From Oscillospiraceae bacterium (GTDB lineage: Bacteria; Bacillota; Clostridia; Oscillospirales; Acutalibacteraceae): DNA of 64,000 bases. The stretch spans positions 1-64,000 of the forward strand of contig SVQE01000001.1 in the NCBI GenBank assembly GCA_015065505.1, in the 5' to 3' direction. How positions within the stretch are numbered: the first letter of the stretch is position 1; every line of letters starts with the position of its first letter. Positions 1 to 64,000 of the stretch are shown one piece after another. Under the pieces are notes generated by a model. It was not told the origin of the DNA, made no database searches, and worked only from the letters and a program-made list of their open reading frames with translations. Position numbers and translations under genes: made by a program.

Positions 1-1268
1 ACAGCAGCTTTCTTATTCTGTCGGCTGAAGCGCAGTCGAATTTTTCAGCCTCGTCAAATTCAAACGCGAGGTCCTCAAGCATATCCGCAATCGAAAAAAA
101 CTGGTCGGAGGCAACCATTCTTATCTGATTCGTTTTTTCAAGAACAATTTCGCGCCTTATGTATTCCTCCTCGCTTATGTTCATTCTTTTTATTTCGTTT
201 TCGTTTCGGGTGATTTCGTTTATTCTTTCTCTGACCTCTTCAACGCTTTCGCTTATTGCCGCCATTGCAGTTGAAGCAAACCTGAGCTTTAAAACAAGGC
301 TTTGGCGCAGCGAGCTGTCGGACGGTGCTGAGTTGATGTTAAGACCTTCAATTTTTTCGCAGATTTTTGAAGGCATAAGAAGAAAAATCAAAGCGCCGAT
401 AACTGCTTCAAAAAAGAGCGAAACGGCAATAGTGCTGTCTGAAATAACGCTGAAAAAGCCGATTACTGAAGCAAAGGCAATTCCCGAAGAAGGCTTTGAA
501 TAGGAATAAAACATACGCGCAACAAAATAGGAAAACATAAATGCGCCAAGAACAAATAGCGAGCCCTTTTCGGATATTGAAAAAGAAAAGCCGAGACTCA
601 GGGTGAGCATTATGCCCCAGTTGATATTACTTGTTATCAGCGATAAAAGAATAACTGCACAGGCAGCAGCTCTTGCAGGGCAAATTCTGCCGATATAAAG
701 GGACGACAGGTTCATAAGCAGAATTGAAAATGAAATTATAATACAGCAGGTATCGTCAAAGGGTAGGGCGCGGAAACGAATTCTTCTGTAGCCCGAATTA
801 ATGCTTTTATAAAAGAAAAAAGCACCCACAGCGCAAAGCACGGCTTCGCACAATGTTATAATATACTGAAAATAAACGCTTGCCAGCCTGAAATCAACAA
901 TGAATCCGCTTGAAAAATCCGAAAGGAATGCAACTGTCATAGGGAATGCAGGGCGCTCATTCAGTTCAAACAGCTCTGCGGCGGCAGCGCCGATTAATGC
1001 GAGAATTGCAGAGGCAAAATACCTTGCAAAGCCTATGTTTAAACCCGTTAATAAATATCCCAGAACCGAGCCGAGAAATGAAAACAGAATGTTTTTATTC
1101 TTTGAAACGGATATCAGTGATATGCCGAAGGGGTGGAGGCTGTTTCTAACGCTTGTTATGCTCATCAGAAAGCCGAGCACAAAATAAATACCGCATTCAA
1201 AAAAAGTTTTAGACCTCTTATTATCAAAAATCTCGGTTTTCGATTTTATTCTCTCTTTTAAAACCATT
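1..1268 (-). CDS. spoIIE: Stage II sporulation protein E (SpoIIE)-like, N-terminal part
   Basis: This open frame reads on the minus strand from an ATG at 1268 and runs off the left edge without a stop, so the ORF track misses it. About 422 residues are visible. They contain roughly ten hydrophobic segments, starting FFECGIYFVLGFLMS, and then a soluble stretch ending MVASDQFFSIADMLEDLAFE. That order, a polytopic N-terminus followed by a regulatory linker, is that of SpoIIE. SpoIIE is the membrane PP2C phosphatase that dephosphorylates SpoIIAA and activates sigma-F in the forespore. The phosphatase domain would lie outside the window. A TAA directly before the ATG fixes this as the earliest start; the ribosome site is weak (GGATGA). 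Family call is good; the catalytic part is unseen. Confidence 0.8.
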
Positions 1269-1341
1269 TAATCATCCGTTCATTTTAACTTCCTGTTTAT
1301 GATATATAATTTTTTGTGCGAAATCTGTCTTAATAAAGATG

Positions 1342-1370
1342 TTGCACCAACAGTTTATCAATGATATAAT
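1342..1370 (+). promoter_or_regulatory. Sigma-A-type promoter of the GH3 gene
   Basis: TTGCAC (1342-1347) is separated by exactly 17 bp from a perfect TATAAT (1365-1370). It lies 46 bp before the GH3 start codon in the divergent spoIIE/GH3 spacer. Confidence 0.7.
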
Positions 1371-1415
1371 GAAGCTAATCATATATATAAATTTATTGGT
1401 GAGGGTAAATATACT

Positions 1416-3875
1416 ATGAGCGTGATAGATAAAATCAAGAATGATGTAAGCAGGATTGCAGGAAGCGTTAATATGGCAACCCACTCGTTCAGCAAGGAAG
1501 AGCAGAAGGTTGAAGATAAGGAAATAAGCAAAAAAATGACCGCGCTTTCAAGACAGGCAGCTGCCGAGGGCGCAGTGCTGCTTAAAAACAACGGTGTTCT
1601 TCCTTTGAAAAAGGGCGCTAAGGTTTCTGTTTTTTCAAGAATTCAGAAGGATTGGTTTTTTGTTGGCTACGGCTCGGGCGGTGCGGTTAAATGCAACCGT
1701 AAGGTAAGCCTGCTTGATGCAGCAAGAAATCAGGATTATTTCAGCATCAATGAAGAGCTTGCAGCGCTTTATGAGGAATTCTGTGAAAAGAACCCCATAC
1801 CGACAGAGCTTGAATGGGGCAAATGGATTTACTCGCACGAGGATATCAGATTAAGCAGCGAAATCATTGAAAAAGCAAAAATGAATAGCGATACTGCCGT
1901 ATTCATCATCGGCAGAGGTGCAGGCGAGGATAAGGATTGCGCGCTTGAAAAGGGAAGCTATTATCTTACTGATGAAGAGCTTGAAAACCTTAAAATGATT
2001 ACTGGCGTTTTTGATGATGTTATTATCCTTCTCAATATCGGAAATATTATCGATATGAGCTGGGTTGAAAACTTTTCCGATAAAATCGGCGCTGTTCTCT
2101 GCGTGTGGCAGGGCGGTATGGAAAACGGTAACGCCGTTTGCGATTTGTTAAGCGGAAAGATTTCGCCGAGCGGCAGACTTACCGACACCATTGCAAAAAG
2201 CTATTTTGATTATCCTTCATCGGATAACTACGGCAATAAGTATATAAATAACTATGAAGAGGATATCTTTGTAGGCTACAGATATTTTGAAAGCTTTGAT
2301 AAAAACAGTGTTATTTATCCCTTTGGTTTCGGGCTCAGCTACACCAAATTTGAAATGCAGTGCATAGAGGCTAAGGCGGTTGATAACGGCTTCACTTTTA
2401 AAATCAAGGTAACCAATACGGGTGATTGCAAGGGCAAAGAGGTTGTTCAGCTCTATCTTGAAAAGCCCGTAGGCAAGCTCGGCAACCCTGCAAGGGAGCT
2501 TGCTGCATTTGCAAAAACAAACGAGCTTGCACCCGATGAAAGCGAAGAGCTTGAGCTTTTTGTTGATTTCTATCAGCTTTGTTCATATGATGACTGCGGT
2601 TCAACCAATCACGCAGGCTGTTATGTTGTTGAGCAGGGCGATTATAAATTCCATCTTGGCGAAAACGCAAGAAGCAACGAAGAGATATTCAATTTCTATC
2701 AGGAAGAAAACTTCGTTTATTCTCAGCATAAGCAGGCAGGCGCACCTCAGGAAAGCTTTGAGGTTTACCACGCAGAAATAGTGGACGGCAAAACCGTTTT
2801 AAGAAAGAAGCTTGTTGCAAAGCAGAAATTTGATATGGCAACAAGAATTCTTAATAATATGCCTGCCGATATTGAGCCTGTCGGCGATGTTGGATATAAG
2901 CTTATTGATGTTAAAGAGGGCAGGGTAACTCTTGAAGAATTTGTTGCTCAGCTCAGCCTTGATGAGCTTGAAGCAATAACAAGGGGCGATTACACTGTTG
3001 ACAGTCCTCTCGGTCCTGCAGGCAACACGGGCGTTTGTGCAGGCGTTTTGCCCTCGCTCAGAGATAAGGGCGTTCCTGCGATTGTTACCTCTGACGGTCC
3101 TTCGGGATTAAGCCTTAAAGCAAATTGCTCGCTTATTCCAAACGGAATGGTTCTTGCAGGCAGCTTCAATATTTCGCTTGTTGAAGAGCTTTGCACAGAG
3201 CTTGCAAAAGAGGTTAAGGACAGGGGAGCGGATATTCTTTTAGCACCCGGTCTTAACATACACAGAAATCCGCTTTGCGGAAGAAATTTTGAATATTTCA
3301 GCGAGGACCCGTATATCAGCGGAAAGATGGCTGCCGCATATGTAAGGGGTATTCAGAGCAGCGGAATTTCGGCATGCCCGAAGCATCTTGCCTGCAACAA
3401 CCAGGAATTTAAAAGAACCAAAAATGATTCAAGGCTTTCCGAAAGAGCGCTCAGAGAAATATATCTTAAGGGCTTTGAAATCTGCGTAAAAGAAGCAAAG
3501 CCGAAGAATATTATGACCTCGTACAATAAGATAAACGGTGTCTGGGGTCACTATAACTACGATTTATGCACAACCATTTTAAGAAACGAATGGGGATATG
3601 AAGGCAATGTTATGACGGATTGGTGGATGCAGAAATCAAAGAGCCCCGAATTCCAGAATTTAAGGGACCAGGCATACCGCGTTCGTGCTCAGGTAGACCT
3701 GCTTATGCCCGGCGCTGAAAGCTATATCGACCCGAAGAGCAGAACACCCAAAACCGTTTATAAGCCCGACGGAACACTTCTTGCTTCATACGGCAAGCAA
3801 TACGGAATAACTCTCGGCGAAATGCAAAGAAGCGCCATGAATGTTCTTAAAATGGCAATGGATATTAAATTATAA
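1416..3875 (+). CDS. Glycoside hydrolase family 3, beta-glucosidase with swapped domains
   Basis: This is an 819-residue GH3 enzyme expected to release glucose from the non-reducing end of beta-glucosides. The domain order is reversed relative to most GH3 proteins. The alpha/beta C-domain with its fibronectin-III-like part (FGFGLSYTKFE; VTNTGDCKGKEVVQLYLEKP) comes first, at about residues 40-430. The TIM-barrel N-domain follows, at about 490-819. The barrel carries the KHLACNNQE segment and the nucleophile region VMTDWW, whose Asp corresponds to the SDW aspartate. Swapped GH3 enzymes are known from Ruminococcus albus and Butyrivibrio fibrisolvens. No signal peptide is visible, so it probably acts on imported cellodextrins or glycosides. 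It is monocistronic, with its own promoter and terminator. Substrate is inferred. Confidence 0.9.
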   Translation: MSVIDKIKNDVSRIAGSVNMATHSFSKEEQKVEDKEISKKMTALSRQAAAEGAVLLKNNGVLPLKKGAKVSVFSRIQKDWFFVGYGSGGAVKCNRKVSLLDAARNQDYFSINEELAALYEEFCEKNPIPTELEWGKWIYSHEDIRLSSEIIEKAKMNSDTAVFIIGRGAGEDKDCALEKGSYYLTDEELENLKMITGVFDDVIILLNIGNIIDMSWVENFSDKIGAVLCVWQGGMENGNAVCDLLSGKISPSGRLTDTIAKSYFDYPSSDNYGNKYINNYEEDIFVGYRYFESFDKNSVIYPFGFGLSYTKFEMQCIEAKAVDNGFTFKIKVTNTGDCKGKEVVQLYLEKPVGKLGNPARELAAFAKTNELAPDESEELELFVDFYQLCSYDDCGSTNHAGCYVVEQGDYKFHLGENARSNEEIFNFYQEENFVYSQHKQAGAPQESFEVYHAEIVDGKTVLRKKLVAKQKFDMATRILNNMPADIEPVGDVGYKLIDVKEGRVTLEEFVAQLSLDELEAITRGDYTVDSPLGPAGNTGVCAGVLPSLRDKGVPAIVTSDGPSGLSLKANCSLIPNGMVLAGSFNISLVEELCTELAKEVKDRGADILLAPGLNIHRNPLCGRNFEYFSEDPYISGKMAAAYVRGIQSSGISACPKHLACNNQEFKRTKNDSRLSERALREIYLKGFEICVKEAKPKNIMTSYNKINGVWGHYNYDLCTTILRNEWGYEGNVMTDWWMQKSKSPEFQNLRDQAYRVRAQVDLLMPGAESYIDPKSRTPKTVYKPDGTLLASYGKQYGITLGEMQRSAMNVLKMAMDIKL

Positions 3876-3894
3876 TTATTAATTACATATAAAT

Positions 3895-3930
3895 AAAAAA
3901 CAACCGGTGGCTTAACCATCGGTTGTTTTT
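3895..3930. terminator. Bidirectional intrinsic terminator
   Basis: A stem of ACAACCGGTGG pairs with CCATCGGTTGT around a five-base loop, with A-runs before and T-runs after. It sits between convergent GH3 and glycosyltransferase genes and can serve both. Confidence 0.85.
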
Positions 3931-3940
3931 ATTAATTGAT

Positions 3941-4948
3941 TTATGAAACAAAAGCTTTAAGCTTTTCTTTGGTTTCATCTTCACATTGAAGCAAATCAAT
4001 ATAATGAAGCGCATTTTCTTTTGAAATTTCAGCAGCTATTTTTATAGATTTTTTGCTGTATTCCTCGTCGCCGCCGTGAATAAGGCAGAGAGCTAAGCGA
4101 ACATGGAATGCACACCTTAAATCGTTTTCGGTCCAATCTCCCATTGTGCTGTATTTTTCAGCGAGCTTTAAACCTGCTTCAAAGCCTGCGATGTCGGCAT
4201 TGAACATCTTTTCATAGAAGTCTTCGTTTTTGCTTCTTGAACGGCTTGCAACGCCCGTGCAGATTCGGTAGCATCCCTTAATCTCTCTGATGAAAAAGAA
4301 TTTTCCGGGATGTGCACCGTATCTCATCCAGGTGTTGCAATCCTCTGAAACCGATTGATTTGGAAACGGCTCAGCTACTGCAAGCGATGTTCTTACTGCT
4401 GTGCAGGAGGTTAGATTGGTGTATTTCTTTTTTGATGCAATATTGACGAAAGCGTTTTCACCCTCAACAACATCAATCTGATGTCCTTCGAGAATTTCGC
4501 GAACGGACAAATTTATTTTATCAAGGGGAACGGGATTATTGTTTTCATCAATAATGTCAAAGCTTGTGTAAGCAACATTAACACTTTCATCTTCAAAAGC
4601 CTTTCGCACAAGTTCAAGCCATCTCGGATGCGAAATATCGTCTGCATCGTTAAACAGAATAAACGGTGCGCCGAGTTCGTTTGCTAATGCAATTCCCTTA
4701 TTTCGTGTTACGCCTGTGCCGTAGTTTTTATCGGAATAGATAACATATAACTTATCTTTTAAATCCTCTTTTATTTCGTCGATAGCGTTATAAACTCTTT
4801 CATCATCCGAAAAATCTTCAACCATAATCAAAATCCAGTTTGTATCTGTTTGATTTTTGATTGATTCAACAGCGGTTTTAAAGTGGCGAAGTTCCATTTC
4901 AGAACCGCTGAGCTTAACGGGCATAACAAATGCTGCTGTTTTGTTCAT
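3941..4948 (-). CDS. Family 2 glycosyltransferase
   Basis: The protein has a GT-A fold glycosyltransferase domain. It opens with AAFVMPVKLSGSE and has the acidic nucleotide-sugar/metal site FNDADDISHPRW. A C-terminal half of about 120 residues is helical and unassigned. It likely transfers a sugar from a nucleotide donor to a surface glycan; donor and acceptor are unknown. The track ORF starts at 5086, but those residues overlap the end of the upstream gene. The ATG at 4948 has a GAGG ribosome site eight bases upstream and gives a typical GT2 N-terminus, so I use it (335 aa). It follows the zinc-ribbon protein gene by 22 bp, suggesting co-transcription with that gene and mscS. Confidence 0.82.
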   Translation of the reverse strand: MNKTAAFVMPVKLSGSEMELRHFKTAVESIKNQTDTNWILIMVEDFSDDERVYNAIDEIKEDLKDKLYVIYSDKNYGTGVTRNKGIALANELGAPFILFNDADDISHPRWLELVRKAFEDESVNVAYTSFDIIDENNNPVPLDKINLSVREILEGHQIDVVEGENAFVNIASKKKYTNLTSCTAVRTSLAVAEPFPNQSVSEDCNTWMRYGAHPGKFFFIREIKGCYRICTGVASRSRSKNEDFYEKMFNADIAGFEAGLKLAEKYSTMGDWTENDLRCAFHVRLALCLIHGGDEEYSKKSIKIAAEISKENALHYIDLLQCEDETKEKLKAFVS

Positions 4949-4970
4949 TATGTTTACCTCGGGGATATTT

Positions 4971-5708
4971 TTATTCGTCGTTTTCAGATGCGCCGGTTGC
5001 GATTTTGAACTCTTCGTGGCAGCGCTCGCATTCAAATTGCATGCCGCTCTGTCCGTTATCGAGAACAATTTCTTTTCCGTCACCAAATGAATGACCTAAC
5101 GGCTCGAGTGCTTCGGTCTTTGCATCTGTGAAGGATTGACCGTCGCGTTCAACACTCGCCGTGTATGTTTTTGTTCCTTCCTTATTACAGGTCGGGTCAA
5201 CTGTTGTTATGGTAATTTCAGCAGGAACCTCTTCAATAAGATTTCCTCCGCTGTCAAACAGCCTTGCGGTTGCCGTTTTATTATCATCATCCCAAATCCA
5301 TTCAACAGAAGCTACGGGGACTACAATCGGCTCTTCATTACCATTATCATCAACCTGCTGAACAACTGATGTAGGTTCAACGGGTTCAGCCTGAGCCTGC
5401 TTGGTCATAGCCTGATAGGTTGAAACAATTATAGTTGAGCCTGCAAGCAGGCAAACAACCTGCTGAAAAACTCTTATGCGGCTTCTTGAGCTTTTGTTGT
5501 TTGAACCGCGTTGTTTATTGTCATCGGTTGAGGTTATGTCGTTATATTCGGAATAGTGATGATATTCTTTAACATTACGGCTTGCATATTCCTCAGCAGA
5601 TGTATATGTAACCTTTTTGTATTCCCTGTTGTATTCGTCGTAGGATGGGTGTTGACCGCCTGAAAGGATATTACGCGTTGGCCACGCGCCGTATTCTTTT
5701 GCTTTCAT
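4971..5708 (-). CDS. Single-pass membrane protein with C-terminal zinc-ribbon-like motif
   Basis: I do not recognise a named family. The 245 residues comprise a polar N-terminus rich in Tyr and charged residues, one transmembrane segment at about 79-98 (VVCLLAGSTIIVSTY), and a region resembling repeat modules of Clostridial surface proteins (TCNKEGTKTYTASVERDG, then EPLGHSF). A CxxC pair near the end (FECERCHEEF) looks like half a zinc ribbon. The N-terminal placement of the membrane segment suggests a mostly extracellular C-terminus. The start has GGAGG eight bases upstream. It lies between mscS and the glycosyltransferase with 19 and 22 bp gaps, so it is probably one operon. Function unknown. 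Confidence 0.6.
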   Translation of the reverse strand: MKAKEYGAWPTRNILSGGQHPSYDEYNREYKKVTYTSAEEYASRNVKEYHHYSEYNDITSTDDNKQRGSNNKSSRSRIRVFQQVVCLLAGSTIIVSTYQAMTKQAQAEPVEPTSVVQQVDDNGNEEPIVVPVASVEWIWDDDNKTATARLFDSGGNLIEEVPAEITITTVDPTCNKEGTKTYTASVERDGQSFTDAKTEALEPLGHSFGDGKEIVLDNGQSGMQFECERCHEEFKIATGASENDE

Positions 5709-5727
5709 GGCGTTGCCTCCACAATAA

Positions 5728-6735
5728 TTATTCCTCTACGCCGGGTGCGCCGAGCTGAATTCCGTGCTCATCAAACATAGTTTTAACTTCTTTGTAAAGA
5801 GCACGCTCAACATCATATTTATATGCCTCGTTACAGCCTGCGATGAACAGAAGCATCTGAACACCCTTCTTAGTGATTTCGCAAAGACCGAGATAGATGG
5901 GCTCAGCTTCCATTTTGTCGCATCTGCTTTTAACAGCTGCGGTATCGAAGTATTTATTGATAACATCTTCAACTTTCTCGAGCGATTCCTGAGGTGCGAT
6001 GGGGAAGGTGAGTGCAGCGCAGGAGGTACGGTCTGTGAGGTTAACAACCGAACCGATGGAGGAGTTACGCATTGTAAGAATGTCACCGCCGACATCTGCA
6101 AACTTTGTTGAGCGGATACCAATGGAAACAACCGTTCCGCGGAAGCCGTCGATAACAACGATATCATTAACATCAAAGATTTGCTCGGCAATGATGAAAA
6201 TACCTGCAACGATATCTTCAATAAGAGATGTAACACCGAGACCGAGAATTAAGCTTAAGATTCCGAGGCCTGCAACAAGCTCTGTTGTGTTAACGCCGAG
6301 AGCACCGAGAATGAGGAATATGAGCACTAAAACTGCAACATATTTAACTGTGTTGCCGATAAGCTCGATAACTGCAACGCCGATTTTCTGGGTTATCTTC
6401 TTGTTGTTAACCATTCTGCCGATAAAGAAACGAAGAATGAAGCTAATTGTTAAAGTCATAATGCTAAGAGAGATAACGCGGATAATCTGATTCGGATTCT
6501 TAGCCCCTGAAAACGGGTCAAGGCTCTGCATAAACCAGCCTTCTTTTTCCATAAAGAACCTGCCGAAGATAAGAAGCACAAAATATGCAACTGCTATAAG
6601 AGCTCCGATAGTTCTTGTGATGATTGTGCCGGGAGAGAGCTTTTTCTTTTTCTTTTCCTCTTCCATTTTTTTCTTGTTTGCCTCGAGGCGTTCAATATCC
6701 TCTTTTGTGATTTTTGCCTGATTGTGTTCAGCCAT
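5728..6735 (-). CDS. mscS: MscS-family mechanosensitive channel
   Basis: This 335-residue protein has a charged, lysine-rich N-terminus, four hydrophobic segments, and the conserved MscS pore-lining and beta domain. The latter is visible as LVAGLGILSLILGLGVTSL followed by FDVNDIVVIDGFRGTVVSIG. Members open under membrane tension and release solutes during hypo-osmotic shock. Its size matches small MscS/YkuT-type channels. A strong AGGAGG site precedes the ATG. The gene begins 22 bp after the stop of the large beta-helix surface protein and leads into the zinc-ribbon protein and GT2 genes. Confidence 0.9.
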   Translation of the reverse strand: MAEHNQAKITKEDIERLEANKKKMEEEKKKKKLSPGTIITRTIGALIAVAYFVLLIFGRFFMEKEGWFMQSLDPFSGAKNPNQIIRVISLSIMTLTISFILRFFIGRMVNNKKITQKIGVAVIELIGNTVKYVAVLVLIFLILGALGVNTTELVAGLGILSLILGLGVTSLIEDIVAGIFIIAEQIFDVNDIVVIDGFRGTVVSIGIRSTKFADVGGDILTMRNSSIGSVVNLTDRTSCAALTFPIAPQESLEKVEDVINKYFDTAAVKSRCDKMEAEPIYLGLCEITKKGVQMLLFIAGCNEAYKYDVERALYKEVKTMFDEHGIQLGAPGVEE

Positions 6736-6757
6736 TTTTTAATCCTCCTTTGATGTT

Positions 6758-9700
6758 TTATGCTACCGTAACATCCACGGTTAATTTGTTTTCAACTCCG
6801 TCAACCCAGGTGACGGTCATTTCATATTCACCCTTCGGAATATTATCGAAGCTAAGCTTAGCGGGTGAAACATTTTCAAGGGTGTAGGTGCCTTCACCGC
6901 CCGTTCCCTTTATAACAACTGTTGCATTTCCTGTGAATGAGCCGAGGTCTATTGAAGAATCAACAAGATAATAGGGCGTGTAGCCTATTGCAAAGGTTGC
7001 AAATTTTTTTGAATAGATATAGATTATTCCGTTTTCTTTATCTATCCAATAGGTTCCTGCTTCCTTGCTCTTGCTTTCAGTAAGCTTCTTAACCTCGGAA
7101 CCGTCGCAGTAGTATGCGGCAATATCTTTTCTGTTCATCTTTTCATAGGGAACTGCGATTTCGAGAACAGTTTCGGATGAATTGAGAACAGTTGTTACAG
7201 AATCAACTGTCTTTTCAAGACTGATATCAAAGTATTCAAAAGTGCTGTTCTTTGAAAGGTTGTTGAAGCTCTTTGAATTTTTAGCCGTTTCAGTTGTTTT
7301 TGCTTCAACGGTCATAACAAGCGATAATGACTGGCTGTCTTTGAGTTTATCGGCTTTTCTGATTTTATCAGCTTCCTGATTAAGACCGTCAACAACAACG
7401 CCGAAATCGTTATCCGAATTAACCTTGACGATTGATTCCGTCTTGGTGTTCAGCATATTAACATTCTGCGTTTTGTCCTGATAAAGCTCAACCTTTGTTG
7501 TCTGGCTCTTGCCGTCTTCGCTTGTAACGATGTTATAAACTCCTGCGGGAACGGTGAAGTAGTATTCGCCGTTTGCGTCTGAAAGAATGGTGTCAATCGT
7601 TTTGTTTCCGCTTGTCAGGGTTACATCTGCACCGCTCTGCGGTTCGCCCTTATCATTATAAACTGTTCCTCTAACAGTCACCCAGTCTTTTTCTGCAAGG
7701 GTTATCTTGAAGCAAACTGCCGAAAGGCTGTAGTGGTTTGAATCGGCTTTAACCTTGTACCAGATATAATAGTTTCCGACCTCTGTTGCCGAAGGAACAT
7801 CGGCTTTAAACTGATTATCGGCAGGCTCGGTTTTATCGTTCTTGCCGAGTGCATAGTAAAGTGTTCCGCCGTCAACGCTTCCCGCTGTGATAAGCTTCTG
7901 TTTATCGCCTGTGTAAACAAGCTTGCTCTTACAAGAGGGCTTTTTTGTTATAACGGCGTCAACCTTGTTAATCTCAACATAACCGTCCTTTATAACATTG
8001 AACGCAACCGTTGCAAAGTTTGGATTTGTGTTTTCAAATTTTGCAGAGTCAAGATTCATATAGGTTGTGCCTGCGTCGGTGCGGATTGCCTGCGCCCTTC
8101 CGTGATAGACAAAATCTTTTGTTACGTCGTAAAGCGCTGAATCCGCCTCGGCGTCATAGCCGTCTGCACTGTGTGCGTTGCCGTTATAATCAACCGTTAA
8201 AATATGCCCCGTGATTGTTACAGTTACATCAATCGGGTCGACTTTGATATATCCGTCCGTAATATCAAATGTAACTGTTGCAAAGTTTGGATTTGTGTTT
8301 TTAAACTGATTTGCCTTCAGTCCCATATTTGTGAGACCTGCGTCGGTTCTTTTTGCTTCATCAGTACCGCTGAAGGTAAAGTCCTTATTTACGTCATACA
8401 AATTACTGCTTGCAACAGCGTCATAGCCGTCCGCACTGTGAGCGCTGCCGTTATAATCGACCGTAAGGGTGTGCCCTGTAATTGTTACGGTAGCATTAAT
8501 CTTATTGATTGTGACCGTTTCAAAGCCTGTGACAGGCGTATATTTATCCTTAGATACCTGGTAATAAACAGTATATGTACCGGCATCGGTGTAGGTCGGG
8601 TTTTCGCTCAGCGTATAGCTGCCCTCGCTCGTGCCGTATTTGATAGTTGCGCCATTGGGAGCTGTAACGGTAATTCCGTGAGCCATACCGTCGTAATCAC
8701 TCTCAAAGCCTGAGGCTGTCACGCCGGTCAGATCGGGATACCGGATGACCGCCTCTCCGTCGGCTAAGGCTACGGCATAATCGCTGTTGTCGCTCATAAA
8801 ATAGTCCGCCGGATCGGCGTCGCCCATCTTGTCTTTCCAGCCGCTTGTAAATACGGCGTTTTTATTCATTAAAATGCCAATCTCCGCGCCTTCGGTAAGC
8901 GAATCGCTTATCATAAACGTGGCGTCTGCATTCAGATAAAGGTCGTCATTAACATTATCCTTGATAATGGGATTGCCTGAGAGCTTAAATTTGTCGCCCT
9001 GACCGCCGTAGAATACACCGCTGCCGCCTGCGCCGGCTGTGTTGCGGGTAACAGAGCCTCCCGTCAACTCAAACGGACCTGCTAATTGTATACCGCCGCC
9101 ATAGCTGCCGCAATAGTTATCGGAAATCACGCCGCCGTTCATCGTCATCTTGCCCTGACCGCCGCCGGGTACATAGGTGGTTACACCGCCGCCGTTTACG
9201 GATGCTTTGTTAAAGGCGATTGTTCCGTCATTCATCGTAAAGAATCCGCTGTTGCGAATACCACCGCCTGAATTGTTCTGCATTGTGTTGCCGACAATGT
9301 TTCCTCCGTTCATAACGAAGGTTCCCCAGTTGAACACGCCGGCTCCGCATTTATCGTGGCTGCCTGAATTATTGAGGAAACCGCCTGTTAGATAACCGCC
9401 CGTTACCTTAATCACACCGTTGCCGTTGCTGACAGATGTTTCTCCACTGTTGCTAACGGCTGTTCCTCGATAATCTGAAAGCGTAATATAATGAATCCTT
9501 TCAGGATTGCTGTCGTTGAGTTCAAGCGATACATTTTTGTTGATTGTAAGAACTCTGCCGTTACCCGTCATCAATATTCCGTAACCGTTCAAATCAAGCG
9601 TATGCTCGCCTGAAGGAACATTTATAGTTGTTGATGTTGTTGCATCTTTCAGGAGTTTAAGAGTGCTGCCTTCCGACCAGTTGCTGAGTGCGTCTGAGAA

Positions 9701-11401
9701 CGAAGGATATTTGGTCGTGGTTTCGCCGTTTATAATGCTCGCGGCAGGATCATCACCAATCTCTGCTTCGTTGCTGCCGCCAAGGATAACTCCGTAAGCG
9801 GTGTCGTCGCTTGTGAAATAATAGGCAGGGTCCTTGCCTGACATATAAGTATTCCAGCCGCTTGTGAACACGCCCGTGCCGTTGTTCATCTTTATGCCGA
9901 TTTTTGCGTCATTGTTAAGTGTGCCTACAGCGATTGTATAGCCGTTTCCAAGCTCAATGTTGCTTACGCCCTTGCTTGTCAGGTTGTTTTCAATAACGGT
10001 GCTGCCCGAAACCTCTGTTCCCGTGGTTGTCATCCAGATTCCCGCTCCGGGACCGTTTTCAGCGTAGTTGCCGCTGATTTCACAATCTTTCAAAATTACC
10101 GGGATTGTTCCTCCGACATGAATACCTCCGCCGTCTGCGCTAACGACATTATTTATGATTTTACCACCAAGGATTTCGCAGACGGCGCCTTGCAGACGAG
10201 TTGCACCACCGCATTGTCCGGCATTATTCTGAATTGAACCGCCGTACATTTTGAATGTACCTGATTCTATTGTAGAGAATCCTCCGCCGTGCGTAGTGCC
10301 ATACTGACCGTTTCCGATAACAGTACCGCCGTACATTTCTACAGCGCCGCTGATATAAAATGCACCGCCCCTACTCCAGTTGTTTACGCGTGTTCCTTTA
10401 CCACCTGTGATATAGCCGCCTGTAAAGGTTTCGTATCCGCTTGTCAGAGAATCGTTAACCGTTGCAAATCCTGCGCCGTTGGATTTTTTGTTGGAAACAG
10501 AAAATCTGTGTTCGGTTTCAGTATCGCAATCATAAATTTTAAGCGTTGCCCCCGCGCTTACGGTCATAACGCTGCTGTTGCCAGTCATCTTGATTCCGTG
10601 ACCGTTCAGGCAGAGATTCGTTGTGCCGCTCGGAACATTCCACGTGCTTGAAATTGTTACATCCTTGTCAAGGAAATAATTGCCTGCCGTGGTGGGAAGT
10701 GAATTTGTGCTGTTCCACTTTGTAAAGTTTATATCGTCGTGGTCGGTATGGCTTATCGGTTCGGGTCCACCGAATGCAATATCAGCCAATGTGCAGGTTG
10801 CAGTCGGATTGGAAAACGGTACGTCGTGGCCGCTTCTTCCTGCGCCTGCAAGCGCGGTGATTGTGAACTGATAATATTGATAAGCCGTTGTGTTATTAAA
10901 CGAATAAACATTTTGCTTATAACCCTCGGAAGCATCAATCGTTTCGTTTGCAACCAAAACGGCGCTGCAGGAATCAGCGCTGTTACCCGCCTTCAGATTC
11001 CATCCCACAGGATTACGGTGCGCATAATTCGCTTTAAAGGTATCTGCACCCGCAACTATTTTGAAATGGTCAATAACAACGGGCTGGCTCATATGAACAG
11101 TTACCATAATTTCTTTGCCGTTGCCGCTCAGATTCTGATAGTTTACCTCAGGGTCAGCAGTGGAAACATAAAATATGGTGCCGGTGTTATTATCAACCAA
11201 ACAGTCAAAGCCTCTGTTGGATTTGCCGTCGGTGTACATTTTGTCTTCACCGAAAAGGATGTGCTTGTCAATAGTAACATCACTTTTTGTATACCATATT
11301 TCAGGCTGTGTGTCCGCCGTTACGGATATGGGTGCTGTACTGACAAGCATCAGCAACGCCATAAAACTTGCAAGAAAAGCCTTTAACTTAATTCTTTTCA
11401 T
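6758..11401 (-). CDS. Large secreted multidomain surface protein (beta-helix, MBG-like repeats, carboxypeptidase-regulatory-like domain)
   Basis: The 1547 residues begin with a clear signal peptide (FLASFMALLMLVSTAPISVTA). Residues about 30-215 look like a discoidin or carbohydrate-binding jelly roll. Two right-handed beta-helix blocks follow, at about 220-545 and 560-885, with repeating units such as GGTFVMNGGNI-type turns. Next comes an MBG-like Ig domain (DAGTYTVYYQVSKDKY), two near-identical ~88-residue modules (each with VTITGH and LTVDYNG), and one further module. A carboxypeptidase-regulatory-like domain follows at about 1240-1315 (VRGTVYNDKGEPQSGADV), then a C-terminal beta-rich tail. 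No LPXTG anchor or SLH domain is seen, so attachment is unclear. The likely role is adhesion or polysaccharide binding. Its promoter carries direct repeats fitting the SARP-type response regulator encoded just upstream. Confidence 0.8.
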   Translation of the reverse strand: MKRIKLKAFLASFMALLMLVSTAPISVTADTQPEIWYTKSDVTIDKHILFGEDKMYTDGKSNRGFDCLVDNNTGTIFYVSTADPEVNYQNLSGNGKEIMVTVHMSQPVVIDHFKIVAGADTFKANYAHRNPVGWNLKAGNSADSCSAVLVANETIDASEGYKQNVYSFNNTTAYQYYQFTITALAGAGRSGHDVPFSNPTATCTLADIAFGGPEPISHTDHDDINFTKWNSTNSLPTTAGNYFLDKDVTISSTWNVPSGTTNLCLNGHGIKMTGNSSVMTVSAGATLKIYDCDTETEHRFSVSNKKSNGAGFATVNDSLTSGYETFTGGYITGGKGTRVNNWSRGGAFYISGAVEMYGGTVIGNGQYGTTHGGGFSTIESGTFKMYGGSIQNNAGQCGGATRLQGAVCEILGGKIINNVVSADGGGIHVGGTIPVILKDCEISGNYAENGPGAGIWMTTTGTEVSGSTVIENNLTSKGVSNIELGNGYTIAVGTLNNDAKIGIKMNNGTGVFTSGWNTYMSGKDPAYYFTSDDTAYGVILGGSNEAEIGDDPAASIINGETTTKYPSFSDALSNWSEGSTLKLLKDATTSTTINVPSGEHTLDLNGYGILMTGNGRVLTINKNVSLELNDSNPERIHYITLSDYRGTAVSNSGETSVSNGNGVIKVTGGYLTGGFLNNSGSHDKCGAGVFNWGTFVMNGGNIVGNTMQNNSGGGIRNSGFFTMNDGTIAFNKASVNGGGVTTYVPGGGQGKMTMNGGVISDNYCGSYGGGIQLAGPFELTGGSVTRNTAGAGGSGVFYGGQGDKFKLSGNPIIKDNVNDDLYLNADATFMISDSLTEGAEIGILMNKNAVFTSGWKDKMGDADPADYFMSDNSDYAVALADGEAVIRYPDLTGVTASGFESDYDGMAHGITVTAPNGATIKYGTSEGSYTLSENPTYTDAGTYTVYYQVSKDKYTPVTGFETVTINKINATVTITGHTLTVDYNGSAHSADGYDAVASSNLYDVNKDFTFSGTDEAKRTDAGLTNMGLKANQFKNTNPNFATVTFDITDGYIKVDPIDVTVTITGHILTVDYNGNAHSADGYDAEADSALYDVTKDFVYHGRAQAIRTDAGTTYMNLDSAKFENTNPNFATVAFNVIKDGYVEINKVDAVITKKPSCKSKLVYTGDKQKLITAGSVDGGTLYYALGKNDKTEPADNQFKADVPSATEVGNYYIWYKVKADSNHYSLSAVCFKITLAEKDWVTVRGTVYNDKGEPQSGADVTLTSGNKTIDTILSDANGEYYFTVPAGVYNIVTSEDGKSQTTKVELYQDKTQNVNMLNTKTESIVKVNSDNDFGVVVDGLNQEADKIRKADKLKDSQSLSLVMTVEAKTTETAKNSKSFNNLSKNSTFEYFDISLEKTVDSVTTVLNSSETVLEIAVPYEKMNRKDIAAYYCDGSEVKKLTESKSKEAGTYWIDKENGIIYIYSKKFATFAIGYTPYYLVDSSIDLGSFTGNATVVIKGTGGEGTYTLENVSPAKLSFDNIPKGEYEMTVTWVDGVENKLTVDVTVA

Positions 11402-11467
11402 AGCAATCTCTCCCTTTTTATAGAATAAAATGCCAGTTTAATATAAAAATCTACATTAATAATTTAT

Positions 11468-11499
11468 TTATAATATATTAAGTCCAATAAATGTCCAAT
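11468..11499 (-). promoter_or_regulatory. Promoter with 11-bp-phased direct heptad repeats
   Basis: On the minus strand, ATTGGAC occurs twice with a 4 bp gap (plus-strand 11493-11499 and 11482-11488). Eight bases later comes a TTATAA/TATTAT -10-like element. Two 7-mers in 11 bp phase set about 8 bp before the -10 is the arrangement described for SARP activators, and a SARP-type response regulator gene lies immediately upstream. Regulation of the surface protein gene is inferred. Confidence 0.5.
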
Positions 11500-11501
11500 A
11501 A

Positions 11502-11540
11502 AAAACCGATTATTTCAATTTTTCTGAAATAATCGGTTAA
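11502..11540 (-). terminator. Terminator of the two-component operon
   Basis: On the minus strand AACCGATTATTTCA pairs with TGAAATAATCGGTT around a short loop and is followed by T6 and TATT. It lies 12-50 bases after the response regulator stop. Confidence 0.8.
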
Positions 11541-11551
11541 ATATTTAACAA

Positions 11552-12349
11552 TTAATTATTCATTTGTGAAAACATAATTCCTTCGGTTATGCTTGCCCAG
11601 GAGTAGGCGCTCATATATTCGCCTCGGAAAGCGTTTACCGCTTTTGCGTCTCCTTTGAAGAATAAATAGGCGTCACATTCAAATTCTTCCGGAACAACCC
11701 GCAGAGTGCCCCGTTTCCTTTCGATAATATTTGCTATTCCGTATTCCTCAAGCGTGCTGCGCAGAGAGCGGATATAAACATCAAGCTGCTTTTGCAGTTT
11801 TCTGTCGTAAATCCTGTCTTCCCAGAGAATTGAGGCGATTTCGGCTCGCGTTGCGCTGCTGCCCTGGCGGTCAACAAGATAGGCAAGAATTTCCTTGCAC
11901 TTTGCCATATTGAATTTAAGTTGAACTCCGTTTGAATAAACTTCAAAATTTCCGAAAGTTTCAATGCTGACTTTGCCTTTGGGCAAGGTTTTTTTGGATG
12001 AAAGTGCGTATTCGATTTCGGTTTTGAGTTCTTCTTTGTCAACGGGCTTGAGCAAGTATCCCGAAGCGTGGAGTTTAAAAGCATCCGTTGCAAAACGGGG
12101 ATGACCCGTCAGGAATATTATTGATGTTTCGGGCGATAGTTCTTTAATTTTTGCCGCAAGGATTAAACCGTTCATATCGGGCATATCAATATCAAGTATT
12201 GCAATATCAATATTTTGATTTTCAATCTCGTCAATTGCGCCTTTTGCATTTGAAAAGCCCTTTATCAGCGCGCCGTTCAAAAAAGACTTGCATAAATTAA
12301 CTATGTGATTGAGAATAACAACTTCATCGTCAACGCAGATTATATTCAT
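11552..12349 (-). CDS. Response regulator with receiver and SARP-type DNA-binding domain
   Basis: Residues 1-115 form a receiver domain with the acidic pocket (IICVDDE), the phospho-acceptor region (DIAILDIDMPDMNG), a Thr switch (IIFLTGHP) and the conserved Lys (LLKPVDKEEL). Residues about 130-240 form a winged-helix output of the SARP/BTAD-N type (FGNFEVYSNGVQL; IASILWEDR). This differs from the LytTR output usual beside LytS-type kinases. It is expected to be phosphorylated by the kinase encoded upstream; their genes overlap by four bases (ATGA), so translation is coupled. The ATG has GGGGAAAGAG just upstream. The probable target is the adjacent surface-protein promoter, which has SARP-like direct repeats. 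Confidence 0.85.
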   Translation of the reverse strand: MNIICVDDEVVILNHIVNLCKSFLNGALIKGFSNAKGAIDEIENQNIDIAILDIDMPDMNGLILAAKIKELSPETSIIFLTGHPRFATDAFKLHASGYLLKPVDKEELKTEIEYALSSKKTLPKGKVSIETFGNFEVYSNGVQLKFNMAKCKEILAYLVDRQGSSATRAEIASILWEDRIYDRKLQKQLDVYIRSLRSTLEEYGIANIIERKRGTLRVVPEEFECDAYLFFKGDAKAVNAFRGEYMSAYSWASITEGIMFSQMNN

Positions 12350-13605
12350 TCTCTTTCCCCTTTCGGTATAGTTATAACAACCGTTGTTCCTTTTCCGATG
12401 ACGCTTTGAACATCAAGTGTTCCTACGCAAATCTTTTCAATTCGTTCTTTAACATTGCTGATTCCTATATGATTTTCGCTTTTATCAACGCTTTGAGCGT
12501 CAAACCCTTTGCCGTTATCCTTAATTGTTATAATGATATTTTGTTTAGTTTTCTCTGTTTTAACTTCAACAATTCCGTGTTCGAGGTTTCGTATGCCGTG
12601 GCGGATTGCGTTTTCAACAAGCGGCTGAATGCTCAGCGCGGGAAGCATAAAGTTTGAATAATTAATATCGTATACAACGCTGATATTCGGAAAACGAACC
12701 TTTTCTATTTCGGCATAAATCCTTGTGTGTTCAAGTTCGCTTTCAAGAGGAATAAGTTCCGATTGCTCAAGCAAGTCAAGATTCTGGCGCAGGTACTTTC
12801 CGAATTTTCCCGTTATATCGGACGCCTCTTCCGGATTTGTCAGGCAAAGCGCCTGAATTGTTGAAAGAGTGTTATAAAGAAAATGCGGCTGAATCTGGGT
12901 TATCATAAGTTTAACCTGCTGCTGAGCCATCAAATCTTTTTCGTGTTCATTAACAAGTTGGTTGTGAATCCATAAAAAGTAGAAAACGCAGGAAACAACA
13001 ATCGCCATTGTCAGCGCGCTGAGAGGCAGTTGTTTCATATCATTATAAACCGTGTCAACCCACACGGCAAAAACAATCAGAAGCGTGCTGAAAAACGGAA
13101 GAACCATTTGTTTTCTGTCATCGGCAAACAGTTTAATAATCATCAAAACAAGCAGCGCAAGCAGAATTCCGCTGACAATATGGCAGACATAACCGAGCGA
13201 GCCTCTCACAAATACGTTATTATCCGTATATGTAAAGGTGTAAAAAGTGCCCGGAATAAGCAAATCGGAAATATAAAGAAGTGCATTAATTCCCACCAAA
13301 ACCCATGCGAAAATATTTCTTTTATCGGGGTTCAGAATGGAAAAAAACAGTGCTATTATTGCGGGGCGCACCGTATAGCCAATCACCCCTGCAATTATGT
13401 GCTGCATCACATAAGAATTACCAAATACGAAATAATAATCCGCCGAGTTCTGAGCAACAAGAACAAAGGTAAGAGTTAAAATCGCCAGCATAAGATGCTT
13501 TTGATTTTTGCTGATATATGAATCCGTAATAACGGTTAGCGCAAGCCCTAAAAGAATTAAAACAAACGGTGCAAGCGACATAATTGTTGCAACAACGGAC
13601 AGCAA
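12346..13605 (-). CDS. LytS/YpdA-type sensor histidine kinase
   Basis: Six to seven membrane helices occupy about residues 1-215. They are followed by the His-kinase dimerisation motif of the LytS family (QIQPHFLYNTLSTI, with the phospho-acceptor His). An HATPase domain follows with N-box LVENAIRHGIRN and G-box DNGKGFD. It presumably senses a membrane or extracellular signal and phosphorylates the SARP-type regulator. The track start at 13617 is a GTG lying inside the ribosome site. AAAGGTGG is placed seven bases before an in-frame TTG at 13605, which I prefer (419 aa), though the difference is small. It overlaps the downstream regulator gene by four bases. Confidence 0.87.
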   Translation of the reverse strand: MLSVVATIMSLAPFVLILLGLALTVITDSYISKNQKHLMLAILTLTFVLVAQNSADYYFVFGNSYVMQHIIAGVIGYTVRPAIIALFFSILNPDKRNIFAWVLVGINALLYISDLLIPGTFYTFTYTDNNVFVRGSLGYVCHIVSGILLALLVLMIIKLFADDRKQMVLPFFSTLLIVFAVWVDTVYNDMKQLPLSALTMAIVVSCVFYFLWIHNQLVNEHEKDLMAQQQVKLMITQIQPHFLYNTLSTIQALCLTNPEEASDITGKFGKYLRQNLDLLEQSELIPLESELEHTRIYAEIEKVRFPNISVVYDINYSNFMLPALSIQPLVENAIRHGIRNLEHGIVEVKTEKTKQNIIITIKDNGKGFDAQSVDKSENHIGISNVKERIEKICVGTLDVQSVIGKGTTVVITIPKGERE

Positions 13606-13683
13606 GTTATATTCCACCTTTCAATGATATTTACGTTTAACATCAATATATATTAAAGTCGGATTTTTTTCAAGTGTAAATAA

Positions 13684-13714
13684 ATAAAAAAGCACGGCTG
13701 AAAATCAGCCGTGC
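13684..13714 (-). terminator. Terminator of the M28 peptidase gene
   Basis: A perfect ten-base stem, GCACGGCTGA with TCAGCCGTGC, is followed on the minus strand by T6. It lies 14 bases beyond the peptidase stop. Confidence 0.88.
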
Positions 13715-13727
13715 AATATCCGAACTA

Positions 13728-14987
13728 TCAGTCTTTTTTTGGTAATCCCTCTTTATCGTACATACAGCACGCTTCAACCATAATTTCTATGGCTGCTTCA
13801 ATTGCCTCGGGACGAAGATTTTCGGGATTATCATTTCTTGTGTGATAATAATCGGCGGGAGCGGGGTCCATAGCTGCAAAGCCTGTTGAAGGAATGCCCT
13901 GCTGCTCGAATGCGGCAGCGTCGCACGCGCCGATATAGATTGATTCAAATTTAAGGTCGTAGCCGCAGTTTGCAGCAGCGTTTTTAATAAGATATTTTGC
14001 GCCCCAATCGTGCTGAAGTGTTCCCGAAAGGTCTCTGTCGTAAACAGCCATATATTCTAAGTCTCTGAAGGTGTCAAGTCCTATACAAACAGTCGGGATA
14101 TCCTTAAGCTCTTTTTCGTGTGCTCTTGCATATGCCTTTGCGCCTCTGAGACCTGCTTCCTCTGAGCCTGAGCAGATAACTCTGATTTCGGTTTGTTCCA
14201 TATCAATTCCTGCTTCTCTGAGTGCTTTTAAAGCGCCTATTCCTACATAGCAACCCGAAAGGTTATCCGACGCACCGGGAACGGATTTAGTCCAGCTCTG
14301 GAAGAAAATGAACGAAAATTCAAACGGAGCAAAAACGCAGCCAACGATGAACAGCGCTAAGAAAAATCCCTTTGCACTTTCAATATCCCTTGCAGCGCCG
14401 CCCTTGCCGACAAATATGCAGATAAGAGAGAATATTGTTGTTATTACAAGTCCTACTACTGCCGGAACCTCAACAAGAAGCTTTGCCTTGAGTCCGCCGA
14501 GAAGAAGGTTGATGGGCCATTCAAACTGGCTGTCAGAGTGACCAACCATAACGATTCTCTGCTTTGTTTCGCCCTTTGGAGCCTTTGTTGCAATAAGGTT
14601 GTGTGAGGTTTGCTTCGGGAAAAGAAAATCGTCAAATTCCTTATACATCAAAAATTCAAGAATCAGCGGAACAAATGCGAGAATGCACATAATGAATGCT
14701 GCAATCGGGCTTAAAAACCAGTTGATAAAGGTTGCACCGATGCCCATGCAAACGGTGAAGGGAATAAAGCCCATAAAGCCCTGACGGTGAAGAGTGAAAT
14801 CTTCAATCTCGGTTTTATCCGAAATGGGCGCTAAATCCTTTTCCATAAACTTCTGGGATTCAAGCTCTTCGGGTGAACCGGGCTTTCTCGGACCGATATT
14901 GTTGCATATATCAGTGATTTGCTTAACGGAAAAATCTGTGTTTTCCCTGATGGTTGTAACATTGCCGTATTCATTAGCAATTTTCAT
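13728..14987 (-). CDS. Membrane-bound M28-family zinc metallopeptidase
   Basis: This is an M28 (aminopeptidase Y-like) hydrolase with an internal membrane insertion. Zinc-ligand and catalytic regions are visible as VMVGHSDSQFEW, PGASDNLSGC (bridging Asp), CSGSEEAGLRGAKAY (general-base Glu-Glu) and the late His in ADYYHTRND. Three to four hydrophobic segments lie at about 70-120 and 180-250. It probably cleaves peptides at the membrane; the substrate is unknown. The track start (15005) is a TTG whose first codons contain the ribosome site GGAGAG. The ATG at 14987, six bases after that site, is the better start (419 aa). The gene stands alone between two terminators. Confidence 0.83.
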   Translation of the reverse strand: MKIANEYGNVTTIRENTDFSVKQITDICNNIGPRKPGSPEELESQKFMEKDLAPISDKTEIEDFTLHRQGFMGFIPFTVCMGIGATFINWFLSPIAAFIMCILAFVPLILEFLMYKEFDDFLFPKQTSHNLIATKAPKGETKQRIVMVGHSDSQFEWPINLLLGGLKAKLLVEVPAVVGLVITTIFSLICIFVGKGGAARDIESAKGFFLALFIVGCVFAPFEFSFIFFQSWTKSVPGASDNLSGCYVGIGALKALREAGIDMEQTEIRVICSGSEEAGLRGAKAYARAHEKELKDIPTVCIGLDTFRDLEYMAVYDRDLSGTLQHDWGAKYLIKNAAANCGYDLKFESIYIGACDAAAFEQQGIPSTGFAAMDPAPADYYHTRNDNPENLRPEAIEAAIEIMVEACCMYDKEGLPKKD

Positions 14988-15057
14988 AAGAATCTCTCCA
15001 ATCAAAAAATATAGTAAAAGTTTACCATATTTTTAAACCGTTTTCAAGAAAAATTAT

Positions 15058-15096
15058 TAAAAATCACCCAAACAACATTGTTTGGGTGATTTTTGT
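15058..15096 (-). terminator. Terminator of the DUF1015 gene
   Basis: AAAATCACCCAAACAA pairs with TTTGGGTGATTTTT across a short loop, 21 bases past the DUF1015 stop on the minus strand. Confidence 0.85.
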
Positions 15097-15116
15097 TATA
15101 AGTGCTTAATCCTTAT

Positions 15117-16355
15117 TTATGATAAATGATGAATGAAGAGTCCTGAAAGAAGCTTGGGCTCAAACCAGGTTGATTTCGGGGGCATTATTTTATCCGCATC
15201 GGCAATCGACATAAGGTCGTCGATTGTGGTTGGGAACATTGCAAATGCAACCTTCATATCGCTGTTTGCCCTTCTTTCAAGCTCGTCAAGACCTCTGATT
15301 CCGCCGATGAAAGCAATTCTGTCATCATTTTTCGGGTCTTTGATTCCGAGAATCGGGTCAAGAAGATTATTCTGAAGAATTGAAACATCAAGTCTGTTAA
15401 CGGGGTCGTTTGCATCGTAGGTGCAGTTCTTTGCCCTGAGCAGGAACCACTCGCCGTCTATATACATTGAAAAGCTGTGCTTTTCCGAGGGCTTTAACTG
15501 ACCTTCAAGCTTTGAAACGGCGAATTTTTCCGAAATCTTTTCAAAATATTCTTCCTTTGAAAGTCCGTTTAAATCCTTAACAACACGGTTGTAGTCCATA
15601 ATTGCAAGCTCTTCGTCTGGGAAGGCAACTGCAAGGAAATAATTGAATTCCTCATCGCCCGTATAGTTCGGGTTTGCCTTTCTTCTCATATCGCCGACGC
15701 GAACTGCGGAAGCGCATCTGTGATGCCCGTCTGCAATATAGAGCGCGCTTACCTTATCAAAAAGCGACTGAAGCAGCGCAACGGTGTTTTCGTTATCAAC
15801 AACCCAAACGGTTTGCTTAACTCCGCCCGAGGTGAAATCGTATGTGCTTTCGTGATTTCTTATCCACTCGTTAACTATTGCGTTGATTTCGTGGTCGTTT
15901 CTGTAGGTTAAGAAAATCGGACCTGTGTTCGCATCGCAAGCGTCAACATGGTTAACTCTGTCCTGCTCTTTAACTGCAAGGGTATATTCGTGCTTCTTTA
16001 TAATGTTGTTTTTATAATCGTCAATGGAAGCGCAGCCAACAATTCCCGTCTGGCTTCTTCCGTTCATAACCTGACGGTAGATATAAAGGCAGGGGTTTTC
16101 ATCCTGAATCATTTTGCCGCTGTTTTCAAGAGCTAAAAGGTTTTCCCTTGCCTTATCGTAAACCTGCTGTGAATACTGGTCAAAGCCCTTTTCAAAATCT
16201 ATCTGAGCTTTGTCAACATGAAGAAAGGAAAGGGGATTGCCCTTAACCATTTCTCTTGCTTCCTCGGTGTTCATAACATCGTAGGGAAGCGCGGGGATTA
16301 GTGCCTGGTTTTCTTCTGCGGGGCGGAATGCCCTGAATGCTTTAAAAACTGCCAT
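15117..16355 (-). CDS. DUF1015 family protein
   Basis: The 412 residues match DUF1015 by their conserved N-terminus (FRAFRPAEENQ; ALPYDVMNTEEARE) and the central YIADGHHRCASAVRV block. The latter resembles ParB/serine-kinase-like nucleotide folds. The length is normal for the family. The biochemical role is not established from the sequence; it should be soluble and cytoplasmic, as no membrane segment or signal is seen. A CGGAGG site lies just before the ATG. The gene appears monocistronic, with its own terminator and about 110 bp separating it from the Dlt-like operon upstream. Confidence 0.82.
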   Translation of the reverse strand: MAVFKAFRAFRPAEENQALIPALPYDVMNTEEAREMVKGNPLSFLHVDKAQIDFEKGFDQYSQQVYDKARENLLALENSGKMIQDENPCLYIYRQVMNGRSQTGIVGCASIDDYKNNIIKKHEYTLAVKEQDRVNHVDACDANTGPIFLTYRNDHEINAIVNEWIRNHESTYDFTSGGVKQTVWVVDNENTVALLQSLFDKVSALYIADGHHRCASAVRVGDMRRKANPNYTGDEEFNYFLAVAFPDEELAIMDYNRVVKDLNGLSKEEYFEKISEKFAVSKLEGQLKPSEKHSFSMYIDGEWFLLRAKNCTYDANDPVNRLDVSILQNNLLDPILGIKDPKNDDRIAFIGGIRGLDELERRANSDMKVAFAMFPTTIDDLMSIADADKIMPPKSTWFEPKLLSGLFIHHLS

Positions 16356-16465
16356 ATTCTGTCCTCCGAATTTCGACTTTAATTTATGCCGCTGTCGAAA
16401 AATTCAATATATTATATTATATTTGTCGTTTGATGTAAAGTGATAAGAGAAATTTTTTGCAGAAT

Positions 16466-17479
16466 TTATGATTCAAAATTTACTTTGTTTTTATCGAATT
16501 TTTCAAGGTCTTTATCCCACTGAGAGTAGTTTTCTACTCCTTTAAGGCTCTCGAAAGAGTAGTTATTTTTGATGTATTCCCCGAGGTAAAGCGTAACGCC
16601 CTTTGCGCCTTCGTAGTTAAGATGGTTGCCCTCATCCCTGAAGCAGTTGGTCATATTTATTCCCATTTCCTCATAGTGGAGATTCAAGTCAAGATAGGGA
16701 ACTTTTCTTTCGTCGGCATATTTCTGCGCCGCATTATGTCTCTCATAATTCCAGGAATTAATAGTGGGCAGGGTTAAAATCATAACCTCTGCGCCGTGAG
16801 CTTTGCAGTATTCAATAAGCTCGTCAGTCTGCTGTTTGTTAAGATTTGAGAAATCATCTATTTTATCTGTTTCAATCATATAATCAGATTGCTTGAGCAC
16901 GCAGGTTCTTGTGTTGAATCTGTAGCCGTGAGAATTATATGGCGCGGCGTCGGTATCCTTTCCGCCCTGCCAGTAGTTATGAAATCTGAAAATCGAAAAA
17001 ACATTTTCAATATTGTGGTTGAAGAATTCGGGGTCCATTCTGTCGAAGAAATCGTTAAGGCGGTTTTCCTTCTCGAGCTTTTTGCCGTCAACGGGCTCGC
17101 CGTCGTAAAACATATCCGTTTCAATTATAACAAGCTCCGGTGACTGCTTTTCAAAAAGCATTTCAAGGATTTTCTGAGATTCGGGAATTGTCTGGTGAAT
17201 TGAAGCGCTTACAACGCTTGTATATCCGTATTCCCTCCACATTTCAAGCGGAACATAACCCGAATAAACATCGCTGTTGCCGATTCCGACAATCTGAATT
17301 GTCTGAGGCTTTTCATTGATAAAGGAGTAGGCGTCCTTTTTATTATTGTTGTATTTCAGTGCCGAGGTCTCTGTGAAAACAGTTACCGAAAGCACCTGAA
17401 GAACTATGAAAAACACCAGCACAAACGACAGGAGCTTAACAACTTCAATCGATTTTTCTTTTAACAACGCTTTATTCAT
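16466..17479 (-). CDS. SGNH/DltD-like protein partnering an MBOAT acyltransferase
   Basis: One N-terminal membrane anchor (LLSFVLVFFIVLQVLSV) precedes an extracytoplasmic SGNH-type domain. The block I motif IVGIGNSDVYSG carries the likely catalytic Ser. A late Asp/His region (CFRDEGNHLNYEGAKG) completes the triad pattern. Such proteins receive or hydrolyse acyl groups delivered by an MBOAT enzyme, as DltD does in teichoic acid D-alanylation. The ATG is three bases after the MBOAT stop with no strong ribosome site, so translation is probably coupled. It is the last gene of the four-gene operon. Which acyl group and which polymer are modified cannot be told from sequence. Confidence 0.75.
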   Translation of the reverse strand: MNKALLKEKSIEVVKLLSFVLVFFIVLQVLSVTVFTETSALKYNNNKKDAYSFINEKPQTIQIVGIGNSDVYSGYVPLEMWREYGYTSVVSASIHQTIPESQKILEMLFEKQSPELVIIETDMFYDGEPVDGKKLEKENRLNDFFDRMDPEFFNHNIENVFSIFRFHNYWQGGKDTDAAPYNSHGYRFNTRTCVLKQSDYMIETDKIDDFSNLNKQQTDELIEYCKAHGAEVMILTLPTINSWNYERHNAAQKYADERKVPYLDLNLHYEEMGINMTNCFRDEGNHLNYEGAKGVTLYLGEYIKNNYSFESLKGVENYSQWDKDLEKFDKNKVNFES

Positions 17480-17482
17480 ATA

Positions 17483-19060
17483 CTAAAAGTTAGCGTATAT
17501 CAAATCAACTACGCCATACCCCTCTCCGTAAGCACCGAAAATGATGATTACAAATATTGCCGCAAGATATAAAACAAATTTCAAAGCAAAAGGCAGCTTA
17601 TAAATTCTTTCAATTATATCAACTTTTCTCTCCTTGAGTATTCCGACAAGGAGAATTGCCAGGAAGCCTATTATAATAACCGCGTAATCATATAAGTTTA
17701 TGTCGATGCTGTTTTCTCCTCCTGGAATAAGCACCGAGCAATCGCCGTTTCTGAACATTGACGCAAACATACTAACGGCTGCTTTAAGATTTTCTGCTCT
17801 GAAAATAAGCATACCGATGTTTACTATAATAACTGTTCTCAAAACCGCAAAAATGCTGAAGCTCTTTGATTCGCGGTTGATTTTAAGCTTGCTGCAGAGC
17901 TTATCCGTAAGCGGCTTAAAGAACATACCGAGCATCATAAGGAAGTAGTAATACAAGCCGTAAACAATGTATTTCCAGCCCGAGCCGTGCCAGAAGCCGT
18001 TTGTAAACCAAACGAAAAACAGCGCGATTGCAGTCGGAATAAGGCTTGCATAATACTGATTGAACTTCTCTTTTGTTTTTGCGGAAAGATTTTTTATGCC
18101 CTTTGAAAGTGAAACGGGATAGAAAATATAGTCCCTGAGGAACGAGCCCAGAGAAATATGCCATCTCTGCCAGAATTCATTAATTGATTTGGCAAAGAAG
18201 GGCTGATTGAAGTTTTCGGGAAGAATAATGCCGATCATTCTTCCGAGTCCGCACATAATATCCATAACACCCGAAAACTCGCAGTAAAGCTGAAGAGTGT
18301 AAAAAAGTATTGCGGCGACAACGGGGAAGCCGCTGAAGCTTTCATAATTATCAAAAACACCGCTGACAAGCAAAACGGCTCTGTCGGCAATAACAACCTT
18401 CTTGAAAAGTCCCCAGACAACGCGAAGATAGCCCTTGCTTATATCCTCAAGATTGTTGTATTTGCACTCCTTTAGCTGAGCTCCGAGCTGGGAATATCTT
18501 GCGATAGGTCCTTCAACAACGGTCAGCATAAAGGAAAGATAGAGCGAAATGCGAAGCGGATTTTTCTCTGCGTCGATTTTGCCGTAATAAACATCGGCAA
18601 TATAGCTCACGCCCTGAAGAACAAAGAACGAAATTCCCAACGGCTGAATAATTGCAAGCTCGGGAATATTGAATGCAGGAATGAGATTCAGCGCTTCGAT
18701 GAAGAAGTTTATGTATTTGCAAATGAGCAATATTAATACAACCAACACAACGCCGATTGCCAAAATAACGCGTTTATATTGGTTGTATTTTGCTTTTATG
18801 AGCTTTTTTTCTTCCTTTGAAGCAAGCTTTCTTTTCTCCTTCATTGTGTCGTTTGTCTTTTGTAGGCACAAGCCTGCGCCCCAGACGAGAATTGAAACAA
18901 TAATAAACGGAATTACATTTCCCTTTGAGGAAATGAAGTAAAAACCGTAGGAGCTTGTAAGCAGAATAATCCATCTCAGCTTGCGCGGAAGGATGGAGTA
19001 AATAATTGCAGTTATCCCGAAGAACAGCAGGAAAAAGGAAAATGATGCGTAGCTAATCAT
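17483..19060 (-). CDS. MBOAT-family membrane O-acyltransferase (DltB/AlgI-like)
   Basis: This is a 525-residue polytopic protein with about twelve hydrophobic segments and the MBOAT signatures ISFFVLQGVSYIADVYYGK, EFWQRWHISLGSFLRDY and FTNGFWHGSGW. The His of FWHG is the expected catalytic residue. Family members move an acyl group from a carrier protein across the membrane to an outer-surface acceptor. It lies between the carrier-protein gene (3 bp gap) and the SGNH gene (3 bp gap), exactly the DltB context. A GAGGACGAGG site overlaps the end of the carrier gene. Confidence 0.88.
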   Translation of the reverse strand: MISYASFSFFLLFFGITAIIYSILPRKLRWIILLTSSYGFYFISSKGNVIPFIIVSILVWGAGLCLQKTNDTMKEKRKLASKEEKKLIKAKYNQYKRVILAIGVVLVVLILLICKYINFFIEALNLIPAFNIPELAIIQPLGISFFVLQGVSYIADVYYGKIDAEKNPLRISLYLSFMLTVVEGPIARYSQLGAQLKECKYNNLEDISKGYLRVVWGLFKKVVIADRAVLLVSGVFDNYESFSGFPVVAAILFYTLQLYCEFSGVMDIMCGLGRMIGIILPENFNQPFFAKSINEFWQRWHISLGSFLRDYIFYPVSLSKGIKNLSAKTKEKFNQYYASLIPTAIALFFVWFTNGFWHGSGWKYIVYGLYYYFLMMLGMFFKPLTDKLCSKLKINRESKSFSIFAVLRTVIIVNIGMLIFRAENLKAAVSMFASMFRNGDCSVLIPGGENSIDINLYDYAVIIIGFLAILLVGILKERKVDIIERIYKLPFALKFVLYLAAIFVIIIFGAYGEGYGVVDLIYANF

Positions 19061-19063
19061 TCA

Positions 19064-19294
19064 TTAATCCTCGTCCTCAAGACGCTCAATAAGACTCTGA
19101 ATTGCAGCAGGTGTTGCAAAGTTTTCGGGAGTTATATCCCTTGCGGAAATATCAACATCAAACTCGTCGCTGAGAGTTCCGACAAGGTTAATCATTGCAA
19201 GTGAATCAATGATGTGTTCATCAATTAATGCGGTGTTTTCGTTTATTTCTGCACCGGGCTTGATTTCCTTTAAAATTTCAATAATCTTTTCCAT
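19064..19294 (-). CDS. Acyl carrier protein (DltC-like)
   Basis: A 76-residue four-helix carrier protein. Ser31 in HIIDSLAMINL is the expected phosphopantetheine attachment site. The acidic composition and length are typical of DltC and stand-alone ACPs. It begins one base after the AMP-ligase stop and is followed by the MBOAT gene after three bases, so the adenylating enzyme, carrier and membrane transferase form one module. Confidence 0.88.
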   Translation of the reverse strand: MEKIIEILKEIKPGAEINENTALIDEHIIDSLAMINLVGTLSDEFDVDISARDITPENFATPAAIQSLIERLEDED

Positions 19295-19295
19295 T

Positions 19296-20795
19296 TTATA
19301 TCCTCTTTTCCAATTCTTTTCTGTCTATTTTTCCGTTTGCATTGCGCGGCAGTGAGCCCATTTTAACAACCTCGTCGGGAATGAAATAAGCATTGAGCTT
19401 TGATTTGAGAAAATCAAGCATTTCATTCTCTTTAACCTTGGCTGCATTGTAATACAAAACGATTTTATCCGTTTCTTTTCTGAAAATGCAGGCGCATTCC
19501 TTAACGCCGTCGAGAGAACCTGCGGCAGCCTCGATTTCGCCGAGCTCAATTCTGTAGCCCATTCGCTTAATCTGAAAATCCTTTCTGCCGATATATATGA
19601 TTTCGCCGAGCTCGTTCATTTTAACAAGGTCGCCTGTTTTATAGCAGGCTTCGGGGAATGCTTTGTTCAGGGGATTCTGAACAAACATTTCAGCGGTTTT
19701 TTCGGGATTATTGTAATAACCCGATGCAACGAATGAGCCGCGAACATAAAGCTCGCCCTCTTCGTTTATATCAGCCTCGCTTCCGTCCTCTTTAAGAATG
19801 AAAACATTGCAGTTATCGCAGTGCCTTCCTATCGGAAGCGAATCGCTCGGGTCAAACTCTCTGTCGGCAACATAATATGTGCAGATATCCGTTGTTTCCG
19901 TTGGACCGAAGAGGTTTGCAAAAACCGTTTCATCGGGAAGATATTTCTTCCAGTAGTTAAGGAACTTAATCGGCATAACCTCGCCTGCAAACAAAACGGT
20001 TTTAAGATATTTCGGCTTTTCAACATCAAAAAGCTTGAAGTTTGCAGCAATTCCGAATGCGCTCGGAACCCAGTAAATCGTGTTAATTTCGTTTGTGTTT
20101 AAAAATTCAACAAGCTTAATCGGGAATGAGAAGCAGATTTTCGGAATAATAATCAGCGTTGCGCCCGTTCTTAAGGTTGAATAAATATCGGTAACCGACA
20201 TCGAAAAATAAAACGGAGTCTGATTTCCGAAAACGGTGCTTTCGCTGATGCCGAAAGTTTCAACCGCCCACTTGCTGTAGGATAAAACATTCTTGTGGTT
20301 GATAACCGTGCCCTTGGGCATTCCCGTTGAACCCGAGGTGTAGAGAATATACAGCGAATCCGTGTCAATCTGCGCGCTTCTGATTTCGCTGAGCCTTTCG
20401 GCGTTGATTTCAGCACTCTTAGCCTCGTTAATCAAAAAGGTTTCAAGGTTTAATTCCTTTGCCTTTTCGCTGTTTGCCTCATCGGTTATTACGGCAACGG
20501 GGCAGAGCGTTGAAAAAATCTTATCGATTCTTTCTTTCGGCATTTCGGTGTCGATAACAGTGTATATATTTCCGCTGTAAACAATGCCCATCATTGCGCA
20601 TATAACATCTGCGCTTTTGTTGATATATATTGCAATCGGCTTGTTTTTAACGCCGAGCTCAAGCAGCGCCGAGCCGATTCTTTTTGAATGGTTTTCAAGC
20701 TGTGAATATGTAACTGCACCCTTATCGTCAACAAAGGCGTTTTTGTCGGGAAAACGGGCAGCCGACCTTTCAAGCATCTCTAAAATATTTTTCAT
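19296..20795 (-). CDS. AMP-dependent ligase / adenylation enzyme (DltA-like)
   Basis: This 499-residue adenylate-forming enzyme carries ATP-binding motif YTSGSTGMPKGT, the aromatic/GPTE block NLFGPTETTD, hinge region YKTGDLV, and the C-terminal catalytic lysine in NANGKIDRKEL. It should activate a carboxylate with ATP and load it on the adjacent carrier protein. DltA activates D-alanine. Whether that is the substrate here is uncertain, because stand-alone amino-acid adenylation domains look alike and the neighbouring condensation-fold gene is atypical for dlt. GAGGTT lies three bases before the ATG. It is the first gene of the operon. Confidence 0.82.
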   Translation of the reverse strand: MKNILEMLERSAARFPDKNAFVDDKGAVTYSQLENHSKRIGSALLELGVKNKPIAIYINKSADVICAMMGIVYSGNIYTVIDTEMPKERIDKIFSTLCPVAVITDEANSEKAKELNLETFLINEAKSAEINAERLSEIRSAQIDTDSLYILYTSGSTGMPKGTVINHKNVLSYSKWAVETFGISESTVFGNQTPFYFSMSVTDIYSTLRTGATLIIIPKICFSFPIKLVEFLNTNEINTIYWVPSAFGIAANFKLFDVEKPKYLKTVLFAGEVMPIKFLNYWKKYLPDETVFANLFGPTETTDICTYYVADREFDPSDSLPIGRHCDNCNVFILKEDGSEADINEEGELYVRGSFVASGYYNNPEKTAEMFVQNPLNKAFPEACYKTGDLVKMNELGEIIYIGRKDFQIKRMGYRIELGEIEAAAGSLDGVKECACIFRKETDKIVLYYNAAKVKENEMLDFLKSKLNAYFIPDEVVKMGSLPRNANGKIDRKELEKRI

Positions 20796-20852
20796 TTGAA
20801 CCTCAATATAACGGTGAAAATACTATAAAAAAATACCGTTCTTTGCGAAACT

Positions 20853-20858
20853 ATTATA
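20853..20858 (-). promoter_or_regulatory. -10 element upstream of the Dlt-like operon
   Basis: A perfect TATAAT on the minus strand lies about 58 bases before the adenylation gene start, downstream of the preceding terminator. No convincing -35 hexamer sits 16-18 bp upstream. Confidence 0.45.
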
Positions 20859-20944
20859 ACATATAAAGTGCAAAAGTACAGATACAAAATGTTGAAAATA
20901 CTGCCAAATATGACAAAATTTTATATATGATGTACAAAAAACGA

Positions 20945-20976
20945 AAAACACAGAGCGTTTTGCTCTGTGCTTTCTG
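20945..20976 (-). terminator. Terminator after the condensation-fold gene
   Basis: CACAGAGC pairs with GCTCTGTG around a short A-rich loop and is followed on the minus strand by TTTTTCG. It separates the two-gene upstream unit from the Dlt-like operon, so the two are not obligatorily co-transcribed. Confidence 0.75.
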
Positions 20977-20981
20977 TTTTA

Positions 20982-22268
20982 TTAACCTTCAATTAAACTG
21001 TTTATTGACTGCTCGAGGAGGTCGAAGAAACGCTCAACGGTTTTCTTATCCTCGTCGTTTCCGCGAACGCACATTGAAAGGGTTAATACCTTTCTCATAG
21101 AGGTTGCGGAAAGAAGCGCGTAGGGCTTATATTTAACCGCGCCGCTCATAAATCCGTCCGTCGGCTCGTTGCCTGCAAGAGCGAGCTTATCAACCTCAAG
21201 AATGCCGATATTGCTCATTGCAAGAAGCGGATTTGCATAGCCGATTTTTATGATTTCCTCGCTTGCTGCGTGGGGCATAATCTTATATCCGAGCGATAAA
21301 AGCGGAAGCCCGTGAAGCCCCATAAATCTGTCGTTTTTAAACTCGTTTGAGGACTTAACAACATAGTCGAGAGTTTCAAAAATATCCTTGCCGCGATGCG
21401 GAATTCTGCACTGCATCCACGCGGTCTGATTGGTTATGCCCTGACCGGCGTCATCCTTGATATGGCGTCTTAAATCTATTGCGCAGGATATTGAAATTCC
21501 CTCTTCCTCGCCGAAGCCTGCAAGCTCGTAAAGGCTGTAGAAATATGCGCTTAAAATCATATCGTTGATTGTCGCGCCGCGCTTTTTGCCCGAAGCGCGA
21601 AGCTTGTCGAAGGTTTCAGCCGAGAAGCGCCGCCTTGCTATGAAGGAATGGTCCTCAATATTATCGGGGGTGAAAGGGAAGCCGTGATTATCCTTTGTGT
21701 TGATGTTTTTATAGAGCCTTTTTGCCATACGGCGCTCGCCTGGGGTGAAATCCTCATAAACCGCTTCATAAGAGCGTGTTCCCGTTCTCAGAGCAATCGG
21801 GCTTACGCCGTTTTCAATGTATTCGCTGTAGTTTTTGCAGAGCGATTTCATAAAGTATTTCAAATCGCCGCCGTCCATACACATATGGTTTTCAACAACG
21901 AGCAAAACGGACTTATTATCGCCGTAATAGAAAACGGCAACCTTCATCTGAACATTGCTTTCGGGCGGAATATACTGAACAAGAAAGCTGTTGATTTCCT
22001 CGTCAAGGTTTGCTTCGTCAACATCCTTAACGGTTAAAACATCGTTGATGTGATAATCCTCAACGGTCCAGTAGGTGTTGAGATGATTATCGTTGAAAGA
22101 GGAGTGAAGCACTGGCGCTTTTTCAAAGAAGCAGGTGATAACCGTTTTAAGCGCTTCAACATCAATTTTGTAATCGTAATGGAGCTCGACATGAACCATT
22201 CTGTCGTTAAAATCGCGGAAGAGATAATGCATTTTATCCCAAAGCTCAGCGTTTAGTTTTCTTGCCAT
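20982..22268 (-). CDS. Condensation/alcohol-acetyltransferase-fold acyltransferase
   Basis: The 428 residues have the two-lobed CoA-dependent acyltransferase architecture. The active-site motif HxxxDGG appears as ENHMCMDGGDLK at about residue 135. The N-terminal segment (VHVELHYDYKIDVEALK) and a C-terminal latch region rich in glycine and methionine fit NRPS condensation, WS/DGAT and alcohol-acetyltransferase families. It should join an acyl group to an alcohol or amine, but donor and acceptor are unknown. Its start overlaps the membrane-protein gene by 16 bases. A good GGAGGTGG site lies upstream. Its position beside an adenylation/carrier/MBOAT operon suggests an acyl-transfer pathway for an envelope or lipid product; that link is inference. 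Confidence 0.65.
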   Translation of the reverse strand: MARKLNAELWDKMHYLFRDFNDRMVHVELHYDYKIDVEALKTVITCFFEKAPVLHSSFNDNHLNTYWTVEDYHINDVLTVKDVDEANLDEEINSFLVQYIPPESNVQMKVAVFYYGDNKSVLLVVENHMCMDGGDLKYFMKSLCKNYSEYIENGVSPIALRTGTRSYEAVYEDFTPGERRMAKRLYKNINTKDNHGFPFTPDNIEDHSFIARRRFSAETFDKLRASGKKRGATINDMILSAYFYSLYELAGFGEEEGISISCAIDLRRHIKDDAGQGITNQTAWMQCRIPHRGKDIFETLDYVVKSSNEFKNDRFMGLHGLPLLSLGYKIMPHAASEEIIKIGYANPLLAMSNIGILEVDKLALAGNEPTDGFMSGAVKYKPYALLSATSMRKVLTLSMCVRGNDEDKKTVERFFDLLEQSINSLIEG

Positions 22269-23062
22269 ACGTCTTCCACCTCCATCTTATCCTTCTTATT
22301 CTTCGAAATCGCTGCAATGATTATGATTAAATCCAAAACAAGCGAAAGCGGAATTATTATCCATGCAATATTCCATGCAAGAAGTCCGAGAGCGCCGATG
22401 ATTATGAATGCAAACACCGAAATAACGGGAATATAAAGCACCCACTGAATTATTGAAAGTCTTGCGTGGGTTATGCTTGCAAAAAGACCGTCGCACAGGA
22501 ATGCAAGAATCAGACCTGCGATTATGATAAGCCAGCTGTTTGCAATATCCGTTAACGCAATGACAAGCAAGAATACGGCAACAACGAATATAACAACTGC
22601 GCCGAAAAGCAGAAGCCTTGCGAAAATATGGAAAATTCTTTTCATTGAAACAAACTTTGCGATTCCGAGCGAAAGCAGATAATCAACCCACAGCAGAATT
22701 CCGTCTACAACCAGAATCCATGTGTAAGCCCATTTACGGGTTATAAAGCTGACAGCAAGATAAAGGGTTACAGTCAGAATTATATATGCCAGCGAACCGA
22801 GAATATTTCCGATAACTCTGCGTTTAACCTTTGTTTTTGCGTTTTCCTTTTGCAAATACTCATTGTATTCGCCCTTCAAATCAGCGTGCTCGCTGATAAT
22901 CAGGTCGTTTAAAACCTTCCGGTCGTGAATGCCGCCCGTTCCCGTAACCTGTGCAGCTCTCTCGTTCATATCATCAAGAATATCCTTCTTGAATTTGAAC
23001 AGAGTTTTATCGCCTTTTTTGTCGGGCAGGGCACTGTTTATGTATTCAACAAAACTTTGCAT
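22253..23062 (-). CDS. Polytopic membrane protein of unknown function
   Basis: A soluble N-terminal region of about 85 residues (DDMNERAAQVTGTGGIHDRK) resembles the helical prefix of DUF1700-like or permease-prefix domains. It is followed by six hydrophobic segments and a short charged tail. I recognise no catalytic motif. The gene has an AAGGAGG ribosome site and overlaps the condensation-fold gene by 16 bases, so the two products are probably made together and may interact at the membrane. Confidence 0.6.
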   Translation of the reverse strand: MQSFVEYINSALPDKKGDKTLFKFKKDILDDMNERAAQVTGTGGIHDRKVLNDLIISEHADLKGEYNEYLQKENAKTKVKRRVIGNILGSLAYIILTVTLYLAVSFITRKWAYTWILVVDGILLWVDYLLSLGIAKFVSMKRIFHIFARLLLFGAVVIFVVAVFLLVIALTDIANSWLIIIAGLILAFLCDGLFASITHARLSIIQWVLYIPVISVFAFIIIGALGLLAWNIAWIIIPLSLVLDLIIIIAAISKNKKDKMEVEDVWQEN

Positions 23063-23266
23063 AGAACCTCCTTGTTATTCAATCCTTTTATTTGGAACGC
23101 TGTTTTAATACATTTGTAAAAAACATAGCATTCCACTCAGTAGTATAACATATGAGGGTTGCCGTTTCAATTTATTTTTGAGAAATTTTAGCATCTTTTA
23201 AGATAAATAAAAATTTCTTGATATTTATTTAAAATAAGTCTTTTCAAATTGAATACTTTATGTTAT

Positions 23267-23272
23267 TATAAT
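23267..23272 (+). promoter_or_regulatory. -10 element of the first hydrogenase transcription unit
   Basis: TATAAT lies 61 bp before the NuoE-like start. A TTTCAA-type -35 lies 18-19 bp upstream. Predicted transcription start is near 23279, just before the Rex-like palindrome. Confidence 0.55.
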
Positions 23273-23281
23273 ACTCGGCTT

Positions 23282-23299
23282 TTGTCATTTTTTTAACAA
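23282..23299 (+). promoter_or_regulatory. Candidate Rex operator
   Basis: TTGTCATTTTTTTAACAA agrees with the 18-base Rex consensus TTGTTAANNNNTTAACAA at all but two specified positions. It overlaps the expected transcription start of the hydrogenase genes. Rex is a redox-sensing repressor released by NADH and a known regulator of fermentation genes in Clostridia. Binding is inferred; no rex gene is in the window. Confidence 0.55.
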
Positions 23300-23332
23300 A
23301 GGCGTCAGAAATAAATAAGGAGGAACTAACTT

Positions 23333-23827
23333 ATGCAGAAAAAAATCAGTAAGATTCCTTTTAAGGGCACCCCTGAGCAGGAAGCAAAACTCAAAGAAGT
23401 TATCGAAGCTAACAAGCAGGATAAAAGCCGCTTGATGGCTGTTATGCAGGAGGCTCAGGAGATTTACGGATATCTTCCCATGGAAGTTCAGGAAATGATT
23501 GCAGAGGGAATGGAAGTTCCGCTCGAAAAAGTTTTCGGCGTTGCATCCTTCTATGCACAGTTCTCGCTTACACCTAAGGGAGAATATAATGTTTCCGTTT
23601 GCCTGGGTACAGCTTGCTATGTTAAGGGCGCTCAGAGCATTATCGACGAGCTTCAGAGTGAACTCGGAATCGGCGTTGACGAATGCACCGAGGACGGTAA
23701 GTTTTCACTTAATGCATGCCGCTGCATCGGCGCATGCGGACTCGGACCCGTTATGACTGTTAACGAAGAAGTTTACGGAAAGCTTACAACTAAAGAAATT
23801 CCCGAAATAGTTGCAAAGTATAAATAA
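23333..23827 (+). CDS. hydC: NuoE-like [2Fe-2S] subunit of NAD-dependent hydrogenase (HydC/HndA type)
   Basis: The 164 residues form a helical N-terminus (MAVMQEAQEIYGYLPMEV) and a thioredoxin-fold ferredoxin. Cluster cysteines lie in VCLGTACYVKGA and NACRCIGACGLGPV, the C-x4-C...C-x3-C pattern of NuoE. In electron-bifurcating hydrogenases this small subunit passes electrons between the flavoprotein and the catalytic subunit. It leads the first hydrogenase transcription unit. The partner flavoprotein and catalytic subunits are encoded 4 kb downstream. An AAGGAGG site precedes the ATG. Confidence 0.88.
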   Translation: MQKKISKIPFKGTPEQEAKLKEVIEANKQDKSRLMAVMQEAQEIYGYLPMEVQEMIAEGMEVPLEKVFGVASFYAQFSLTPKGEYNVSVCLGTACYVKGAQSIIDELQSELGIGVDECTEDGKFSLNACRCIGACGLGPVMTVNEEVYGKLTTKEIPEIVAKYK

Positions 23828-23857
23828 TTCACAAGGGATTACAGGGGATTATTTTCT

Positions 23858-24205
23858 ATGAAAATCAGTGAGATTAAAGATTTACTTGATGCAAAAGTGC
23901 TTTGCTGTGAAGACCATATCGACCGCGAGGTTTATTCTGCCTGCGGCTGTGATCTTATGAGCGATGTGCTTGCATTTGTTAAGGACCAGGCTGTTCTTAT
24001 GACCGGACTTGTTAACCCCCAGGTTATCCGTACTGCCGTAATGATGGATATGGTTTGCATAATATTTGTCCGTTCAAAAACTCCAACCGAGGAAATGCTT
24101 CAGCTCGCAAGGGATAACGGAATCGTTATTATGCAGAGCGATAAGAGGCTTTACGAGGCTTGCGGAATAATCTATTCAAGCGGGCTCGGAAATAAGAAGG
24201 ATTAA
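23858..24205 (+). CDS. DRTGG-domain protein
   Basis: A 115-residue protein fitting the DRTGG fold, with hydrophobic strands VLAFVKDQAVLMTGL and MDMVCIIFVRSK followed by a helix and GIVIMQSDK. The family is associated with regulatory or ligand-sensing modules, often near hydrogenase and phosphotransacetylase genes in Clostridia. It may be regulatory; no catalytic motif is visible. It sits one base before the HATPase gene, so translation is coupled. Confidence 0.68.
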   Translation: MKISEIKDLLDAKVLCCEDHIDREVYSACGCDLMSDVLAFVKDQAVLMTGLVNPQVIRTAVMMDMVCIIFVRSKTPTEEMLQLARDNGIVIMQSDKRLYEACGIIYSSGLGNKKD

Positions 24206-24206
24206 T

Positions 24207-24632
24207 ATGAGCGAAGAATTATTATTCCATTTTGATGTAGACGGCGACGATTTTACATCGGCAGGTCAGGCATCTGTTCAGATTAAAAAGGATTTACGGC
24301 AGCTTGGAATCCTTCCCGAAATCATCCGCAGAGTTTCCATTGCGATGTATGAAGGGGAAATTAATATGGTGATTCATGCAAACGGCGGCACCGTTGATGT
24401 TAAGGTATGCGAGGATTGCATTGAAATGATTCTTGCAGACAAGGGCCCTGGAATCAAGAATATCGAACAGGCAATGCAGGAGGGCTTTTCAACAGCCTCC
24501 GACACAACCCGTTCGCTCGGTTTCGGCGCAGGCATGGGGCTTCCGAATATGAAACGCTATACAGATTCAATGGAAATTGAATCAACCGTAGGTGTGGGAA
24601 CCACGGTGAAAATGAAAGTAAATTTACAGTAG
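24207..24632 (+). CDS. RsbW-like HATPase (anti-sigma-factor-type kinase fold)
   Basis: The 141 residues are a lone GHKL ATPase domain. The N-box region is MYEGEINMVIHANGG, the G1 box is ILADKGPGIKN, and the G2 region is GFGAGMGLPNMKR. It resembles RsbW/SpoIIAB anti-sigma kinases and has no dimerisation His domain of a sensor kinase. Its partner is unknown. It lies inside the hydrogenase cluster between a DRTGG protein and a hydrogenase-like iron-sulfur protein, which suggests a regulatory switch tied to redox state. That is inference. Confidence 0.78.
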   Translation: MSEELLFHFDVDGDDFTSAGQASVQIKKDLRQLGILPEIIRRVSIAMYEGEINMVIHANGGTVDVKVCEDCIEMILADKGPGIKNIEQAMQEGFSTASDTTRSLGFGAGMGLPNMKRYTDSMEIESTVGVGTTVKMKVNLQ

Positions 24633-24641
24633 TGTGATAAA

Positions 24642-25901
24642 ATGCATTTATACGACCATTCGGTTTTGCTTGATGCAAGCAAGTGCACGGGCTGTACAAC
24701 CTGCCTGAAGCATTGTCCCACCGAAGCAATCAGAATTAAAGACGGGCATGCCATTATCAACGAAAAGCGCTGCATTGATTGCGGAGAGTGCATAAGAAAC
24801 TGTCCGCATAAGGCAAAGAAGGCGGTTTTCGGCAAGCTTGAGGATATGAAGCGCTTTAAGTATAAAATTGCGCTTCCTGCACCGACTCTTTACGGTCAGT
24901 TTGATAATCTTGATGATGTTGATTATGTTCTTGACGGATTGCTCAGAATCGGCTTTGACGATGTATTCGAGGTTTCAAAAGCCGCAGAGCTTGTTTCGGC
25001 ATACACCAGATTATATCTTAAAACAGACGGAATAAAAAAGCCTGTTATCTCTTCGGCGTGTCCCGTTGCGATAAGGCTTATCTCTCTGAGGTTTCCGTCG
25101 CTGAGTGAAAACATATTACATATGCTTCCGCCGATGGAGGTTGCCGCAAGGCTTGCAAGGGAAAGAGCGCTGAAAAATCATCCCGAGCTTAAAAGCGAGG
25201 ATATAGGCGTTTGCTTCATTTCACCCTGTCCTGCAAAGGTTAGCTATGTTAAAAACGGTTTTGCCGACTATAAAAGTCAGGTTGACGTTGTTGTTTCAAT
25301 CAGCGATATATATTTCCTTCTGATAAGCGAGATGAAGCAGGAAAACGATATTAAATCGCTTTGCGAATCGGGCATTATCGGAATAGGATGGGCATCCTCG
25401 GGCGGTGAGTCAACAGCGATATTCAACGAGGATTATCTTGCTGCGGACGGAATTGAAAACATCATCCGCGTGCTCGACCAGATTGAAAACGGCAATATTC
25501 CTCAGCTGGAGTTTATTGAGCTTAACGCGTGCCCGGGCGGCTGCGTTGGCGGAGTTATGGCGATGGAAAATCCCTTCGTTGCCAAGGCAAGACTTCAGTC
25601 ATTAAGAAGATATCTTCCCGTATCACAGAATTTCATTGATGAAGAAAACTATATTCCCGACAACTATTTATTCAATAATTTACCCGAATATCAGCCAATC
25701 AGCAGACTTGCGGACAGTATGGCGCAGTCGATGAGAATGATGGCAGATATTCAGCAGATAAAAAACACACTTCCCGGTATCGACTGCGGAGCCTGCGGCG
25801 CACCGAACTGCAGAGCGTTTGCAGAGGATATCGTTAAGAATAAGGCTTCCATTGACGGATGCATTATAAAGGCAGGAAAGGAGAAACGCAATGACGGTTA
25901 A
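24642..25901 (+). CDS. Divergent [FeFe]-hydrogenase-like iron-sulfur protein
   Basis: Two 4Fe-4S motifs start the protein (CTGCTTCLKHCP; CIDCGECIRNCP). An H-cluster domain follows with altered loops: SSACPVAIRL for the usual TSCCPAW, SPCPAKVSYV for MPCxxKxxE, and ELNACPGGCVGG for the last motif. The C-terminus carries an extra four-Cys cluster domain (GIDCGACGAPNCRAF). Clostridial relatives are thought to be sensory or auxiliary hydrogenases rather than main H2 producers. The cysteines that would hold the H-cluster are largely present, but flanking residues differ, so activity cannot be assumed. It overlaps the next gene by 11 bases. Confidence 0.8.
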   Translation: MHLYDHSVLLDASKCTGCTTCLKHCPTEAIRIKDGHAIINEKRCIDCGECIRNCPHKAKKAVFGKLEDMKRFKYKIALPAPTLYGQFDNLDDVDYVLDGLLRIGFDDVFEVSKAAELVSAYTRLYLKTDGIKKPVISSACPVAIRLISLRFPSLSENILHMLPPMEVAARLARERALKNHPELKSEDIGVCFISPCPAKVSYVKNGFADYKSQVDVVVSISDIYFLLISEMKQENDIKSLCESGIIGIGWASSGGESTAIFNEDYLAADGIENIIRVLDQIENGNIPQLEFIELNACPGGCVGGVMAMENPFVAKARLQSLRRYLPVSQNFIDEENYIPDNYLFNNLPEYQPISRLADSMAQSMRMMADIQQIKNTLPGIDCGACGAPNCRAFAEDIVKNKASIDGCIIKAGKEKRNDG

Positions 25902-26217
25902 TGAGCTTTGTGCCTCCTGCGGATTTGAAGAGATTTGTGTTCCCAACGGCGAACACAATGTAAGCGGCGCGTATATCGGCGATTTGCTCAGCTGGGTTAT
26001 GGGCAGAGCAAACGAGGATAACGCATGGATAACAATAATGAATAATATTAATGTTATCGCGGTTGCTTCCTTATCCGATGTTGCCTGCGTTATTCTTGCC
26101 GAGGGAGTGAGCCTTGACGATGCGCTTAAAGAAACGGCGATGCAAAAGGAAATCAATGTGCTTTCCTCAAAGCTTCCCGCATTTGAAACGGCGCAGCTTC
26201 TTATCGGTAAGGTTTAA
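25891..26217 (+). CDS. Second DRTGG-like small protein
   Basis: This 108-residue protein has alternating hydrophobic strands (WITIMNNINVIAVASLSDVACVILAEG) and resembles the DRTGG protein encoded four genes earlier and HPr-kinase N-domain folds. It overlaps both neighbours: 11 bases with the hydrogenase-like gene and one base with the PHP gene. Tight packing suggests it works with them. Likely a ligand-sensing or scaffold subunit; function not known. Confidence 0.6.
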   Translation: MTVNELCASCGFEEICVPNGEHNVSGAYIGDLLSWVMGRANEDNAWITIMNNINVIAVASLSDVACVILAEGVSLDDALKETAMQKEINVLSSKLPAFETAQLLIGKV

Positions 26218-26948
26218 TGAATAAGTATTATTACGATTTGCATATTCATTCCTGTTTGTCGCCGTGTGCGGATGACGATAACACGCCGAACAATATTGCA
26301 GGAATGGCAACCCTCTGCGGACTGAATATTGTTGCGTTAACAGACCACAACACCTGCAAAAACTGCCCTGCGTTTTTCGAGGCGGCAAAGAGATACGGAA
26401 TTATTCCCGTTGCAGGAATGGAGCTGACAACGGCAGAGGATATACATGTTATATGCCTTTTTGAAAATCTGAGCGACGCTATGGCGTTTGATGAGGAAAT
26501 AGATAAAAGGCGAATCAAAATTGAAAACAGAACCGATATTTTCGGAAATCAGTTCATACTTGACGGCGAGGATAATATTATCGGCGAGGATAAATACCTT
26601 CTTTCAAACGCAACAACCGTTTCGCTTGAAGAGGTTCCGCAGCTTGCAGAAAGCTTCGGCGGAATTGCTTATCCTGCGCATATCGACCGTCAGGCAAACG
26701 GAGTTATTGAGGTGCTCGGAACCTTTCCCGAAACGCCGTATTTCAGCATTGTTGAAATAAACAGAAAGGAAAAGGTTGAGGAGTATATCAAAAAGTATTC
26801 ACTTGAAGATAAAATGGTGATTATAAGCTCCGACGCGCATTATCTTGAAAATATGAGAGATAAGGAAAACTATTTCGAGCTTGACGATGAGCCGTATTCC
26901 TCGGCGCTTGTCAGACATAATTTGTTTGAATACTTAAAAACAAGGTGA
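26217..26948 (+). CDS. PHP-domain metal-dependent phosphoesterase
   Basis: The 243 residues contain PHP motifs: YYDLHIHSCLSPCADD (motif I HxH), ALTDHNTCKN (motif II), the GMELTTAEDIHVICLF strand (motif III), and late metal ligands IAYPAHID and IISSDAHYLE. PHP enzymes hydrolyse phosphate esters such as nucleotides or histidinol phosphate with two or three bound metals. In hydrogenase clusters of Clostridia a PHP protein is a regular neighbour; its substrate there is unknown. Start overlaps the previous stop. Confidence 0.82.
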   Translation: MNKYYYDLHIHSCLSPCADDDNTPNNIAGMATLCGLNIVALTDHNTCKNCPAFFEAAKRYGIIPVAGMELTTAEDIHVICLFENLSDAMAFDEEIDKRRIKIENRTDIFGNQFILDGEDNIIGEDKYLLSNATTVSLEEVPQLAESFGGIAYPAHIDRQANGVIEVLGTFPETPYFSIVEINRKEKVEEYIKKYSLEDKMVIISSDAHYLENMRDKENYFELDDEPYSSALVRHNLFEYLKTR

Positions 26949-26952
26949 AAAT

Positions 26953-27498
26953 ATGAAGGAATTATCACTCAATATTCTTGATGTTGCGGAAAATTCCGTT
27001 AAAGCACGCGCAAGCCTTACGCAGATTCTTATAACCGAAGAGGGCAATAAATTAACCCTTCAGATTAAGGATGACGGCTGCGGAATGAGCGAAGAGGTTG
27101 TTAAATCGGTTGTAGACCCGTTTTACACAACCCGAACAACGCGAAAGGTTGGTCTCGGCGTTCCGCTTTTAAAGCTTGCGGCAGAGCAAACGGGGGGAAG
27201 CCTAACGGTTGAATCAAAAACCGAAGAGGATTTCCCGAATGACCACGGAACCTGCGTTACTGCGGTGTTTTTCAAGGACCATATTGATTTTACACCGCTC
27301 GGGGATGTTGTTTCATCCGTTATTACGCTGATTCAGGGGCATCCCGACACGGATTTCTATTTCTGCCATAAAACCGAAAACGGCACTGCCGAGCTCGACA
27401 CAAGGCAGCTGCGCGAAATCTTAGGCGATGTTGCGCTGAACACTTATGAAGTTATTAAATGGATTGAGGAATATCTGCTTGAGCAGTATAGGCATTAG
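26953..27498 (+). CDS. HATPase-domain protein (histidine-kinase-like)
   Basis: This 181-residue protein begins directly with a GHKL ATPase domain: N-box LNILDVAENSVKARA, G1 box KDDGCGMSEEV, DPFYTTRTTRKVGLG for the F/G2 region, and QTGGSLTVES. It lacks a phospho-acceptor His domain and a sensor domain, so it is either an orphan kinase module or an ATP-dependent switch. It is the last gene of the first hydrogenase unit. A second such ATPase (24207) in the same unit strengthens the idea of a local signalling pathway. Confidence 0.78.
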   Translation: MKELSLNILDVAENSVKARASLTQILITEEGNKLTLQIKDDGCGMSEEVVKSVVDPFYTTRTTRKVGLGVPLLKLAAEQTGGSLTVESKTEEDFPNDHGTCVTAVFFKDHIDFTPLGDVVSSVITLIQGHPDTDFYFCHKTENGTAELDTRQLREILGDVALNTYEVIKWIEEYLLEQYRH

Positions 27499-27533
27499 GG
27501 ACTCGAACCAAGCAAGGTTTTGCCCGTCCCTTT
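27491..27533 (+). terminator. Weak terminator and short palindromic repeat copy
   Basis: GGCATTAGGGACTCGAACC overlaps the stop of the ATPase gene. AGGGAC then pairs with GTCCCT, with an inner GCAA/TTGC stem, followed by T5. The same GGCATTAGGG-TCGAA motif recurs at 36959 and, as its complement, at 43799. Confidence 0.45.
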
Positions 27534-27687
27534 TTCACAAATACTGTGTTAAAGCGTCTTGTAAGGTATAAGGAATTCGGCGCATAGAAAAGGAACAGGG
27601 TTTCCGACATTAATATAGGTATAAATAAAACTAATGTTTTAATTTATAATAAAAGTTAAAAATAAATCATAGGAAGGAAGAGAAGTT

Positions 27688-28071
27688 ATGAAATCATTAG
27701 CTGAACTTCAGGCAATCAGAGAAAAGATGAAGGACAAGGTTGTTCTTCGCGAAGGCTCGGGCGATATCAGAGTTGTTGTTGGTATGGCAACCTGCGGTAT
27801 TGCAGCAGGCGCACGCCCTGTTTTAAGCACCTTCGTTGAAGAGGTTAACAGACTCGGTCTTTCAGAAAAAGTAACCGTTTCTCAGACAGGATGCATCGGC
27901 ATCTGCCAGTTTGAGCCCGTTGTTGAAGTATTCGAAGCAGGCAAAGAAAAGGTTACTTATGTAAAAATGACCCCCGAAAAGGCAAAAGAGGTTGTAGAAA
28001 TTCACCTCCAGGGCGGCAGGGTTGTTGCAAAGTACACAATCTCAAACGATGAGTTGAAAGATGAGTTATAA
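27688..28071 (+). CDS. [2Fe-2S] thioredoxin-like ferredoxin
   Basis: This 127-residue protein has the thioredoxin-like ferredoxin cysteine pattern: GMATCGIAAGARPVLS, then SQTGCIGICQFEPVVEV. It resembles the N-terminal domain of HydB/NuoF-type subunits and the stand-alone ferredoxins found beside them. It probably relays electrons between NuoE-like, NuoF-like and catalytic subunits. It opens the second hydrogenase unit and is followed by hydB after 17 bp. AGGAAGGAAG precedes the ATG. Confidence 0.82.
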   Translation: MKSLAELQAIREKMKDKVVLREGSGDIRVVVGMATCGIAAGARPVLSTFVEEVNRLGLSEKVTVSQTGCIGICQFEPVVEVFEAGKEKVTYVKMTPEKAKEVVEIHLQGGRVVAKYTISNDELKDEL

Positions 28072-28088
28072 TATATGGAGGTAAAGTT

Positions 28089-29912
28089 ATGATTCGTTCA
28101 CAAGTTCTTATCTGTGGCGGTACAGGCTGTACTTCCTCAGGAAGCAAGGCAGTTCAGGATACCTTTAAAAAGGAGCTTGAGCTTGCAGGATTAACCCACG
28201 AAATCAAGCTCGTTCAGACCGGTTGCTTCGGTCTTTGCGCACTTGGTCCGGTTGTTATTGTTTATCCTGAAGGAACCTTCTACAGCCAGGTTCACGCAGA
28301 TGACGTTAAGGAAATCGTTCAGGAGCATCTTTTAAAGGGAAGAATTGTTGAGCGTCTTGTTTATGATGAGACATCGGCACCCAAGGATTCTCTTGTTGGC
28401 GGAACAGTTTCACTTTCCGACACTGATTTCTACAGAGCGCAGCACCGTGTTGCACTTCGTAACTGCGGCGTTATCGACCCCGAAAACATTGATGAATACA
28501 TCGCTGTTGACGGTTATGCTGCTCTTGGTAAGGTTTTAACCGAAATGACTCCCGAGGACGTTATTAAATGCGTTTCGGATTCAGGTTTAAGAGGCCGTGG
28601 CGGCGGTGGATTCCCCACAGGCTTCAAATGGTCGCTTTGTGCTCCCAATAAGGCAGACCAGAAATATGTTGTTTGTAATGCCGACGAGGGTGACCCGGGC
28701 GCATTTATGGACAGATCTGTTCTTGAAGGCGACCCGCACTGCATTATCGAGGCTATGGCTATCTGCGGTTACGCAGTTGGCGCAACAAAGGGCTTCGTTT
28801 ATGTTCGTGCAGAATATCCCATCGCTGTTGCAAGACTTCAGAAGGCAATCGACCAGGCTCGTGAATACGGTCTTTTAGGTAAAGACATTTTCGGTTCGGG
28901 CTTCGATTTCGACCTTGAAATCCGTCTCGGCGCAGGTGCATTCGTTTGCGGTGAGGAAACAGCTCTTATGACCTCAATCGAGGGTAACAGAGGTGAGCCC
29001 CGTCCCAGACCGCCTTTCCCGGCAGTTAAGGGTCTTTTCGGCAAGCCGACTGTTGAAAATAACGTTGAAACCTTTGCAAACGTTCCTCAGATTCTTCTCA
29101 AGGGTGCTGACTGGTTTGCATCAATGGGTACTGAAAAATCAAAGGGAACAAAGGTATTTGCTCTCGGCGGTAAGATTAAGCACACAGGTCTTGTTGAAGT
29201 TCCCATGGGAACAACCCTTCGCGAAATCATTTATGATATCGGCGGCGGTATCCCCAACGGCAAGAAGTTCAAGGCTGCTCAGACAGGCGGACCTTCGGGC
29301 GGATGTATTCCTGCAAAGCTTATCGACACTGAAATCGACTACGACAACCTTCTTGCAATGGGCTGTATGATGGGCTCGGGCGGACTTATCGTTATGGACG
29401 AAGATACCTGTATGGTTGACATCGCTAAGTTCTTCCTTGAGTTCACGGTTGATGAATCCTGCGGTAAGTGTACTCCCTGCCGTGTGGGTACAAAACGACT
29501 CTATGAAATCCTTGAAAAGATTACTCAGGGCAAGGGAACACTTGAAGACCTCGACAGACTTGAAGAGCTTTGCTACTACATCAAGGCAAACTCTGCATGC
29601 GGTCTCGGTCAGACAGCTCCCAACCCCGTTCTTGCAACACTCAAGTTCTTCAGAGATGAGTATATTGCTCACGTTGTTGACAAGAAGTGTCCTGCAGGAG
29701 TTTGTAAGGACCTTCTTACATATGTTATTGATAAGGATAAGTGTATCGGCTGCGGACGCTGCGCAGGTAACTGTCCTGTTGATACAATAGTTAAAACAAA
29801 GTATATTGCCCCGGGCCACAAGCTTCCTTCATACGAAATCATTCCCGATAAATGTATTAAGTGCGGCGCTTGTGCAGCAAACTGTAAGCCTCAGGCAATA
29901 AGCAAACACTAA
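28089..29912 (+). CDS. hydB: NuoF-like flavoprotein subunit of NAD-dependent [FeFe] hydrogenase (HydB)
   Basis: The 607 residues comprise an N-terminal [2Fe-2S] thioredoxin-like domain (CGGTGCTSSGS; TGCFGLCALGPV). The NADH/FMN-binding core follows (RGRGGGGFPTGFKW; CNADEGDPGAFMDRS). Next are the 51-kDa subunit 4Fe-4S motif SCGKCTPCRVGTKR and two ferredoxin-type 4Fe-4S sites (KCIGCGRCAGNCP; KCIKCGACAANC). This is the full domain order of HydB, the flavin subunit where NADH and ferredoxin electrons are combined or split in bifurcating hydrogenases. It begins 17 bp after the ferredoxin gene and ends 14 bp before hydA. Confidence 0.93.
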   Translation: MIRSQVLICGGTGCTSSGSKAVQDTFKKELELAGLTHEIKLVQTGCFGLCALGPVVIVYPEGTFYSQVHADDVKEIVQEHLLKGRIVERLVYDETSAPKDSLVGGTVSLSDTDFYRAQHRVALRNCGVIDPENIDEYIAVDGYAALGKVLTEMTPEDVIKCVSDSGLRGRGGGGFPTGFKWSLCAPNKADQKYVVCNADEGDPGAFMDRSVLEGDPHCIIEAMAICGYAVGATKGFVYVRAEYPIAVARLQKAIDQAREYGLLGKDIFGSGFDFDLEIRLGAGAFVCGEETALMTSIEGNRGEPRPRPPFPAVKGLFGKPTVENNVETFANVPQILLKGADWFASMGTEKSKGTKVFALGGKIKHTGLVEVPMGTTLREIIYDIGGGIPNGKKFKAAQTGGPSGGCIPAKLIDTEIDYDNLLAMGCMMGSGGLIVMDEDTCMVDIAKFFLEFTVDESCGKCTPCRVGTKRLYEILEKITQGKGTLEDLDRLEELCYYIKANSACGLGQTAPNPVLATLKFFRDEYIAHVVDKKCPAGVCKDLLTYVIDKDKCIGCGRCAGNCPVDTIVKTKYIAPGHKLPSYEIIPDKCIKCGACAANCKPQAISKH

Positions 29913-29926
29913 GGAGGGACGTTATA

Positions 29927-31672
29927 ATGGCAGATATGGTTAATTTAAAAATCAATGGTGTGGCAGTTAGCGTTCCTAAGGGCTCAACAATTCTTGATGC
30001 AGCCCGCAAAATAGGAATTGAAATTCCTACACTGTGCTTTATGAAAGAAATCAACGAGATAGGCGCATGCCGCATCTGTATCGTTGAGGCTAATGAGGGA
30101 AGGGGATTCCGTCAGGTAACAGCCTGCGTTTATCCTGTTTCCGAAGGAATGGAAGTTTTAACAAACACCGCAAAGATTCAGGCTGCAAGAAAAACAACTC
30201 TTGAGCTTATGCTTTCGGTTCACGAAATGAACTGCCTTTCCTGCGTTCGTTCAACAAACTGCGAGCTTCAGAAGCTCTGCCACGAATACGGCGTTGATAT
30301 GAACGCATTCGAGGGTGCTAAGCCTAAGTATGAAAAAGATACAAGCACCGCTCACCTCGTAAGAGATAACAATAAATGTATTCTTTGCAGAAGATGCGTT
30401 GCTGCATGTAAGCAGCAGTATGTTTCGGTTATCGGTCCTAACGACAGAGGATTTGATACAGCAATCGGTCAGCCGTTCAAGGTTAGCCTTAACGAAACAC
30501 CCTGTATTTCCTGCGGTCAGTGCACAGTTGTTTGCCCGACTGCTGCATTAACAGAAAAGGACGACACAGATAAGGTTTGGGCTGCACTTGCAGATCCCTC
30601 AAAGCATGTTGTTGTTCACACTGCACCTTCAATCCGCGCAACAATCGGCGAATGCTTCGGTATGCCTATCGGAACAAATGTTGAAGGCAAGATGGTTGCA
30701 GCTCTCAGAAGACTCGGCTTCGACAGAGTATTCGACACCAACTTCGGCGCCGACCTCACAATCGTTGAAGAGGCAAATGAGCTTGTTGAAAGAATTAAGG
30801 AAGGCGGAACTCTTCCGATGATTACTTCCTGCTCACCCGGTTGGGTTAAGTTCTGCGAGCTCTATTATCCCGAGCTTATCGGTCATCTTTCAAGCTGTAA
30901 GTCACCTCAGCAGATGAGCGGCGCAGTTATCAAAACATATTATGCAGAGAAGATGGGCATCGACCCGAAGGATATCTTCTGCGTTTCAATTATGCCCTGT
31001 ACTGCTAAGAAGTTTGAAATCGGCAGAGAGGACCAGAGCGCTTCGGGTTATCCGGATATCGATGTTGCATTAACAACAAGAGAAGCTGCAAGAATGATGC
31101 AGAGACTCGGAATCAACTTCGAAAATCTTCCTGATGAAGAGTTTGATTCACCTCTTGGCGACGATACCGGTGCTGCTGTTATCTTTGGCGCAACAGGCGG
31201 TGTTATGGAAGCTGCTGTTCGTACTGCAAATGCATGGCTTAACGGCGCAACAGAGGCTATCGACCTTGAGGCTGTCAGAGGAACTCAGGGCATCAAAGAG
31301 GCAACAGTTGAGGTTGGCGGAACTCCGCTTAAGCTCTGCGTTGCATCGGGCGCTGCAAATGCTAAAATCGTTATGGATAAGCTTGCAGCAGGCAACCCCG
31401 ACGGATGGGGCTTCATCGAAATTATGTGCTGCCCCGGCGGCTGTGTAAACGGCGGCGGTCAGCCGATTCAGCCTCAGTCTGTAAGAGATACTGTAGACCT
31501 TAAGGCACTTCGTGCAAAGGCTCTTTACGACCAGGATGCAGGCATGGCACTCAGAATGAGCCATGAATCACCCGTAATCAAAACTCTCTATAAAGATTGG
31601 TACGGCGATTTCGGCAGCGAAAAAGCACACCACGCTCTTCACACTTCCTATGTTAAGAGAAAGAAATACTAA
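29927..31672 (+). CDS. hydA: [FeFe] hydrogenase catalytic subunit (HydA)
   Basis: The 581 residues hold an N-terminal [2Fe-2S] ferredoxin (CFMKEINEIGACRICIVE), a His-Cys3 4Fe-4S site (HEMNCLSCVRSTNCELQ), and two 4Fe-4S motifs (KCILCRRCVAACKQ; CISCGQCTVVCP). The H-cluster domain has intact motifs ITSCSPGWVKF, IMPCTAKKFE and MCCPGGCVNGGG. It reduces protons to H2 or oxidises H2, taking electrons through HydB and the NuoE-like subunit. The length and modular N-terminus are those of NADH-dependent group A hydrogenases. The maturases HydE, HydF and HydG are not in the window. GGAGGG precedes the ATG. Confidence 0.95.
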   Translation: MADMVNLKINGVAVSVPKGSTILDAARKIGIEIPTLCFMKEINEIGACRICIVEANEGRGFRQVTACVYPVSEGMEVLTNTAKIQAARKTTLELMLSVHEMNCLSCVRSTNCELQKLCHEYGVDMNAFEGAKPKYEKDTSTAHLVRDNNKCILCRRCVAACKQQYVSVIGPNDRGFDTAIGQPFKVSLNETPCISCGQCTVVCPTAALTEKDDTDKVWAALADPSKHVVVHTAPSIRATIGECFGMPIGTNVEGKMVAALRRLGFDRVFDTNFGADLTIVEEANELVERIKEGGTLPMITSCSPGWVKFCELYYPELIGHLSSCKSPQQMSGAVIKTYYAEKMGIDPKDIFCVSIMPCTAKKFEIGREDQSASGYPDIDVALTTREAARMMQRLGINFENLPDEEFDSPLGDDTGAAVIFGATGGVMEAAVRTANAWLNGATEAIDLEAVRGTQGIKEATVEVGGTPLKLCVASGAANAKIVMDKLAAGNPDGWGFIEIMCCPGGCVNGGGQPIQPQSVRDTVDLKALRAKALYDQDAGMALRMSHESPVIKTLYKDWYGDFGSEKAHHALHTSYVKRKKY

Positions 31673-31675
31673 ATA

Positions 31676-31710
31676 GCAAAAAACGCTCGGGATTTCCCGA
31701 GCGTTTTTTT
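31676..31710 (+). terminator. Terminator of the hydrogenase operon
   Basis: ACGCTCGGGA pairs with TCCCGAGCGT around a TT-centred loop, with A-run before and T7 after, directly behind the hydA stop. Confidence 0.92.
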
Positions 31711-32139
31711 AGTGGATAGTGGGTAGTGGATAGTGGGTAGTTGAGTGAGGAGTGAAGAATGAAGAGTGAAGAGTGAAGAGTTGAGGGTGCTGCGCACGGC
31801 AATTATATATTGCGTATCGGCAGTTTTTTGGGAATGAATTGCGTAAACCGCATGAATTGACCTTTCGGTCATGAATTGCACAGAGTGCATGAATTGCCTT
31901 CGGTGTTAGTATACGCAATTCAATTCATGGAGCAAAGCGAGAATTCATGGCGCAGCCAATTCATGACGGAGTCAATTCATTTCTTGTTATTGCAACGGCG
32001 CGTCGAGGGCGTCGCGCCCTACAAATTCGTTAAATGATATGAATACTAAACCTACGGCGCATTTCCGCGCCCCACAACTCTTCACTCTTCACTCTTCACT
32101 CTTCACTCTTCATTCTTCACTCTCCACTCTCCACCATCC
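31711..32139. repeat. MITE-like element with long imperfect terminal inverted repeats
   Basis: This ~430 bp stretch has no credible gene. Its left end (GAGTGAAGAATGAAGAGTGA and similar) is the reverse complement of its right end (TCACTCTTCATTCTTCACTC) over about 55-65 bp. The interior is a chain of short hairpins separated by ATGAATTG or its complement CAATTCAT, for example GACCTTTCGGTC and GCACAGAGTGC, then a GGGCG/CGCCC hairpin. It begins directly at the T-run of the hydA terminator. No transposase is present, so it resembles a non-autonomous element. Confidence 0.65.
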
Positions 32140-32238
32140 AAACTCAAAAGACTGTGCATTGTGCACATAATTGATATGTATCTAAAAGGCATTAATTGTA
32201 ATTATTAATAAACTGTTAACAATTTTTTAAAAAAAGTA

Positions 32239-32266
32239 TTGACATTTGCTTTTAATAATATATAAT
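32239..32266 (+). promoter_or_regulatory. Strong promoter of the secreted beta-helix gene
   Basis: Consensus TTGACA (32239-32244), a 16 bp spacer and consensus TATAAT (32261-32266). Predicted start near 32273 leaves a ~160-base leader. Confidence 0.8.
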
Positions 32267-32272
32267 TAAATT

Positions 32273-32390
32273 GCAAACTCATAGGGTGTAAGTGCCCTAT
32301 AAAGTTGACAAAGCCGTGTATTGTTAAAAAAACAGGCAATATTGAGGTCAGGCGGCTACCCAAAAAAACTACCGCATAAAATGCGGAAAA
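32273..32390 (+). promoter_or_regulatory. Structured 5' leader, possible riboswitch
   Basis: The leader begins GCAAACTC. It then forms hairpin ATAGGG/CCCTAT, has TTGACAAAGCCG, and contains helix AGCCG/CGGCT enclosing TATTG/CAATA. The internal GTCA could pair with the upstream TGAC as a pseudoknot. A CCGCAT/ATGCGG hairpin follows. The blocks GCAAAC, GACxxAAAGCC and a CAGxCGG-like 3' block recall cyclic-di-GMP-I (GEMM) riboswitches, but GEMM P1 pairing is not evident and there are missing bases. I call it structured with moderate confidence and its ligand unknown. Confidence 0.4.
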
Positions 32391-32433
32391 TAACAAAATT
32401 TTGTTAAATAATGAAATGAAAGGAATGATTCCA

Positions 32434-35139
32434 ATGAGAATTTCAAAGAAAATTTTAGCTTGTGTTCTCGCTGCTTTAATGGCTATTGCAATGATGCCTT
32501 TCACAGCATCTGCAGCTACTGTTGAAGTTAATGATGCAGATAGCTTTGAGGCTGCTGTTGCAGCTGCAAACGCAGGCGACACAATTAAGCTTACTGGCGA
32601 TATTGATTTAACTAAGTATCCTGCATACGGTTCAGCAGGTTCTATGCACTATATTGATATCAGCGGCTTAACAGTTGATCTCAGCGACCACACAATTACT
32701 ATTGGCGGACGTTGGAGCACACTCTTTACCGGTACAAACGGTAAAATTATGAACGGTACATGCGTTGGTACACCGTCACCTGCTAATTATCAGTACGGTT
32801 TATATATTTGGGGTCCCGGTAAAGGCGACCTTGCTAATAGCGGCGGAGCAAGCGCAAGCATTGTTCTTGAAGACCTCACTCTTAACTACGGTCTTCACTG
32901 CTGGAATGCCAATGTAACTGTTATCGATTGTAATGTAACAGGAAGTAACGCATACTACGGCGTATGGGCTGACGAAAACTCAAATGTTACTATCGAAAGC
33001 GGTAACTTCACAACAGGCGGCGCAGCAGTTATCGGTTGTGCAACATCTTCCGACGGACAGGGACACATCAATGTTGAAGGCGGTAACTTCACTGTTCCTG
33101 CAGGTAAGCCTCTTGTTTTACCAGCAAGCTCAAGCAGCGTTCCCGAAAACGTTCAGATTTCAGGCGGTACATTCAAGAACGCTGATGACAGTGCTTACGC
33201 TGTTCTTGCACAAAACATTGCAGACGGTGCAACTATTACCGACGGTGTTGTTACTCAGGAATATGTTGCAAAGATTGGCGATACATACTATGCAACCCTT
33301 ACTGCTGCAATCAGCGCTGCAACTGCAGGCGACACAGTTACATTACTTGCAGACACCAGTGTTAACACCGGCTCCAGTGCAAGCAGCAGATATGCTATTT
33401 CAAAGTCATTAACTATTGACGGTGGCAATCACACAGTTTCTATCAATAACCGCGGTTTCGGCGTTGGTATGAACGCTTCCTCAAATATTGATGTTACTTT
33501 CAAAAACATCACCATCACCAACCCCACCAACGCAGGTCGCTGCGTTGACACACGCGGAAATCTTAATTCGCTTACTCTTGATAATGCAACTCTTGAGACA
33601 ACCGGTAAATCGGGATACTTACAGCCCCTCACAATAGGCGGCAATCAGGCTTCAACTGCAACGGTTACCGTTAAGGACAGCGTTATTAAGACCAGCGATG
33701 ACGGATCTAAGGGCTATGCAATCATCACCTTCAACCCGGTTGCTATGAATATCACAGGCAGCACAATCAAGGGTTGGGCTTGCATTTATGCAAAGGGAGT
33801 TGATGGTTCCGCAGGCTCTGCAGGTTCAACCTTCACTGCTACCGGCAGCAATTTTGTTTCAAAGAATACGAATTCCGGTTTAACCAATGCTTTTGGTACA
33901 CTCGTTGTTGAAGATTCTGATATTGATTTTGATATTACAAATTGCAATATCTCCATTGATGGTGAAGCTAACCATCAGTATCTCTTTACAAATAACGTTG
34001 AATATCTTAGACAATATGTAGACCCGAATGCAGAAATTGAAGATGTTACCGTTGCTCTTGGCGAAGGCAATAATGTTGATCTTAAGGCAATGGGCGATTT
34101 CACAGTCGACGCAACTGATGATGTAAAACTTGAAATCAGCGGCGGTTATTTCAGTAAAGTTGTACCCGCAGAATGCTGTGCTGACGGTTATGCTGCAATA
34201 GCAACTCCCGATGCAAGCGGCAAGTATACAGTTGGTAAGCCCAACGACGGTGCAAACATCACTGTTGCAGATGAAATCAGCCAGAATTTCTACATTGATG
34301 AGGATTTCTACGGTGAAAACGCATATGTTGCAGTAACATACAACACAAATACCAATGTTGAAGAATCAGCAACAATCGGCACCGAAATCACTCGTATGGG
34401 CGACCTTCCGGTATTAAGCACAAGCGGTGATTATGACGGAAACCGTATCATTTCAATCACTCAGGCACCTGCTCAGGTAACCGAGAATGTTGAAATCAAT
34501 GTTTATGCTTCTCAGGCTGATGCACAGGCAGGAACAAATGCTGTTAAGACACTTACCTACAGCACATATGATTACTGCACAACAATTCTTGAAACACCTA
34601 ATGCTGATTTAGGCGCAAAGGCTACTGAGCTCAAAGAGCTTGCTAAAACAACTCTTGACTACGCTGCAGCTGCTCAGACATATTTCAACTACAACACTGA
34701 TAATATGGCAACAGCAGACAACGCAGGAAATGATTTCTACAATGATGTTCAAGACACTGAATTCGTGAATGTTTCCGCACCGAACTTTGGCGGCTTATTC
34801 ACAAGCTTAACAGTTGTTGTTAAATCAGACCTTGAAATCAATCTTCTTACAAAGACTAATTTCAGCTTTAATTCATACAACTATAGCCCCACAAAGGGCG
34901 GCAGCAGATTCGGTGTTTCAACACATGTAAACGGTGACTACAAGGTTCTTCACATTGCAGGTATTGAGCCCGCAAACATGGATGAAAACATCACAGTATA
35001 CACTTCAAACGGTAATGTTGATATAACAGCAAACGCAATTATGAAGATTTTATCAAGGACCGGCAATGCAAATTTAGCAACACTTGCTAAGGCAATGTAT
35101 CGCTACGGTCAGGCTGCAGAAGCATACTTTGCAGATTAA
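32434..35139 (+). CDS. Secreted beta-helix surface protein with conserved Clostridial C-terminal domain
   Basis: The ATG at 32434 has AAGGAA ten bases upstream and starts a textbook signal peptide (ILACVLAALMAIAMMPFTASA). The track start at 32401 is a TTG ahead of it. Two pectate-lyase-like beta-helix blocks follow, each introduced by a 'FEAAVAAANAGDTIKLTGDI'-style repeat (about residues 30-270 and 285-540). The C-terminal domain (about 640-901) contains YAAAAQTYFNYNT and ATLAKAMYRYGQAAEAYF. I associate this helix pair with secreted proteins of gut Clostridia but cannot name the family. There is no sortase motif. It is likely adhesive or glycan-binding. It is followed 15 bp later by a mini-protein gene in the same transcript. 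Confidence 0.75.
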   Translation: MRISKKILACVLAALMAIAMMPFTASAATVEVNDADSFEAAVAAANAGDTIKLTGDIDLTKYPAYGSAGSMHYIDISGLTVDLSDHTITIGGRWSTLFTGTNGKIMNGTCVGTPSPANYQYGLYIWGPGKGDLANSGGASASIVLEDLTLNYGLHCWNANVTVIDCNVTGSNAYYGVWADENSNVTIESGNFTTGGAAVIGCATSSDGQGHINVEGGNFTVPAGKPLVLPASSSSVPENVQISGGTFKNADDSAYAVLAQNIADGATITDGVVTQEYVAKIGDTYYATLTAAISAATAGDTVTLLADTSVNTGSSASSRYAISKSLTIDGGNHTVSINNRGFGVGMNASSNIDVTFKNITITNPTNAGRCVDTRGNLNSLTLDNATLETTGKSGYLQPLTIGGNQASTATVTVKDSVIKTSDDGSKGYAIITFNPVAMNITGSTIKGWACIYAKGVDGSAGSAGSTFTATGSNFVSKNTNSGLTNAFGTLVVEDSDIDFDITNCNISIDGEANHQYLFTNNVEYLRQYVDPNAEIEDVTVALGEGNNVDLKAMGDFTVDATDDVKLEISGGYFSKVVPAECCADGYAAIATPDASGKYTVGKPNDGANITVADEISQNFYIDEDFYGENAYVAVTYNTNTNVEESATIGTEITRMGDLPVLSTSGDYDGNRIISITQAPAQVTENVEINVYASQADAQAGTNAVKTLTYSTYDYCTTILETPNADLGAKATELKELAKTTLDYAAAAQTYFNYNTDNMATADNAGNDFYNDVQDTEFVNVSAPNFGGLFTSLTVVVKSDLEINLLTKTNFSFNSYNYSPTKGGSRFGVSTHVNGDYKVLHIAGIEPANMDENITVYTSNGNVDITANAIMKILSRTGNANLATLAKAMYRYGQAAEAYFAD

Positions 35140-35154
35140 GGAGGAGAGGCAATT

Positions 35155-35286
35155 ATGAACAAAGAATACAAAGAACCTATGTTTAAAGTTGTTATCGCCT
35201 CCGCACAGGATGTTTTAACAGCTTCATATGAACCCGGTACATTTGAAATTGAGCCTGTTGATATTGGCTCAATTCCTTTGGACTAA
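35155..35286 (+). CDS. 43-residue mini-protein with FKVxI...QDVxTxS motif (copy 1)
   Basis: Too short for the ORF track. It has an excellent AAGGAGGAGAG ribosome site 15 bp after the surface-protein stop and ends just before a strong terminator, so it is a real member of that transcript. The sequence contains PMFKVVIASAQDVLTASYEP and an acidic, Pro/Asp-rich tail. A paralog is encoded at 36813 (IFKVIITQSQDVITTSAD). There is no signal peptide and no Cys. I recall similar short Clostridial proteins ending their core in DVITTS, but I cannot assign a function. A leader-peptide-like, RiPP-precursor or regulatory role is conceivable. Confidence 0.72.
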   Translation: MNKEYKEPMFKVVIASAQDVLTASYEPGTFEIEPVDIGSIPLD

Positions 35287-35294
35287 TTAAAAAA

Positions 35295-35330
35295 GAAACA
35301 CGGTTGGCGAAAGCCAGCCGTGTTTTTTTA
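35295..35330 (+). terminator. Terminator after mini-protein copy 1
   Basis: ACACGGTTGGC pairs with GCCAGCCGTGT around GAAA, followed by T7. Confidence 0.9.
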
Positions 35331-35374
35331 GTTGCAAGCCACTAGCTTCGCCGATGGTGAAGTAAAGAGGACGC

Positions 35375-35690
35375 GTCTATTCGTTCGCCATGGGGACGCA
35401 CCTCCGAACGAGATTCAAGGAACAACGCCGTTTGGAGAGGAACGTCCCCGTGTGCTGTGGAGGGAACGCCCGATTCGTTCGCCGATAGGATTGCGTCTCC
35501 AATGATACAGGGGGACATTCCTTCGCAGACGGTGTGTCCCCCCCTGTGTCATACAGACTGCGCGATAAATCCTCACTTGCCGCAGGCAAATACGTATACA
35601 GGGGTCTGACCCCTGTATACGTTCAAGTATTTATCTCGTTGGGGCGAAGCCCCCACATATGTATATGGGGTCAGACCCCATATACAATTT
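35375..35690. repeat. Cluster of REP-like hairpins, no gene
   Basis: This gene-free stretch contains several near-perfect palindromes: CGTATACAGGGGTC with its complement (about 35591-35619), GTATATGGGGTC with its complement (35660-35684), TGGGGC-GAA-GCCCCA, and an imperfect GACACAGGGGG-type stem. The shared core GGGGTCAGACCCC is a known style of bacterial REP palindrome. GC is clearly higher than in the neighbouring genes, suggesting inserted DNA. Confidence 0.6.
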
Positions 35691-35794
35691 GCCTAACACC
35701 TAAAACCTAAAAAACAGTTGATTTATTATATAAAATATAATAGAATATAATATAATCTAAAGAAGTGATACGGTTTGGAGAGAAGTAGTAAATA

Positions 35795-36838
35795 ATGAGC
35801 AAAGACGAAAACAAGATTGAAGAATTAGAAAGCAAAATCGAAGAATTAAAAAGTCAGATTGAAGCTTTAAACGAAAAGCAGGAGGCTGCTTCAAAAGAGG
35901 GAAACGCTGACGAAGAGGCTGAAGAGAGCGAAGATGCCGAAGCTGAAGAAATCGCAGAGGGTGAAGAAGCCGAAGGTGAAAGCGCTGAAAAAGAGCAGAA
36001 AAAGGAATCATCTGTAAAGGGAAATCAAGCCTCATTGTTTTCAAGCGACACTGTAACCGTTTTCAGCGCAGTTGCAAACAGCGAGGAAATGGAGCATCAA
36101 CACAGAAGAGCCGTTGCAGGAAGAATGGCAATAGTTATGAGCATTTTAACCGTTATTGCAACAGCCCTCAGATTTGCTTCATTTAGGCTGCCGTTTCTTC
36201 CCGATTTTCTTACGATGGACTTCTCATCGCTTCCCGAGGTTATTGCTTCAATTGCCTACGGTCCGATTTTCGGCGTTATTATAATAGTTATTAAAAACAT
36301 TATATATATAGCAGTTAAAATTAAGTCGCTGAGTATTCCTGCAGTTATAACCAATATTGTTATAAATTCATTCTTTGTTTATATAACGGGTGCGTTTTAT
36401 TCAAGAAGAATGTTCCCCTTAGACCCCGAATTTGAACAGCCGCAGAAGGATTTAAGAAGGCTTCATATTCTCAAAGGCGGCACTGTTGCATCCATAATCG
36501 TTGCTATCGGTTCGTTTTTCCTTGCTAAGTTTGTAACCTTCCCGGTTATGTTTAAATATTATTCGGGCTACACCCCTGAATACATTATTTATTTGTATCA
36601 GCAGGCACTCGACAAGGTTAACGCTATGCTTCCCGGAAAGCTGCAGGGAATAATAACAACCGTTCCGTCTCTTAACAGGGGCATTGCATATTTCAATGTG
36701 CCCCACACTTTCTTTAAGTATTTTATAATAACTGTTTTGGCAGCTATTATTTATAATTTCATAAGCCCGTATCTGCATTTCAGATCGGCTAACCCCAAGG
36801 AGGAAGAAGAATATGAAATACATCAACCCGATTTTTAA
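35795..36838 (+). CDS. ECF transporter S component (RibU-like) with acidic coiled-coil extension
   Basis: Residues 1-110 form a strongly acidic Glu/Lys coiled coil (EELESKIEELKSQIEALNEK, then EEAEESEDAEAEE). The rest is a six-helix S component with the family hallmark FLTMDFSSLPEVIASIAYGPIFG. S components bind a vitamin or precursor and dock onto the shared EcfAA'T engine; this motif resembles the riboflavin-binding RibU group. No riboswitch is visible upstream to confirm the ligand. The long N-terminal extension is unusual. Its last 26 bases overlap the start of mini-protein copy 2. Confidence 0.75.
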   Translation: MSKDENKIEELESKIEELKSQIEALNEKQEAASKEGNADEEAEESEDAEAEEIAEGEEAEGESAEKEQKKESSVKGNQASLFSSDTVTVFSAVANSEEMEHQHRRAVAGRMAIVMSILTVIATALRFASFRLPFLPDFLTMDFSSLPEVIASIAYGPIFGVIIIVIKNIIYIAVKIKSLSIPAVITNIVINSFFVYITGAFYSRRMFPLDPEFEQPQKDLRRLHILKGGTVASIIVAIGSFFLAKFVTFPVMFKYYSGYTPEYIIYLYQQALDKVNAMLPGKLQGIITTVPSLNRGIAYFNVPHTFFKYFIITVLAAIIYNFISPYLHFRSANPKEEEEYEIHQPDF

Positions 36839-36959
36839 AGTTATTATCACTCAATCACAGGATGTTATAACAACATCTGCGGATGACGAAATAATAAACG
36901 GAAACAATAACAACACCGTTAAACCCGGTAATTACGATACGCCGATTATAAAAATTTAG
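36813..36959 (+). CDS. 48-residue mini-protein with FKVxI...QDVxTxS motif (copy 2)
   Basis: This short frame is missing from the ORF track. It starts inside the 3' end of the ECF gene, with AAGGAGGAAGAAG just upstream, and stops before a hairpin repeat and terminator. Its N-terminus (NPIFKVIITQSQDVITTSAD) aligns with copy 1 at 35155, with the FKV-I-QDV-T-S positions conserved, while the tails diverge (Asn-rich here). Two independent copies, each last in a transcript with a strong ribosome site, support a real family. Confidence 0.72.
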   Translation: MKYINPIFKVIITQSQDVITTSADDEIINGNNNNTVKPGNYDTPIIKI

Positions 36960-36986
36960 GCATTAGGGAATCGAACCCCTAATGCC
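36959..36986. repeat. Palindromic GGCATTAGGG repeat with TCGAA loop
   Basis: GGCATTAGGG and CCCTAATGCC form a perfect ten-base stem around an eight-base loop containing TCGAA. Related copies follow the stop codons at 27498 and 43786. On the minus strand it reads like a tRNA T-arm plus acceptor end (GGGGTTCGATTCCC). Confidence 0.55.
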
Positions 36987-36989
36987 TGA

Positions 36990-37024
36990 GGATTAAGGCT
37001 AAGCTCAGCCTTAATCCTTTTTTA
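36990..37024 (+). terminator. Terminator after mini-protein copy 2
   Basis: GGATTAAGGCT pairs with AGCCTTAATCC around six bases, followed by T6. Confidence 0.9.
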
Positions 37025-37085
37025 TTATTCTGATTGAATTATCACTAATCAACAGAATATTTACTTTTTCGTCAAAACTTTATTA

Positions 37086-37114
37086 TTGTAATGTTTTTAA
37101 TAATGTGCTATTAT
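37086..37114 (+). promoter_or_regulatory. Promoter of the glycerol-3-phosphate oxidoreductase module
   Basis: TTGTAA, 17 bp spacer, TATTAT. It lies 45 bp before the start codon. Confidence 0.6.
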
Positions 37115-37159
37115 ATATTCGGGTAAACATACTCAATTTTAATGTATTGGGGGAATTAT

Positions 37160-38593
37160 ATGTTTGATGTTGTAGTTATCGGCTGCGGAATAATGGGCGC
37201 ATCCTGTGCTTATTTTCTGAGCAGATATAATCTTAAAGTTGCTGTGCTTGAAAAGCACAACGATGTTTGTATGGAAACAACAAGGGCAAACAGCGCAATC
37301 ATCCATGCGGGCTACGACCCGAAGCCCGGAACTCTTTGCGCGAAATACAATGTTATCGGCAACGAGCTTGCAAAAGAAATTTGCGAAAAGCTTTCCGTTG
37401 CATACAGGCAGATAGGCTCTTTGGTTGTTGCTTTTTCAGATGATGAAATGAAAACAATTTCCGAGCTGCTTGAAAGGGGAATAGAAAACGGCGTTCCCGG
37501 GGTAAGAATTGTTGAGCAAAAGGAGCTTAGGGAAATGGAACCCTTCATTTCCGATGAAGCTCTCGGCGCTTTGTATGCACCAACGGCGGCAATCGTTAAC
37601 CCGTGGGAATACGGCGTTGCAATGGCAGAAACTGCTGTAAGAAACGGCGCAGAGATATTCCTTAACACAAAGGTTGAAGGCATTGAAAATAAAGACGGAA
37701 TTTGGCATATTTTAACCAACGGCGAAAGCTTTGAAGCAAAATATGTTATCAATGCCGCAGGCGTCTGGGCGGACGATATAACCGCCCTTGTTGCAAAGCC
37801 GAATTACAAAATTAACCCGAGTGCAGGCGAATACTATCTTCTTGATAAATCCGAGGGAACAAGGGCAAACCATGTTATTTTCCAGTGCCCGAATGAGCTT
37901 GGAAAGGGCGTTCTTGTTTCGCCGACGGTTCACGGAAATCTCATTGTCGGTCCAAATGCCGTTTCTTCCGCGAAGGACGACACCTCAACCAAAACCTCTT
38001 CCCTTGATTTTGTTCGTGAAAAAGCGGTTAAATCCATTCCTTCAATTAATTTCAGAGATAATATCCGCAATTTTACGGGCGTTCGCGCAAACACCGATAC
38101 GGGCGATTTCATTATGAGCTTTTCTGCCGAAAACTTCCTTGATCTGGCAGGCATAAAGTCTCCCGGACTTTCGGCTGCGCCTGCAATCGCGCAGGGCGCA
38201 ATCCATATGCTCGGCGAAAAGGGACTCGAGCTTGATGAAAAAGCCGAGTTTATTGATGAAAGAGAGCATATCCGCTTTAAAGAGCTGACCGATGAAGAAA
38301 AGAACAAGCTTATAAAAGAAAATCCTGCCTACGGCAGAGTTATCTGCCGCTGCGAAACAATAACCGAGGGCGAAATTCTATGTGCGCTCAAATCGCCGAT
38401 TCCGCCCGTTTCACTCGACGGAATAAAGAGGCGAGCAGGCACGGGAATGGGCAGATGCCAGGGCGGTTTCTGCGGACCCAAGGTGCTTGAAATTATGGCA
38501 AATTATAAGAACACCGATTTTGAAAGCATCCTTCAGGACGACACGGGAAGCTATATTTTAACAGGTGAAACCAAGAACAGGAGGGACCGATAA
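37160..38593 (+). CDS. glpA: FAD-dependent glycerol-3-phosphate dehydrogenase-like oxidoreductase (GlpA type)
   Basis: The N-terminal dinucleotide fold (VVVIGCGIMGASCAYFLSRY) and the substrate region ETTRANSAIIHAGYDPKPGT belong to the GlpA/GlpO/L-2-hydroxyglutarate oxidase group. The C-terminus carries a BFD-like [2Fe-2S] domain (VICRCETITEGEI; GMGRCQGGFCGP), as in anaerobic GlpA. It probably oxidises sn-glycerol-3-phosphate to dihydroxyacetone phosphate together with the next two products. The track start at 37142 lies before the GGGGGA ribosome site; the ATG at 37160 directly follows it (477 aa). Its stop overlaps the next start. Confidence 0.82.
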   Translation: MFDVVVIGCGIMGASCAYFLSRYNLKVAVLEKHNDVCMETTRANSAIIHAGYDPKPGTLCAKYNVIGNELAKEICEKLSVAYRQIGSLVVAFSDDEMKTISELLERGIENGVPGVRIVEQKELREMEPFISDEALGALYAPTAAIVNPWEYGVAMAETAVRNGAEIFLNTKVEGIENKDGIWHILTNGESFEAKYVINAAGVWADDITALVAKPNYKINPSAGEYYLLDKSEGTRANHVIFQCPNELGKGVLVSPTVHGNLIVGPNAVSSAKDDTSTKTSSLDFVREKAVKSIPSINFRDNIRNFTGVRANTDTGDFIMSFSAENFLDLAGIKSPGLSAAPAIAQGAIHMLGEKGLELDEKAEFIDEREHIRFKELTDEEKNKLIKENPAYGRVICRCETITEGEILCALKSPIPPVSLDGIKRRAGTGMGRCQGGFCGPKVLEIMANYKNTDFESILQDDTGSYILTGETKNRRDR

Positions 38594-39849
38594 TGACATA
38601 TGAATTAATAGTTGTCGGCGGCGGTCCCGCAGGTCTTGCCGCTGCGCTCGCCGCAAGAGAAAAAGGGATTACTAAAATTCTTATTATTGAAAGAGATAAA
38701 GAGCTCGGCGGAATTTTAAATCAGTGTATTCATAACGGCTTCGGGCTTCATTATTTCAAAGAGGAGCTGACGGGTCCCGAATACGCAGGAAGATTTATCA
38801 AAATGCTTGAAGGCACGGGCATAGAGATTATGTGCGACACAATGGTGCTTCAGGTAACGCAGAATAAAGAGGTTCACTGTATTAATCCCGAGAGGGGATA
38901 TCAGATATTGAAATCCGAATCCATTGTGCTTGCAATGGGCTGCAGAGAAAGAACAAGGGGCGCAATTTCAATTCCCGGAACCCGTCCTGCAGGCGTTTTA
39001 ACCGCAGGCGCTGCCCAGAGATATGTTAATATCGAAGGGCATATGGTGGGCAAAAGAGTTGTTATATTGGGCTCGGGCGATATCGGGCTTATTATGGCAA
39101 GAAGAATGACGCTTGAAGGCGCAAAGGTTCTTGCCTGCGTTGAGGTTATGCCGTATTCGGGCGGACTTCAGAGAAATATTGTTCAGTGCCTCGAGGATTT
39201 TGATATTCCGCTTTATCTTTCCCATACTATTATAGATATTAGGGGCAAAAACCGAGTTGAGGGCGTAACCATTGCAAAGGTTGGCGCCGACAGAAAGCCG
39301 ATTAAGGGCAGCGAAATTGATTTCGATTGCGACACAGTGCTTCTTTCCGTCGGTCTTATCCCCGAAAACGAGCTTACAAGGAATGCAGGCATTGAGCTTG
39401 ACCCCAAAACAAACGGCGTTGCCGTATGGGAGAATATGGAAACCTCAACACCTGGCATTTTTGCAAGCGGAAATGTTGTTCATGTTCACGACCTTGTTGA
39501 CTATGTAACGGGCGAAAGCAAGCTTGCAGGCGTTGCCGCTGCGGAATATGTTAAGCAGGGCGAGCGTTCGCGTAAAAATGCAATAACGGTTAAAGAGGGA
39601 AGCGATGTTGGCTTCATTGTTCCGCTTTATATTCACCGTGAGGCTATGGACGCTGAAATCTTTTTCAGAGTTCGCCGTATATTTGAAAAAAGCGTTATAA
39701 CCGTTAAGGACGGCGATAAGGTTTTAGCTCAGCTCAAGCGCGCTCATATGGCACCCGGAGAAATGGAAAGAGTTAAGCTTTCAAGACGACTTCTTGACGC
39801 AGTTGAAGGCAACGAAATAACTGTTTATGCCGAGGAGGTAGACGAATGA
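38593..39849 (+). CDS. NAD(P)/FAD-dependent disulfide-oxidoreductase-like subunit (GlpB-like)
   Basis: This 418-residue flavoprotein has two dinucleotide-binding sites: LIVVGGGPAGLAAALAAREK for FAD and VVILGSGDIGLIMARRM for NAD(P). It has a conserved early NQCIHNGFGL segment and a FASGNVVHVHDLVDYV FAD-closing motif. No CxxxxC redox-active pair is seen near residue 45. It is the usual second member of GlpA-like/DUF1667 triads in Clostridia and likely passes electrons from GlpA to an acceptor. It overlaps glpA by one base and the DUF1667 gene by four. Confidence 0.8.
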   Translation: MTYELIVVGGGPAGLAAALAAREKGITKILIIERDKELGGILNQCIHNGFGLHYFKEELTGPEYAGRFIKMLEGTGIEIMCDTMVLQVTQNKEVHCINPERGYQILKSESIVLAMGCRERTRGAISIPGTRPAGVLTAGAAQRYVNIEGHMVGKRVVILGSGDIGLIMARRMTLEGAKVLACVEVMPYSGGLQRNIVQCLEDFDIPLYLSHTIIDIRGKNRVEGVTIAKVGADRKPIKGSEIDFDCDTVLLSVGLIPENELTRNAGIELDPKTNGVAVWENMETSTPGIFASGNVVHVHDLVDYVTGESKLAGVAAAEYVKQGERSRKNAITVKEGSDVGFIVPLYIHREAMDAEIFFRVRRIFEKSVITVKDGDKVLAQLKRAHMAPGEMERVKLSRRLLDAVEGNEITVYAEEVDE

Positions 39850-40193
39850 GAGAATTAATTTGTATAACCTGTCCGCGAGGCTGTCATTTAAAGGTTGATG
39901 AAGAAAACGGCTTTGCCGTTACGGGAAATGCCTGCCCAAGAGGCGAGGTTTACGGATATAACGAGGTAACAAATCCGAAAAGGGTTGTAACCTCAACTGT
40001 CAGAACAAACAGCGGCGAATATCCGCGCTGCCCTGTTAAAACAAACGGCGCAATCCCGAAGGGCAAGATGTTTGAAGCGATGGCTCTGCTTGATGACATT
40101 GTTTTGAAAACACCGATAAACGAAGGCGACAGAGTTATTGAAAACCTGTTTGATACGGGAATTGATTTTGTTGCGTGTAAAAACATTGATTAA
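39846..40193 (+). CDS. DUF1667 family iron-sulfur-like protein
   Basis: A 115-residue protein with Cys motifs ICITCPRGCHL and GNACPRGEVYG and a later CPVKTNGAIPKG, the DUF1667 pattern. Spaced cysteines suggest a bound cluster or metal. In other genomes the family is found as the third component of the GlpA/GlpB-like pair, matching its four-base overlap here. Probably an electron-transfer subunit. Confidence 0.8.
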   Translation: MRELICITCPRGCHLKVDEENGFAVTGNACPRGEVYGYNEVTNPKRVVTSTVRTNSGEYPRCPVKTNGAIPKGKMFEAMALLDDIVLKTPINEGDRVIENLFDTGIDFVACKNID

Positions 40194-40220
40194 AAAAGGC
40201 GGTCGCTGACCGCCTTTTTT
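40192..40220 (+). terminator. Terminator of the glp-like operon
   Basis: AAAAAAGGCGGTC pairs with GACCGCCTTTTTT around GCT, starting inside the stop codon. An AGTGGATAGTGG repeat follows immediately. Confidence 0.92.
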
Positions 40221-40266
40221 AGTGGATAGTGGTTAGTGGGCAGTGGATAGTTTTTTGTAAAAACTA

Positions 40267-40294
40267 TTGACAATGGCATATTATATGGTATAAT
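40267..40294 (+). promoter_or_regulatory. Consensus promoter of the metal efflux operon
   Basis: TTGACA (40267-40272), 16 bp spacer, TATAAT (40289-40294). Confidence 0.85.
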
Positions 40295-40304
40295 ACATAT
40301 AGAT

Positions 40305-40324
40305 ATATGAACAATCGTTCATAT
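40305..40324. promoter_or_regulatory. ArsR/SmtB-type metal-responsive operator
   Basis: ATATGAAC-aatc-GTTCATAT is a near-ideal ArsR/CadC-family 12-2-12-like palindrome. It lies across the predicted transcription start, where a repressor would block the Zn/Cd pump operon until metal binds. No arsR-family gene is present nearby. Confidence 0.7.
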
Positions 40325-40348
40325 GTAAGAATGTGCAGAGGTGAAATT

Positions 40349-40567
40349 ATGAAAAAAACATATAATATTGAAGTTGACTGTGCAGCTTGTGCAAACAAAA
40401 TGGAAGCTGCAGCAAATAAGGTAGACGGCGTTAAGGAAGCAAGCGTTAGCTTTATGACTCTTAAAATGAATGTTGAATTTGAGGATGGCGCTGATGAAAA
40501 GGCTGTTATGAAAAAGGTTTTAAAAGCGTGCAGAAAGGTTGAAAGAGACTGTGAAATTGATTTCTGA
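40349..40567 (+). CDS. Heavy-metal-associated (HMA) small chaperone-like protein
   Basis: A 72-residue ferredoxin-like HMA fold with the metal motif DCAACANK, a CxxC after an acidic residue as in Zn/Cd-type HMA domains. The body is typical (DGVKEASVSFMTLKMNVEF). I use the ATG at 40349, preceded by AGAGGTG; the track start is inside the operator region. It may deliver Zn or Cd to the pump encoded two bases downstream, which itself lacks an N-terminal HMA domain, as if the usual fusion were split. Confidence 0.85.
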   Translation: MKKTYNIEVDCAACANKMEAAANKVDGVKEASVSFMTLKMNVEFEDGADEKAVMKKVLKACRKVERDCEIDF

Positions 40568-40568
40568 T

Positions 40569-42449
40569 ATGAATAAAAAGCAGAAAAAGATTGCAATAAG
40601 GCTGCTTATTTCAACCGTTTTGCTGATTGCTTTTTCATTTATTCCGGTTGAGAATAATTATCTTCGGCTTGCGTTGTTTATGCTTGCGTATCTTATAATA
40701 GGATACGACATATTAAAGAAAGCCTTCTTCGGCATTTTTTCGGGGCAGGTTTTTGATGAAAACTTCCTTATGGCGATTGCAACCGTCGGCGCAATAGTTA
40801 TTGCATTTTTTGATAACACAAGCTATGCAGAGGCGGTTTGCGTTATGCTTTTCTATCAGCTCGGCGAGCTTTTTCAGAGCATTGCAGTCGGAAAAAGCAG
40901 GAAAAACATTTCATCCCTTATGGATATCCGCCCCGACTATGCGAATGTTGAAATTGACGGTGAAACAAAAACCGTTGACCCCTCCGAGGTTGAAACGGGC
41001 AGTATAATTGTTGTTGCTTCGGGAGAAAAAATCCCGATAGACGGCGTTGTTATCGAGGGCGAAACCCTTGTTGACACAAGCTCGCTTACGGGCGAAAGCG
41101 TTCCGCGCGAGGTTAAATCGGGCGACGAGGTTATAAGCGGCTGCATTAATCTCAGCGGTGTTATAAGAATTAGAACTACTAAGGAATTCGGTGAATCAAC
41201 TGTTTCTAAAATTCTTGATTTGGTTGAAAACTCAAGCTCAAAGAAGGCAAAAAGCGAACAGTTTATTTCTAAATTCGCAAGAATATATACCCCTGCAGTT
41301 TGCTTCGGCGCGCTTGCGCTTGCGCTGCTTCCTCCCATCATTTCAATGTGTCTGGGTTATGAAGCAGAATGGAAAACCTGGATTTACAGAGCGCTGACCT
41401 TCCTTGTTATCAGCTGTCCTTGCGCGCTTGTTATAAGCATTCCGCTAAGCTTTTTTGCAGGCATCGGCGGTGCAAGCCGAGAGGGAATCCTCATTAAGGG
41501 CGCAAACTATCTCGAAACACTTTCAAAAACAAAATATCTTGTTCTGGATAAAACGGGAACGCTGACAAAGGGCGTTTTCAGGGTTAACGAAATTCACTGT
41601 GCAGGCGATATTGATGAAAGCGAGCTGCTTGCATTTGCGGCGCTTGCCGAAAGCTATTCCTCCCACCCGATAAGCAAAAGCATTTTAGCTGCATACGAAA
41701 AGGATATTGATAAAAACAGAATAAGCGATATTCAGGAAATCAGCGGTCACGGCGTAACTGCAAAAATAGACGGCGTTTCAGTTGCAGCAGGCAACGCAAA
41801 GCTCATGGAAAAACTCAATATTCCGTTTGAAAAATGCACCGACGCAGGAACGATAGTTTATATTGCGCTTGAAGGCAAATATCAGGGATATATTCTGATT
41901 TCAGATGTTGTTAAAGATAATGCCAAAGAGGCTATATCCGAACTCAAAGCAAGCGGAGTTGAGAAAACGATTATGCTGACGGGTGATGTTGAGCAGGCTG
42001 CCTGCGGCGTTGCAAACGAGCTCAAAATTGATGAATACTACAGCTCGCTTCTTCCTGCAAACAAGGTTGAAAAGGTTGAAGAGCTGCTCGGCAGTAAGCA
42101 GAAAAACGAATCGCTTGCCTTTGTTGGCGACGGAATAAACGACGCCCCCGTTTTAACAAGGGCTGATATAGGCATTGCAATGGGCGCTCTCGGCTCGGAT
42201 GCAGCCATTGAAGCGGCGGATGTTGTTTTGATGGACGACGATTTATTCAAAATACCAAAGGCAATAAGAATTGCGAAAAAGTGCCTTAAAATCGTTTATG
42301 AAAACATCTGGTTTGCAATAGGCGTTAAAATGCTCTGCCTTGTTCTCGGCGCACTCGGAATTGCAAATATGTGGCTCGCAATCTTCGCCGATGTCGGCGT
42401 TATGGTTATTGCGGTTATAAATGCAATAAGAGCGATGAAAACGAAATAA
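40569..42449 (+). CDS. zntA: P1B-type Zn2+/Cd2+/Pb2+ exporting ATPase
   Basis: Visible motifs are TGE in the actuator (SLTGESVP), CPC in the transport helix (ISCPCALVISIP), the phosphorylation site DKTGTLTKG, hinge GDGINDAPVL, and a last helix pair with KMLCLVLGALGIANMWLAIFADVG. The CPC plus Lys and the late Asp-Val-Gly are features of the P1B-2 (Zn/Cd/Pb) class rather than copper pumps. Length (626 aa) is that of a pump without HMA domain. The ATG at 40569 is two bases after the HMA gene stop, with coupled translation; the track's earlier TTG is less likely. Confidence 0.9.
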   Translation: MNKKQKKIAIRLLISTVLLIAFSFIPVENNYLRLALFMLAYLIIGYDILKKAFFGIFSGQVFDENFLMAIATVGAIVIAFFDNTSYAEAVCVMLFYQLGELFQSIAVGKSRKNISSLMDIRPDYANVEIDGETKTVDPSEVETGSIIVVASGEKIPIDGVVIEGETLVDTSSLTGESVPREVKSGDEVISGCINLSGVIRIRTTKEFGESTVSKILDLVENSSSKKAKSEQFISKFARIYTPAVCFGALALALLPPIISMCLGYEAEWKTWIYRALTFLVISCPCALVISIPLSFFAGIGGASREGILIKGANYLETLSKTKYLVLDKTGTLTKGVFRVNEIHCAGDIDESELLAFAALAESYSSHPISKSILAAYEKDIDKNRISDIQEISGHGVTAKIDGVSVAAGNAKLMEKLNIPFEKCTDAGTIVYIALEGKYQGYILISDVVKDNAKEAISELKASGVEKTIMLTGDVEQAACGVANELKIDEYYSSLLPANKVEKVEELLGSKQKNESLAFVGDGINDAPVLTRADIGIAMGALGSDAAIEAADVVLMDDDLFKIPKAIRIAKKCLKIVYENIWFAIGVKMLCLVLGALGIANMWLAIFADVGVMVIAVINAIRAMKTK

Positions 42450-42559
42450 TAGTTGCGAGTTATGAGTCCCGAGTTCCGAGTTTTCGGGGCTGCGCCGCGA
42501 TTATAAGTTACGAGTTTATCGGGGTAACGCACGGAAATAGTATTTTTCCTGAAAAGAAG

Positions 42560-42608
42560 ATTATGGCAAATTTGGAATTGAATTCTGAATTTGCCATAGT
42601 TTTTATAG
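42560..42608 (+). terminator. Terminator after the metal ATPase gene
   Basis: TATGGCAAATT pairs with AATTTGCCATA with further imperfect pairing inside and a T-rich tail. The 110 bp before it carry degenerate GAGTTCCGAGT-like repeats and no gene. Confidence 0.75.
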
Positions 42609-42623
42609 TTTTAAAATAATTCC

Positions 42624-42652
42624 TTGAAATCGGGATTTTACTGTGTTATAAT
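42624..42652 (+). promoter_or_regulatory. Promoter of the radical SAM gene
   Basis: TTGAAA, 17 bp spacer, perfect TATAAT. Confidence 0.75.
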
Positions 42653-42697
42653 AAATTACGCACAATTAAATTTTACAAAATGTATTGAGGTGTAATA

Positions 42698-43786
42698 ATG
42701 GCTTTTGACATTCAGAAATATATGACCCACGGTGTAACAAGGGTTGTTTTTGATTCACTCTGGGCAACTGCAAGAAACTCGAAGGAGCATAAATTTCTTC
42801 GCGATTTTGCCTCTGCTTCAAGAAAGGCTTCAAAGAAAAGATATGCTGCCGAGAAAAAGGGCGAGCATATTCCTCCGTTTCTTATTGCAAGCATAACAAG
42901 CAGCTGCAATCTGCACTGTGCAGGATGCTATTCAAGAAGCAATAACGCCTGCTGCGACAGCGCGCCTGTTGATCAGCTAACGGCGCAGGAATGGAACAAT
43001 GTTTTTGAAGAAGCTGATGAGCTTGGAATAAGCTTTATTCTTCTTGCAGGCGGCGAGCCCCTTATGAGATATGATGTTATCAAGGAGGCTGCAAAGCATA
43101 AAAATATTATGTTCCCGATTTTCACAAACGGAACCTTCCTTCACGAAAAATATCTTGAGGTTTTCGATGAAAACAGAAACCTCATTCCGATTATCAGCAT
43201 TGAAGGCAACGAAAAGATAACCGACGAAAGAAGGGGCGAGGGCGTTTACAAGCAGGTAACCTCGGCAATGCAGAGTATTAAAAACAGGGATATGATATTC
43301 GGCGCTTCGGTAACCGTTACAACTGAAAACATTTACGAGGTTTATTCCGAGGAATTCCTGAACTCGCTTGCTGATATGGGCTGTAAGGCAGTTATATTTG
43401 TTGAATTTGTTCCCGTAACCGAGGAAAGCAAGCATCTTGCACCGGGTGAAAAAGAGCACGAATTTATGGCAAAGGCTGTTAAAAGGCTCAGAAGAACAAA
43501 GCGCAGGATGGTTTATATTGCTTTCCCCGGCGATGAAAAGAGCTCGGGCGGCTGTGTTGCGGCAGGACGCGGCTTCTTCCACATCAATTCCCACGGCGGC
43601 GCAGAGCCCTGTCCGTTTTCACCCTATTCCGATATCAATGTTAAGGATACCTCGCTCAGAGAGGCGCTCAAATCTCCGCTTTTCACTGCAATCCGCGAGC
43701 AGGGGCTTCTTATAGACGACCATATCGGCGGCTGCACCCTTTATATGAACAGGGAAAAGGTTGAAGAAATTGTTAATGCCAAATAG
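42698..43786 (+). CDS. Radical SAM protein of unknown substrate
   Basis: The 362 residues contain the radical SAM cluster motif SSCNLHCAGCYSRS (CxxxCxxC), the SAM-contact GGEP in LLAGGEPLMRYD, and a C-terminal Cys-bearing segment (HGGAEPCPFSPYSD) resembling a truncated SPASM region. The N-terminal 65 residues are basic and helical. It cleaves SAM to a 5'-deoxyadenosyl radical; the substrate is not evident. It is monocistronic with its own promoter, so no partner peptide is implied by position, although two mini-proteins lie 6-8 kb upstream. Confidence 0.85.
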   Translation: MAFDIQKYMTHGVTRVVFDSLWATARNSKEHKFLRDFASASRKASKKRYAAEKKGEHIPPFLIASITSSCNLHCAGCYSRSNNACCDSAPVDQLTAQEWNNVFEEADELGISFILLAGGEPLMRYDVIKEAAKHKNIMFPIFTNGTFLHEKYLEVFDENRNLIPIISIEGNEKITDERRGEGVYKQVTSAMQSIKNRDMIFGASVTVTTENIYEVYSEEFLNSLADMGCKAVIFVEFVPVTEESKHLAPGEKEHEFMAKAVKRLRRTKRRMVYIAFPGDEKSSGGCVAAGRGFFHINSHGGAEPCPFSPYSDINVKDTSLREALKSPLFTAIREQGLLIDDHIGGCTLYMNREKVEEIVNAK

Positions 43787-43798
43787 TTTAGGCTTACT

Positions 43799-43818
43799 GG
43801 GTTCGATTACCTAATGCC
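43799..43818 (-). repeat. Third copy of the GGCATTAGG/TCGAA palindromic motif
   Basis: GGGTTCGATTACCTAATGCC is the complement of the motif at 36959 and 27491, again just past a stop codon. With flanking TAGGC and GCCTA it forms an imperfect hairpin. Confidence 0.5.
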
Positions 43819-43887
43819 TATAGCATTATGCACAAAAACAGACTTTAAATGCGAAAACAATTCTATATCCGAATTTATCCGTTGCCC

Positions 43888-43916
43888 TTGAATAACCTTG
43901 CTTCATAATGTATAAT
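43888..43916 (+). promoter_or_regulatory. Promoter of the purine operon
   Basis: TTGAAT, exactly 17 bp, TATAAT. It is about 172 bp before purE, leaving a long leader. Confidence 0.78.
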
Positions 43917-43922
43917 CTTATC

Positions 43923-44056
43923 GTAGAAAATTTTTGAAGCTAAGCCCACAGGGGAGCAGAGAAAGTTATGAGAGTGATTCAAACAGATTTTTGCATAAAA
44001 ACTGATGAAAATATCAAGCGCATTATTCCGCGTTAGGAATAATGCGCTCTTTTTAT
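43923..44056 (+). promoter_or_regulatory. purE leader RNA with attenuator and possible short ORF
   Basis: The leader folds into TTTGAA/TTCAAA enclosing a GCT-CCC-ACA-GGG-AGC hairpin, then CAG-TTTTT/AAAAA-CTG, and then a perfect 13-bp terminator. A 22-codon frame (43968-44036, beginning MRVIQTDF) runs into the terminator loop. It does not match the purine, PRPP, ZTP or glycine riboswitch consensus as I know them. It may be an attenuator or an independent small RNA. Confidence 0.55.
44017..44056 (+). terminator. Intrinsic terminator within the purE leader
   Basis: AGCGCATTATTCC pairs perfectly with GGAATAATGCGCT around GCGTTA, followed by CTTTTTATT. It lies between the pur promoter and purE, so full operon expression needs readthrough or anti-termination. 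Confidence 0.9.
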
Positions 44057-44088
44057 TATTTAACTGATTCTGATATAGGAGGTTTATT

Positions 44089-44583
44089 ATGAAAAAGATT
44101 GGTATTGTTATGGGCAGTGCAAGCGATATGCCCGTAGTTAAAAAAGCGGCTGATATGCTTTCTTCTTTCGATGTTCCGTTTGAAATGCATATCTATTCTG
44201 CACACAGAACGCCCGATGAGGCGGCTGAGTTTGCAATGAATGCACGCAAAAACGGCTTTGGCTGCATTATTGCTGCAGCAGGCATGGCGGCTCACCTTGC
44301 AGGCGCAATAGCGGCAAGAACAACGCTTCCCGTTATCGGAATTCCGTGCAAATCAAGCGCCTTCGACGGTATGGATGCACTTTTGTCAACTGTTCAGATG
44401 CCTCCGGGAATTCCCGTTGCTACCGTTGCAGTTGACGGCGCGGCAAATGCGGCTCTGCTTGCAATGCAGATACTTGCGGTTGAAGATAGCGAAATTGCCG
44501 CAAAGCTTGACGCAAAGAGAAAAGCAGATGCAGAAAATGTTCTGGCAAAGGATGCCGAACTTTCTGTTGAATATAACAAATAA
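44089..44583 (+). CDS. purE: N5-carboxyaminoimidazole ribonucleotide mutase (class I PurE)
   Basis: The 164 residues carry PurE signatures [21 protein letters not shown] (substrate-binding His), [14 protein letters not shown] and [16 protein letters not shown]. It converts N5-CAIR to CAIR in IMP synthesis. The class I-like motifs mean a PurK partner is expected, but none is in this operon. It is the first gene after the attenuator-like leader, with a GGAGG site, and is followed by purC after 23 bp. Confidence 0.95.
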
Positions 44584-44606
44584 TTAATTTCAGGGAGGCT
44601 TTTAAA

Positions 44607-45317
44607 ATGGAAAAGAAAGAAATGCTCTATGAGGGCAAGGCAAAAAAGGTTTTTGCAACCGAGGATGAAAACTATGTAATCGTTTCTTATAAGGACGATG
44701 CAACCGCAAACGACGGCGAGAAGAAGGGAACTATTGCAGGTAAGGGCGTTATAAACAACAGAATGTCAAATTACCTTATGCAGCTTCTTGAGAAAAACGG
44801 CGTTCCTTCACATTTTGTTGAAGAGATTAACGATACCGACACCGTTGTTAAAAAGGTTTCAATAGTTCCTCTTGAGGTTATTATCAGAAATATTTCGGCA
44901 GGTCATTTTGCTTCGCGCTACGGCGTTGAAGAGGGCATAGTTTTTGACGAGCCGACTATTGAGTTTTCTTATAAAAACGACGACCTTCACGACCCGCTTC
45001 TGAATGCATACCACGCAATCGCATTAAAGCTTGCAACAAGGGAAGAAATTGAACTCATCAAGTCAATGGCTTTCAAGGTTAATGATGTTTTAAAGGCATA
45101 TTTCAAGGAGCTCGGCGTTACTCTTGTTGACTTCAAGCTTGAATTCGGCAAAACTGCCGACGGAAGCATTGTTCTTGCTGACGAGATTTCACCCGATACC
45201 TGCCGTTTCTGGGACAGCGAAACAGGCGAAAAGCTTGATAAGGACCGCTTCCGCAGAGATATGGGCGGCGTTGAAGATGCATATAAGGAAATGATGAAGA
45301 GAGTTTTCGGAGAATAA
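44607..45317 (+). CDS. purC: SAICAR synthase
   Basis: At 236 residues it has the usual bacterial length, with motifs [24 protein letters not shown]-like [26 protein letters not shown] and [13 protein letters not shown]. It ligates aspartate to CAIR using ATP. GGGAGG precedes the start. Its stop is immediately followed by the first of two near-identical intergenic elements. Confidence 0.96.
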
Positions 45318-45470
45318 TTACGAATTACGGTTCGTTTGCGAGCGCTGCCGGTGGCAGATGAAGCGAACAAAAAGAACTGCCGAACGGTCAAAATTTGTCG
45401 GCGCTCCAAGCCGAAACAAATTTTGGGAACCGTTGGTCGAGATTACGAATTGAGAGACCTGCGGTCGGCT
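45318..45470 (+). repeat. Intra-operon repeat element, copy 1 (purC-purF spacer)
   Basis: Starting right after the purC stop, about 150 bp match the element at 48645 almost perfectly. They are identical over more than 110 bases from ACGGTTCGTTTGC to CGTTGGTCGAG. The core is flanked by ATTACGAATT on both sides in the same orientation. Internal stems include GTTCG/CGAAC, TGCC/GGCA, AAATTTGT-CGGC with its complement, and GACC-TGC-GGTC. No gene is visible. The remaining spacer to purF (45471-45540) has degenerate CTCGAAAC-type sequence only. Confidence 0.85.
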
Positions 45471-45552
45471 ATTAAATAATATCGGAGCGAAGCGACCCGA
45501 CAGCTCGGAACTTGAAACTCGAAACGCGAAACTAAAAATAGGAGAACAGACT

Positions 45553-46977
45553 ATGGGCGGATTCTTTGGTGCGGTTGGAAAGGACAGCGTTATATCGGAT
45601 GTTTTTTTCGGAACTGACTACCATTCTCACCTCGGCACAAGGCGCGGCGGTGTTGCTGTTTACGATGAGGAAAAGGGTATTCAGAGAAAAATACACAATA
45701 TAACAAACTCACCTTTCAGAACAAAATTTGAAAACATTTATAACGAAATGGAAGGCACGGCGGCAATCGGCTGTATCAGCGATTACGACCCCCAGCCCCT
45801 TCTCATTCGTTCTTCACTCGGGCTCTATGCGCTTTGTATGATAGGAATTATCACAAATGCGGACGAGCTTATTGATAAGTATTTTAAAAATAACAGCGGT
45901 CAGTTCTGTGCAATGAACGGCGGCGGAGTTAATTCAACGGAGCTTCTTTCTGCGCTTATTAATCAGAAGGAGGATTTTGTTTCGGGAATTAAGTTTGCAC
46001 AGGAGGTTATTGAGGGAACCGCCTCAATTCTGCTTCTTACAAGCAGCGGCAAAATCATTGCGGCGAGGGATAAGCTCGGCAGGCTTCCCGTTATAATCGG
46101 CAAGCGCGACGAAGCGTATTGCGTTTCCTTTGAGGATTTTGCATATAAGAAGCTTGGCTACACCGATGAAAAAGAGCTCGGTCCGGGCGAAATAGTTGAA
46201 ATAACCGCAGACGGCGTAAAACAGCTTGCAGCACCGGGCAAGAAAATGAGAATATGCTCATTTTTATGGAGCTACTACGGCTATCCGACATCATCCTACG
46301 AGGGCGTTAATGTTGAGGTTATGCGCTGCAGAAACGGCGCTGTAATGGCTAAGAACGACGCATTGTGCGGCAATAATTCCACGATTGACTATGTTGGCGG
46401 TGTGCCCGATTCGGGAACCGCGCACGCTATCGGATATGCCAATAAAAGCGGTATTCCTTTTGCAAGGGCGTTTATAAAATACACTCCCACCTGGTCAAGA
46501 AGCTTTATGCCGACGAATCAGAAGGACAGAAACAGAATTGCAAAAATGAAGCTGATTCCCGTTGAGGATTTAATTAAAAACAAGAGTCTGCTCTTTGTTG
46601 ATGATTCAATCGTTCGCGGAACTCAGATGAAAGAAACGGTTGATTTTCTCTATGAGCACGGCGCAAAAGAGGTTCATATAAGAAGCGCGTGCCCTCCGAT
46701 TATGTTCGGCTGTAAGTATCTTAATTTCTCGCGTGCAACAAGCGATATGGAGCTAATTGCAAGGCGCGTTATTATGGAGCTTGAGGGCGAAGAGGGCTTC
46801 AACCACATTGATGAATATATAGACACCAAAACCGAAAGAGGCAGAAAGCTCAGGGATGAAATCTGTAAAAAGCTTCGTTTTGCTTCCCTTGAATTCCAGA
46901 CCCTTGAGGGAATTATTGAAGCTATCGGAATAGACAGAGAATGCCTTTGCACATACTGCTGGGACGGAAAGGAATAA
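45553..46977 (+). CDS. purF: Amidophosphoribosyltransferase-like protein lacking the glutaminase cysteine
   Basis: The 474 residues have the PurF layout. An N-terminal Ntn-type region (about 1-235) is followed by the phosphoribosyltransferase domain with PRPP motif LLFVDDSIVRGTQ and a C-terminal cysteine pair CLCTYCWDGKE like that of iron-sulfur PurF. Residue 2, the catalytic cysteine in normal PurF (MCGIFG), is glycine here (MGGFFGAVG). The first step, PRPP to phosphoribosylamine, may therefore use free ammonia or nitrogen from another subunit, unless a canonical PurF exists elsewhere. AGGAGAA precedes the ATG. Placement in the pur operon supports a purine role. Confidence 0.88.
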   Translation: MGGFFGAVGKDSVISDVFFGTDYHSHLGTRRGGVAVYDEEKGIQRKIHNITNSPFRTKFENIYNEMEGTAAIGCISDYDPQPLLIRSSLGLYALCMIGIITNADELIDKYFKNNSGQFCAMNGGGVNSTELLSALINQKEDFVSGIKFAQEVIEGTASILLLTSSGKIIAARDKLGRLPVIIGKRDEAYCVSFEDFAYKKLGYTDEKELGPGEIVEITADGVKQLAAPGKKMRICSFLWSYYGYPTSSYEGVNVEVMRCRNGAVMAKNDALCGNNSTIDYVGGVPDSGTAHAIGYANKSGIPFARAFIKYTPTWSRSFMPTNQKDRNRIAKMKLIPVEDLIKNKSLLFVDDSIVRGTQMKETVDFLYEHGAKEVHIRSACPPIMFGCKYLNFSRATSDMELIARRVIMELEGEEGFNHIDEYIDTKTERGRKLRDEICKKLRFASLEFQTLEGIIEAIGIDRECLCTYCWDGKE

Positions 46978-46979
46978 TT

Positions 46980-48023
46980 ATGAATTTGGAATCAAGAAGT
47001 GAAAGCTACGCAAAAGCAGGCGTTGATATAACAGCGGGCTACAAGGCTGTTGAGCTTATGAAAAAGCATATTGCAAAAACCGTAACCTCGGGCGTTATGA
47101 GCGGTATCGGGGGCTTCGGCGGACTCTTTGAGCTCGATTTAACGGGAATCAATAAGCCCGTTCTTGTTTCGGGAACGGACGGAGTCGGAACAAAGCTCAA
47201 GCTTGCATTCACAGCCGATAAGCACGACACAATCGGCATAGACTGCGTTGCAATGTGCGTAAACGATATAATCTGCTGCGGAGCAAAACCGCTTTTCTTC
47301 CTTGATTATATTGCCTGCGGAAAGAATTTCCCCGAAAAGATTGCAGAGATTGTTAAGGGCGTTTGCGATGGCTGTGTTCAGTCGGGCGCTTCACTTATCG
47401 GCGGTGAAACGGCGGAGATGCCGGGCTTTTATCCCGAGGATGAATACGACCTTGCAGGCTACTGCACCGGCGTTGTTGACAAGGATAAAATTATTGATAA
47501 CACAAAAATGAGTGAAGGCGATGTTGTTATCGCGCTTCCCTCAAGCGGCGTTCATTCAAACGGCTTTTCACTTGTCAGAAAGGTTTTTGATATTGAAAGC
47601 GAGGATGCAAAAAAGCCCCTTGAAGAGCTTGGCGGAAAGAGCGTTCTTGAAACACTTTTAACCCCGACAAAAATCTATGTTAAGCCGATTTTAGCCCTGC
47701 TTGATGAGGTTGATGTCCGCGCAATTTCGCATATAACGGGCGGCGGATTTTATGAAAACATTCCGCGCAGTATTCCCGATGGATACGGCGTTGTTATTAA
47801 GGAAGAGGATGTTAAGATTCTTCCGATATTCAATCTTATTGAAAAATGCGGAGAAATCAGCAGGCGCGATATGTTTAACACCTTTAATATGGGTGTCGGA
47901 ATGAGCGTTGTTGTTCCTAAGGAGCAGGCTGATAAAGCGCTTGAAATCCTCAAAGCAAACGGCGAAAACGCCTATATTCTCGGCAGGGTTGTTAAAAGCG
48001 ATAAAAAAATAGAACTTATTTAA
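46980..48023 (+). CDS. purM: AIR synthetase (FGAM cyclo-ligase)
   Basis: The protein begins SYAKAGVDITAGYKAVELMK and has VLVSGTDGVGTKLKLA, ATP/FGAM-binding GETAEMPGFY and GGGFYENIPR, all PurM hallmarks. It closes the imidazole ring using ATP. I start at the ATG at 46980 after GGAAAGGAA, three bases past the purF stop. The track's 46941 start lies inside purF. Length 347 aa is standard. Confidence 0.95.
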   Translation: MNLESRSESYAKAGVDITAGYKAVELMKKHIAKTVTSGVMSGIGGFGGLFELDLTGINKPVLVSGTDGVGTKLKLAFTADKHDTIGIDCVAMCVNDIICCGAKPLFFLDYIACGKNFPEKIAEIVKGVCDGCVQSGASLIGGETAEMPGFYPEDEYDLAGYCTGVVDKDKIIDNTKMSEGDVVIALPSSGVHSNGFSLVRKVFDIESEDAKKPLEELGGKSVLETLLTPTKIYVKPILALLDEVDVRAISHITGGGFYENIPRSIPDGYGVVIKEEDVKILPIFNLIEKCGEISRRDMFNTFNMGVGMSVVVPKEQADKALEILKANGENAYILGRVVKSDKKIELI

Positions 48024-48035
48024 TCGGGTGAAGCT

Positions 48036-48644
48036 ATGGAAAAAACAAAAATCGGCGTGCTTGTTTCGGGCGGCGGAACAAATCTTCAGGCGCTTATTGA
48101 TTTTGAAAAAGACGGCGGCTTAAAAAGCGGAAAGCTCAGCCTTGTTATTTCGGATAATCCGAAGGCTTATGCGCTTGAAAGAGCTGAAAAAGCAGGAATA
48201 AAAACCGCGGTTATCTGCAAAATGGACTTTGAAAGCAGAGCGGATTTTGAAAATGCGGTTATAAATGAGCTTGAAGAAAACGGAATTGAGCTTATAATTC
48301 TTGCAGGCTTTATGACAATTCTGAGCGCGAACTTCACAAGCCGATATCCCGAAAGAATAATCAATGTTCACCCCTCGCTTATTCCGTCGTTTTGCGGAAA
48401 GGGCTTCTACGGACTCAAGGTTCACGAAGCGGCGCTCGGCTACGGCGTTAAGGTAACGGGTGCAACGGTTCATTTTGTTAACGAAATACCCGACGGCGGA
48501 AGAATAATTCTTCAGAAAGTCGTTGAGATTGAAGAGGGCGACACACCCGAAATTCTTCAGAAAAGAGTTATGGAGCAGGCGGAGTGGAAAATTCTTCCCG
48601 AGGCTGCTGAGATTGTTTCTGAGTGTATAATGCATAATAAATAA
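48036..48644 (+). CDS. purN: GAR transformylase (10-formyl-THF-dependent)
   Basis: Visible motifs are VLVSGGGTNLQALID (phosphate loop), ILAGFMTILS, NVHPSLIPSF with catalytic Asn/His, and the Asp-containing HFVNEIPDGGRII. It formylates GAR in the third step. The 202-residue length is normal. It starts 12 bp after purM. Its stop abuts the second copy of the intra-operon repeat. Confidence 0.95.
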   Translation: MEKTKIGVLVSGGGTNLQALIDFEKDGGLKSGKLSLVISDNPKAYALERAEKAGIKTAVICKMDFESRADFENAVINELEENGIELIILAGFMTILSANFTSRYPERIINVHPSLIPSFCGKGFYGLKVHEAALGYGVKVTGATVHFVNEIPDGGRIILQKVVEIEEGDTPEILQKRVMEQAEWKILPEAAEIVSECIMHNK

Positions 48645-48797
48645 TTACGAAGTACGGTTCGTTTGCGAGCGCTGCCGGTGGCAGATGAAGCGAACAAAAA
48701 GAACTGCCGAACGGTCAAAATTTGTCGGCGCTCCAAGCCGAAACAAATTTTGGGAACCGTTGGTCGAGAATTACGAATTTAGGGACCTGCGGTCGGC
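48645..48797 (+). repeat. Intra-operon repeat element, copy 2 (purN-purO spacer)
   Basis: Same element and orientation as at 45318, again beginning directly at a stop codon (TAATTACGAA). It has the same stems and ends in the same GACCTGCGGTCGGC unit. Near-identity implies recent duplication or transposition, or strong constraint. Confidence 0.85.
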
Positions 48798-48831
48798 AAT
48801 TATAATATAACTAACTCAAAGGAGAGGTTTT

Positions 48832-49551
48832 ATGAATATTTATGAAATTAAAAAGATAAACGAAGCTGTTGAAGGCAATTCCTATGTTGGAAGAGGAATC
48901 GTCTGCGGTAAGAGCGAAAACGGCGAAAAGGCGGCTGTTGCATATTTCATTATGGGCAGAAGCGCAAACAGCAGAAACAGAGTTTTCAATATGAAGGACG
49001 GCGTTTTATACACCGAGCCCTTCGATGCTTCAAAGGTTGAGGACCCGAGCCTTATTATCTATGCGGCAATGAGAAGGTTTGAAAACAACCTTATTGCAAC
49101 AAACGGCGACCAGACGGATACAATTTACGAGGCACTCAAAGAAAACAAGAGCTTTGAGGATGCGCTTAACACCCGTTGCTTCGAGCCCGATATGCCGAAC
49201 TTCACCCCGAGAATCAGCTCAATGATTACCTTTGGTGAAAATGATTTCAGCTATAAAATGAGCATTCTTAAAAGTATTGATGAAGAGGGAAGCGACTGCG
49301 CAAGATTCACCTTCTCATATCCCTCTAAGGCAGGACTCGGACATTTTATCCACACCTATGTTTGCGACGGAAACCCGATTCCAACCTTCCAGGGTGAGCC
49401 CGAAAGAGTTTTCATTCCCGATGATATTGATGAATTTACAAATGCGCTGTGGAATGCGCTTGATGAAGATAATAAAATATCGCTCTATGTTTGCTACACT
49501 GATTTAAAAACAAAGAGCGAGGAATACAGAATTATTAATAAAAACAACTAA
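48832..49551 (+). CDS. purO: IMP cyclohydrolase, PurO type
   Basis: The 239 residues match the PurO family described first in archaea: GNSYVGRGIVCGKSENG at the start, a YFIMGRSANSRNRVF block, and a central TPRISSMITF segment. It closes FAICAR to IMP, the last step. Most bacteria do this with the N-terminal domain of bifunctional PurH, which is absent here; the transformylase is the next gene. GGAGAGG precedes the ATG. It starts 187 bp after purN across the repeat element. Confidence 0.85.
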   Translation: MNIYEIKKINEAVEGNSYVGRGIVCGKSENGEKAAVAYFIMGRSANSRNRVFNMKDGVLYTEPFDASKVEDPSLIIYAAMRRFENNLIATNGDQTDTIYEALKENKSFEDALNTRCFEPDMPNFTPRISSMITFGENDFSYKMSILKSIDEEGSDCARFTFSYPSKAGLGHFIHTYVCDGNPIPTFQGEPERVFIPDDIDEFTNALWNALDEDNKISLYVCYTDLKTKSEEYRIINKNN

Positions 49552-49563
49552 GAGAGGTGCGTT

Positions 49564-50748
49564 ATGTTAGAATTTGAACTTAAATACGGATGCAATCCGA
49601 ATCAGAAACCTTCTAAAATATATATGGAGGACGGCAGCGAGCTCCCCATTGAAATTCTTGCAGGTAAACCCGGATATATCAACTTCCTTGATGCGTTTAA
49701 TTCGTGGCAGCTTGTAAGCGAGCTCAAAGCCGCTTTGGGTATGCCTGCCGCTGCATCCTTCAAGCATGTAAGCCCAACCTCCGCAGCAATCGGACTTCCC
49801 CTTGACGAAAAGCTTAAGAAGGCTTGCTTCGTTGATGATATTGAAGGTCTTGATGAATCGCCCCTTGCTTGCGCATATGCAAGAGCAAGAGGAACCGACA
49901 GAATGTGTTCCTTCGGCGATTGGGTTGCTCTTTCAGATGTTTGCGATGTAACAACCGCAAAGCTCATTCAGCGCGAGGTTTCAGACGGCGTTATTGCACC
50001 CGGTTACGAGCCCGAGGCACTTGAAATTCTTAAAACAAAGCGTAAGGGTAACTATAATATTGTTAAAATTGACCCGCTCTATGTTCCTGCAGCTCAGGAA
50101 AAGAAGCAGGTTTTCGGCATAACCTTTGAGCAGGGAAGAAACGATTATAAAATCGATAAAAGCGTTCTTTCAAATATCGTAACAGAAAATAAAGACCTTC
50201 CCGAAAGTGCAGCAGCGGACCTTGTTATTGCGCTCATCACTCTTAAATATACTCAGTCAAACTCTGTTTGCTATGCATATAAAGGACAGGCTATCGGCGT
50301 CGGCGCAGGTCAGCAGTCAAGAATTCACTGCACACGCCTTGCAGGAACAAAGGCTGACACCTGGTTCCTCCGCCAGAGCGACAAGGTTTTAAATCTTCCG
50401 TTTAAAGAGGATATCAGCCGTCCCGAAAGAGATAATGCAATAGACGGCTACATCAACCAGAATGAAGAGGATGTTTGCTCCGACGGCGTATGGCAGAGAT
50501 ATTTCACCTCTCAGCCCGAGCCCTTCACCAAGGAAGAGCAGAGAGCATATCTTGACACTCTTGATAATGTTGCTCTCGGTTCGGATGCATTCTTCCCGTT
50601 TGATGATAACATTATGCGTGCAAGAGCAAGCGGCGTTAAATATGTTGCAGAGCCGGGCGGCTCAATCCGCGATGGCGTTGTTATTGAACGCGCCGACAAG
50701 CTCGGAATGGTTATGGCATTCACGGGAATGCGTTTATTCCACCACTAA
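49564..50748 (+). CDS. purV: Stand-alone AICAR transformylase
   Basis: This 394-residue protein corresponds to only the AICARFT half of PurH. Motifs are ELKYGCNPNQKPSKIYM, ASFKHVSPTSAAIG with the catalytic Lys-His, QGIGVGAGQQSRIHC-like AIGVGAGQQSRIHCTR, and DAFFPFDDN. It formylates AICAR to FAICAR. No MGS-like cyclohydrolase domain is fused; PurO supplies that step 12 bp upstream. Often annotated purH; purV is used for the separate transformylase. Confidence 0.9.
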   Translation: MLEFELKYGCNPNQKPSKIYMEDGSELPIEILAGKPGYINFLDAFNSWQLVSELKAALGMPAAASFKHVSPTSAAIGLPLDEKLKKACFVDDIEGLDESPLACAYARARGTDRMCSFGDWVALSDVCDVTTAKLIQREVSDGVIAPGYEPEALEILKTKRKGNYNIVKIDPLYVPAAQEKKQVFGITFEQGRNDYKIDKSVLSNIVTENKDLPESAAADLVIALITLKYTQSNSVCYAYKGQAIGVGAGQQSRIHCTRLAGTKADTWFLRQSDKVLNLPFKEDISRPERDNAIDGYINQNEEDVCSDGVWQRYFTSQPEPFTKEEQRAYLDTLDNVALGSDAFFPFDDNIMRARASGVKYVAEPGGSIRDGVVIERADKLGMVMAFTGMRLFHH

Positions 50749-50773
50749 TTAAAGATAAATGAGGTATAAACCC

Positions 50774-52039
50774 TTGAAAATACTTGTAGTAGGCGGCGGC
50801 GGAAGAGAACACGCCGTAATTAAGAAATTAAAAGAAAACAAAGAGGTTGAGCAGATATTTGCCCTTCCGGGCAACGGCGGAATTGCCGCTGATGCTGAAT
50901 GCGTAAATATCGGCGCAACCGATATTGAGGGCATAGTTAATTTCGCGGTTGATAACGGCATTGATTATGCTGTTGTAACCCCCGATGACCCGCTTGTTCT
51001 CGGCTGTGTTAATGCGCTTGAAGAAAAGGGCATCAAATGCTTCGGACCGCGCGCAGAGGCTGCAATTATTGAAGGCAGCAAGGCTTTTTCAAAAGAGCTT
51101 ATGAAGAAATATAATATTCCGACTGCTGAATTTGAAACCTTCAGCGATATGGAAAAGGCGCTCAGATACATTGATTCCTGCCCGATTCCAACGGTTATCA
51201 AGGCTGACGGACTTGCACTCGGCAAAGGCGTTATAATTGCCGAAACAAGGCAGCAGGCAAAGGATGCAGTTGTTTCAATGATGCAGGATAAAGCCTTCGG
51301 AAAGAGCGGTGAAACCATTGTTATCGAAGAGTTTTTAACAGGTCCCGAGGTTTCCGTTTTAGCATTCACGGACGGCAAAACCGTAAAACCGATGGTATCT
51401 TCTATGGACCATAAAAGAATCGGCGACGGCGATAAGGGGCTCAATACGGGCGGTATGGGAACAGTTGCGCCCAATCCCTATTATTCCGAAGCGATTGCAG
51501 AAAGATGTATGCACGAAATCTTCCTTCCGACCATTGACGCTATGAACAAAGAGGGAAGAACCTTCAGGGGATGCCTTTATTTCGGACTTATGATAACCGA
51601 AAACGGACCAAAGGTTATTGAATATAACTGCCGTTTCGGCGACCCCGAAACCCAGGTTGTTCTGCCGCTTCTTGAATCCGATTTATTAACCGTTATGCTC
51701 AGCACAACAAACGGAAATCTTGCCGACACCGAGGTTAAATTCAGAGATGAAAACGCCTGCTGTGTTATTATGGCAAGCGACGGATATCCCGTTAAATACG
51801 GCAAGGGATTTGAAATAACAATTCCGGATGATATCAGGGATAAGGTTTTTGTTGCAGGCGCTATGCTTGAAGGCTCAAAGCTGCTTACAAACGGCGGAAG
51901 AGTTCTCGGTGTTACCGAAATCAGGTCAACGCTTAAAGAGGCAATAAGCGCTTCGTATGAGGATGTTGAGAAAATAGATTTTGAAAACGCTTATTACCGC
52001 AAGGATATCGGCGCAAAAGCACTTTTAGCGGAGGTATAA
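50774..52039 (+). CDS. purD: Phosphoribosylamine-glycine ligase
   Basis: ATP-grasp ligase with KILVVGGGGREHAVIKKL, GADGLALGKGVI-like KADGLALGKGVIIAE, GLNTGGMGTVAPNPYY and ENGPKVIEYNCRFGDPETQ. It joins glycine to phosphoribosylamine in step two. The start is ambiguous. The track uses an ATG at 50759, but GAGG at 50761 lies nine bases before an in-frame TTG at 50774 that gives the conserved N-terminus, so I choose that (421 aa). It ends one base before purL. Confidence 0.93.
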   Translation: MKILVVGGGGREHAVIKKLKENKEVEQIFALPGNGGIAADAECVNIGATDIEGIVNFAVDNGIDYAVVTPDDPLVLGCVNALEEKGIKCFGPRAEAAIIEGSKAFSKELMKKYNIPTAEFETFSDMEKALRYIDSCPIPTVIKADGLALGKGVIIAETRQQAKDAVVSMMQDKAFGKSGETIVIEEFLTGPEVSVLAFTDGKTVKPMVSSMDHKRIGDGDKGLNTGGMGTVAPNPYYSEAIAERCMHEIFLPTIDAMNKEGRTFRGCLYFGLMITENGPKVIEYNCRFGDPETQVVLPLLESDLLTVMLSTTNGNLADTEVKFRDENACCVIMASDGYPVKYGKGFEITIPDDIRDKVFVAGAMLEGSKLLTNGGRVLGVTEIRSTLKEAISASYEDVEKIDFENAYYRKDIGAKALLAEV

Positions 52040-52040
52040 T

Positions 52041-55000
52041 ATGGTATACAGAATTTTTGTTGAAAAAAGAAAAGCCCTTGCAAATGAAGCCGCTTCGCTG
52101 CTTTCAGAGATAAAGGACTTTTTAAAGATAGATTCAATAACCGACCTCAGAATTTTAAACAGATATGATGCTGAAAACATCACCGAGGAGCTTTTTGAAA
52201 CTGCGGTTAAAACCGTTTTCTCGGAACCGCAGACGGATTTAACATATAAAAATCCGACTCTCGACGAAAGCGCTGTTTTTGCAGTTGAATATCTTCCCGG
52301 TCAGTTCGACCAGAGAGCGGATTCTGCAGCGCAGTGCATTCAGCTTATTTCCTGCGGCGACAGACCGACCGTAAGAGCTGCAAAGGTTTATGTGCTCTAC
52401 GGCGATTTAAAAGAGAGCGAAATTGAAGCTGTTAAGAAATATGTTATTAACCCCGTTGATTCGCGCGAGGCTTCGCTTGAGCTTCCGAAAACGCTGAACA
52501 TCCCCTACGATATTCCCGACAGCGTTGCTGTTATGGACGGCTTCACAGAGCTTGATGAAAACGGTTTGCAGGGGCTTATTGATGAGCTCGGACTTGCAAT
52601 GGATCTGGATGACATCAAATTCTGCCAGCGGTATTTCATCAGCGAAAAGCGCAATCCTACAATAACCGAAATCAGAATGGCAGACACTTATTGGAGCGAC
52701 CACTGCCGTCACACAACCTTCTTAACAATAATTGATTCGGTTAAATTTGAGGACGAAATTGTTGAAAAGGCATATAACGAATATCTTGCAAAGAAAAAGG
52801 AACTTGGCAAAACCTCGCCGATTTGCCTTATGGATATCGCAACCCTTGCCGCAAAGGCATTAAAAGCCGACGGCAGACTTACGGGGCTTGATGAATCCGA
52901 TGAAATAAATGCGTGCACGGTTAAAATCAATGTAACCGTTGACGGCAGGGAAGAGCCGTGGCTTCTTCTTTTCAAAAACGAAACACACAACCATCCGACA
53001 GAGGTTGAGCCCTTCGGCGGAGCGGCAACCTGCATAGGCGGTGCAATCCGCGACCCGCTTTCGGGAAGAGCATATGTTTACGGCGCAATGCGTGTAACGG
53101 GCGCCGCAGACCCCTTGAAGCCCGTTGAAGAAACAATCAAGGGCAAGCTTCCTCAGAGAAAGATTGTAACAGGCGCAGCAGCAGGCTATTCCTCATACGG
53201 CAACCAGATAGGTCTTGCAACAGGTATTGTTGACGAGCTTTATCACGACGGTTATGCCGCAAAAAGAATGGAAATCGGCGCAGTTGTTGCAGCTGCTCCC
53301 GAAGAGAATGTTCGCAGAGAGAAACCCGTTGCAGGGGATATAGTTATTCTTCTCGGCGGTGCAACGGGCAGGGACGGCATCGGCGGCGCAACGGGCTCTT
53401 CAAAGGCACACACAGTTACTTCTGTTGAAAAGTGCGGTGCAGAGGTTCAAAAGGGTAACGCTCCCGAAGAGAGAAAGCTTCAGCGCCTTTTCAGAAGAAA
53501 GGATGCCTGCAACCTCATTAAAAAATGTAATGATTTCGGTGCTGGCGGTGTTTCCGTTGCCATCGGCGAGCTTGCAGACGGTCTTGAAATCGAGCTTGAT
53601 AAGGTTCCCAAGAAATATGAGGGACTCGACGGAACAGAGCTTGCAATCAGCGAAAGCCAGGAGAGAATGGCGGTTGTTGTTGATAAAAACGACGCCGATA
53701 AGTTTATAGCAATGGCAAAGGAAGAAAACCTCAGCGCAACGCCCGTTGCAGTTGTAACCGAGAAACCGCGCCTTGTTATGAATTGGAACGGCAAAAAGAT
53801 TGTTGATATTTCAAGAAGCTTTCTTGATTCAAACGGTGCTGAAAAGCACATAGAAATAAATGCCGCAAAAGCAGAAAATTATAAAAAAGAAATCCCCGAG
53901 AGTTTTTCAGAGGGTTATAAATTACTCTTATCCGATTTGAATGTCTGCTCGAAGAGAGGACTTTCGGAAAGATTTGATTCAACCATAGGCGCAGGAACGG
54001 TTATTATGCCCTTCGGCGGCAAAAACCAGTTAACGCCTGCGCAGGCAATGGTTCAGAAGGTTTCCGTTGAGAAGAAGCACACCGATACCTGCTCGCTTAT
54101 GGCGTGGGGCTATAACCCGTTCATTGCAGAGCAGAGCCCCTATCACGGCGCATATCTTGCCGTTGTTGAAAGCGTTTCAAAGCTTATTGCTTCGGGTGCT
54201 TCCTTCAAGCAGGTTTATTTAACCTTCCAGGAATATTTCGAGCATCCCGGAAGTGATTCAAACCGTTGGGGCAAACCGCTTTCAGCGCTCCTCGGTGCAT
54301 ATAAGGCACAGCTTGAGTTCGGCATCGGCTCGGTAGGCGGCAAGGATTCAATGAGCGGAAGCTTTGAGGATATTGATGTTCCGCCCACACTTGTTTCATT
54401 TGCGGTAACAACCGAAAAAACAAAGGATATTGTTTCGGGTGATTTCAAAAAAGCAGGCAGCAAGGCTGTGCTTATTGCGCCCGAATACGATGAAAACTCA
54501 CTTCCGAAAACAGAATCACTTATTGAGGTTTACAATAAGGTTAATTCCCTTGTTAAAGAGGGCAAGGCATATGCGATTTATACTCCTTCAATCGGCGGAA
54601 TTGCAGAAGCCGTGTTTAAGATGTGTATAGGAAACGGCTTTGGCTTCAAGTTTTCGGATGAGCTTTCAATGAACGAGCTCTTCGGCTATAACTATGGCTC
54701 ATTCATTGTTGAAACGGACGATGAGAGCATTGGCAGAGTTATAGGAACTGTTGAAAGCGAGCCTGTGATTTCATATAAATGCGAGAATGCAGATATGACC
54801 GAGCTTCTTTCGGCATATGAGGATAAACTTGAAAGCGTTTATCCAAGCAGAGCAAAGGCGGATAAAACCGAAGCTCCGATTATATCCTTTGAAACCGAAA
54901 AACGCTGTGCGCCGAGCATCAAATGTGCAAAGCCCCGTATTCTTATTCCTGCTTTCCCGGGAACTAACTGCGAGTACGACACCGCCAAGGCTGCCGCAGA

Positions 55001-55727
55001 TGCAGGTCTTGAACCCGAAATCTTTGTTATAAACAATATGACACGGACCGGAATCTTGAACAGCGTTGAAACCTTTGCAAAGAAGGTTAAAGAGTCGCAG
55101 ATAGTATTCATACCGGGCGGCTTCTCTGGCGGTGATGAGCCCGACGGAAGCGGAAAGTTTATCACTGCATTTTTCAGAAATGCAGATGTTAAAGAGGCAG
55201 TTGGCGATTTGCTTGATAACCGCGACGGACTTATGGCAGGTATCTGCAACGGCTTCCAGGCACTTATCAAGCTCGGACTTGTTCCTTTCGGCAAAATCAT
55301 TGATGCCGATGAAACCTGCCCGACATTAACCTTCAACACAATCGGACGCCATCAGTCAAGAATTGTTCGCACCCGTGTTGCTTCAAATAAATCGCCATGG
55401 CTTGCACACACCAAGGTGGGCGAGATATATAATGTTCCCGTGTCCCACGGTGAGGGCAGATTCATTGCAAGCGACGAACTGCTTGCAAGCCTCATTGAAA
55501 ACGGTCAGATTGCAACCCAGTATGCAGACCTTGACGGCAACCCGACGCTTGATATTGATTTCAATGTTAACGGCTCGTTTTATGCAATAGAGGGCATAAC
55601 CTCACCCGACGGACGAGTTCTCGGCAAAATGGGTCACTCAGAGCGTATAGGCGAAGGCTTATATATGAATGTTCCGGGTGAATATGATATGAAGATTTTC
55701 AAATCCGCTTTTGAATACTTTAAATAA
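52041..55727 (+). CDS. purL: FGAM synthase, single-chain PurL with fused glutaminase
   Basis: At 1228 residues this is the large form. An N-terminal PurS-like region comes first, then two AIR-synthase-like halves (TYWSDHCRHTTF; FKNETHNHPTEVEPFGGA; GGKDSMSGSF). The C-terminal class I glutaminase (about 980-1228) has nucleophile GICNGFQALIKLG and the His/Glu pair near PVSHGEGRF. It amidates FGAR using ATP and glutamine. It starts one base after purD and is the last gene of the operon. No clear terminator follows; instead a repeat copy begins 13 bp later. Confidence 0.95.
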   Translation: MVYRIFVEKRKALANEAASLLSEIKDFLKIDSITDLRILNRYDAENITEELFETAVKTVFSEPQTDLTYKNPTLDESAVFAVEYLPGQFDQRADSAAQCIQLISCGDRPTVRAAKVYVLYGDLKESEIEAVKKYVINPVDSREASLELPKTLNIPYDIPDSVAVMDGFTELDENGLQGLIDELGLAMDLDDIKFCQRYFISEKRNPTITEIRMADTYWSDHCRHTTFLTIIDSVKFEDEIVEKAYNEYLAKKKELGKTSPICLMDIATLAAKALKADGRLTGLDESDEINACTVKINVTVDGREEPWLLLFKNETHNHPTEVEPFGGAATCIGGAIRDPLSGRAYVYGAMRVTGAADPLKPVEETIKGKLPQRKIVTGAAAGYSSYGNQIGLATGIVDELYHDGYAAKRMEIGAVVAAAPEENVRREKPVAGDIVILLGGATGRDGIGGATGSSKAHTVTSVEKCGAEVQKGNAPEERKLQRLFRRKDACNLIKKCNDFGAGGVSVAIGELADGLEIELDKVPKKYEGLDGTELAISESQERMAVVVDKNDADKFIAMAKEENLSATPVAVVTEKPRLVMNWNGKKIVDISRSFLDSNGAEKHIEINAAKAENYKKEIPESFSEGYKLLLSDLNVCSKRGLSERFDSTIGAGTVIMPFGGKNQLTPAQAMVQKVSVEKKHTDTCSLMAWGYNPFIAEQSPYHGAYLAVVESVSKLIASGASFKQVYLTFQEYFEHPGSDSNRWGKPLSALLGAYKAQLEFGIGSVGGKDSMSGSFEDIDVPPTLVSFAVTTEKTKDIVSGDFKKAGSKAVLIAPEYDENSLPKTESLIEVYNKVNSLVKEGKAYAIYTPSIGGIAEAVFKMCIGNGFGFKFSDELSMNELFGYNYGSFIVETDDESIGRVIGTVESEPVISYKCENADMTELLSAYEDKLESVYPSRAKADKTEAPIISFETEKRCAPSIKCAKPRILIPAFPGTNCEYDTAKAAADAGLEPEIFVINNMTRTGILNSVETFAKKVKESQIVFIPGGFSGGDEPDGSGKFITAFFRNADVKEAVGDLLDNRDGLMAGICNGFQALIKLGLVPFGKIIDADETCPTLTFNTIGRHQSRIVRTRVASNKSPWLAHTKVGEIYNVPVSHGEGRFIASDELLASLIENGQIATQYADLDGNPTLDIDFNVNGSFYAIEGITSPDGRVLGKMGHSERIGEGLYMNVPGEYDMKIFKSAFEYFK

Positions 55728-55740
55728 AACTTCACAATTA

Positions 55741-55815
55741 CCTTAACCCTTGTTTTGAAGCTGTTATAGCGGAAAAGAGCATTTCAAAATCTATTAAATC
55801 CCTAAGTTGCCCACC
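55741..55815. repeat. Partial copy of the 56.6-56.9 kb inverted-repeat element
   Basis: The stretch from TAACCCTTGTTTTGAAGC to TTGCCCACCC repeats nearly exactly at 56846-56920. Only the right end of the element is present here, after purL, so it is truncated or a separate subunit. With the full element it brackets two small paralogous genes. Confidence 0.8.
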
Positions 55816-55867
55816 CCTTAGGGCGTGTTTTTCTGCGTTTTAAGATTGAAAGAAAGTTGGTGGTTAA

Positions 55868-56185
55868 ATGAACGCCAGTATTGAATATCAGATTATCATC
55901 GGTTGCAATGATCCTCAGCTGCGCCAAGAGCTTGTTAATGATAATGAACTCAGTGAAATGCTGTCTGATTTTTTCAGAAAAAAGCATATTGATTTTTCAA
56001 TTCTTAGGTTAAAGGGCGGCTACCTTCACGAAGACGGTTGGTTTATAACGGAAAATTCCCTGTGTATAAGTATCGTAGGGGATACATCTATTGATATTAT
56101 TAAACTTGCGAAAAGCCTTTCAATGTTTATGAATCAGGAACATGTTCTTGTAATCAAGCATGCTTTGAAAGCGGAATTCTGTTGA
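55868..56185 (+). CDS. Small protein, tandem paralog A
   Basis: I do not recognise a named family with certainty. The 105 residues show a beta-alpha pattern: YQIIIGCNDPQLRQEL, a helix, LKGGYLHEDGWFITENSLCISIVG, a second helix, and a final strand HVLVIKHALKAEF. The next gene is clearly related: YEIFVGIKDKD, LGGYTHGKGYTTETSLRVVIIG and a similar end. A G-G-Y-x-H-x-x-G core followed by T-E-x-S-L is shared. A DUF3574-like fold is possible. Cytoplasmic, no membrane segment. It lies between two copies of an inverted-repeat element. Confidence 0.65.
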   Translation: MNASIEYQIIIGCNDPQLRQELVNDNELSEMLSDFFRKKHIDFSILRLKGGYLHEDGWFITENSLCISIVGDTSIDIIKLAKSLSMFMNQEHVLVIKHALKAEFC

Positions 56186-56195
56186 GGTAAGAAGT

Positions 56196-56525
56196 ATGAA
56201 GGATAATCAGTTTGATAAGGGAATTAAATATGAAATTTTTGTCGGCATTAAGGATAAGGATATGTATCAGGAAATTCTTAATGTTAATGATTTTAAAAAA
56301 ATTCTGACAGAAATTTGCACAGAGAATAAAATTGGATTTTCTCTTCTGACCCAGCTCGGAGGATATACTCACGGCAAGGGATATACAACCGAAACAAGTC
56401 TTAGGGTAGTCATAATAGGTGTTGATGAAAAAGAAATTATGATTTTGGCTGAAAGGCTGAAAAAAGAAGTCAATACCGACACTGTTCTTATAACAAAAAC
56501 AGAAATTGAGTATAAATTTATATAA
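56196..56525 (+). CDS. Small protein, tandem paralog B
   Basis: The 109 residues are homologous to the preceding product along nearly the full length, with clear divergence, so an old duplication rather than a recent one. Conserved positions include the first strand (YEIFVG), GGYTHGKG and TETSLRVVIIG. It starts ten bases after paralog A, and the pair is probably co-transcribed. Base composition is more A-rich than the purine genes. Function unknown. Confidence 0.65.
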   Translation: MKDNQFDKGIKYEIFVGIKDKDMYQEILNVNDFKKILTEICTENKIGFSLLTQLGGYTHGKGYTTETSLRVVIIGVDEKEIMILAERLKKEVNTDTVLITKTEIEYKFI

Positions 56526-56628
56526 ATCAATACATCTGTATAACAACTGGGGACTGTCCCCAGTTGAGATTTTCAAATCCGCAGCTGAGTATTTTAAATA
56601 AGCATTCAGATTTGAAAACTAACAGAAA

Positions 56629-56933
56629 AAACGAAGGCTTTAGGGTGGGCGACTTAGGGATTTGATAGCCTAAAAATGCATCTTTTAGCGAAAAACTGCG
56701 TTAAAAATGCTCAGAATAAACAAATTATTCCTGTGCTTTTTGCCTTGTCTTTCACAAAAATCTGCTATTTTTAGGTGCAAAGCAATTTTGAAATAGGTAT
56801 TTTTCGTTAGAACAATGAACAAACAAGGGTTAAGGCTGGCGCCTTAACCCTTGTTTTGAAGCTGTTATAGCGGAAAAGAGCATTTCAAAATCTATTAAAT
56901 CCCTAAGTTGCCCACCCTTTTAGCCTTCGTTTT
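56629..56933. repeat. MITE-like element with ~37 bp terminal inverted repeats
   Basis: The left end GAAGGCTTTAGGGTGGGC, continuing GACTTAGGGATTTGATAG, is the reverse complement, with few changes, of the right end CTATTAAATCCCTAAGTTGCCCACCC plus TTTTAGCCTTC. The ~230 bp interior has no gene. The right end stops at the 3' end of the XRE-type regulator gene and may double as its terminator. A partial copy lies at 55741. Confidence 0.75.
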
Positions 56934-57698
56934 TTATCTTTTCTTATAAATTATCAGCTCGGGGTTTTCGCCGTTTTCTTCATATGTGCAAATCAGAATG
57001 AAATCCATATTTGCAAGAACGCCGAAGCATATGCTTTCATCAAACAGCGATTCAAGCTGATTGCCGAGATAGGTTGTGTTATCATCAAGAAACTTAACAA
57101 GCCTGCCGTTCGGAAGCCTGTATTCAAGATTAACAAAGCTGCCAACAAGCGCATTCAGCTTTTCAAGCTTCGGCATTCCTTCAACACCGAGTGCGTTTAT
57201 TTCATCAATAAGCTGTTTTTTGAATGCTTCAAACTCACCGTTGTCGCTAAGCTCTTCGTATCTTTTCCAGTAATCAAGCTTAGGCAGCATATCCTTCATA
57301 TATGCTCTTGCCTGCTCTTCGGTGAAGCCCTCCTTTGCCATATGGGGAATGCAGATATTGATTAAATCATCCATATTGCTGTAGGTATAAGTTCCGTCAG
57401 CATAGCACCATTTGCAGTATTCTTCATTCAGCGTTCCGTCTTTTTCGCGGCTGATAATCGCATCATCAAGCGGCATTCCGCAGCACTGGCAGATAAGCTT
57501 ATCGTGTGAGCCGAGCAGTGTATTTATCGAAACACCGAAAAGCTTTGAAAGAAGTTTTAGTGTTTCGGTGTTGGGAATTGTGTCGCCGTTTTCCCACCTT
57601 GAAACTGCCTGACGGGTTACAAAAACCTTCTCTGCAAGCTCATCCTGCGACATATTATTTTTAGTTCTGAGTTCAAGTATAATATCCTTTGTTTCCAT
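56934..57698 (-). CDS. XRE-type regulator with zinc-ribbon domain
   Basis: Residues 1-62 are a helix-turn-helix of the XRE family (LRTKNNMSQDELAEKVFVTRQAVSRWENG). Residues about 90-170 form a putative zinc-ribbon domain (CQCCGMPLDD, then EEYCKWCYADG) with a helical tail. The C-terminal ~80 residues (LVGSFVNLEYRLPNGRLVKF) are unassigned. It could sense metal or redox state through the cysteines while binding DNA. AAGGAGATG-type site upstream. It is alone on the minus strand, beside an inverted-repeat element. Confidence 0.83.
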   Translation of the reverse strand: METKDIILELRTKNNMSQDELAEKVFVTRQAVSRWENGDTIPNTETLKLLSKLFGVSINTLLGSHDKLICQCCGMPLDDAIISREKDGTLNEEYCKWCYADGTYTYSNMDDLINICIPHMAKEGFTEEQARAYMKDMLPKLDYWKRYEELSDNGEFEAFKKQLIDEINALGVEGMPKLEKLNALVGSFVNLEYRLPNGRLVKFLDDNTTYLGNQLESLFDESICFGVLANMDFILICTYEENGENPELIIYKKR

Positions 57699-57792
57699 AG
57701 CAACATCTCCTTATGTTTATTATAGCATAGTAAAGGCAGGAAGAAAAGCAACGGGTTGTTGCGTGAGGAAGATTAGATAATACTTTTTCGTT

Positions 57793-57881
57793 TCGCCGTC
57801 TCCGCCAGAGAGAGGAACGGCGAGATTCTCCTCAAAAGCCGAGAAACGGTGCCAAAACGGTGGGACGGCGAGATTCTCCTC
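57793..57881. repeat. tRNA-Ser-derived fragments
   Basis: TCGCCGTCTCCGCCA (57793-57807) is the 3' end of the nearby tRNA-Ser(CGA) in inverted orientation. ACGGCGAGATTCTCCTC occurs twice (57817 and 57865) and shares ACGGCGAGATTC with the tRNA at 58020. The rest of 57700-57970 shows a perfect AAAGGTCC/GGACCTTT hairpin and no gene. These look like remnants of duplication or of integration at the tRNA. Confidence 0.6.
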
Positions 57882-57972
57882 TCAGCTATCGAAAGGTCCA
57901 CCGGACCTTTCTCCCAATCGCGGCACTTGTGCGCCGCTCTTGGAGTTCGTTTCGAATCTCGCTTAACTATCT

Positions 57973-58011
57973 AAAAACAGGAAGCCAACACGAGGGTTGG
58001 CTTCCTGTTTT
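57973..58011. terminator. Terminator of tRNA-Ser
   Basis: AAAAACAGGAAGCCAA pairs with TTGGCTTCCTGTTTTT around seven bases, abutting the CCA end of the tRNA. It works in either direction. Confidence 0.9.
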
Positions 58012-58100
58012 TGGCGGAGACGGCGAGATTCGAACTCGCGGGGGATTGCTCCCTAACTGATTTCGAGTCAGCCCCGTTATGACCACTTCGATACGTCTCC
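58012..58100 (-). tRNA. tRNA-Ser (CGA)
   Basis: On the minus strand GGAGACG pairs with CGTCTCC for the acceptor stem, followed by G and an encoded CCA. The anticodon loop CTCGAAA gives CGA (reads UCG). A long variable arm around GGGAGCAATCCC and T-arm GCGAGTTCGAATCTCGC complete a class II serine tRNA of 89 bases. Confidence 0.95.
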
Positions 58101-58141
58101 GTATATCTAATGCCCGAATATTGTAACAAAATAATTTTTAT

Positions 58142-58170
58142 TTGTCAATTGCAAATGTTTATGTTATTAT
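58142..58170 (+). promoter_or_regulatory. Promoter of hisHF
   Basis: TTGTCA, 17 bp spacer, TATTAT. It lies 29 bp before the hisH start and divergent from the tRNA. Confidence 0.6.
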
Positions 58171-58198
58171 ATAAACATTAAAAAATAGGAGTTTATAT

Positions 58199-58807
58199 AT
58201 GATTGCGATAATTGATTACGGTGCAGGGAATCTGCAAAGCGTTAAGAAGGCGCTTGATTACCTTGGCTGTGAAAGCGTTATAACTTCCGACAAAGCTGTT
58301 ATTGAAGGTGCTTCCCATGTTATTCTGCCCGGTGTCGGCTCTTTTGGTGACGCGATGGATTCAATCAGAAGCAGGGGACTTGAAGAGGTAATAAAAAATG
58401 CGGCATCGGGTAAGCAAAGGTTTCTCGGAATATGCCTCGGGCTTCAGCTTCTTTTTGAGGAAAGTGAAGAAAGCCATGGAGTTAAAGGACTTGGTGTATT
58501 CAAGGGCAGAATTGTTAAAATTCCCGAAAACCTCGGCTTAAAAGTGCCCCATATGGGCTGGAATTCTGTTGATATTAAACAAAGCGGCGGCATTTTTGAA
58601 GGCATAAAGAATGAAAGCTACTTCTACTTTGTTCATTCCTTCTATCTCAAGGATGCTGATTGTGATATAGTTGCGGGTGCTGCACAGTACGGAGTCCAAA
58701 TTCAGTGCGCCGTTCAGAAGGGTAATATCAGCGCAACTCAGTTCCATCCCGAAAAAAGCGGTGAAATCGGATTGAAACTGCTTAAAAACTTTGTTTCGGA
58801 GGATTAG
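58199..58807 (+). CDS. hisH: Imidazole glycerol phosphate synthase, glutamine amidotransferase subunit
   Basis: Class I glutaminase of 202 residues. It has IAIIDYGAGNLQSV-like start, oxyanion strand HVILPGVGSFGDAMD, nucleophile LGICLGLQLLFEES, and catalytic His-Pro-Glu in TQFHPEKSGEIG. It supplies ammonia to HisF for making IGP and AICAR, the latter feeding back into the purine pathway encoded upstream. TAGGAG precedes the ATG. Only hisH and hisF are here; the other his genes must be elsewhere. Confidence 0.95.
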   Translation: MIAIIDYGAGNLQSVKKALDYLGCESVITSDKAVIEGASHVILPGVGSFGDAMDSIRSRGLEEVIKNAASGKQRFLGICLGLQLLFEESEESHGVKGLGVFKGRIVKIPENLGLKVPHMGWNSVDIKQSGGIFEGIKNESYFYFVHSFYLKDADCDIVAGAAQYGVQIQCAVQKGNISATQFHPEKSGEIGLKLLKNFVSED

Positions 58808-58810
58808 GAT

Positions 58811-59566
58811 ATGTATGCTAAAAGAATAATACCCTGCCTCGATGTTAAAAACGGCAGAGTTGTTAAGGGCGTTTCATTTGTTGGCTTAAGAGATGCAGGC
58901 GACCCCGTTGAATGTGCTGCGGCATATGATAGGCAGGGCGCTGATGAGCTTGTTTTGCTTGATATTATGGCAAGCCACGAGGGAAGAAGCACGATGCTTG
59001 ATATTGTTTCCCGAGTTGCGAATACGGTTTTTATTCCTTTCACTGTCGGCGGCGGAATAACATCAACAGAGGATTTTAAAGAGCTTTTAAGAGCAGGTGC
59101 GGATAAGATTTCGGTTAATTCAGCCGCGGTAAGAAACCCCGATTTGATTAACGATGCGGCTTATAAATTCGGCTCACAGTGCGTTGTTTGTGCCATTGAT
59201 GCAAAGAGAAACGGTGCTTCGTGGGAGGTTTACCTCAACGGCGGAAGAATACCTACGGGTATCGACGCGGTTCAGTGGGCAAAGGAAGCCTATAAGAGGG
59301 GAGCAGGCGAAATCCTTCTCACCTCAATGGACCAGGACGGACAGAAAACAGGCTATGACATTCAACTGACAAAAGCAGTCAGCGAAAATGTCGGAATCCC
59401 CGTAATAGCATCGGGCGGTGCAGGCAAGGCAGAGCATTTTCTTGATGTTTTAACCGAGGGCAAGGCGGATGCAGTGCTTGCCGCAAGCCTCTTCCACTTT
59501 AACGAGCTTCCCGTTCCCGAGCTAAAAAAATACTTAAATGAAAACAAAATACCCGTAAGAATATAA
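58811..59566 (+). CDS. hisF: Imidazole glycerol phosphate synthase, cyclase subunit
   Basis: A 251-residue (beta/alpha)8 barrel with [20 protein letters not shown] (catalytic Asp), [23 protein letters not shown] and [15 protein letters not shown] (second catalytic Asp). It uses HisH-derived ammonia to convert PRFAR to IGP and AICAR. It starts three bases after hisH and is the last gene of this two-gene unit. Confidence 0.96.
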
Positions 59567-59599
59567 CAAAAGGATGCTTCAATGAAGCATCCTTTTATT
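59567..59599. terminator. Bidirectional terminator between hisF and the CapD-like gene
   Basis: AAAAGGATGCTTC pairs perfectly with GAAGCATCCTTTT around AAT, between convergent genes. Confidence 0.92.
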
Positions 59600-59626
59600 T
59601 ATGCACTATGCCTTATGAACTATGCA

Positions 59627-61519
59627 CTAATTATTTGCCGGGTGATAATTCGGAACTATTGCCATAAGCTTTTCGCGAACATTTTCTTCGTTGATGTCCT
59701 CAAGAGATTTAAGCATTGCTTCGAATTCATCGTCGTTAATATTCATCGGCTGGGTAACATAGATTTTTTCGTTAGCTGTTTTCTCTCTTGTCGCCATTTC
59801 GCTGTCCATTGCGAGCTCTTCATAAAGCTTTTCGCCCGGTCTGAGACCTGTTATTTCAATTCCTATTTCGTCAACTGAGAAGCCCGAAAGCTTTATAAGA
59901 TTTCTTGCAAGATCCATAATCTTAACGGGCTCGCCCATATCAAGAACGAAAACCTCACCGCCCTTTGCAAGTCCGCCTGCCTGGCAAACAAGCTGTGCAG
60001 CCTCCGGAATTGTCATAAAGTATCTTGTTATATCGGGGTGGGTAACCTTAACGGGACCGCCCTCTTCAATCTGCTTTTTGAAAATCGGAATAACCGAACC
60101 ATGCGAGCCTAAAACATTTCCGAAACGAACTGCCGCATACTCTGTGTTTTCGCTCTTGTTGTTCATATACTGAACAATGATTTCGGTAATTCTCTTTGTG
60201 CAGCCCATAACATTTGTTGGGTTAACTGCCTTATCGGTTGAAAGAATAACCATCTTCGGAACCTTGAATTCATCTGCGATAAGCGCAACATTATATGTTC
60301 CGAAAACATTGTTTTTAACAGCTTCGCAGGGGCTGTCCTCCATAAGGGGAACATGCTTGTGAGCAGCTGCGTGGAAAACAACATCGGGGTGGAATTCTTC
60401 AAATATTTCACGAAGTCTGTTAATATCGCGAACAGAGCCTATACGAACATAAATATCTATCTCGCCGTTGTATTTGTCGTTAAGCTCGTTCTGAAGCTCA
60501 AATGCACAGTTTTCATAGATGTCGAAAATAATAACTGCTTTGGGATCGTATCTTGCAACCTGGTTGCAGATTTCAGCGCCTATGGAACCGCCGCCGCCTG
60601 TTACAAGAACGGTTTTTCCAATAAGATAGCGGCAAACCTTTTTATCAAGCTTAACCTCGTCTCTGGCAAGAAGGTCGGTAATATCAACATTTCTGACCTT
60701 CTTTTTACCGCCCTCTTCAAGCATATCCTCAACAGTGGGACTGATTTTTACATCAGCCTCTGTCTGCATTGCGAGGTCGAGAATTTCCTTCTGCCTTGCA
60801 GAGGATGCAGAGGGAAGGCATATAATAATCTGGTCGATTTCGTATTTTTCAGCGAGTTCGGGAATCTGTGCACAAGTGCCTGCAACCTTAACTCCGTTGA
60901 TTTTTTTATGCTGTTTTGCGGGATTATCGTCAACCGCAATTATCGGTATTCCGTTTTTAAAGCTGTCGTTTGCAAGAGCGTCAATAACAAAATTGCCCAT
61001 AAATCCTGCGCCGACAATCATAACTCTTCCTGCATCGGAATTTCTTCTTCCCGAAAGTCTGCGAAATCTTCTGAATGCTCTTATAGCAATTCTGGGAGCG
61101 ATAATGAAAACCGCAAGGAAGATAAATACTATGATATATCTCCAGAACACAAGGCGACCGTCATACTTAAGAATCTTATCAAAAAGAACTCTGTCTATTG
61201 CAAAAAGCGCCACGGTTTCAACTGCAGCGGCGAAAGCGCCTCGTATTACTTCATCAATTCCCGCAAAATGCCAAACGCTTTTATAAAGACCGAGAAAATA
61301 GTTTATTACTACTGCCACTAAACCTGCAATGATAAAATGTGGGTACGAAAAGGCAATTTCTGAATATTCACCAAGATTTAAGCCGCGAAAGCTTGAGAGT
61401 GATGCGAAAAAATAAGATACTGAAAACAGGCAGAAATCAATCAGCACAATAAAAAGTATTTTTATGATGCTTGTGAATTGATTATCCCTGTAAGCAATTT
61501 CGTTTTTGTTTTCTTCCAT
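59627..61519 (-). CDS. CapD/PglF-like UDP-sugar 4,6-dehydratase (membrane-bound)
   Basis: Four N-terminal membrane helices (about 15-130) lead into a Rossmann-like domain (VMIVGAGFMGNFVI). An extended SDR domain follows with VTGGGGSIGAEICNQV and the active region STDKAVNPTNVMGCTKR, where Met replaces the usual Tyr, as in FlaA1/CapD/PglF enzymes. The end shows GLRPGEKLYEELAMD. These enzymes convert UDP-GlcNAc to a 4-keto-6-deoxy sugar for glycans. No further sugar genes are adjacent in the window, so the glycan is unknown. Confidence 0.9.
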   Translation of the reverse strand: MEENKNEIAYRDNQFTSIIKILFIVLIDFCLFSVSYFFASLSSFRGLNLGEYSEIAFSYPHFIIAGLVAVVINYFLGLYKSVWHFAGIDEVIRGAFAAAVETVALFAIDRVLFDKILKYDGRLVFWRYIIVFIFLAVFIIAPRIAIRAFRRFRRLSGRRNSDAGRVMIVGAGFMGNFVIDALANDSFKNGIPIIAVDDNPAKQHKKINGVKVAGTCAQIPELAEKYEIDQIIICLPSASSARQKEILDLAMQTEADVKISPTVEDMLEEGGKKKVRNVDITDLLARDEVKLDKKVCRYLIGKTVLVTGGGGSIGAEICNQVARYDPKAVIIFDIYENCAFELQNELNDKYNGEIDIYVRIGSVRDINRLREIFEEFHPDVVFHAAAHKHVPLMEDSPCEAVKNNVFGTYNVALIADEFKVPKMVILSTDKAVNPTNVMGCTKRITEIIVQYMNNKSENTEYAAVRFGNVLGSHGSVIPIFKKQIEEGGPVKVTHPDITRYFMTIPEAAQLVCQAGGLAKGGEVFVLDMGEPVKIMDLARNLIKLSGFSVDEIGIEITGLRPGEKLYEELAMDSEMATREKTANEKIYVTQPMNINDDEFEAMLKSLEDINEENVREKLMAIVPNYHPANN

Positions 61520-61569
61520 AATTATTCTCCACGTTAAATTGTATGCATAGTATATTATAATTTATAGAA

Positions 61570-62862
61570 TTAATCAACACTATTTTTCTCTTTTTTGTTT
61601 TTAATAGCTTTTGCAATTTTTTTAACTGCAAAAATTGCCAGTGAAATAAGCGCGGTGAATCCAATGATATATAAGGGGATTATGTAGTATTTGGAATGCT
61701 CTGTAAGCTTTTTAGCATCAACTCCGATGCTGCGAAGCTTCTGATTGAAATCTTTATCTGCAAGCTGTGACGAAGTCTCAAACGTGTCAAGCGGAGTGTC
61801 GGGCGTGTGCTTTGTAATCTGTGAGCTGACTGAGGATACCGTGAAATCCATCTGACGGTATATCTCGTCATTCGCACAAACAACAACGGTTGCAACACCT
61901 TCGCCCGTTGCGGTTATAACGCCGCCCTTTTTTATTTCAATAATGTTTTCTTCATCGCAGAAATAACCTATAACAGCATTGGCATTATTTGGCTCAATTG
62001 AGTATTCAAGCTTAACGCTGTCGCCGATTTGAAGCTCGGTTGTTGCAGCGTGAAGCTTCATGTCCTTTGGCAAAACTGCGGGCTTTGTTGTTGTGGTTGT
62101 GGTAGTTTGCGTTGTGGTTGTTGTTTGCGAAGTTGTTTCAGCCTTTTTAGTGGTTTTGCTCTTTGTTGTGTTTTGTTTGGTGGTTTGTTTTTTGGTTGTG
62201 GTCTGTTTTTTAGTTGTGGTTTTCTTTTTGGCGGTTGTTTGCTTTTTTGTTGTTTTTTTCTTGGTTGTTTTGGGCGCGGAAGAACCGCTTGCAACAGATG
62301 CCCAGTCAGGTGCGCCGTAGCCCATAATTGAGCTGATGTTTGCATATGGCTTTGAGCCCGACGGGGTATAGGTTTTTTCCTTAACCTTACCCGAGCAGTT
62401 GCCTTCAATGGTTTTTATTGTGCTGCCCGAAACGGATTTAATAATTCCCACATGCTGGGATGAGCCGTTGCCGCTCCAGTCAAAGAAAATCAAATCACCT
62501 TTTTTTGGTGTATAGTCGGAACCTCTTTTATGGTATCTTCCTCTGTTCTGAAACCAGCTTATCATTGAATTGCAGTTTCCGCCGCTCGGAACGATGTTTG
62601 CATAAAGCTTAACGCCGAGGCTTTCACCTGCTTTATTGAAGCACCACAGAGCAAAGGTTGTACACCATGCGCCCTGATAGCCGTACCATTCGCCGTATTT
62701 TGAATAGCTGCCCGTGCCTTCATAGCCAACCTCGTTTTGCGCTACGGATACAACCTTTGATTTCATATCCGATTCCGAAACTGCATATGAAATAACGGAA
62801 ACGGGCGATATGAAAAGCATAACAGCCAGTATAAATGCTAATATTTTTTTGCCGTTCTTCAT
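61570..62862 (-). CDS. Secreted CHAP-domain cell-wall protein with Thr/Lys-rich linker
   Basis: A signal peptide (ILAFILAVMLFISPVSVISYA) is followed by a CHAP amidase/endopeptidase domain (about 35-185) with catalytic Cys in GAWCTTFALWCF and His in SSQHVGIIKSV. Next is a low-complexity Thr/Lys/Gln linker of about 75 residues (TTKKKTTKKQ-type), a Big2-like Ig domain (MKLHAATTELQIGDSVKLEY), and a C-terminal membrane helix with a basic tail. It probably cleaves peptidoglycan near the membrane surface. The linker resembles wall-spanning segments. Monocistronic. Confidence 0.85.
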   Translation of the reverse strand: MKNGKKILAFILAVMLFISPVSVISYAVSESDMKSKVVSVAQNEVGYEGTGSYSKYGEWYGYQGAWCTTFALWCFNKAGESLGVKLYANIVPSGGNCNSMISWFQNRGRYHKRGSDYTPKKGDLIFFDWSGNGSSQHVGIIKSVSGSTIKTIEGNCSGKVKEKTYTPSGSKPYANISSIMGYGAPDWASVASGSSAPKTTKKKTTKKQTTAKKKTTTKKQTTTKKQTTKQNTTKSKTTKKAETTSQTTTTTQTTTTTTTKPAVLPKDMKLHAATTELQIGDSVKLEYSIEPNNANAVIGYFCDEENIIEIKKGGVITATGEGVATVVVCANDEIYRQMDFTVSSVSSQITKHTPDTPLDTFETSSQLADKDFNQKLRSIGVDAKKLTEHSKYYIIPLYIIGFTALISLAIFAVKKIAKAIKNKKEKNSVD

Positions 62863-62988
62863 TTTAAAACTTCCTGAATTGTTACAAAAATATATAAAAA
62901 ATTACAATATAGTTACAGAGGTCATTATACACTCAATAATATAAAAAATCAAGTTAATATTATTTATATAAAATTTTGTTAATCTTTC

Positions 62989-63017
62989 TTGAATGTGTAA
63001 GACTTTTATGTTATATT
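62989..63017 (+). promoter_or_regulatory. Promoter of the serine hydrolase gene
   Basis: TTGAAT, 17 bp spacer, TATATT. It lies 38 bp before the start codon. Confidence 0.65.
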
Positions 63018-63054
63018 TTAGCTGTGAAAATTTTTCATTGATTAGGAGTAGTTT

Positions 63055-64000
63055 ATGCTGAGAAATACCAATCTTGAGCATGTTAAGCCTGAGGATGTTA
63101 ATGTTGATTCAAAGGCGATTAATGATTTTCTTAAAGAAATAACTGCAAAGAAATTAGGGCTGCATTCGTTCACGATTGTTCGCCATGATAAAATCTGTGC
63201 GCAGGGCTTTTTTGCGCCTTATTCTGCTCAGTATCCCCATGTTTTGTATTCAATGAGCAAGAGCTTAACCTCAACTGCAGTTGGATTTGCCGTTGACGAG
63301 GGGCTTATTAAGCTTGATGATAAGGTTATGGATTTCTTCCCCGAATACAATAATCTGAGAAGAGCCTTTAACAGAACCTTAACCGTCAGAATGCTGCTTA
63401 CTATGAGAAGCGACAAGCTTGTTACGGTTTTCGAAGAGAAGGGTCAGACCGACTGGATAAAGCTTTTCTTTGATGCGCCGTTTATGCTTCCTCCTAACTC
63501 AAAGTTTAACTATATTTCCGAAAATACCTTTATGCTTTCGGCTATCGTAACAAAGGTAACGGGAAAGAGCGTTCTTGACTATCTTGACGAAAAAATGTTC
63601 AAACCTCTCGGAATTGAAAAGCCCTTCTGGGAAGCAGATGGAAAAGGCAATTCCGCAGGCGGCTGGGGCTGCTATATGAGAAGTGAGGACCTTGCAAAGT
63701 TCTTCCTTCCGTTTATTCACGGAGGAAAGTGGATAGACGGCACTCAGCTCATCCCCGAATATTGGGTAAGAGAAGCCCTCAGCAGGCAAACCGATTCGGT
63801 TCGTGACGGCGCTCTGGATATCGTTAACGGCTACGGCTTCCAGTTCTGGAAAAACAGAATAGCAAATTCCTTCAGAGCAGACGGACTTTTTGGTCAGAGA
63901 TGCTTTATGTTCCCCGATTTCGACGGTTTGGTTATTCTTAACTGCGGCGAAGCAGAGGACTATAAGGTTATGGAGGTTTTCTGGAAGTATTTCCCGAACT
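63055..64000 (+). CDS. Serine hydrolase, beta-lactamase class C/esterase family (partial)
   Basis: The frame opens at an ATG with TTAGGAG upstream and runs off the right edge, so it is missing from the track. The SxxK motif is visible as LYSMSKSLTSTAV (Ser and Lys catalytic), with a Tyr motif FNYISENTFM and a GGWGCYMRSEDLAKF segment typical of the family. There is no signal peptide, so a cytoplasmic esterase or amidase is more likely than a true beta-lactamase. About 315 residues are visible; the end is outside the window. Confidence 0.85.
   Translation, partial: MLRNTNLEHVKPEDVNVDSKAINDFLKEITAKKLGLHSFTIVRHDKICAQGFFAPYSAQYPHVLYSMSKSLTSTAVGFAVDEGLIKLDDKVMDFFPEYNNLRRAFNRTLTVRMLLTMRSDKLVTVFEEKGQTDWIKLFFDAPFMLPPNSKFNYISENTFMLSAIVTKVTGKSVLDYLDEKMFKPLGIEKPFWEADGKGNSAGGWGCYMRSEDLAKFFLPFIHGGKWIDGTQLIPEYWVREALSRQTDSVRDGALDIVNGYGFQFWKNRIANSFRADGLFGQRCFMFPDFDGLVILNCGEAEDYKVMEVFWKYFPN

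Follow-up and report, generated by a model that had tools for sequence, protein, structure and literature searches.

A predicted carrier-protein-dependent, DltX-free MBOAT-SGNH cassette of Clostridia with an adenylation pocket unlike that of DltA

D-alanylation is the textbook way in which Gram-positive bacteria tune the charge of their envelope. The systems closest to the locus described here are the Dlt system (DltA, DltC, DltB, DltD and DltX) and the PatA-type MBOAT-SGNH pairs. In PatA and DltX, the acyl group is handed to the SGNH enzyme by the tyrosine of a FXYXXF motif, NgPatA of N. gonorrhoeae ending in FIYANF; outside Dlt, MBOAT-SGNH systems have neither DltX nor a carrier protein (PMC12148441). 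As regards substrate choice, Thr297, Asp197 and Val301 contact the amine in B. cereus DltA bound to D-Ala-AMP, and Cys269 selects D-Ala over L-Ala (PMC8972799). The aspartate at this site (DltA Asp197, GrsA Asp235) binds the substrate amine (PMC8972799, PMC11356792) and its loss marks domains which activate acids without an alpha-amino group, according to the passage of PMC11356792 that cites Stachelhaus 1999. No earlier report on dlt-like MBOAT systems in Clostridia was found in the literature searched.

The window, that is, the whole stretch of 64,000 nucleotides analysed from an Oscillospiraceae bacterium (contig SVQE01000001.1), carries on its minus strand a polytopic membrane protein gene (MEM), a gene for a condensation-fold acyltransferase (COND), a terminator, and the genes for an adenylation domain (A), a carrier protein (CP), an MBOAT acyltransferase and an SGNH protein, transcribed in this order (Table 1). 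The six open reading frames listed in the initial annotation, as well as the terminator it placed between the units, a 13-pair hairpin, were all recovered, and each of the six genes is conserved in relatives, so that none of them is a chance reading frame. The A-CP-MBOAT-SGNH cassette and the MEM-COND pair are, we conclude, two independent transcription units lying side by side. The description of the former as a full dlt set is loose: the four protein families are present, but the NCBIfam cut-offs of DltA, DltB and DltC are not reached, no DltD model matches, and the SGNH protein is recognised only weakly by Pfam.

Table 1. Positions in the window of the genes, sites and residues discussed in the text
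Feature	Positions	Strand	Remarks
MEM, polytopic membrane protein	22253-23062	-	no Pfam match; COND neighbour in 77/80 loci
COND, CAT/condensation-fold acyltransferase	20982-22268	-	PF00668, 5.6e-10
HMCMDGG motif of COND (HxxxDGG)	21867-21887	-
Rho-independent terminator, after COND and before A	20944-20974	-	13 pairs and T run
Promoter-like site 5' of the A gene	20822-20849	-	weak, 9/12 matches
A, standalone adenylation domain, 499 aa	19296-20795	-	PF00501, 4.4e-66
Ser198 of A	20202-20204	-	aligned to DltA Asp197/GrsA Asp235
Ala270 of A	19986-19988	-	aligned to DltA Cys269
Asp303 of A	19887-19889	-	aligned to DltA Val301
CP, carrier protein, 76 aa	19064-19294	-	PF00550, 1.4e-6
Ser31 of CP in IIDSLAM	19202-19204	-	phosphopantetheine site
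MBOAT acyltransferase, 525 aa	17483-19060	-	PF03062, 9.4e-15
His301 of MBOAT	18158-18160	-	aligns with DltB WH...L histidine
His358 of MBOAT	17987-17989	-	aligns with DltB FWHG histidine
LIYANF, MBOAT C-terminus, predicted acyl-tyrosine shuttle	17486-17503	-	DltX/PatA FXYXXF-like
Tyr522 in LIYANF	17495-17497	-
SGNH/GDSL-like protein	16466-17479	-	PF13472, 0.0018, below cut-off

The adenylation domain scores above the cut-off of TIGR01733, the model for amino-acid adenylation, and reaches 324.5 bits with the DltA model TIGR01734, below the cut-off of 560 (559.85). Its pocket code, read by sequence alignment at positions 235, 236, 239, 278, 299, 301, 322, 330, 331 and 517 of GrsA as assigned from motif landmarks, is SMTWLALDIK, while the codes aligned for the B. 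cereus (3FCC) and B. subtilis (3E7W) DltA proteins are DLMSLCTVAK and DLMSMCTVAK. The residue correspondence to DltA was checked by counting along the 3FCC alignment, and all three D-Ala pocket residues, Asp197, Cys269 and Val301, are replaced in A. In about 20 orthologues of the genus the code is nearly invariant, varying only at positions 239 and 299, and Asp303 is invariant in the S-type orthologues. The initial annotation had proposed an unusual acyl group, with an adenylation pocket identical to that of DltA as the outcome that would count against it; the pocket proved to be far from identical to that of the D-Ala enzymes, which sustains the proposal. Since a new, invariant Asp occupies the position of Val301, the alignment suggests that the polar contact in the pocket may have moved to Asp303 rather than vanished.

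The carrier protein has the carrier fold and the serine of the DSL motif, scoring 36.4 and 26.3 bits with the two DltC models (cut-offs 68 and 52). The MBOAT protein matches DltB of structure 6bug (7.7e-18) and shows the MBOAT fold with both conserved DltB histidines, although it reaches only 147.5 bits with the DltB model TIGR04091, whose cut-off is 375. Its C-terminal hexapeptide begins with Leu where FXYXXF has Phe, and is conserved in the cassette family; in fact, nearly all full-length cassette MBOATs inspected class-wide end in a motif of the type G.YG...[FLI][IM]Yxx[FY], the exceptions being a second, AlgI-like MBOAT in locus L269 and the short DltB-like MBOAT of locus L270. No open reading frame for a separate DltX microprotein exists between the cassette genes and, with the shuttle motif fused to the MBOAT, no DltX would be needed. 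The SGNH protein, a putative transferase at the outer face of the membrane, displays the blocks GNSDVYSG (with Ser69) and RDEGNHLNYEG, both kept in orthologues; the DltD family PF04914 gave no match to it at E 0.1, a weak GDSL match alone being obtained.

On these grounds, a route for the four-gene unit can be proposed, which we hold to be probable as a whole: an acid other than D-Ala would pass from CP to Tyr522 of the MBOAT, then to the SGNH protein and finally to an envelope polymer, MEM and COND standing apart. Judging from the protein families and the altered pocket, A would adenylate a small carboxylic acid other than D-alanine and load it onto the phosphopantetheine of CP. The MBOAT, by analogy with DltX and PatA, would pick up the acyl group that CP presents at the inner face of the membrane and place it on its own Tyr522 in LIYANF, a step consistent with the motif itself and with both MBOAT histidines. 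The acyl-tyrosine would then swing to the catalytic serine of the SGNH protein, which may transfer the acyl group to a hydroxyl of the envelope polymer.

Many species keep the order A-CP-MBOAT-SGNH in surroundings that are unrelated. When 391 genomes of the class were scanned with a profile of the S-type adenylation domains, a large family of standalone domains emerged, well apart in score from the NRPS domains, and the DltA model was passed in none of 98 relatives' genomes. The code SM[TSL]W[LM]ALDIK is found in the genus of the window, one other genus of the family and two genomes of another family. Most class matches inspected have DAKWAGLGMK, further groups being DVKWLSLCNK, DAPWMCLYAK, DSKWMCIVDK and more. 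Across Clostridia, such cassettes fall under several distinct pocket codes, each conserved within its own group. In a quick maximum-likelihood tree most S-coded rows grouped in a single clade (SH-aLRT 99) that excluded the DltA and NRPS rows, and the S-coded L165 fell outside it on a long branch.

The cassettes also vary in composition. In the DVKWLSLCNK sister cassettes (L184, L186, L188 and L272, of genomes G072, G052, G037 and G300), the A and CP genes are separated by one for a PLP enzyme of the LysA/BtrK family, which suggests that the substrate is modified, perhaps on the carrier, and a GNAT gene occupies the same place in L256 (DSKWMCIVDK); hence, the substrate-handling genes seem to vary with the pocket. 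The MBOATs of the DAKWAGLGMK loci (L229-L252 and L258-L269) end in FIYNQF or similar. L270 (G144:C1) contains two tandem standalone A domains, coded DNFWVCLDVK and DNFWLAMDIK, followed by CP, and its MBOAT is without the fused shuttle. Some genomes have more than one SMTWLALDIK-type locus (L189, L201 and L202, in G037, G054 and G047), a second CP-MBOAT-SGNH block lying beside the first in L189 and L201. In the genome of the window, a second MBOAT-SGNH pair (L204, G000:C81:41039-42622), with no A or CP beside it, is probably a PatA-like acyl-CoA system, and a 2610-aa NRPS at a contig end (L205, G000:C22) has two A domains with the codes DITTVGVVWK and DVWFISLIDK.

Several readings of the nature of the acyl group and its acceptor have to be weighed. 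That the cassette might be an ordinary D-alanylation operon, whose A is a diverged DltA still activating D-Ala for teichoic acid, agrees with the dlt-like gene set and order and with the fact that the best equivalog-type matches are DltA, DltB and DltC. Nevertheless, we consider it very improbable, as all these matches fall below the cut-offs, the three variable D-Ala-recognising residues are replaced by others nearly fixed across the clade, and the class relatives near true DltA (L152-L154) retain D...C...V; the plain dlt operon was rejected on pocket residues and model scores. The cassette most likely decorates an envelope polymer with an acyl group that is not D-Ala. Domains activating hydroxy or carboxy acids have typically lost Asp235, and Ser235 is reported for an EntE mutant which binds 2-aminobenzoate (PMC11356792), both of which favour the loading of a hydroxy, keto or aryl acid and no amino acid; with A still above the amino-acid model TIGR01733, and with the invariant Asp303 at an amine-contact position of DltA suggesting a basic group, such a substrate is conceivable but doubtful. 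It can be proposed only tentatively that A activates an omega-amino acid, beta-alanine and GABA being examples, or a related acid lacking the alpha-amino group; the carboxylate that anchors the amine would then stand on the Val301 side of the pocket and no longer on that of Asp197 (Ser198/Asp303). Near the S-type cassettes no substrate-supply gene is conserved, the neighbours being Cpn60, LytR/sortase, alpha-galactosidase and Hsp90. As for the acceptor, the best glycerophosphotransferase of the genome, a 605-aa sulfatase-fold protein (G000:C11), scores 141 bits as an OpgB-type phosphoglycerol transferase vs 31 bits as LtaS, all below cut-off; being closer to OpgB, it does not allow lipoteichoic acid to be assumed as the acceptor. 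No polymer-biosynthesis gene consistently adjoins the cassettes, which would fit a secreted small molecule or a membrane lipid as the acylated product in place of a wall polymer, but where MBOAT-SGNH pairs have been characterised, the acceptors are envelope polymers (PMC12148441), and we find this reading unlikely.

The other question is whether the cassette works together with COND and MEM as one six-gene pathway on a single lipid or polymer, as the initial annotation had supposed. The two units are neighbours on the same strand in the window, as they are in L072, L073 and L074, the loci of its three nearest relatives (COND identity 88-89%), and in G030 (L081/L190, the latter being G030:C90) a different ligase-CP-MBOAT-SGNH cassette, with a divergent ligase code aligned, with uncertainty, as SHRLQGFCIK, lies convergent to MEM-COND, an arrangement that favours the idea although it makes co-transcription with COND impossible. 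Against it stand the terminator, the opposite-strand genes inserted between the units in L072 and L073, and the case of G051, where the cassette keeps the same genomic site, next to the nuoE/PHP operon that it also adjoins in the window, but MEM-COND is absent from this site and found on a separate contig. Moreover, among 80 loci from GTDB genomes MEM and COND adjoin in 77, sharing an identical 16-nt overlap in 73, while the other neighbours change from locus to locus; hairpins of differing sequence lie 3' of COND in relatives, and only in the window, L072, L073 and L074 does a cassette of the window type adjoin the pair, most loci having the pair alone. COND is present in 31 of the 59 other genomes of the genus, nearly always adjoined by MEM. 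When the 60 genomes of the genus, incomplete MAGs in which linkage may be hidden, were sorted by content (11 with both, 21 with COND only, 11 with the cassette only and 17 with neither), co-occurrence did not exceed chance (Fisher p 0.79, and 1.0 in genomes at least 90% complete). The neighbourhood comparison proposed with the annotation thus found the units adjacent only in the window and its three closest relatives, and the six-gene pathway, hardly tenable in our judgement, was rejected on neighbourhood, co-occurrence and terminator evidence.

The pair is likely to carry out a membrane-linked acyl transfer of its own. COND is highly conserved, at identities of 66-89% and with a mean column identity of 78%, MEM less so (51%). 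The COND structure model, of modest confidence (pLDDT 69) and used therefore for the fold class alone, matches the CAT/condensation fold of AzeD, the tyrocidine epimerisation domain (TycB3-E), PapA5 and wax ester synthase; the MEM model (pLDDT 85) consists of helices throughout, and the fold search gave it no significant match. COND shares PF00668, the HxxxDGG motif and the CAT-like fold with the PapA5, NRPS condensation and wax ester synthase acyltransferases, but differs from the PapA5 group in falling below the model cut-off (23.9 bits, cut-off 396), with compatibility at the level of the fold alone, and in forming, together with an uncharacterised membrane protein, an operon of two genes in fixed arrangement.

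These cassettes suggest that many Clostridia, among them rumen and gut species probably annotated as possessing 'DltA', have no DltA-like D-Ala pocket in such operons and use other substrates in Dlt-related machines. With the pocket codes at hand, the question of the substrate can be put directly to a single purified enzyme. Were the omega-amino reading to hold, Clostridia would possess a family of DltX-free, Dlt-like machines placing varied small acids on the envelope, readable from the pocket code.

Compared with Dlt, the cassette follows the same logic with a similar gene set, comprising A, CP, an MBOAT with both histidine motifs and an SGNH protein; it departs from it in that the proteins stay below the DltA, DltB and DltC cut-offs, the residues of the D-Ala pocket are replaced, and the C-terminal extension of the 525-aa MBOAT carries the shuttle motif, with no dltX reading frame between the genes. 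With PatA/PatB and the other MBOAT-SGNH pairs of O-acetylation (AlgI, WssH, PatA1) it shares an MBOAT ending in a FXYXXF-type hexapeptide and followed by an SGNH gene, but the genes for A and CP lie 5' in the cassette, whereas the PatA-type pairs use an acyl-CoA donor and no carrier protein (PMC12148441). The DVKWLSLCNK sister cassettes, distinct from that of the window, recall BtrJ/BtrK/BtrI and VinN/VinO/VinL in joining a LysA/BtrK-family PLP enzyme to A and CP, and differ from them in carrying also MBOAT and SGNH. Lacking DltX and having a carrier protein, the cassette of the window is a hybrid of two described types; as far as its sequence tells, it is a carrier-protein-dependent, DltX-free MBOAT-SGNH system with an adenylation pocket unlike that of DltA, whose carrier protein and predicted fused shuttle bridge the Dlt and PatA mechanisms, kept separate in a recent paper (PMC12148441).

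Follow-up and report, generated by a model that had tools for sequence, protein, structure and literature searches.

The window, a stretch of 64,000 nucleotides from a 2.3-Mb draft genome of an Oscillospiraceae bacterium (G000; 95 contigs), encodes two mini-proteins that are very probably precursors of linear and probably phosphorylated RiPPs, in a system akin to LPP (Linear Polyphosphorylated Peptides), with enzymes expected in trans and precursors that are dispersed and coupled to surface proteins. Their family of peptide precursors, not catalogued before, has up to 16 members per genome. New here is the architecture, in which many dispersed precursors are each paired by translational coupling with a surface protein of their own, and in which the enzymes apparently act in trans.

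Both frames translate to the 43- and 48-residue peptides given in a preliminary description of this DNA, and the near-perfect AAGGAGG site before each and the strong terminator after each were found as reported (Table 1). Terminator 1 was overlooked by a pattern scan, as its stem absorbs the T-run, and was recovered by folding. The mini-proteins share Y-x2-P-x-F-K-V-x-I followed by QDV[IL]T[TA]S, and a loose-motif six-frame scan of the window returned them as its sole matches. The earlier picture of a shared N-terminal motif with differing tails holds for the motif but only in part for the tails, which are unequal in length and contain PGTFEIE and PGNYDTP, with PGx[FY][DE] common to both. No Pfam, NCBIfam or PHROGs model matched either mini-protein (a sub-threshold SLH match had E 0.12), and a literature search with the peptide strings found no paper. 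Mini-protein 1 starts 15 nt past the stop of a gene for a 901-residue protein that is secreted, as had been proposed, but whose beta-helix label has no Pfam or NCBIfam support; no Pfam family matched it, and its C-terminal domain is common to the partner proteins of the genus. Mini-protein 2 overlaps an ECF transporter S-component gene, again as described, by 26 nt. This second partner is 36% identical to an ECF protein on contig C72 that lies directly upstream of a kinase-RRE pair, which explains the apparent oddness of an ECF partner.

Table 1. Features of the two mini-protein loci, in window coordinates
Feature	Position	Strand	Basis and remarks
Secreted partner 1, 901 aa, signal peptide MRISKKILACVLAALMAIAMMPFTASA	32434..35139	+	Inspection and crude signal classifier; C-terminal domain profile A9
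AAGGAGG ribosome site, mini-protein 1, overlapping the stop codon of the secreted gene	35138..35144	+	Sequence; most copies share this layout
Mini-protein 1, proposed RiPP precursor, 43 aa, MNKEYKEPMFKVVIASAQDVLTASYEPGTFEIEPVDIGSIPLD	35155..35286	+	Profile E 7e-16 in own genome
YKEPMF, RRE-binding-type leader motif YxxPx[hydrophobic], mini-protein 1	35167..35184	+	Y and P near-invariant in 86 copies; motif meaning from PMC13381572
Ser24 (Tyr+19), predicted phospho-acceptor, mini-protein 1	35224..35226	+	Ser in 85/86 copies at fixed spacing; phosphorylation inferred
Intrinsic terminator 3' of mini-protein 1	35292..35329	+	-26.5 kcal/mol, z -10.1 (folding)
Partner 2, ECF transporter S-component with charged N-terminal region	35795..36838	+	PF12822
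AAGGAGG ribosome site, mini-protein 2	36797..36803	+	Sequence
Mini-protein 2, proposed RiPP precursor, 48 aa, MKYINPIFKVIITQSQDVITTSADDEIINGNNNNTVKPGNYDTPIIKI	36813..36959	+	Profile E 4e-22
YINPIF, RRE-binding-type leader motif, mini-protein 2	36819..36836	+	
Ser22 (Tyr+19), predicted phospho-acceptor, mini-protein 2	36876..36878	+	Phosphorylation inferred
Tail motif NYDTPIIKI, mini-protein 2	36930..36956	+	Near YDTP[IV][IV]P[IV], which small secreted proteins carry at their mature N-terminus
Double hairpin terminator 3' of mini-protein 2	36958..37019	+	-38.4 kcal/mol, z -7.5

Homologues are abundant in the same genome, in relatives and across the class. A single-sequence search with one mini-protein found 12 copies in the window's genome; a profile search gave 19 matches there, 13 of them at E<=5e-9, and a wider profile 16 copies at E<=1e-3, with the precursor genes spread over at least eight contigs. 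The family is present in 19 of 60 relatives, often in multiple copies, and class-wide in 29 of 292 genomes from 20 genera; two of these, G253 and G074, carry 13-14 copies each. At one locus (L089:4332-4761, minus strand), one secreted protein is followed by three different mini-protein genes in tandem.

The genus consensus, M-x-K-x-Y-x-E-P-E-F-K-V-V-x-x-x-x-E-D-V-[IL]-T-[TA]-S, precedes a tail 9-44 residues long in which Gly, Thr, Ser and Asn abound. The leader Tyr of YxxPx[FVIL] was kept in 80 of 85 scored copies and was otherwise Phe, while Pro was found in 84 and Asp in 82 of the same 85. Ser stands exactly at Tyr+19 in 85/86 copies and is never Thr, as counted by a regular expression that accepted either residue, Ser or Asp, at a spacing of 19 or 20; one copy missed by the expression was read by eye and has Ser at +19 too. 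Each invariant leader residue is encoded by several synonymous codons, and leader pN/pS is about 0.37 across 43 genus copies, with pS near saturation, showing constraint at the protein level. The leader-plus-variable design suggested earlier, as in modified-peptide precursors or small regulators, is supported, with modification as a predicted property. Cys-based RiPPs (lanthipeptide, sactipeptide) were ruled out, as none of 83 tails contains Cys.

Every precursor gene is coupled in translation to a partner of its own, a secreted protein or an ECF membrane protein, and the gap between the upstream gene and the mini-protein gene has a median of 15 nt. Of the distinct complete upstream genes, 61 in all, 51 were scored as encoding a signal peptide, compared with 73 of 437 further genes in these loci (17%; p 3e-30). 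The scoring used a crude hydrophobicity rule, and 51/61 is a low count: signal peptides are seen by eye in L067, L083 and L157, and the start of L066 was mis-picked. Partner domains are mixed (LRR_5, Flg_new, Big_2, pectinesterase-like, beta-helix, lipase), and most partners have none. Stop-codon readthrough from the secreted gene into the mini-protein was rejected because the gaps vary in frame and carry their own AAGGAGG.

Candidate enzymes for such precursors are encoded elsewhere in the window's genome. On contig C72 (L172), an ECF S-component, an HprK-like kinase and a stand-alone PqqD-like RRE lie in a row, the kinase (L172:4857-5570) directly preceding the RRE. The kinase family gave weak matches to the ScmC and HprK_rel models, and a search with it found two named relatives, in uncultured Eubacterium MAGs from red deer and goat reticulum. 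On C66 (L171), an RRE adjoins an NTP-transferase (NTP_transf_5, E 4e-42), and on C95 (L220) a SipW-like SpI peptidase (G000:C95:29558-29992) is directly followed by an MsbA-like ABC exporter, assigned by sequence inspection; SpI relatives at linked loci match TIGR02228 and SipW models below cut-off. Stand-alone RREs number three in this genome and are present in 21 of 22 panel genomes. Their profile matches TbiB1, LppB, TfuB1 and PbaB1 in the PDB (5v1u/5v1v, 6jx3, 9x8z, 9x90; LppB is 9x8z) at E 4e-10 to 4e-5; these are sequence homologues that serve lasso or clustered LPP precursors. LppB residue D70 hydrogen-bonds the leader Tyr (PMC13381572), and from local DxxxF spacing it appears to match a near-invariant Asp of the RREs described here.

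Beside the C72 copy, the window's genome has RREs at L170:6948-7211 (C55, alone) and L171:4644-4904 (C66, with the NTP-transferase beside lepA); both have counterparts in members of the genus that lack strong mini-proteins. Beside kinase genes stand proteins whose N-terminal region has charged KSKYxRD-type repeats (L172:3583-4845, L197:7490-8626, L198:7503-8618, L199:7131-8201, L200:4900-6054, L219:8743-9996), and window partner 2 is of the same type; the L172 protein, a relative of the window's ECF gene product, has a weak PF12822 match.

It was observed that the kinase tracks the mini-proteins. A C72-type kinase (E<1e-100) occurs in 14 of 37 genus genomes: in 12/12 with strong mini-proteins versus 2/25 others (Fisher p 4.9e-8, uncorrected for shared ancestry). 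Across the class, it is found in 28 of the 29 genomes with mini-proteins and in 59 of the 263 without (Fisher p 1.2e-15, likewise uncorrected for shared ancestry). The sole mini-positive class genome without the kinase, G292, has a single mini-protein in which YENA replaces YxxP, so that the motif Pro is lost. PqqD presence alone does not discriminate, since RREs also occur in relatives without strong mini-proteins, whereas the HprK-like kinase does; in genus g1, the SpI-ABC pair, other RREs and a second HprK are likewise found in genomes without strong mini-proteins.

Physical linkage between precursors and enzymes is evidence independent of these co-occurrence tests. Seven of about 150 mini-proteins, a total summed by hand from the relatives and class searches, lie <=3 kb from a kinase, compared to 0.4 expected (p 2e-7), and many are far from any enzyme gene. 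Gene orders at linked loci are secreted-mini-HprK-RRE in G028, secreted-mini-HprK-RRE-SpI in G054, secreted-mini-HprK-RRE-SpI-NTase in G058, secreted-mini-ECF-NTase-HprK in G001 and mini-RRE-ABC-SpI-HprK-NTase in G031, with near-complete clusters in G099 (secreted-mini-HprK-RRE-SpI-ABC) and G138 (secreted-mini-HprK-RRE-SpI-NTase-ABC). In G031, a 133-aa precursor-like protein (L206:9287-9685) heads a cluster of RRE, ABC, SpI, HprK and NTase genes; the leader-motif Tyr is not conserved at its start (MRITNPEINVILFSNEDVIATS).

The closest published counterpart is the LPP RiPPs (2026), whose precursors of 35-200 aa begin with YxxPxVLxHQxIxFETxxS and have variable C-termini (PMC13381572). Their enzymes, as in lppAKBSDN of Paenibacillus alginolyticus, are SpI, RRE, HprK-like kinase, NTP-transferase and MsbA-like exporter; the residue that LppK modifies is the Ser at core position 3 (Tyr+18), and modification is lost when it is changed to Thr (PMC13381572). 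The set described here is alike in its discrete RRE, HprK-like kinase, SipW/archaeal-type SpI, NTP-transferase and MsbA-like exporter, and its precursors are partly alike, in their N-terminal YxxPxV leader, acidic residue, Ser near Tyr+18/19 and highly variable C-terminus. The leader differs, reading YxEPEFKVV...EDVITTS with no HQ and with Ser at +19. Published LPP systems have 1-3 precursors within one cluster, mostly in Bacilli and in capsular polysaccharide loci (PMC13381572), whereas here up to 16 precursors are scattered genome-wide, each behind a secreted protein. The enzymes of the window's genome are split among C72, C66 and C95 and form no single cluster with the precursors; G058, G099, G138 and G031 do have enzymes and precursor clustered in the LPP manner. 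An ECF S-component beside the kinase is absent from the published LPP core genes, and the main text of PMC13381572 is silent on Clostridia, on secreted or surface proteins and on dispersed precursors.

By analogy, the N-terminal YxxPx[F/V]xV strand would act as a leader bound by the discrete PqqD-like RRE; YxxPx[L/V/I/A/F/Y] is the motif recognised by discrete lasso-type RREs (PMC13381572). The HprK-like kinase would then phosphorylate the invariant Ser at Tyr+19, the NTP-transferase may modify it further, the SipW-like peptidase would remove the leader and the MsbA-like ABC exporter would release the variable core. The enzymes on C72, C66 and C95 would serve about 13-16 precursors in trans, and translational coupling would yield one peptide per surface protein made.

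A functional tie between peptide and surface protein is further proposed, for which a tentative reading, possible though doubtful, is a genome-wide peptide-tagging system: many surface proteins would each be co-translated with a phosphorylated RiPP that escorts, anchors or marks its partner at the cell surface, with one shared enzyme set in trans. A stronger form, compatible with the LPP-like explanation and unlikely in our view, is that the modified core forms a covalent link with, or an anchor for, the surface protein encoded alongside or the cell-wall glycan. One-to-one coupling with surface proteins and the capsular polysaccharide setting of published LPP clusters speak for attachment, and so does the finding that some small secreted proteins carry YDTP[IV][IV]P[IV], the tail motif, at their mature N-terminus; LPP cores, however, were observed as free peptides in a heterologous host (PMC13381572). 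A six-frame search of 2.4 million residues found YDTP[IV][IV]x[IV] or YETDP[IV]P[IV], a pattern chosen post hoc from examples, confined to three mini-protein tails, including that of mini-protein 2, and four small secreted proteins, where it comes just past the signal peptide. The match, if real, suggests that the tail also acts outside the cell. The four proteins are L172:5865-6329, L174:6500-6955, L187:5452-5940 and one on the minus strand of L063 (G000:C79); mature N-termini GDYDTPVVPI, SDYETDPVPI and GDYDTPIIPV among them mirror some mini-protein tails, and three of the four lie directly after or beside an HprK-RRE pair.

The mini-proteins could instead stay in the cytosol as small chaperones or regulators of the secreted protein with which they are co-translated, the N-terminal strand binding that protein or the secretion machinery. 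Tight translational coupling would fit such a role, and the g1 partners share a C-terminal domain ending YGxAAxAYF, found in mini-positive genomes, which is followed by a mini-protein in 33 of 37 C-terminal occurrences and not in four, in a set partly picked by mini-protein presence. The upstream proteins have no common domain across the class, though, while the N-terminal motif stays constant, and a chaperone would not predict the kinase-RRE co-occurrence and clustering; we consider this improbable.

That the mini-proteins are lasso peptide precursors is very improbable and was rejected: the YxxPx[L/V/F] leader and discrete RREs would suit it, as would the HprK-like kinase and NTP-transferase of paeninodin-type clusters, but the transglutaminase-like leader peptidase B2 (PF13471) exceeds its cut-off in 0/14 positive genomes, inspection of the linked loci found no macrolactam cyclase, the rumen lasso precursors given in PMC7533575 carry W where Y stands here, and the Gly/Thr/Ser/Asn-rich tails have no fixed core start. 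The paeninodin-like phosphorylated lasso peptides do share the RRE, kinase, NTP-transferase and Y/WxxP leader logic, with WxxP in place of the present YxxP and the phospho-Ser at the C-terminus, whereas the Ser proposed here lies at the leader/core boundary.

The biological roles of the LPP and paeninodin RiPPs are unknown (PMC13381572). Under the LPP-related reading, cluster-based RiPP mining misses most precursors of such systems, because they lie far from the enzymes and fall below usual ORF length cut-offs. An LPP-type enzyme set is found here with a bicistronic precursor and surface protein across many Clostridia genera. This combination points toward surface biology and less to simple antibiosis, a first hint of what these orphan peptides do.
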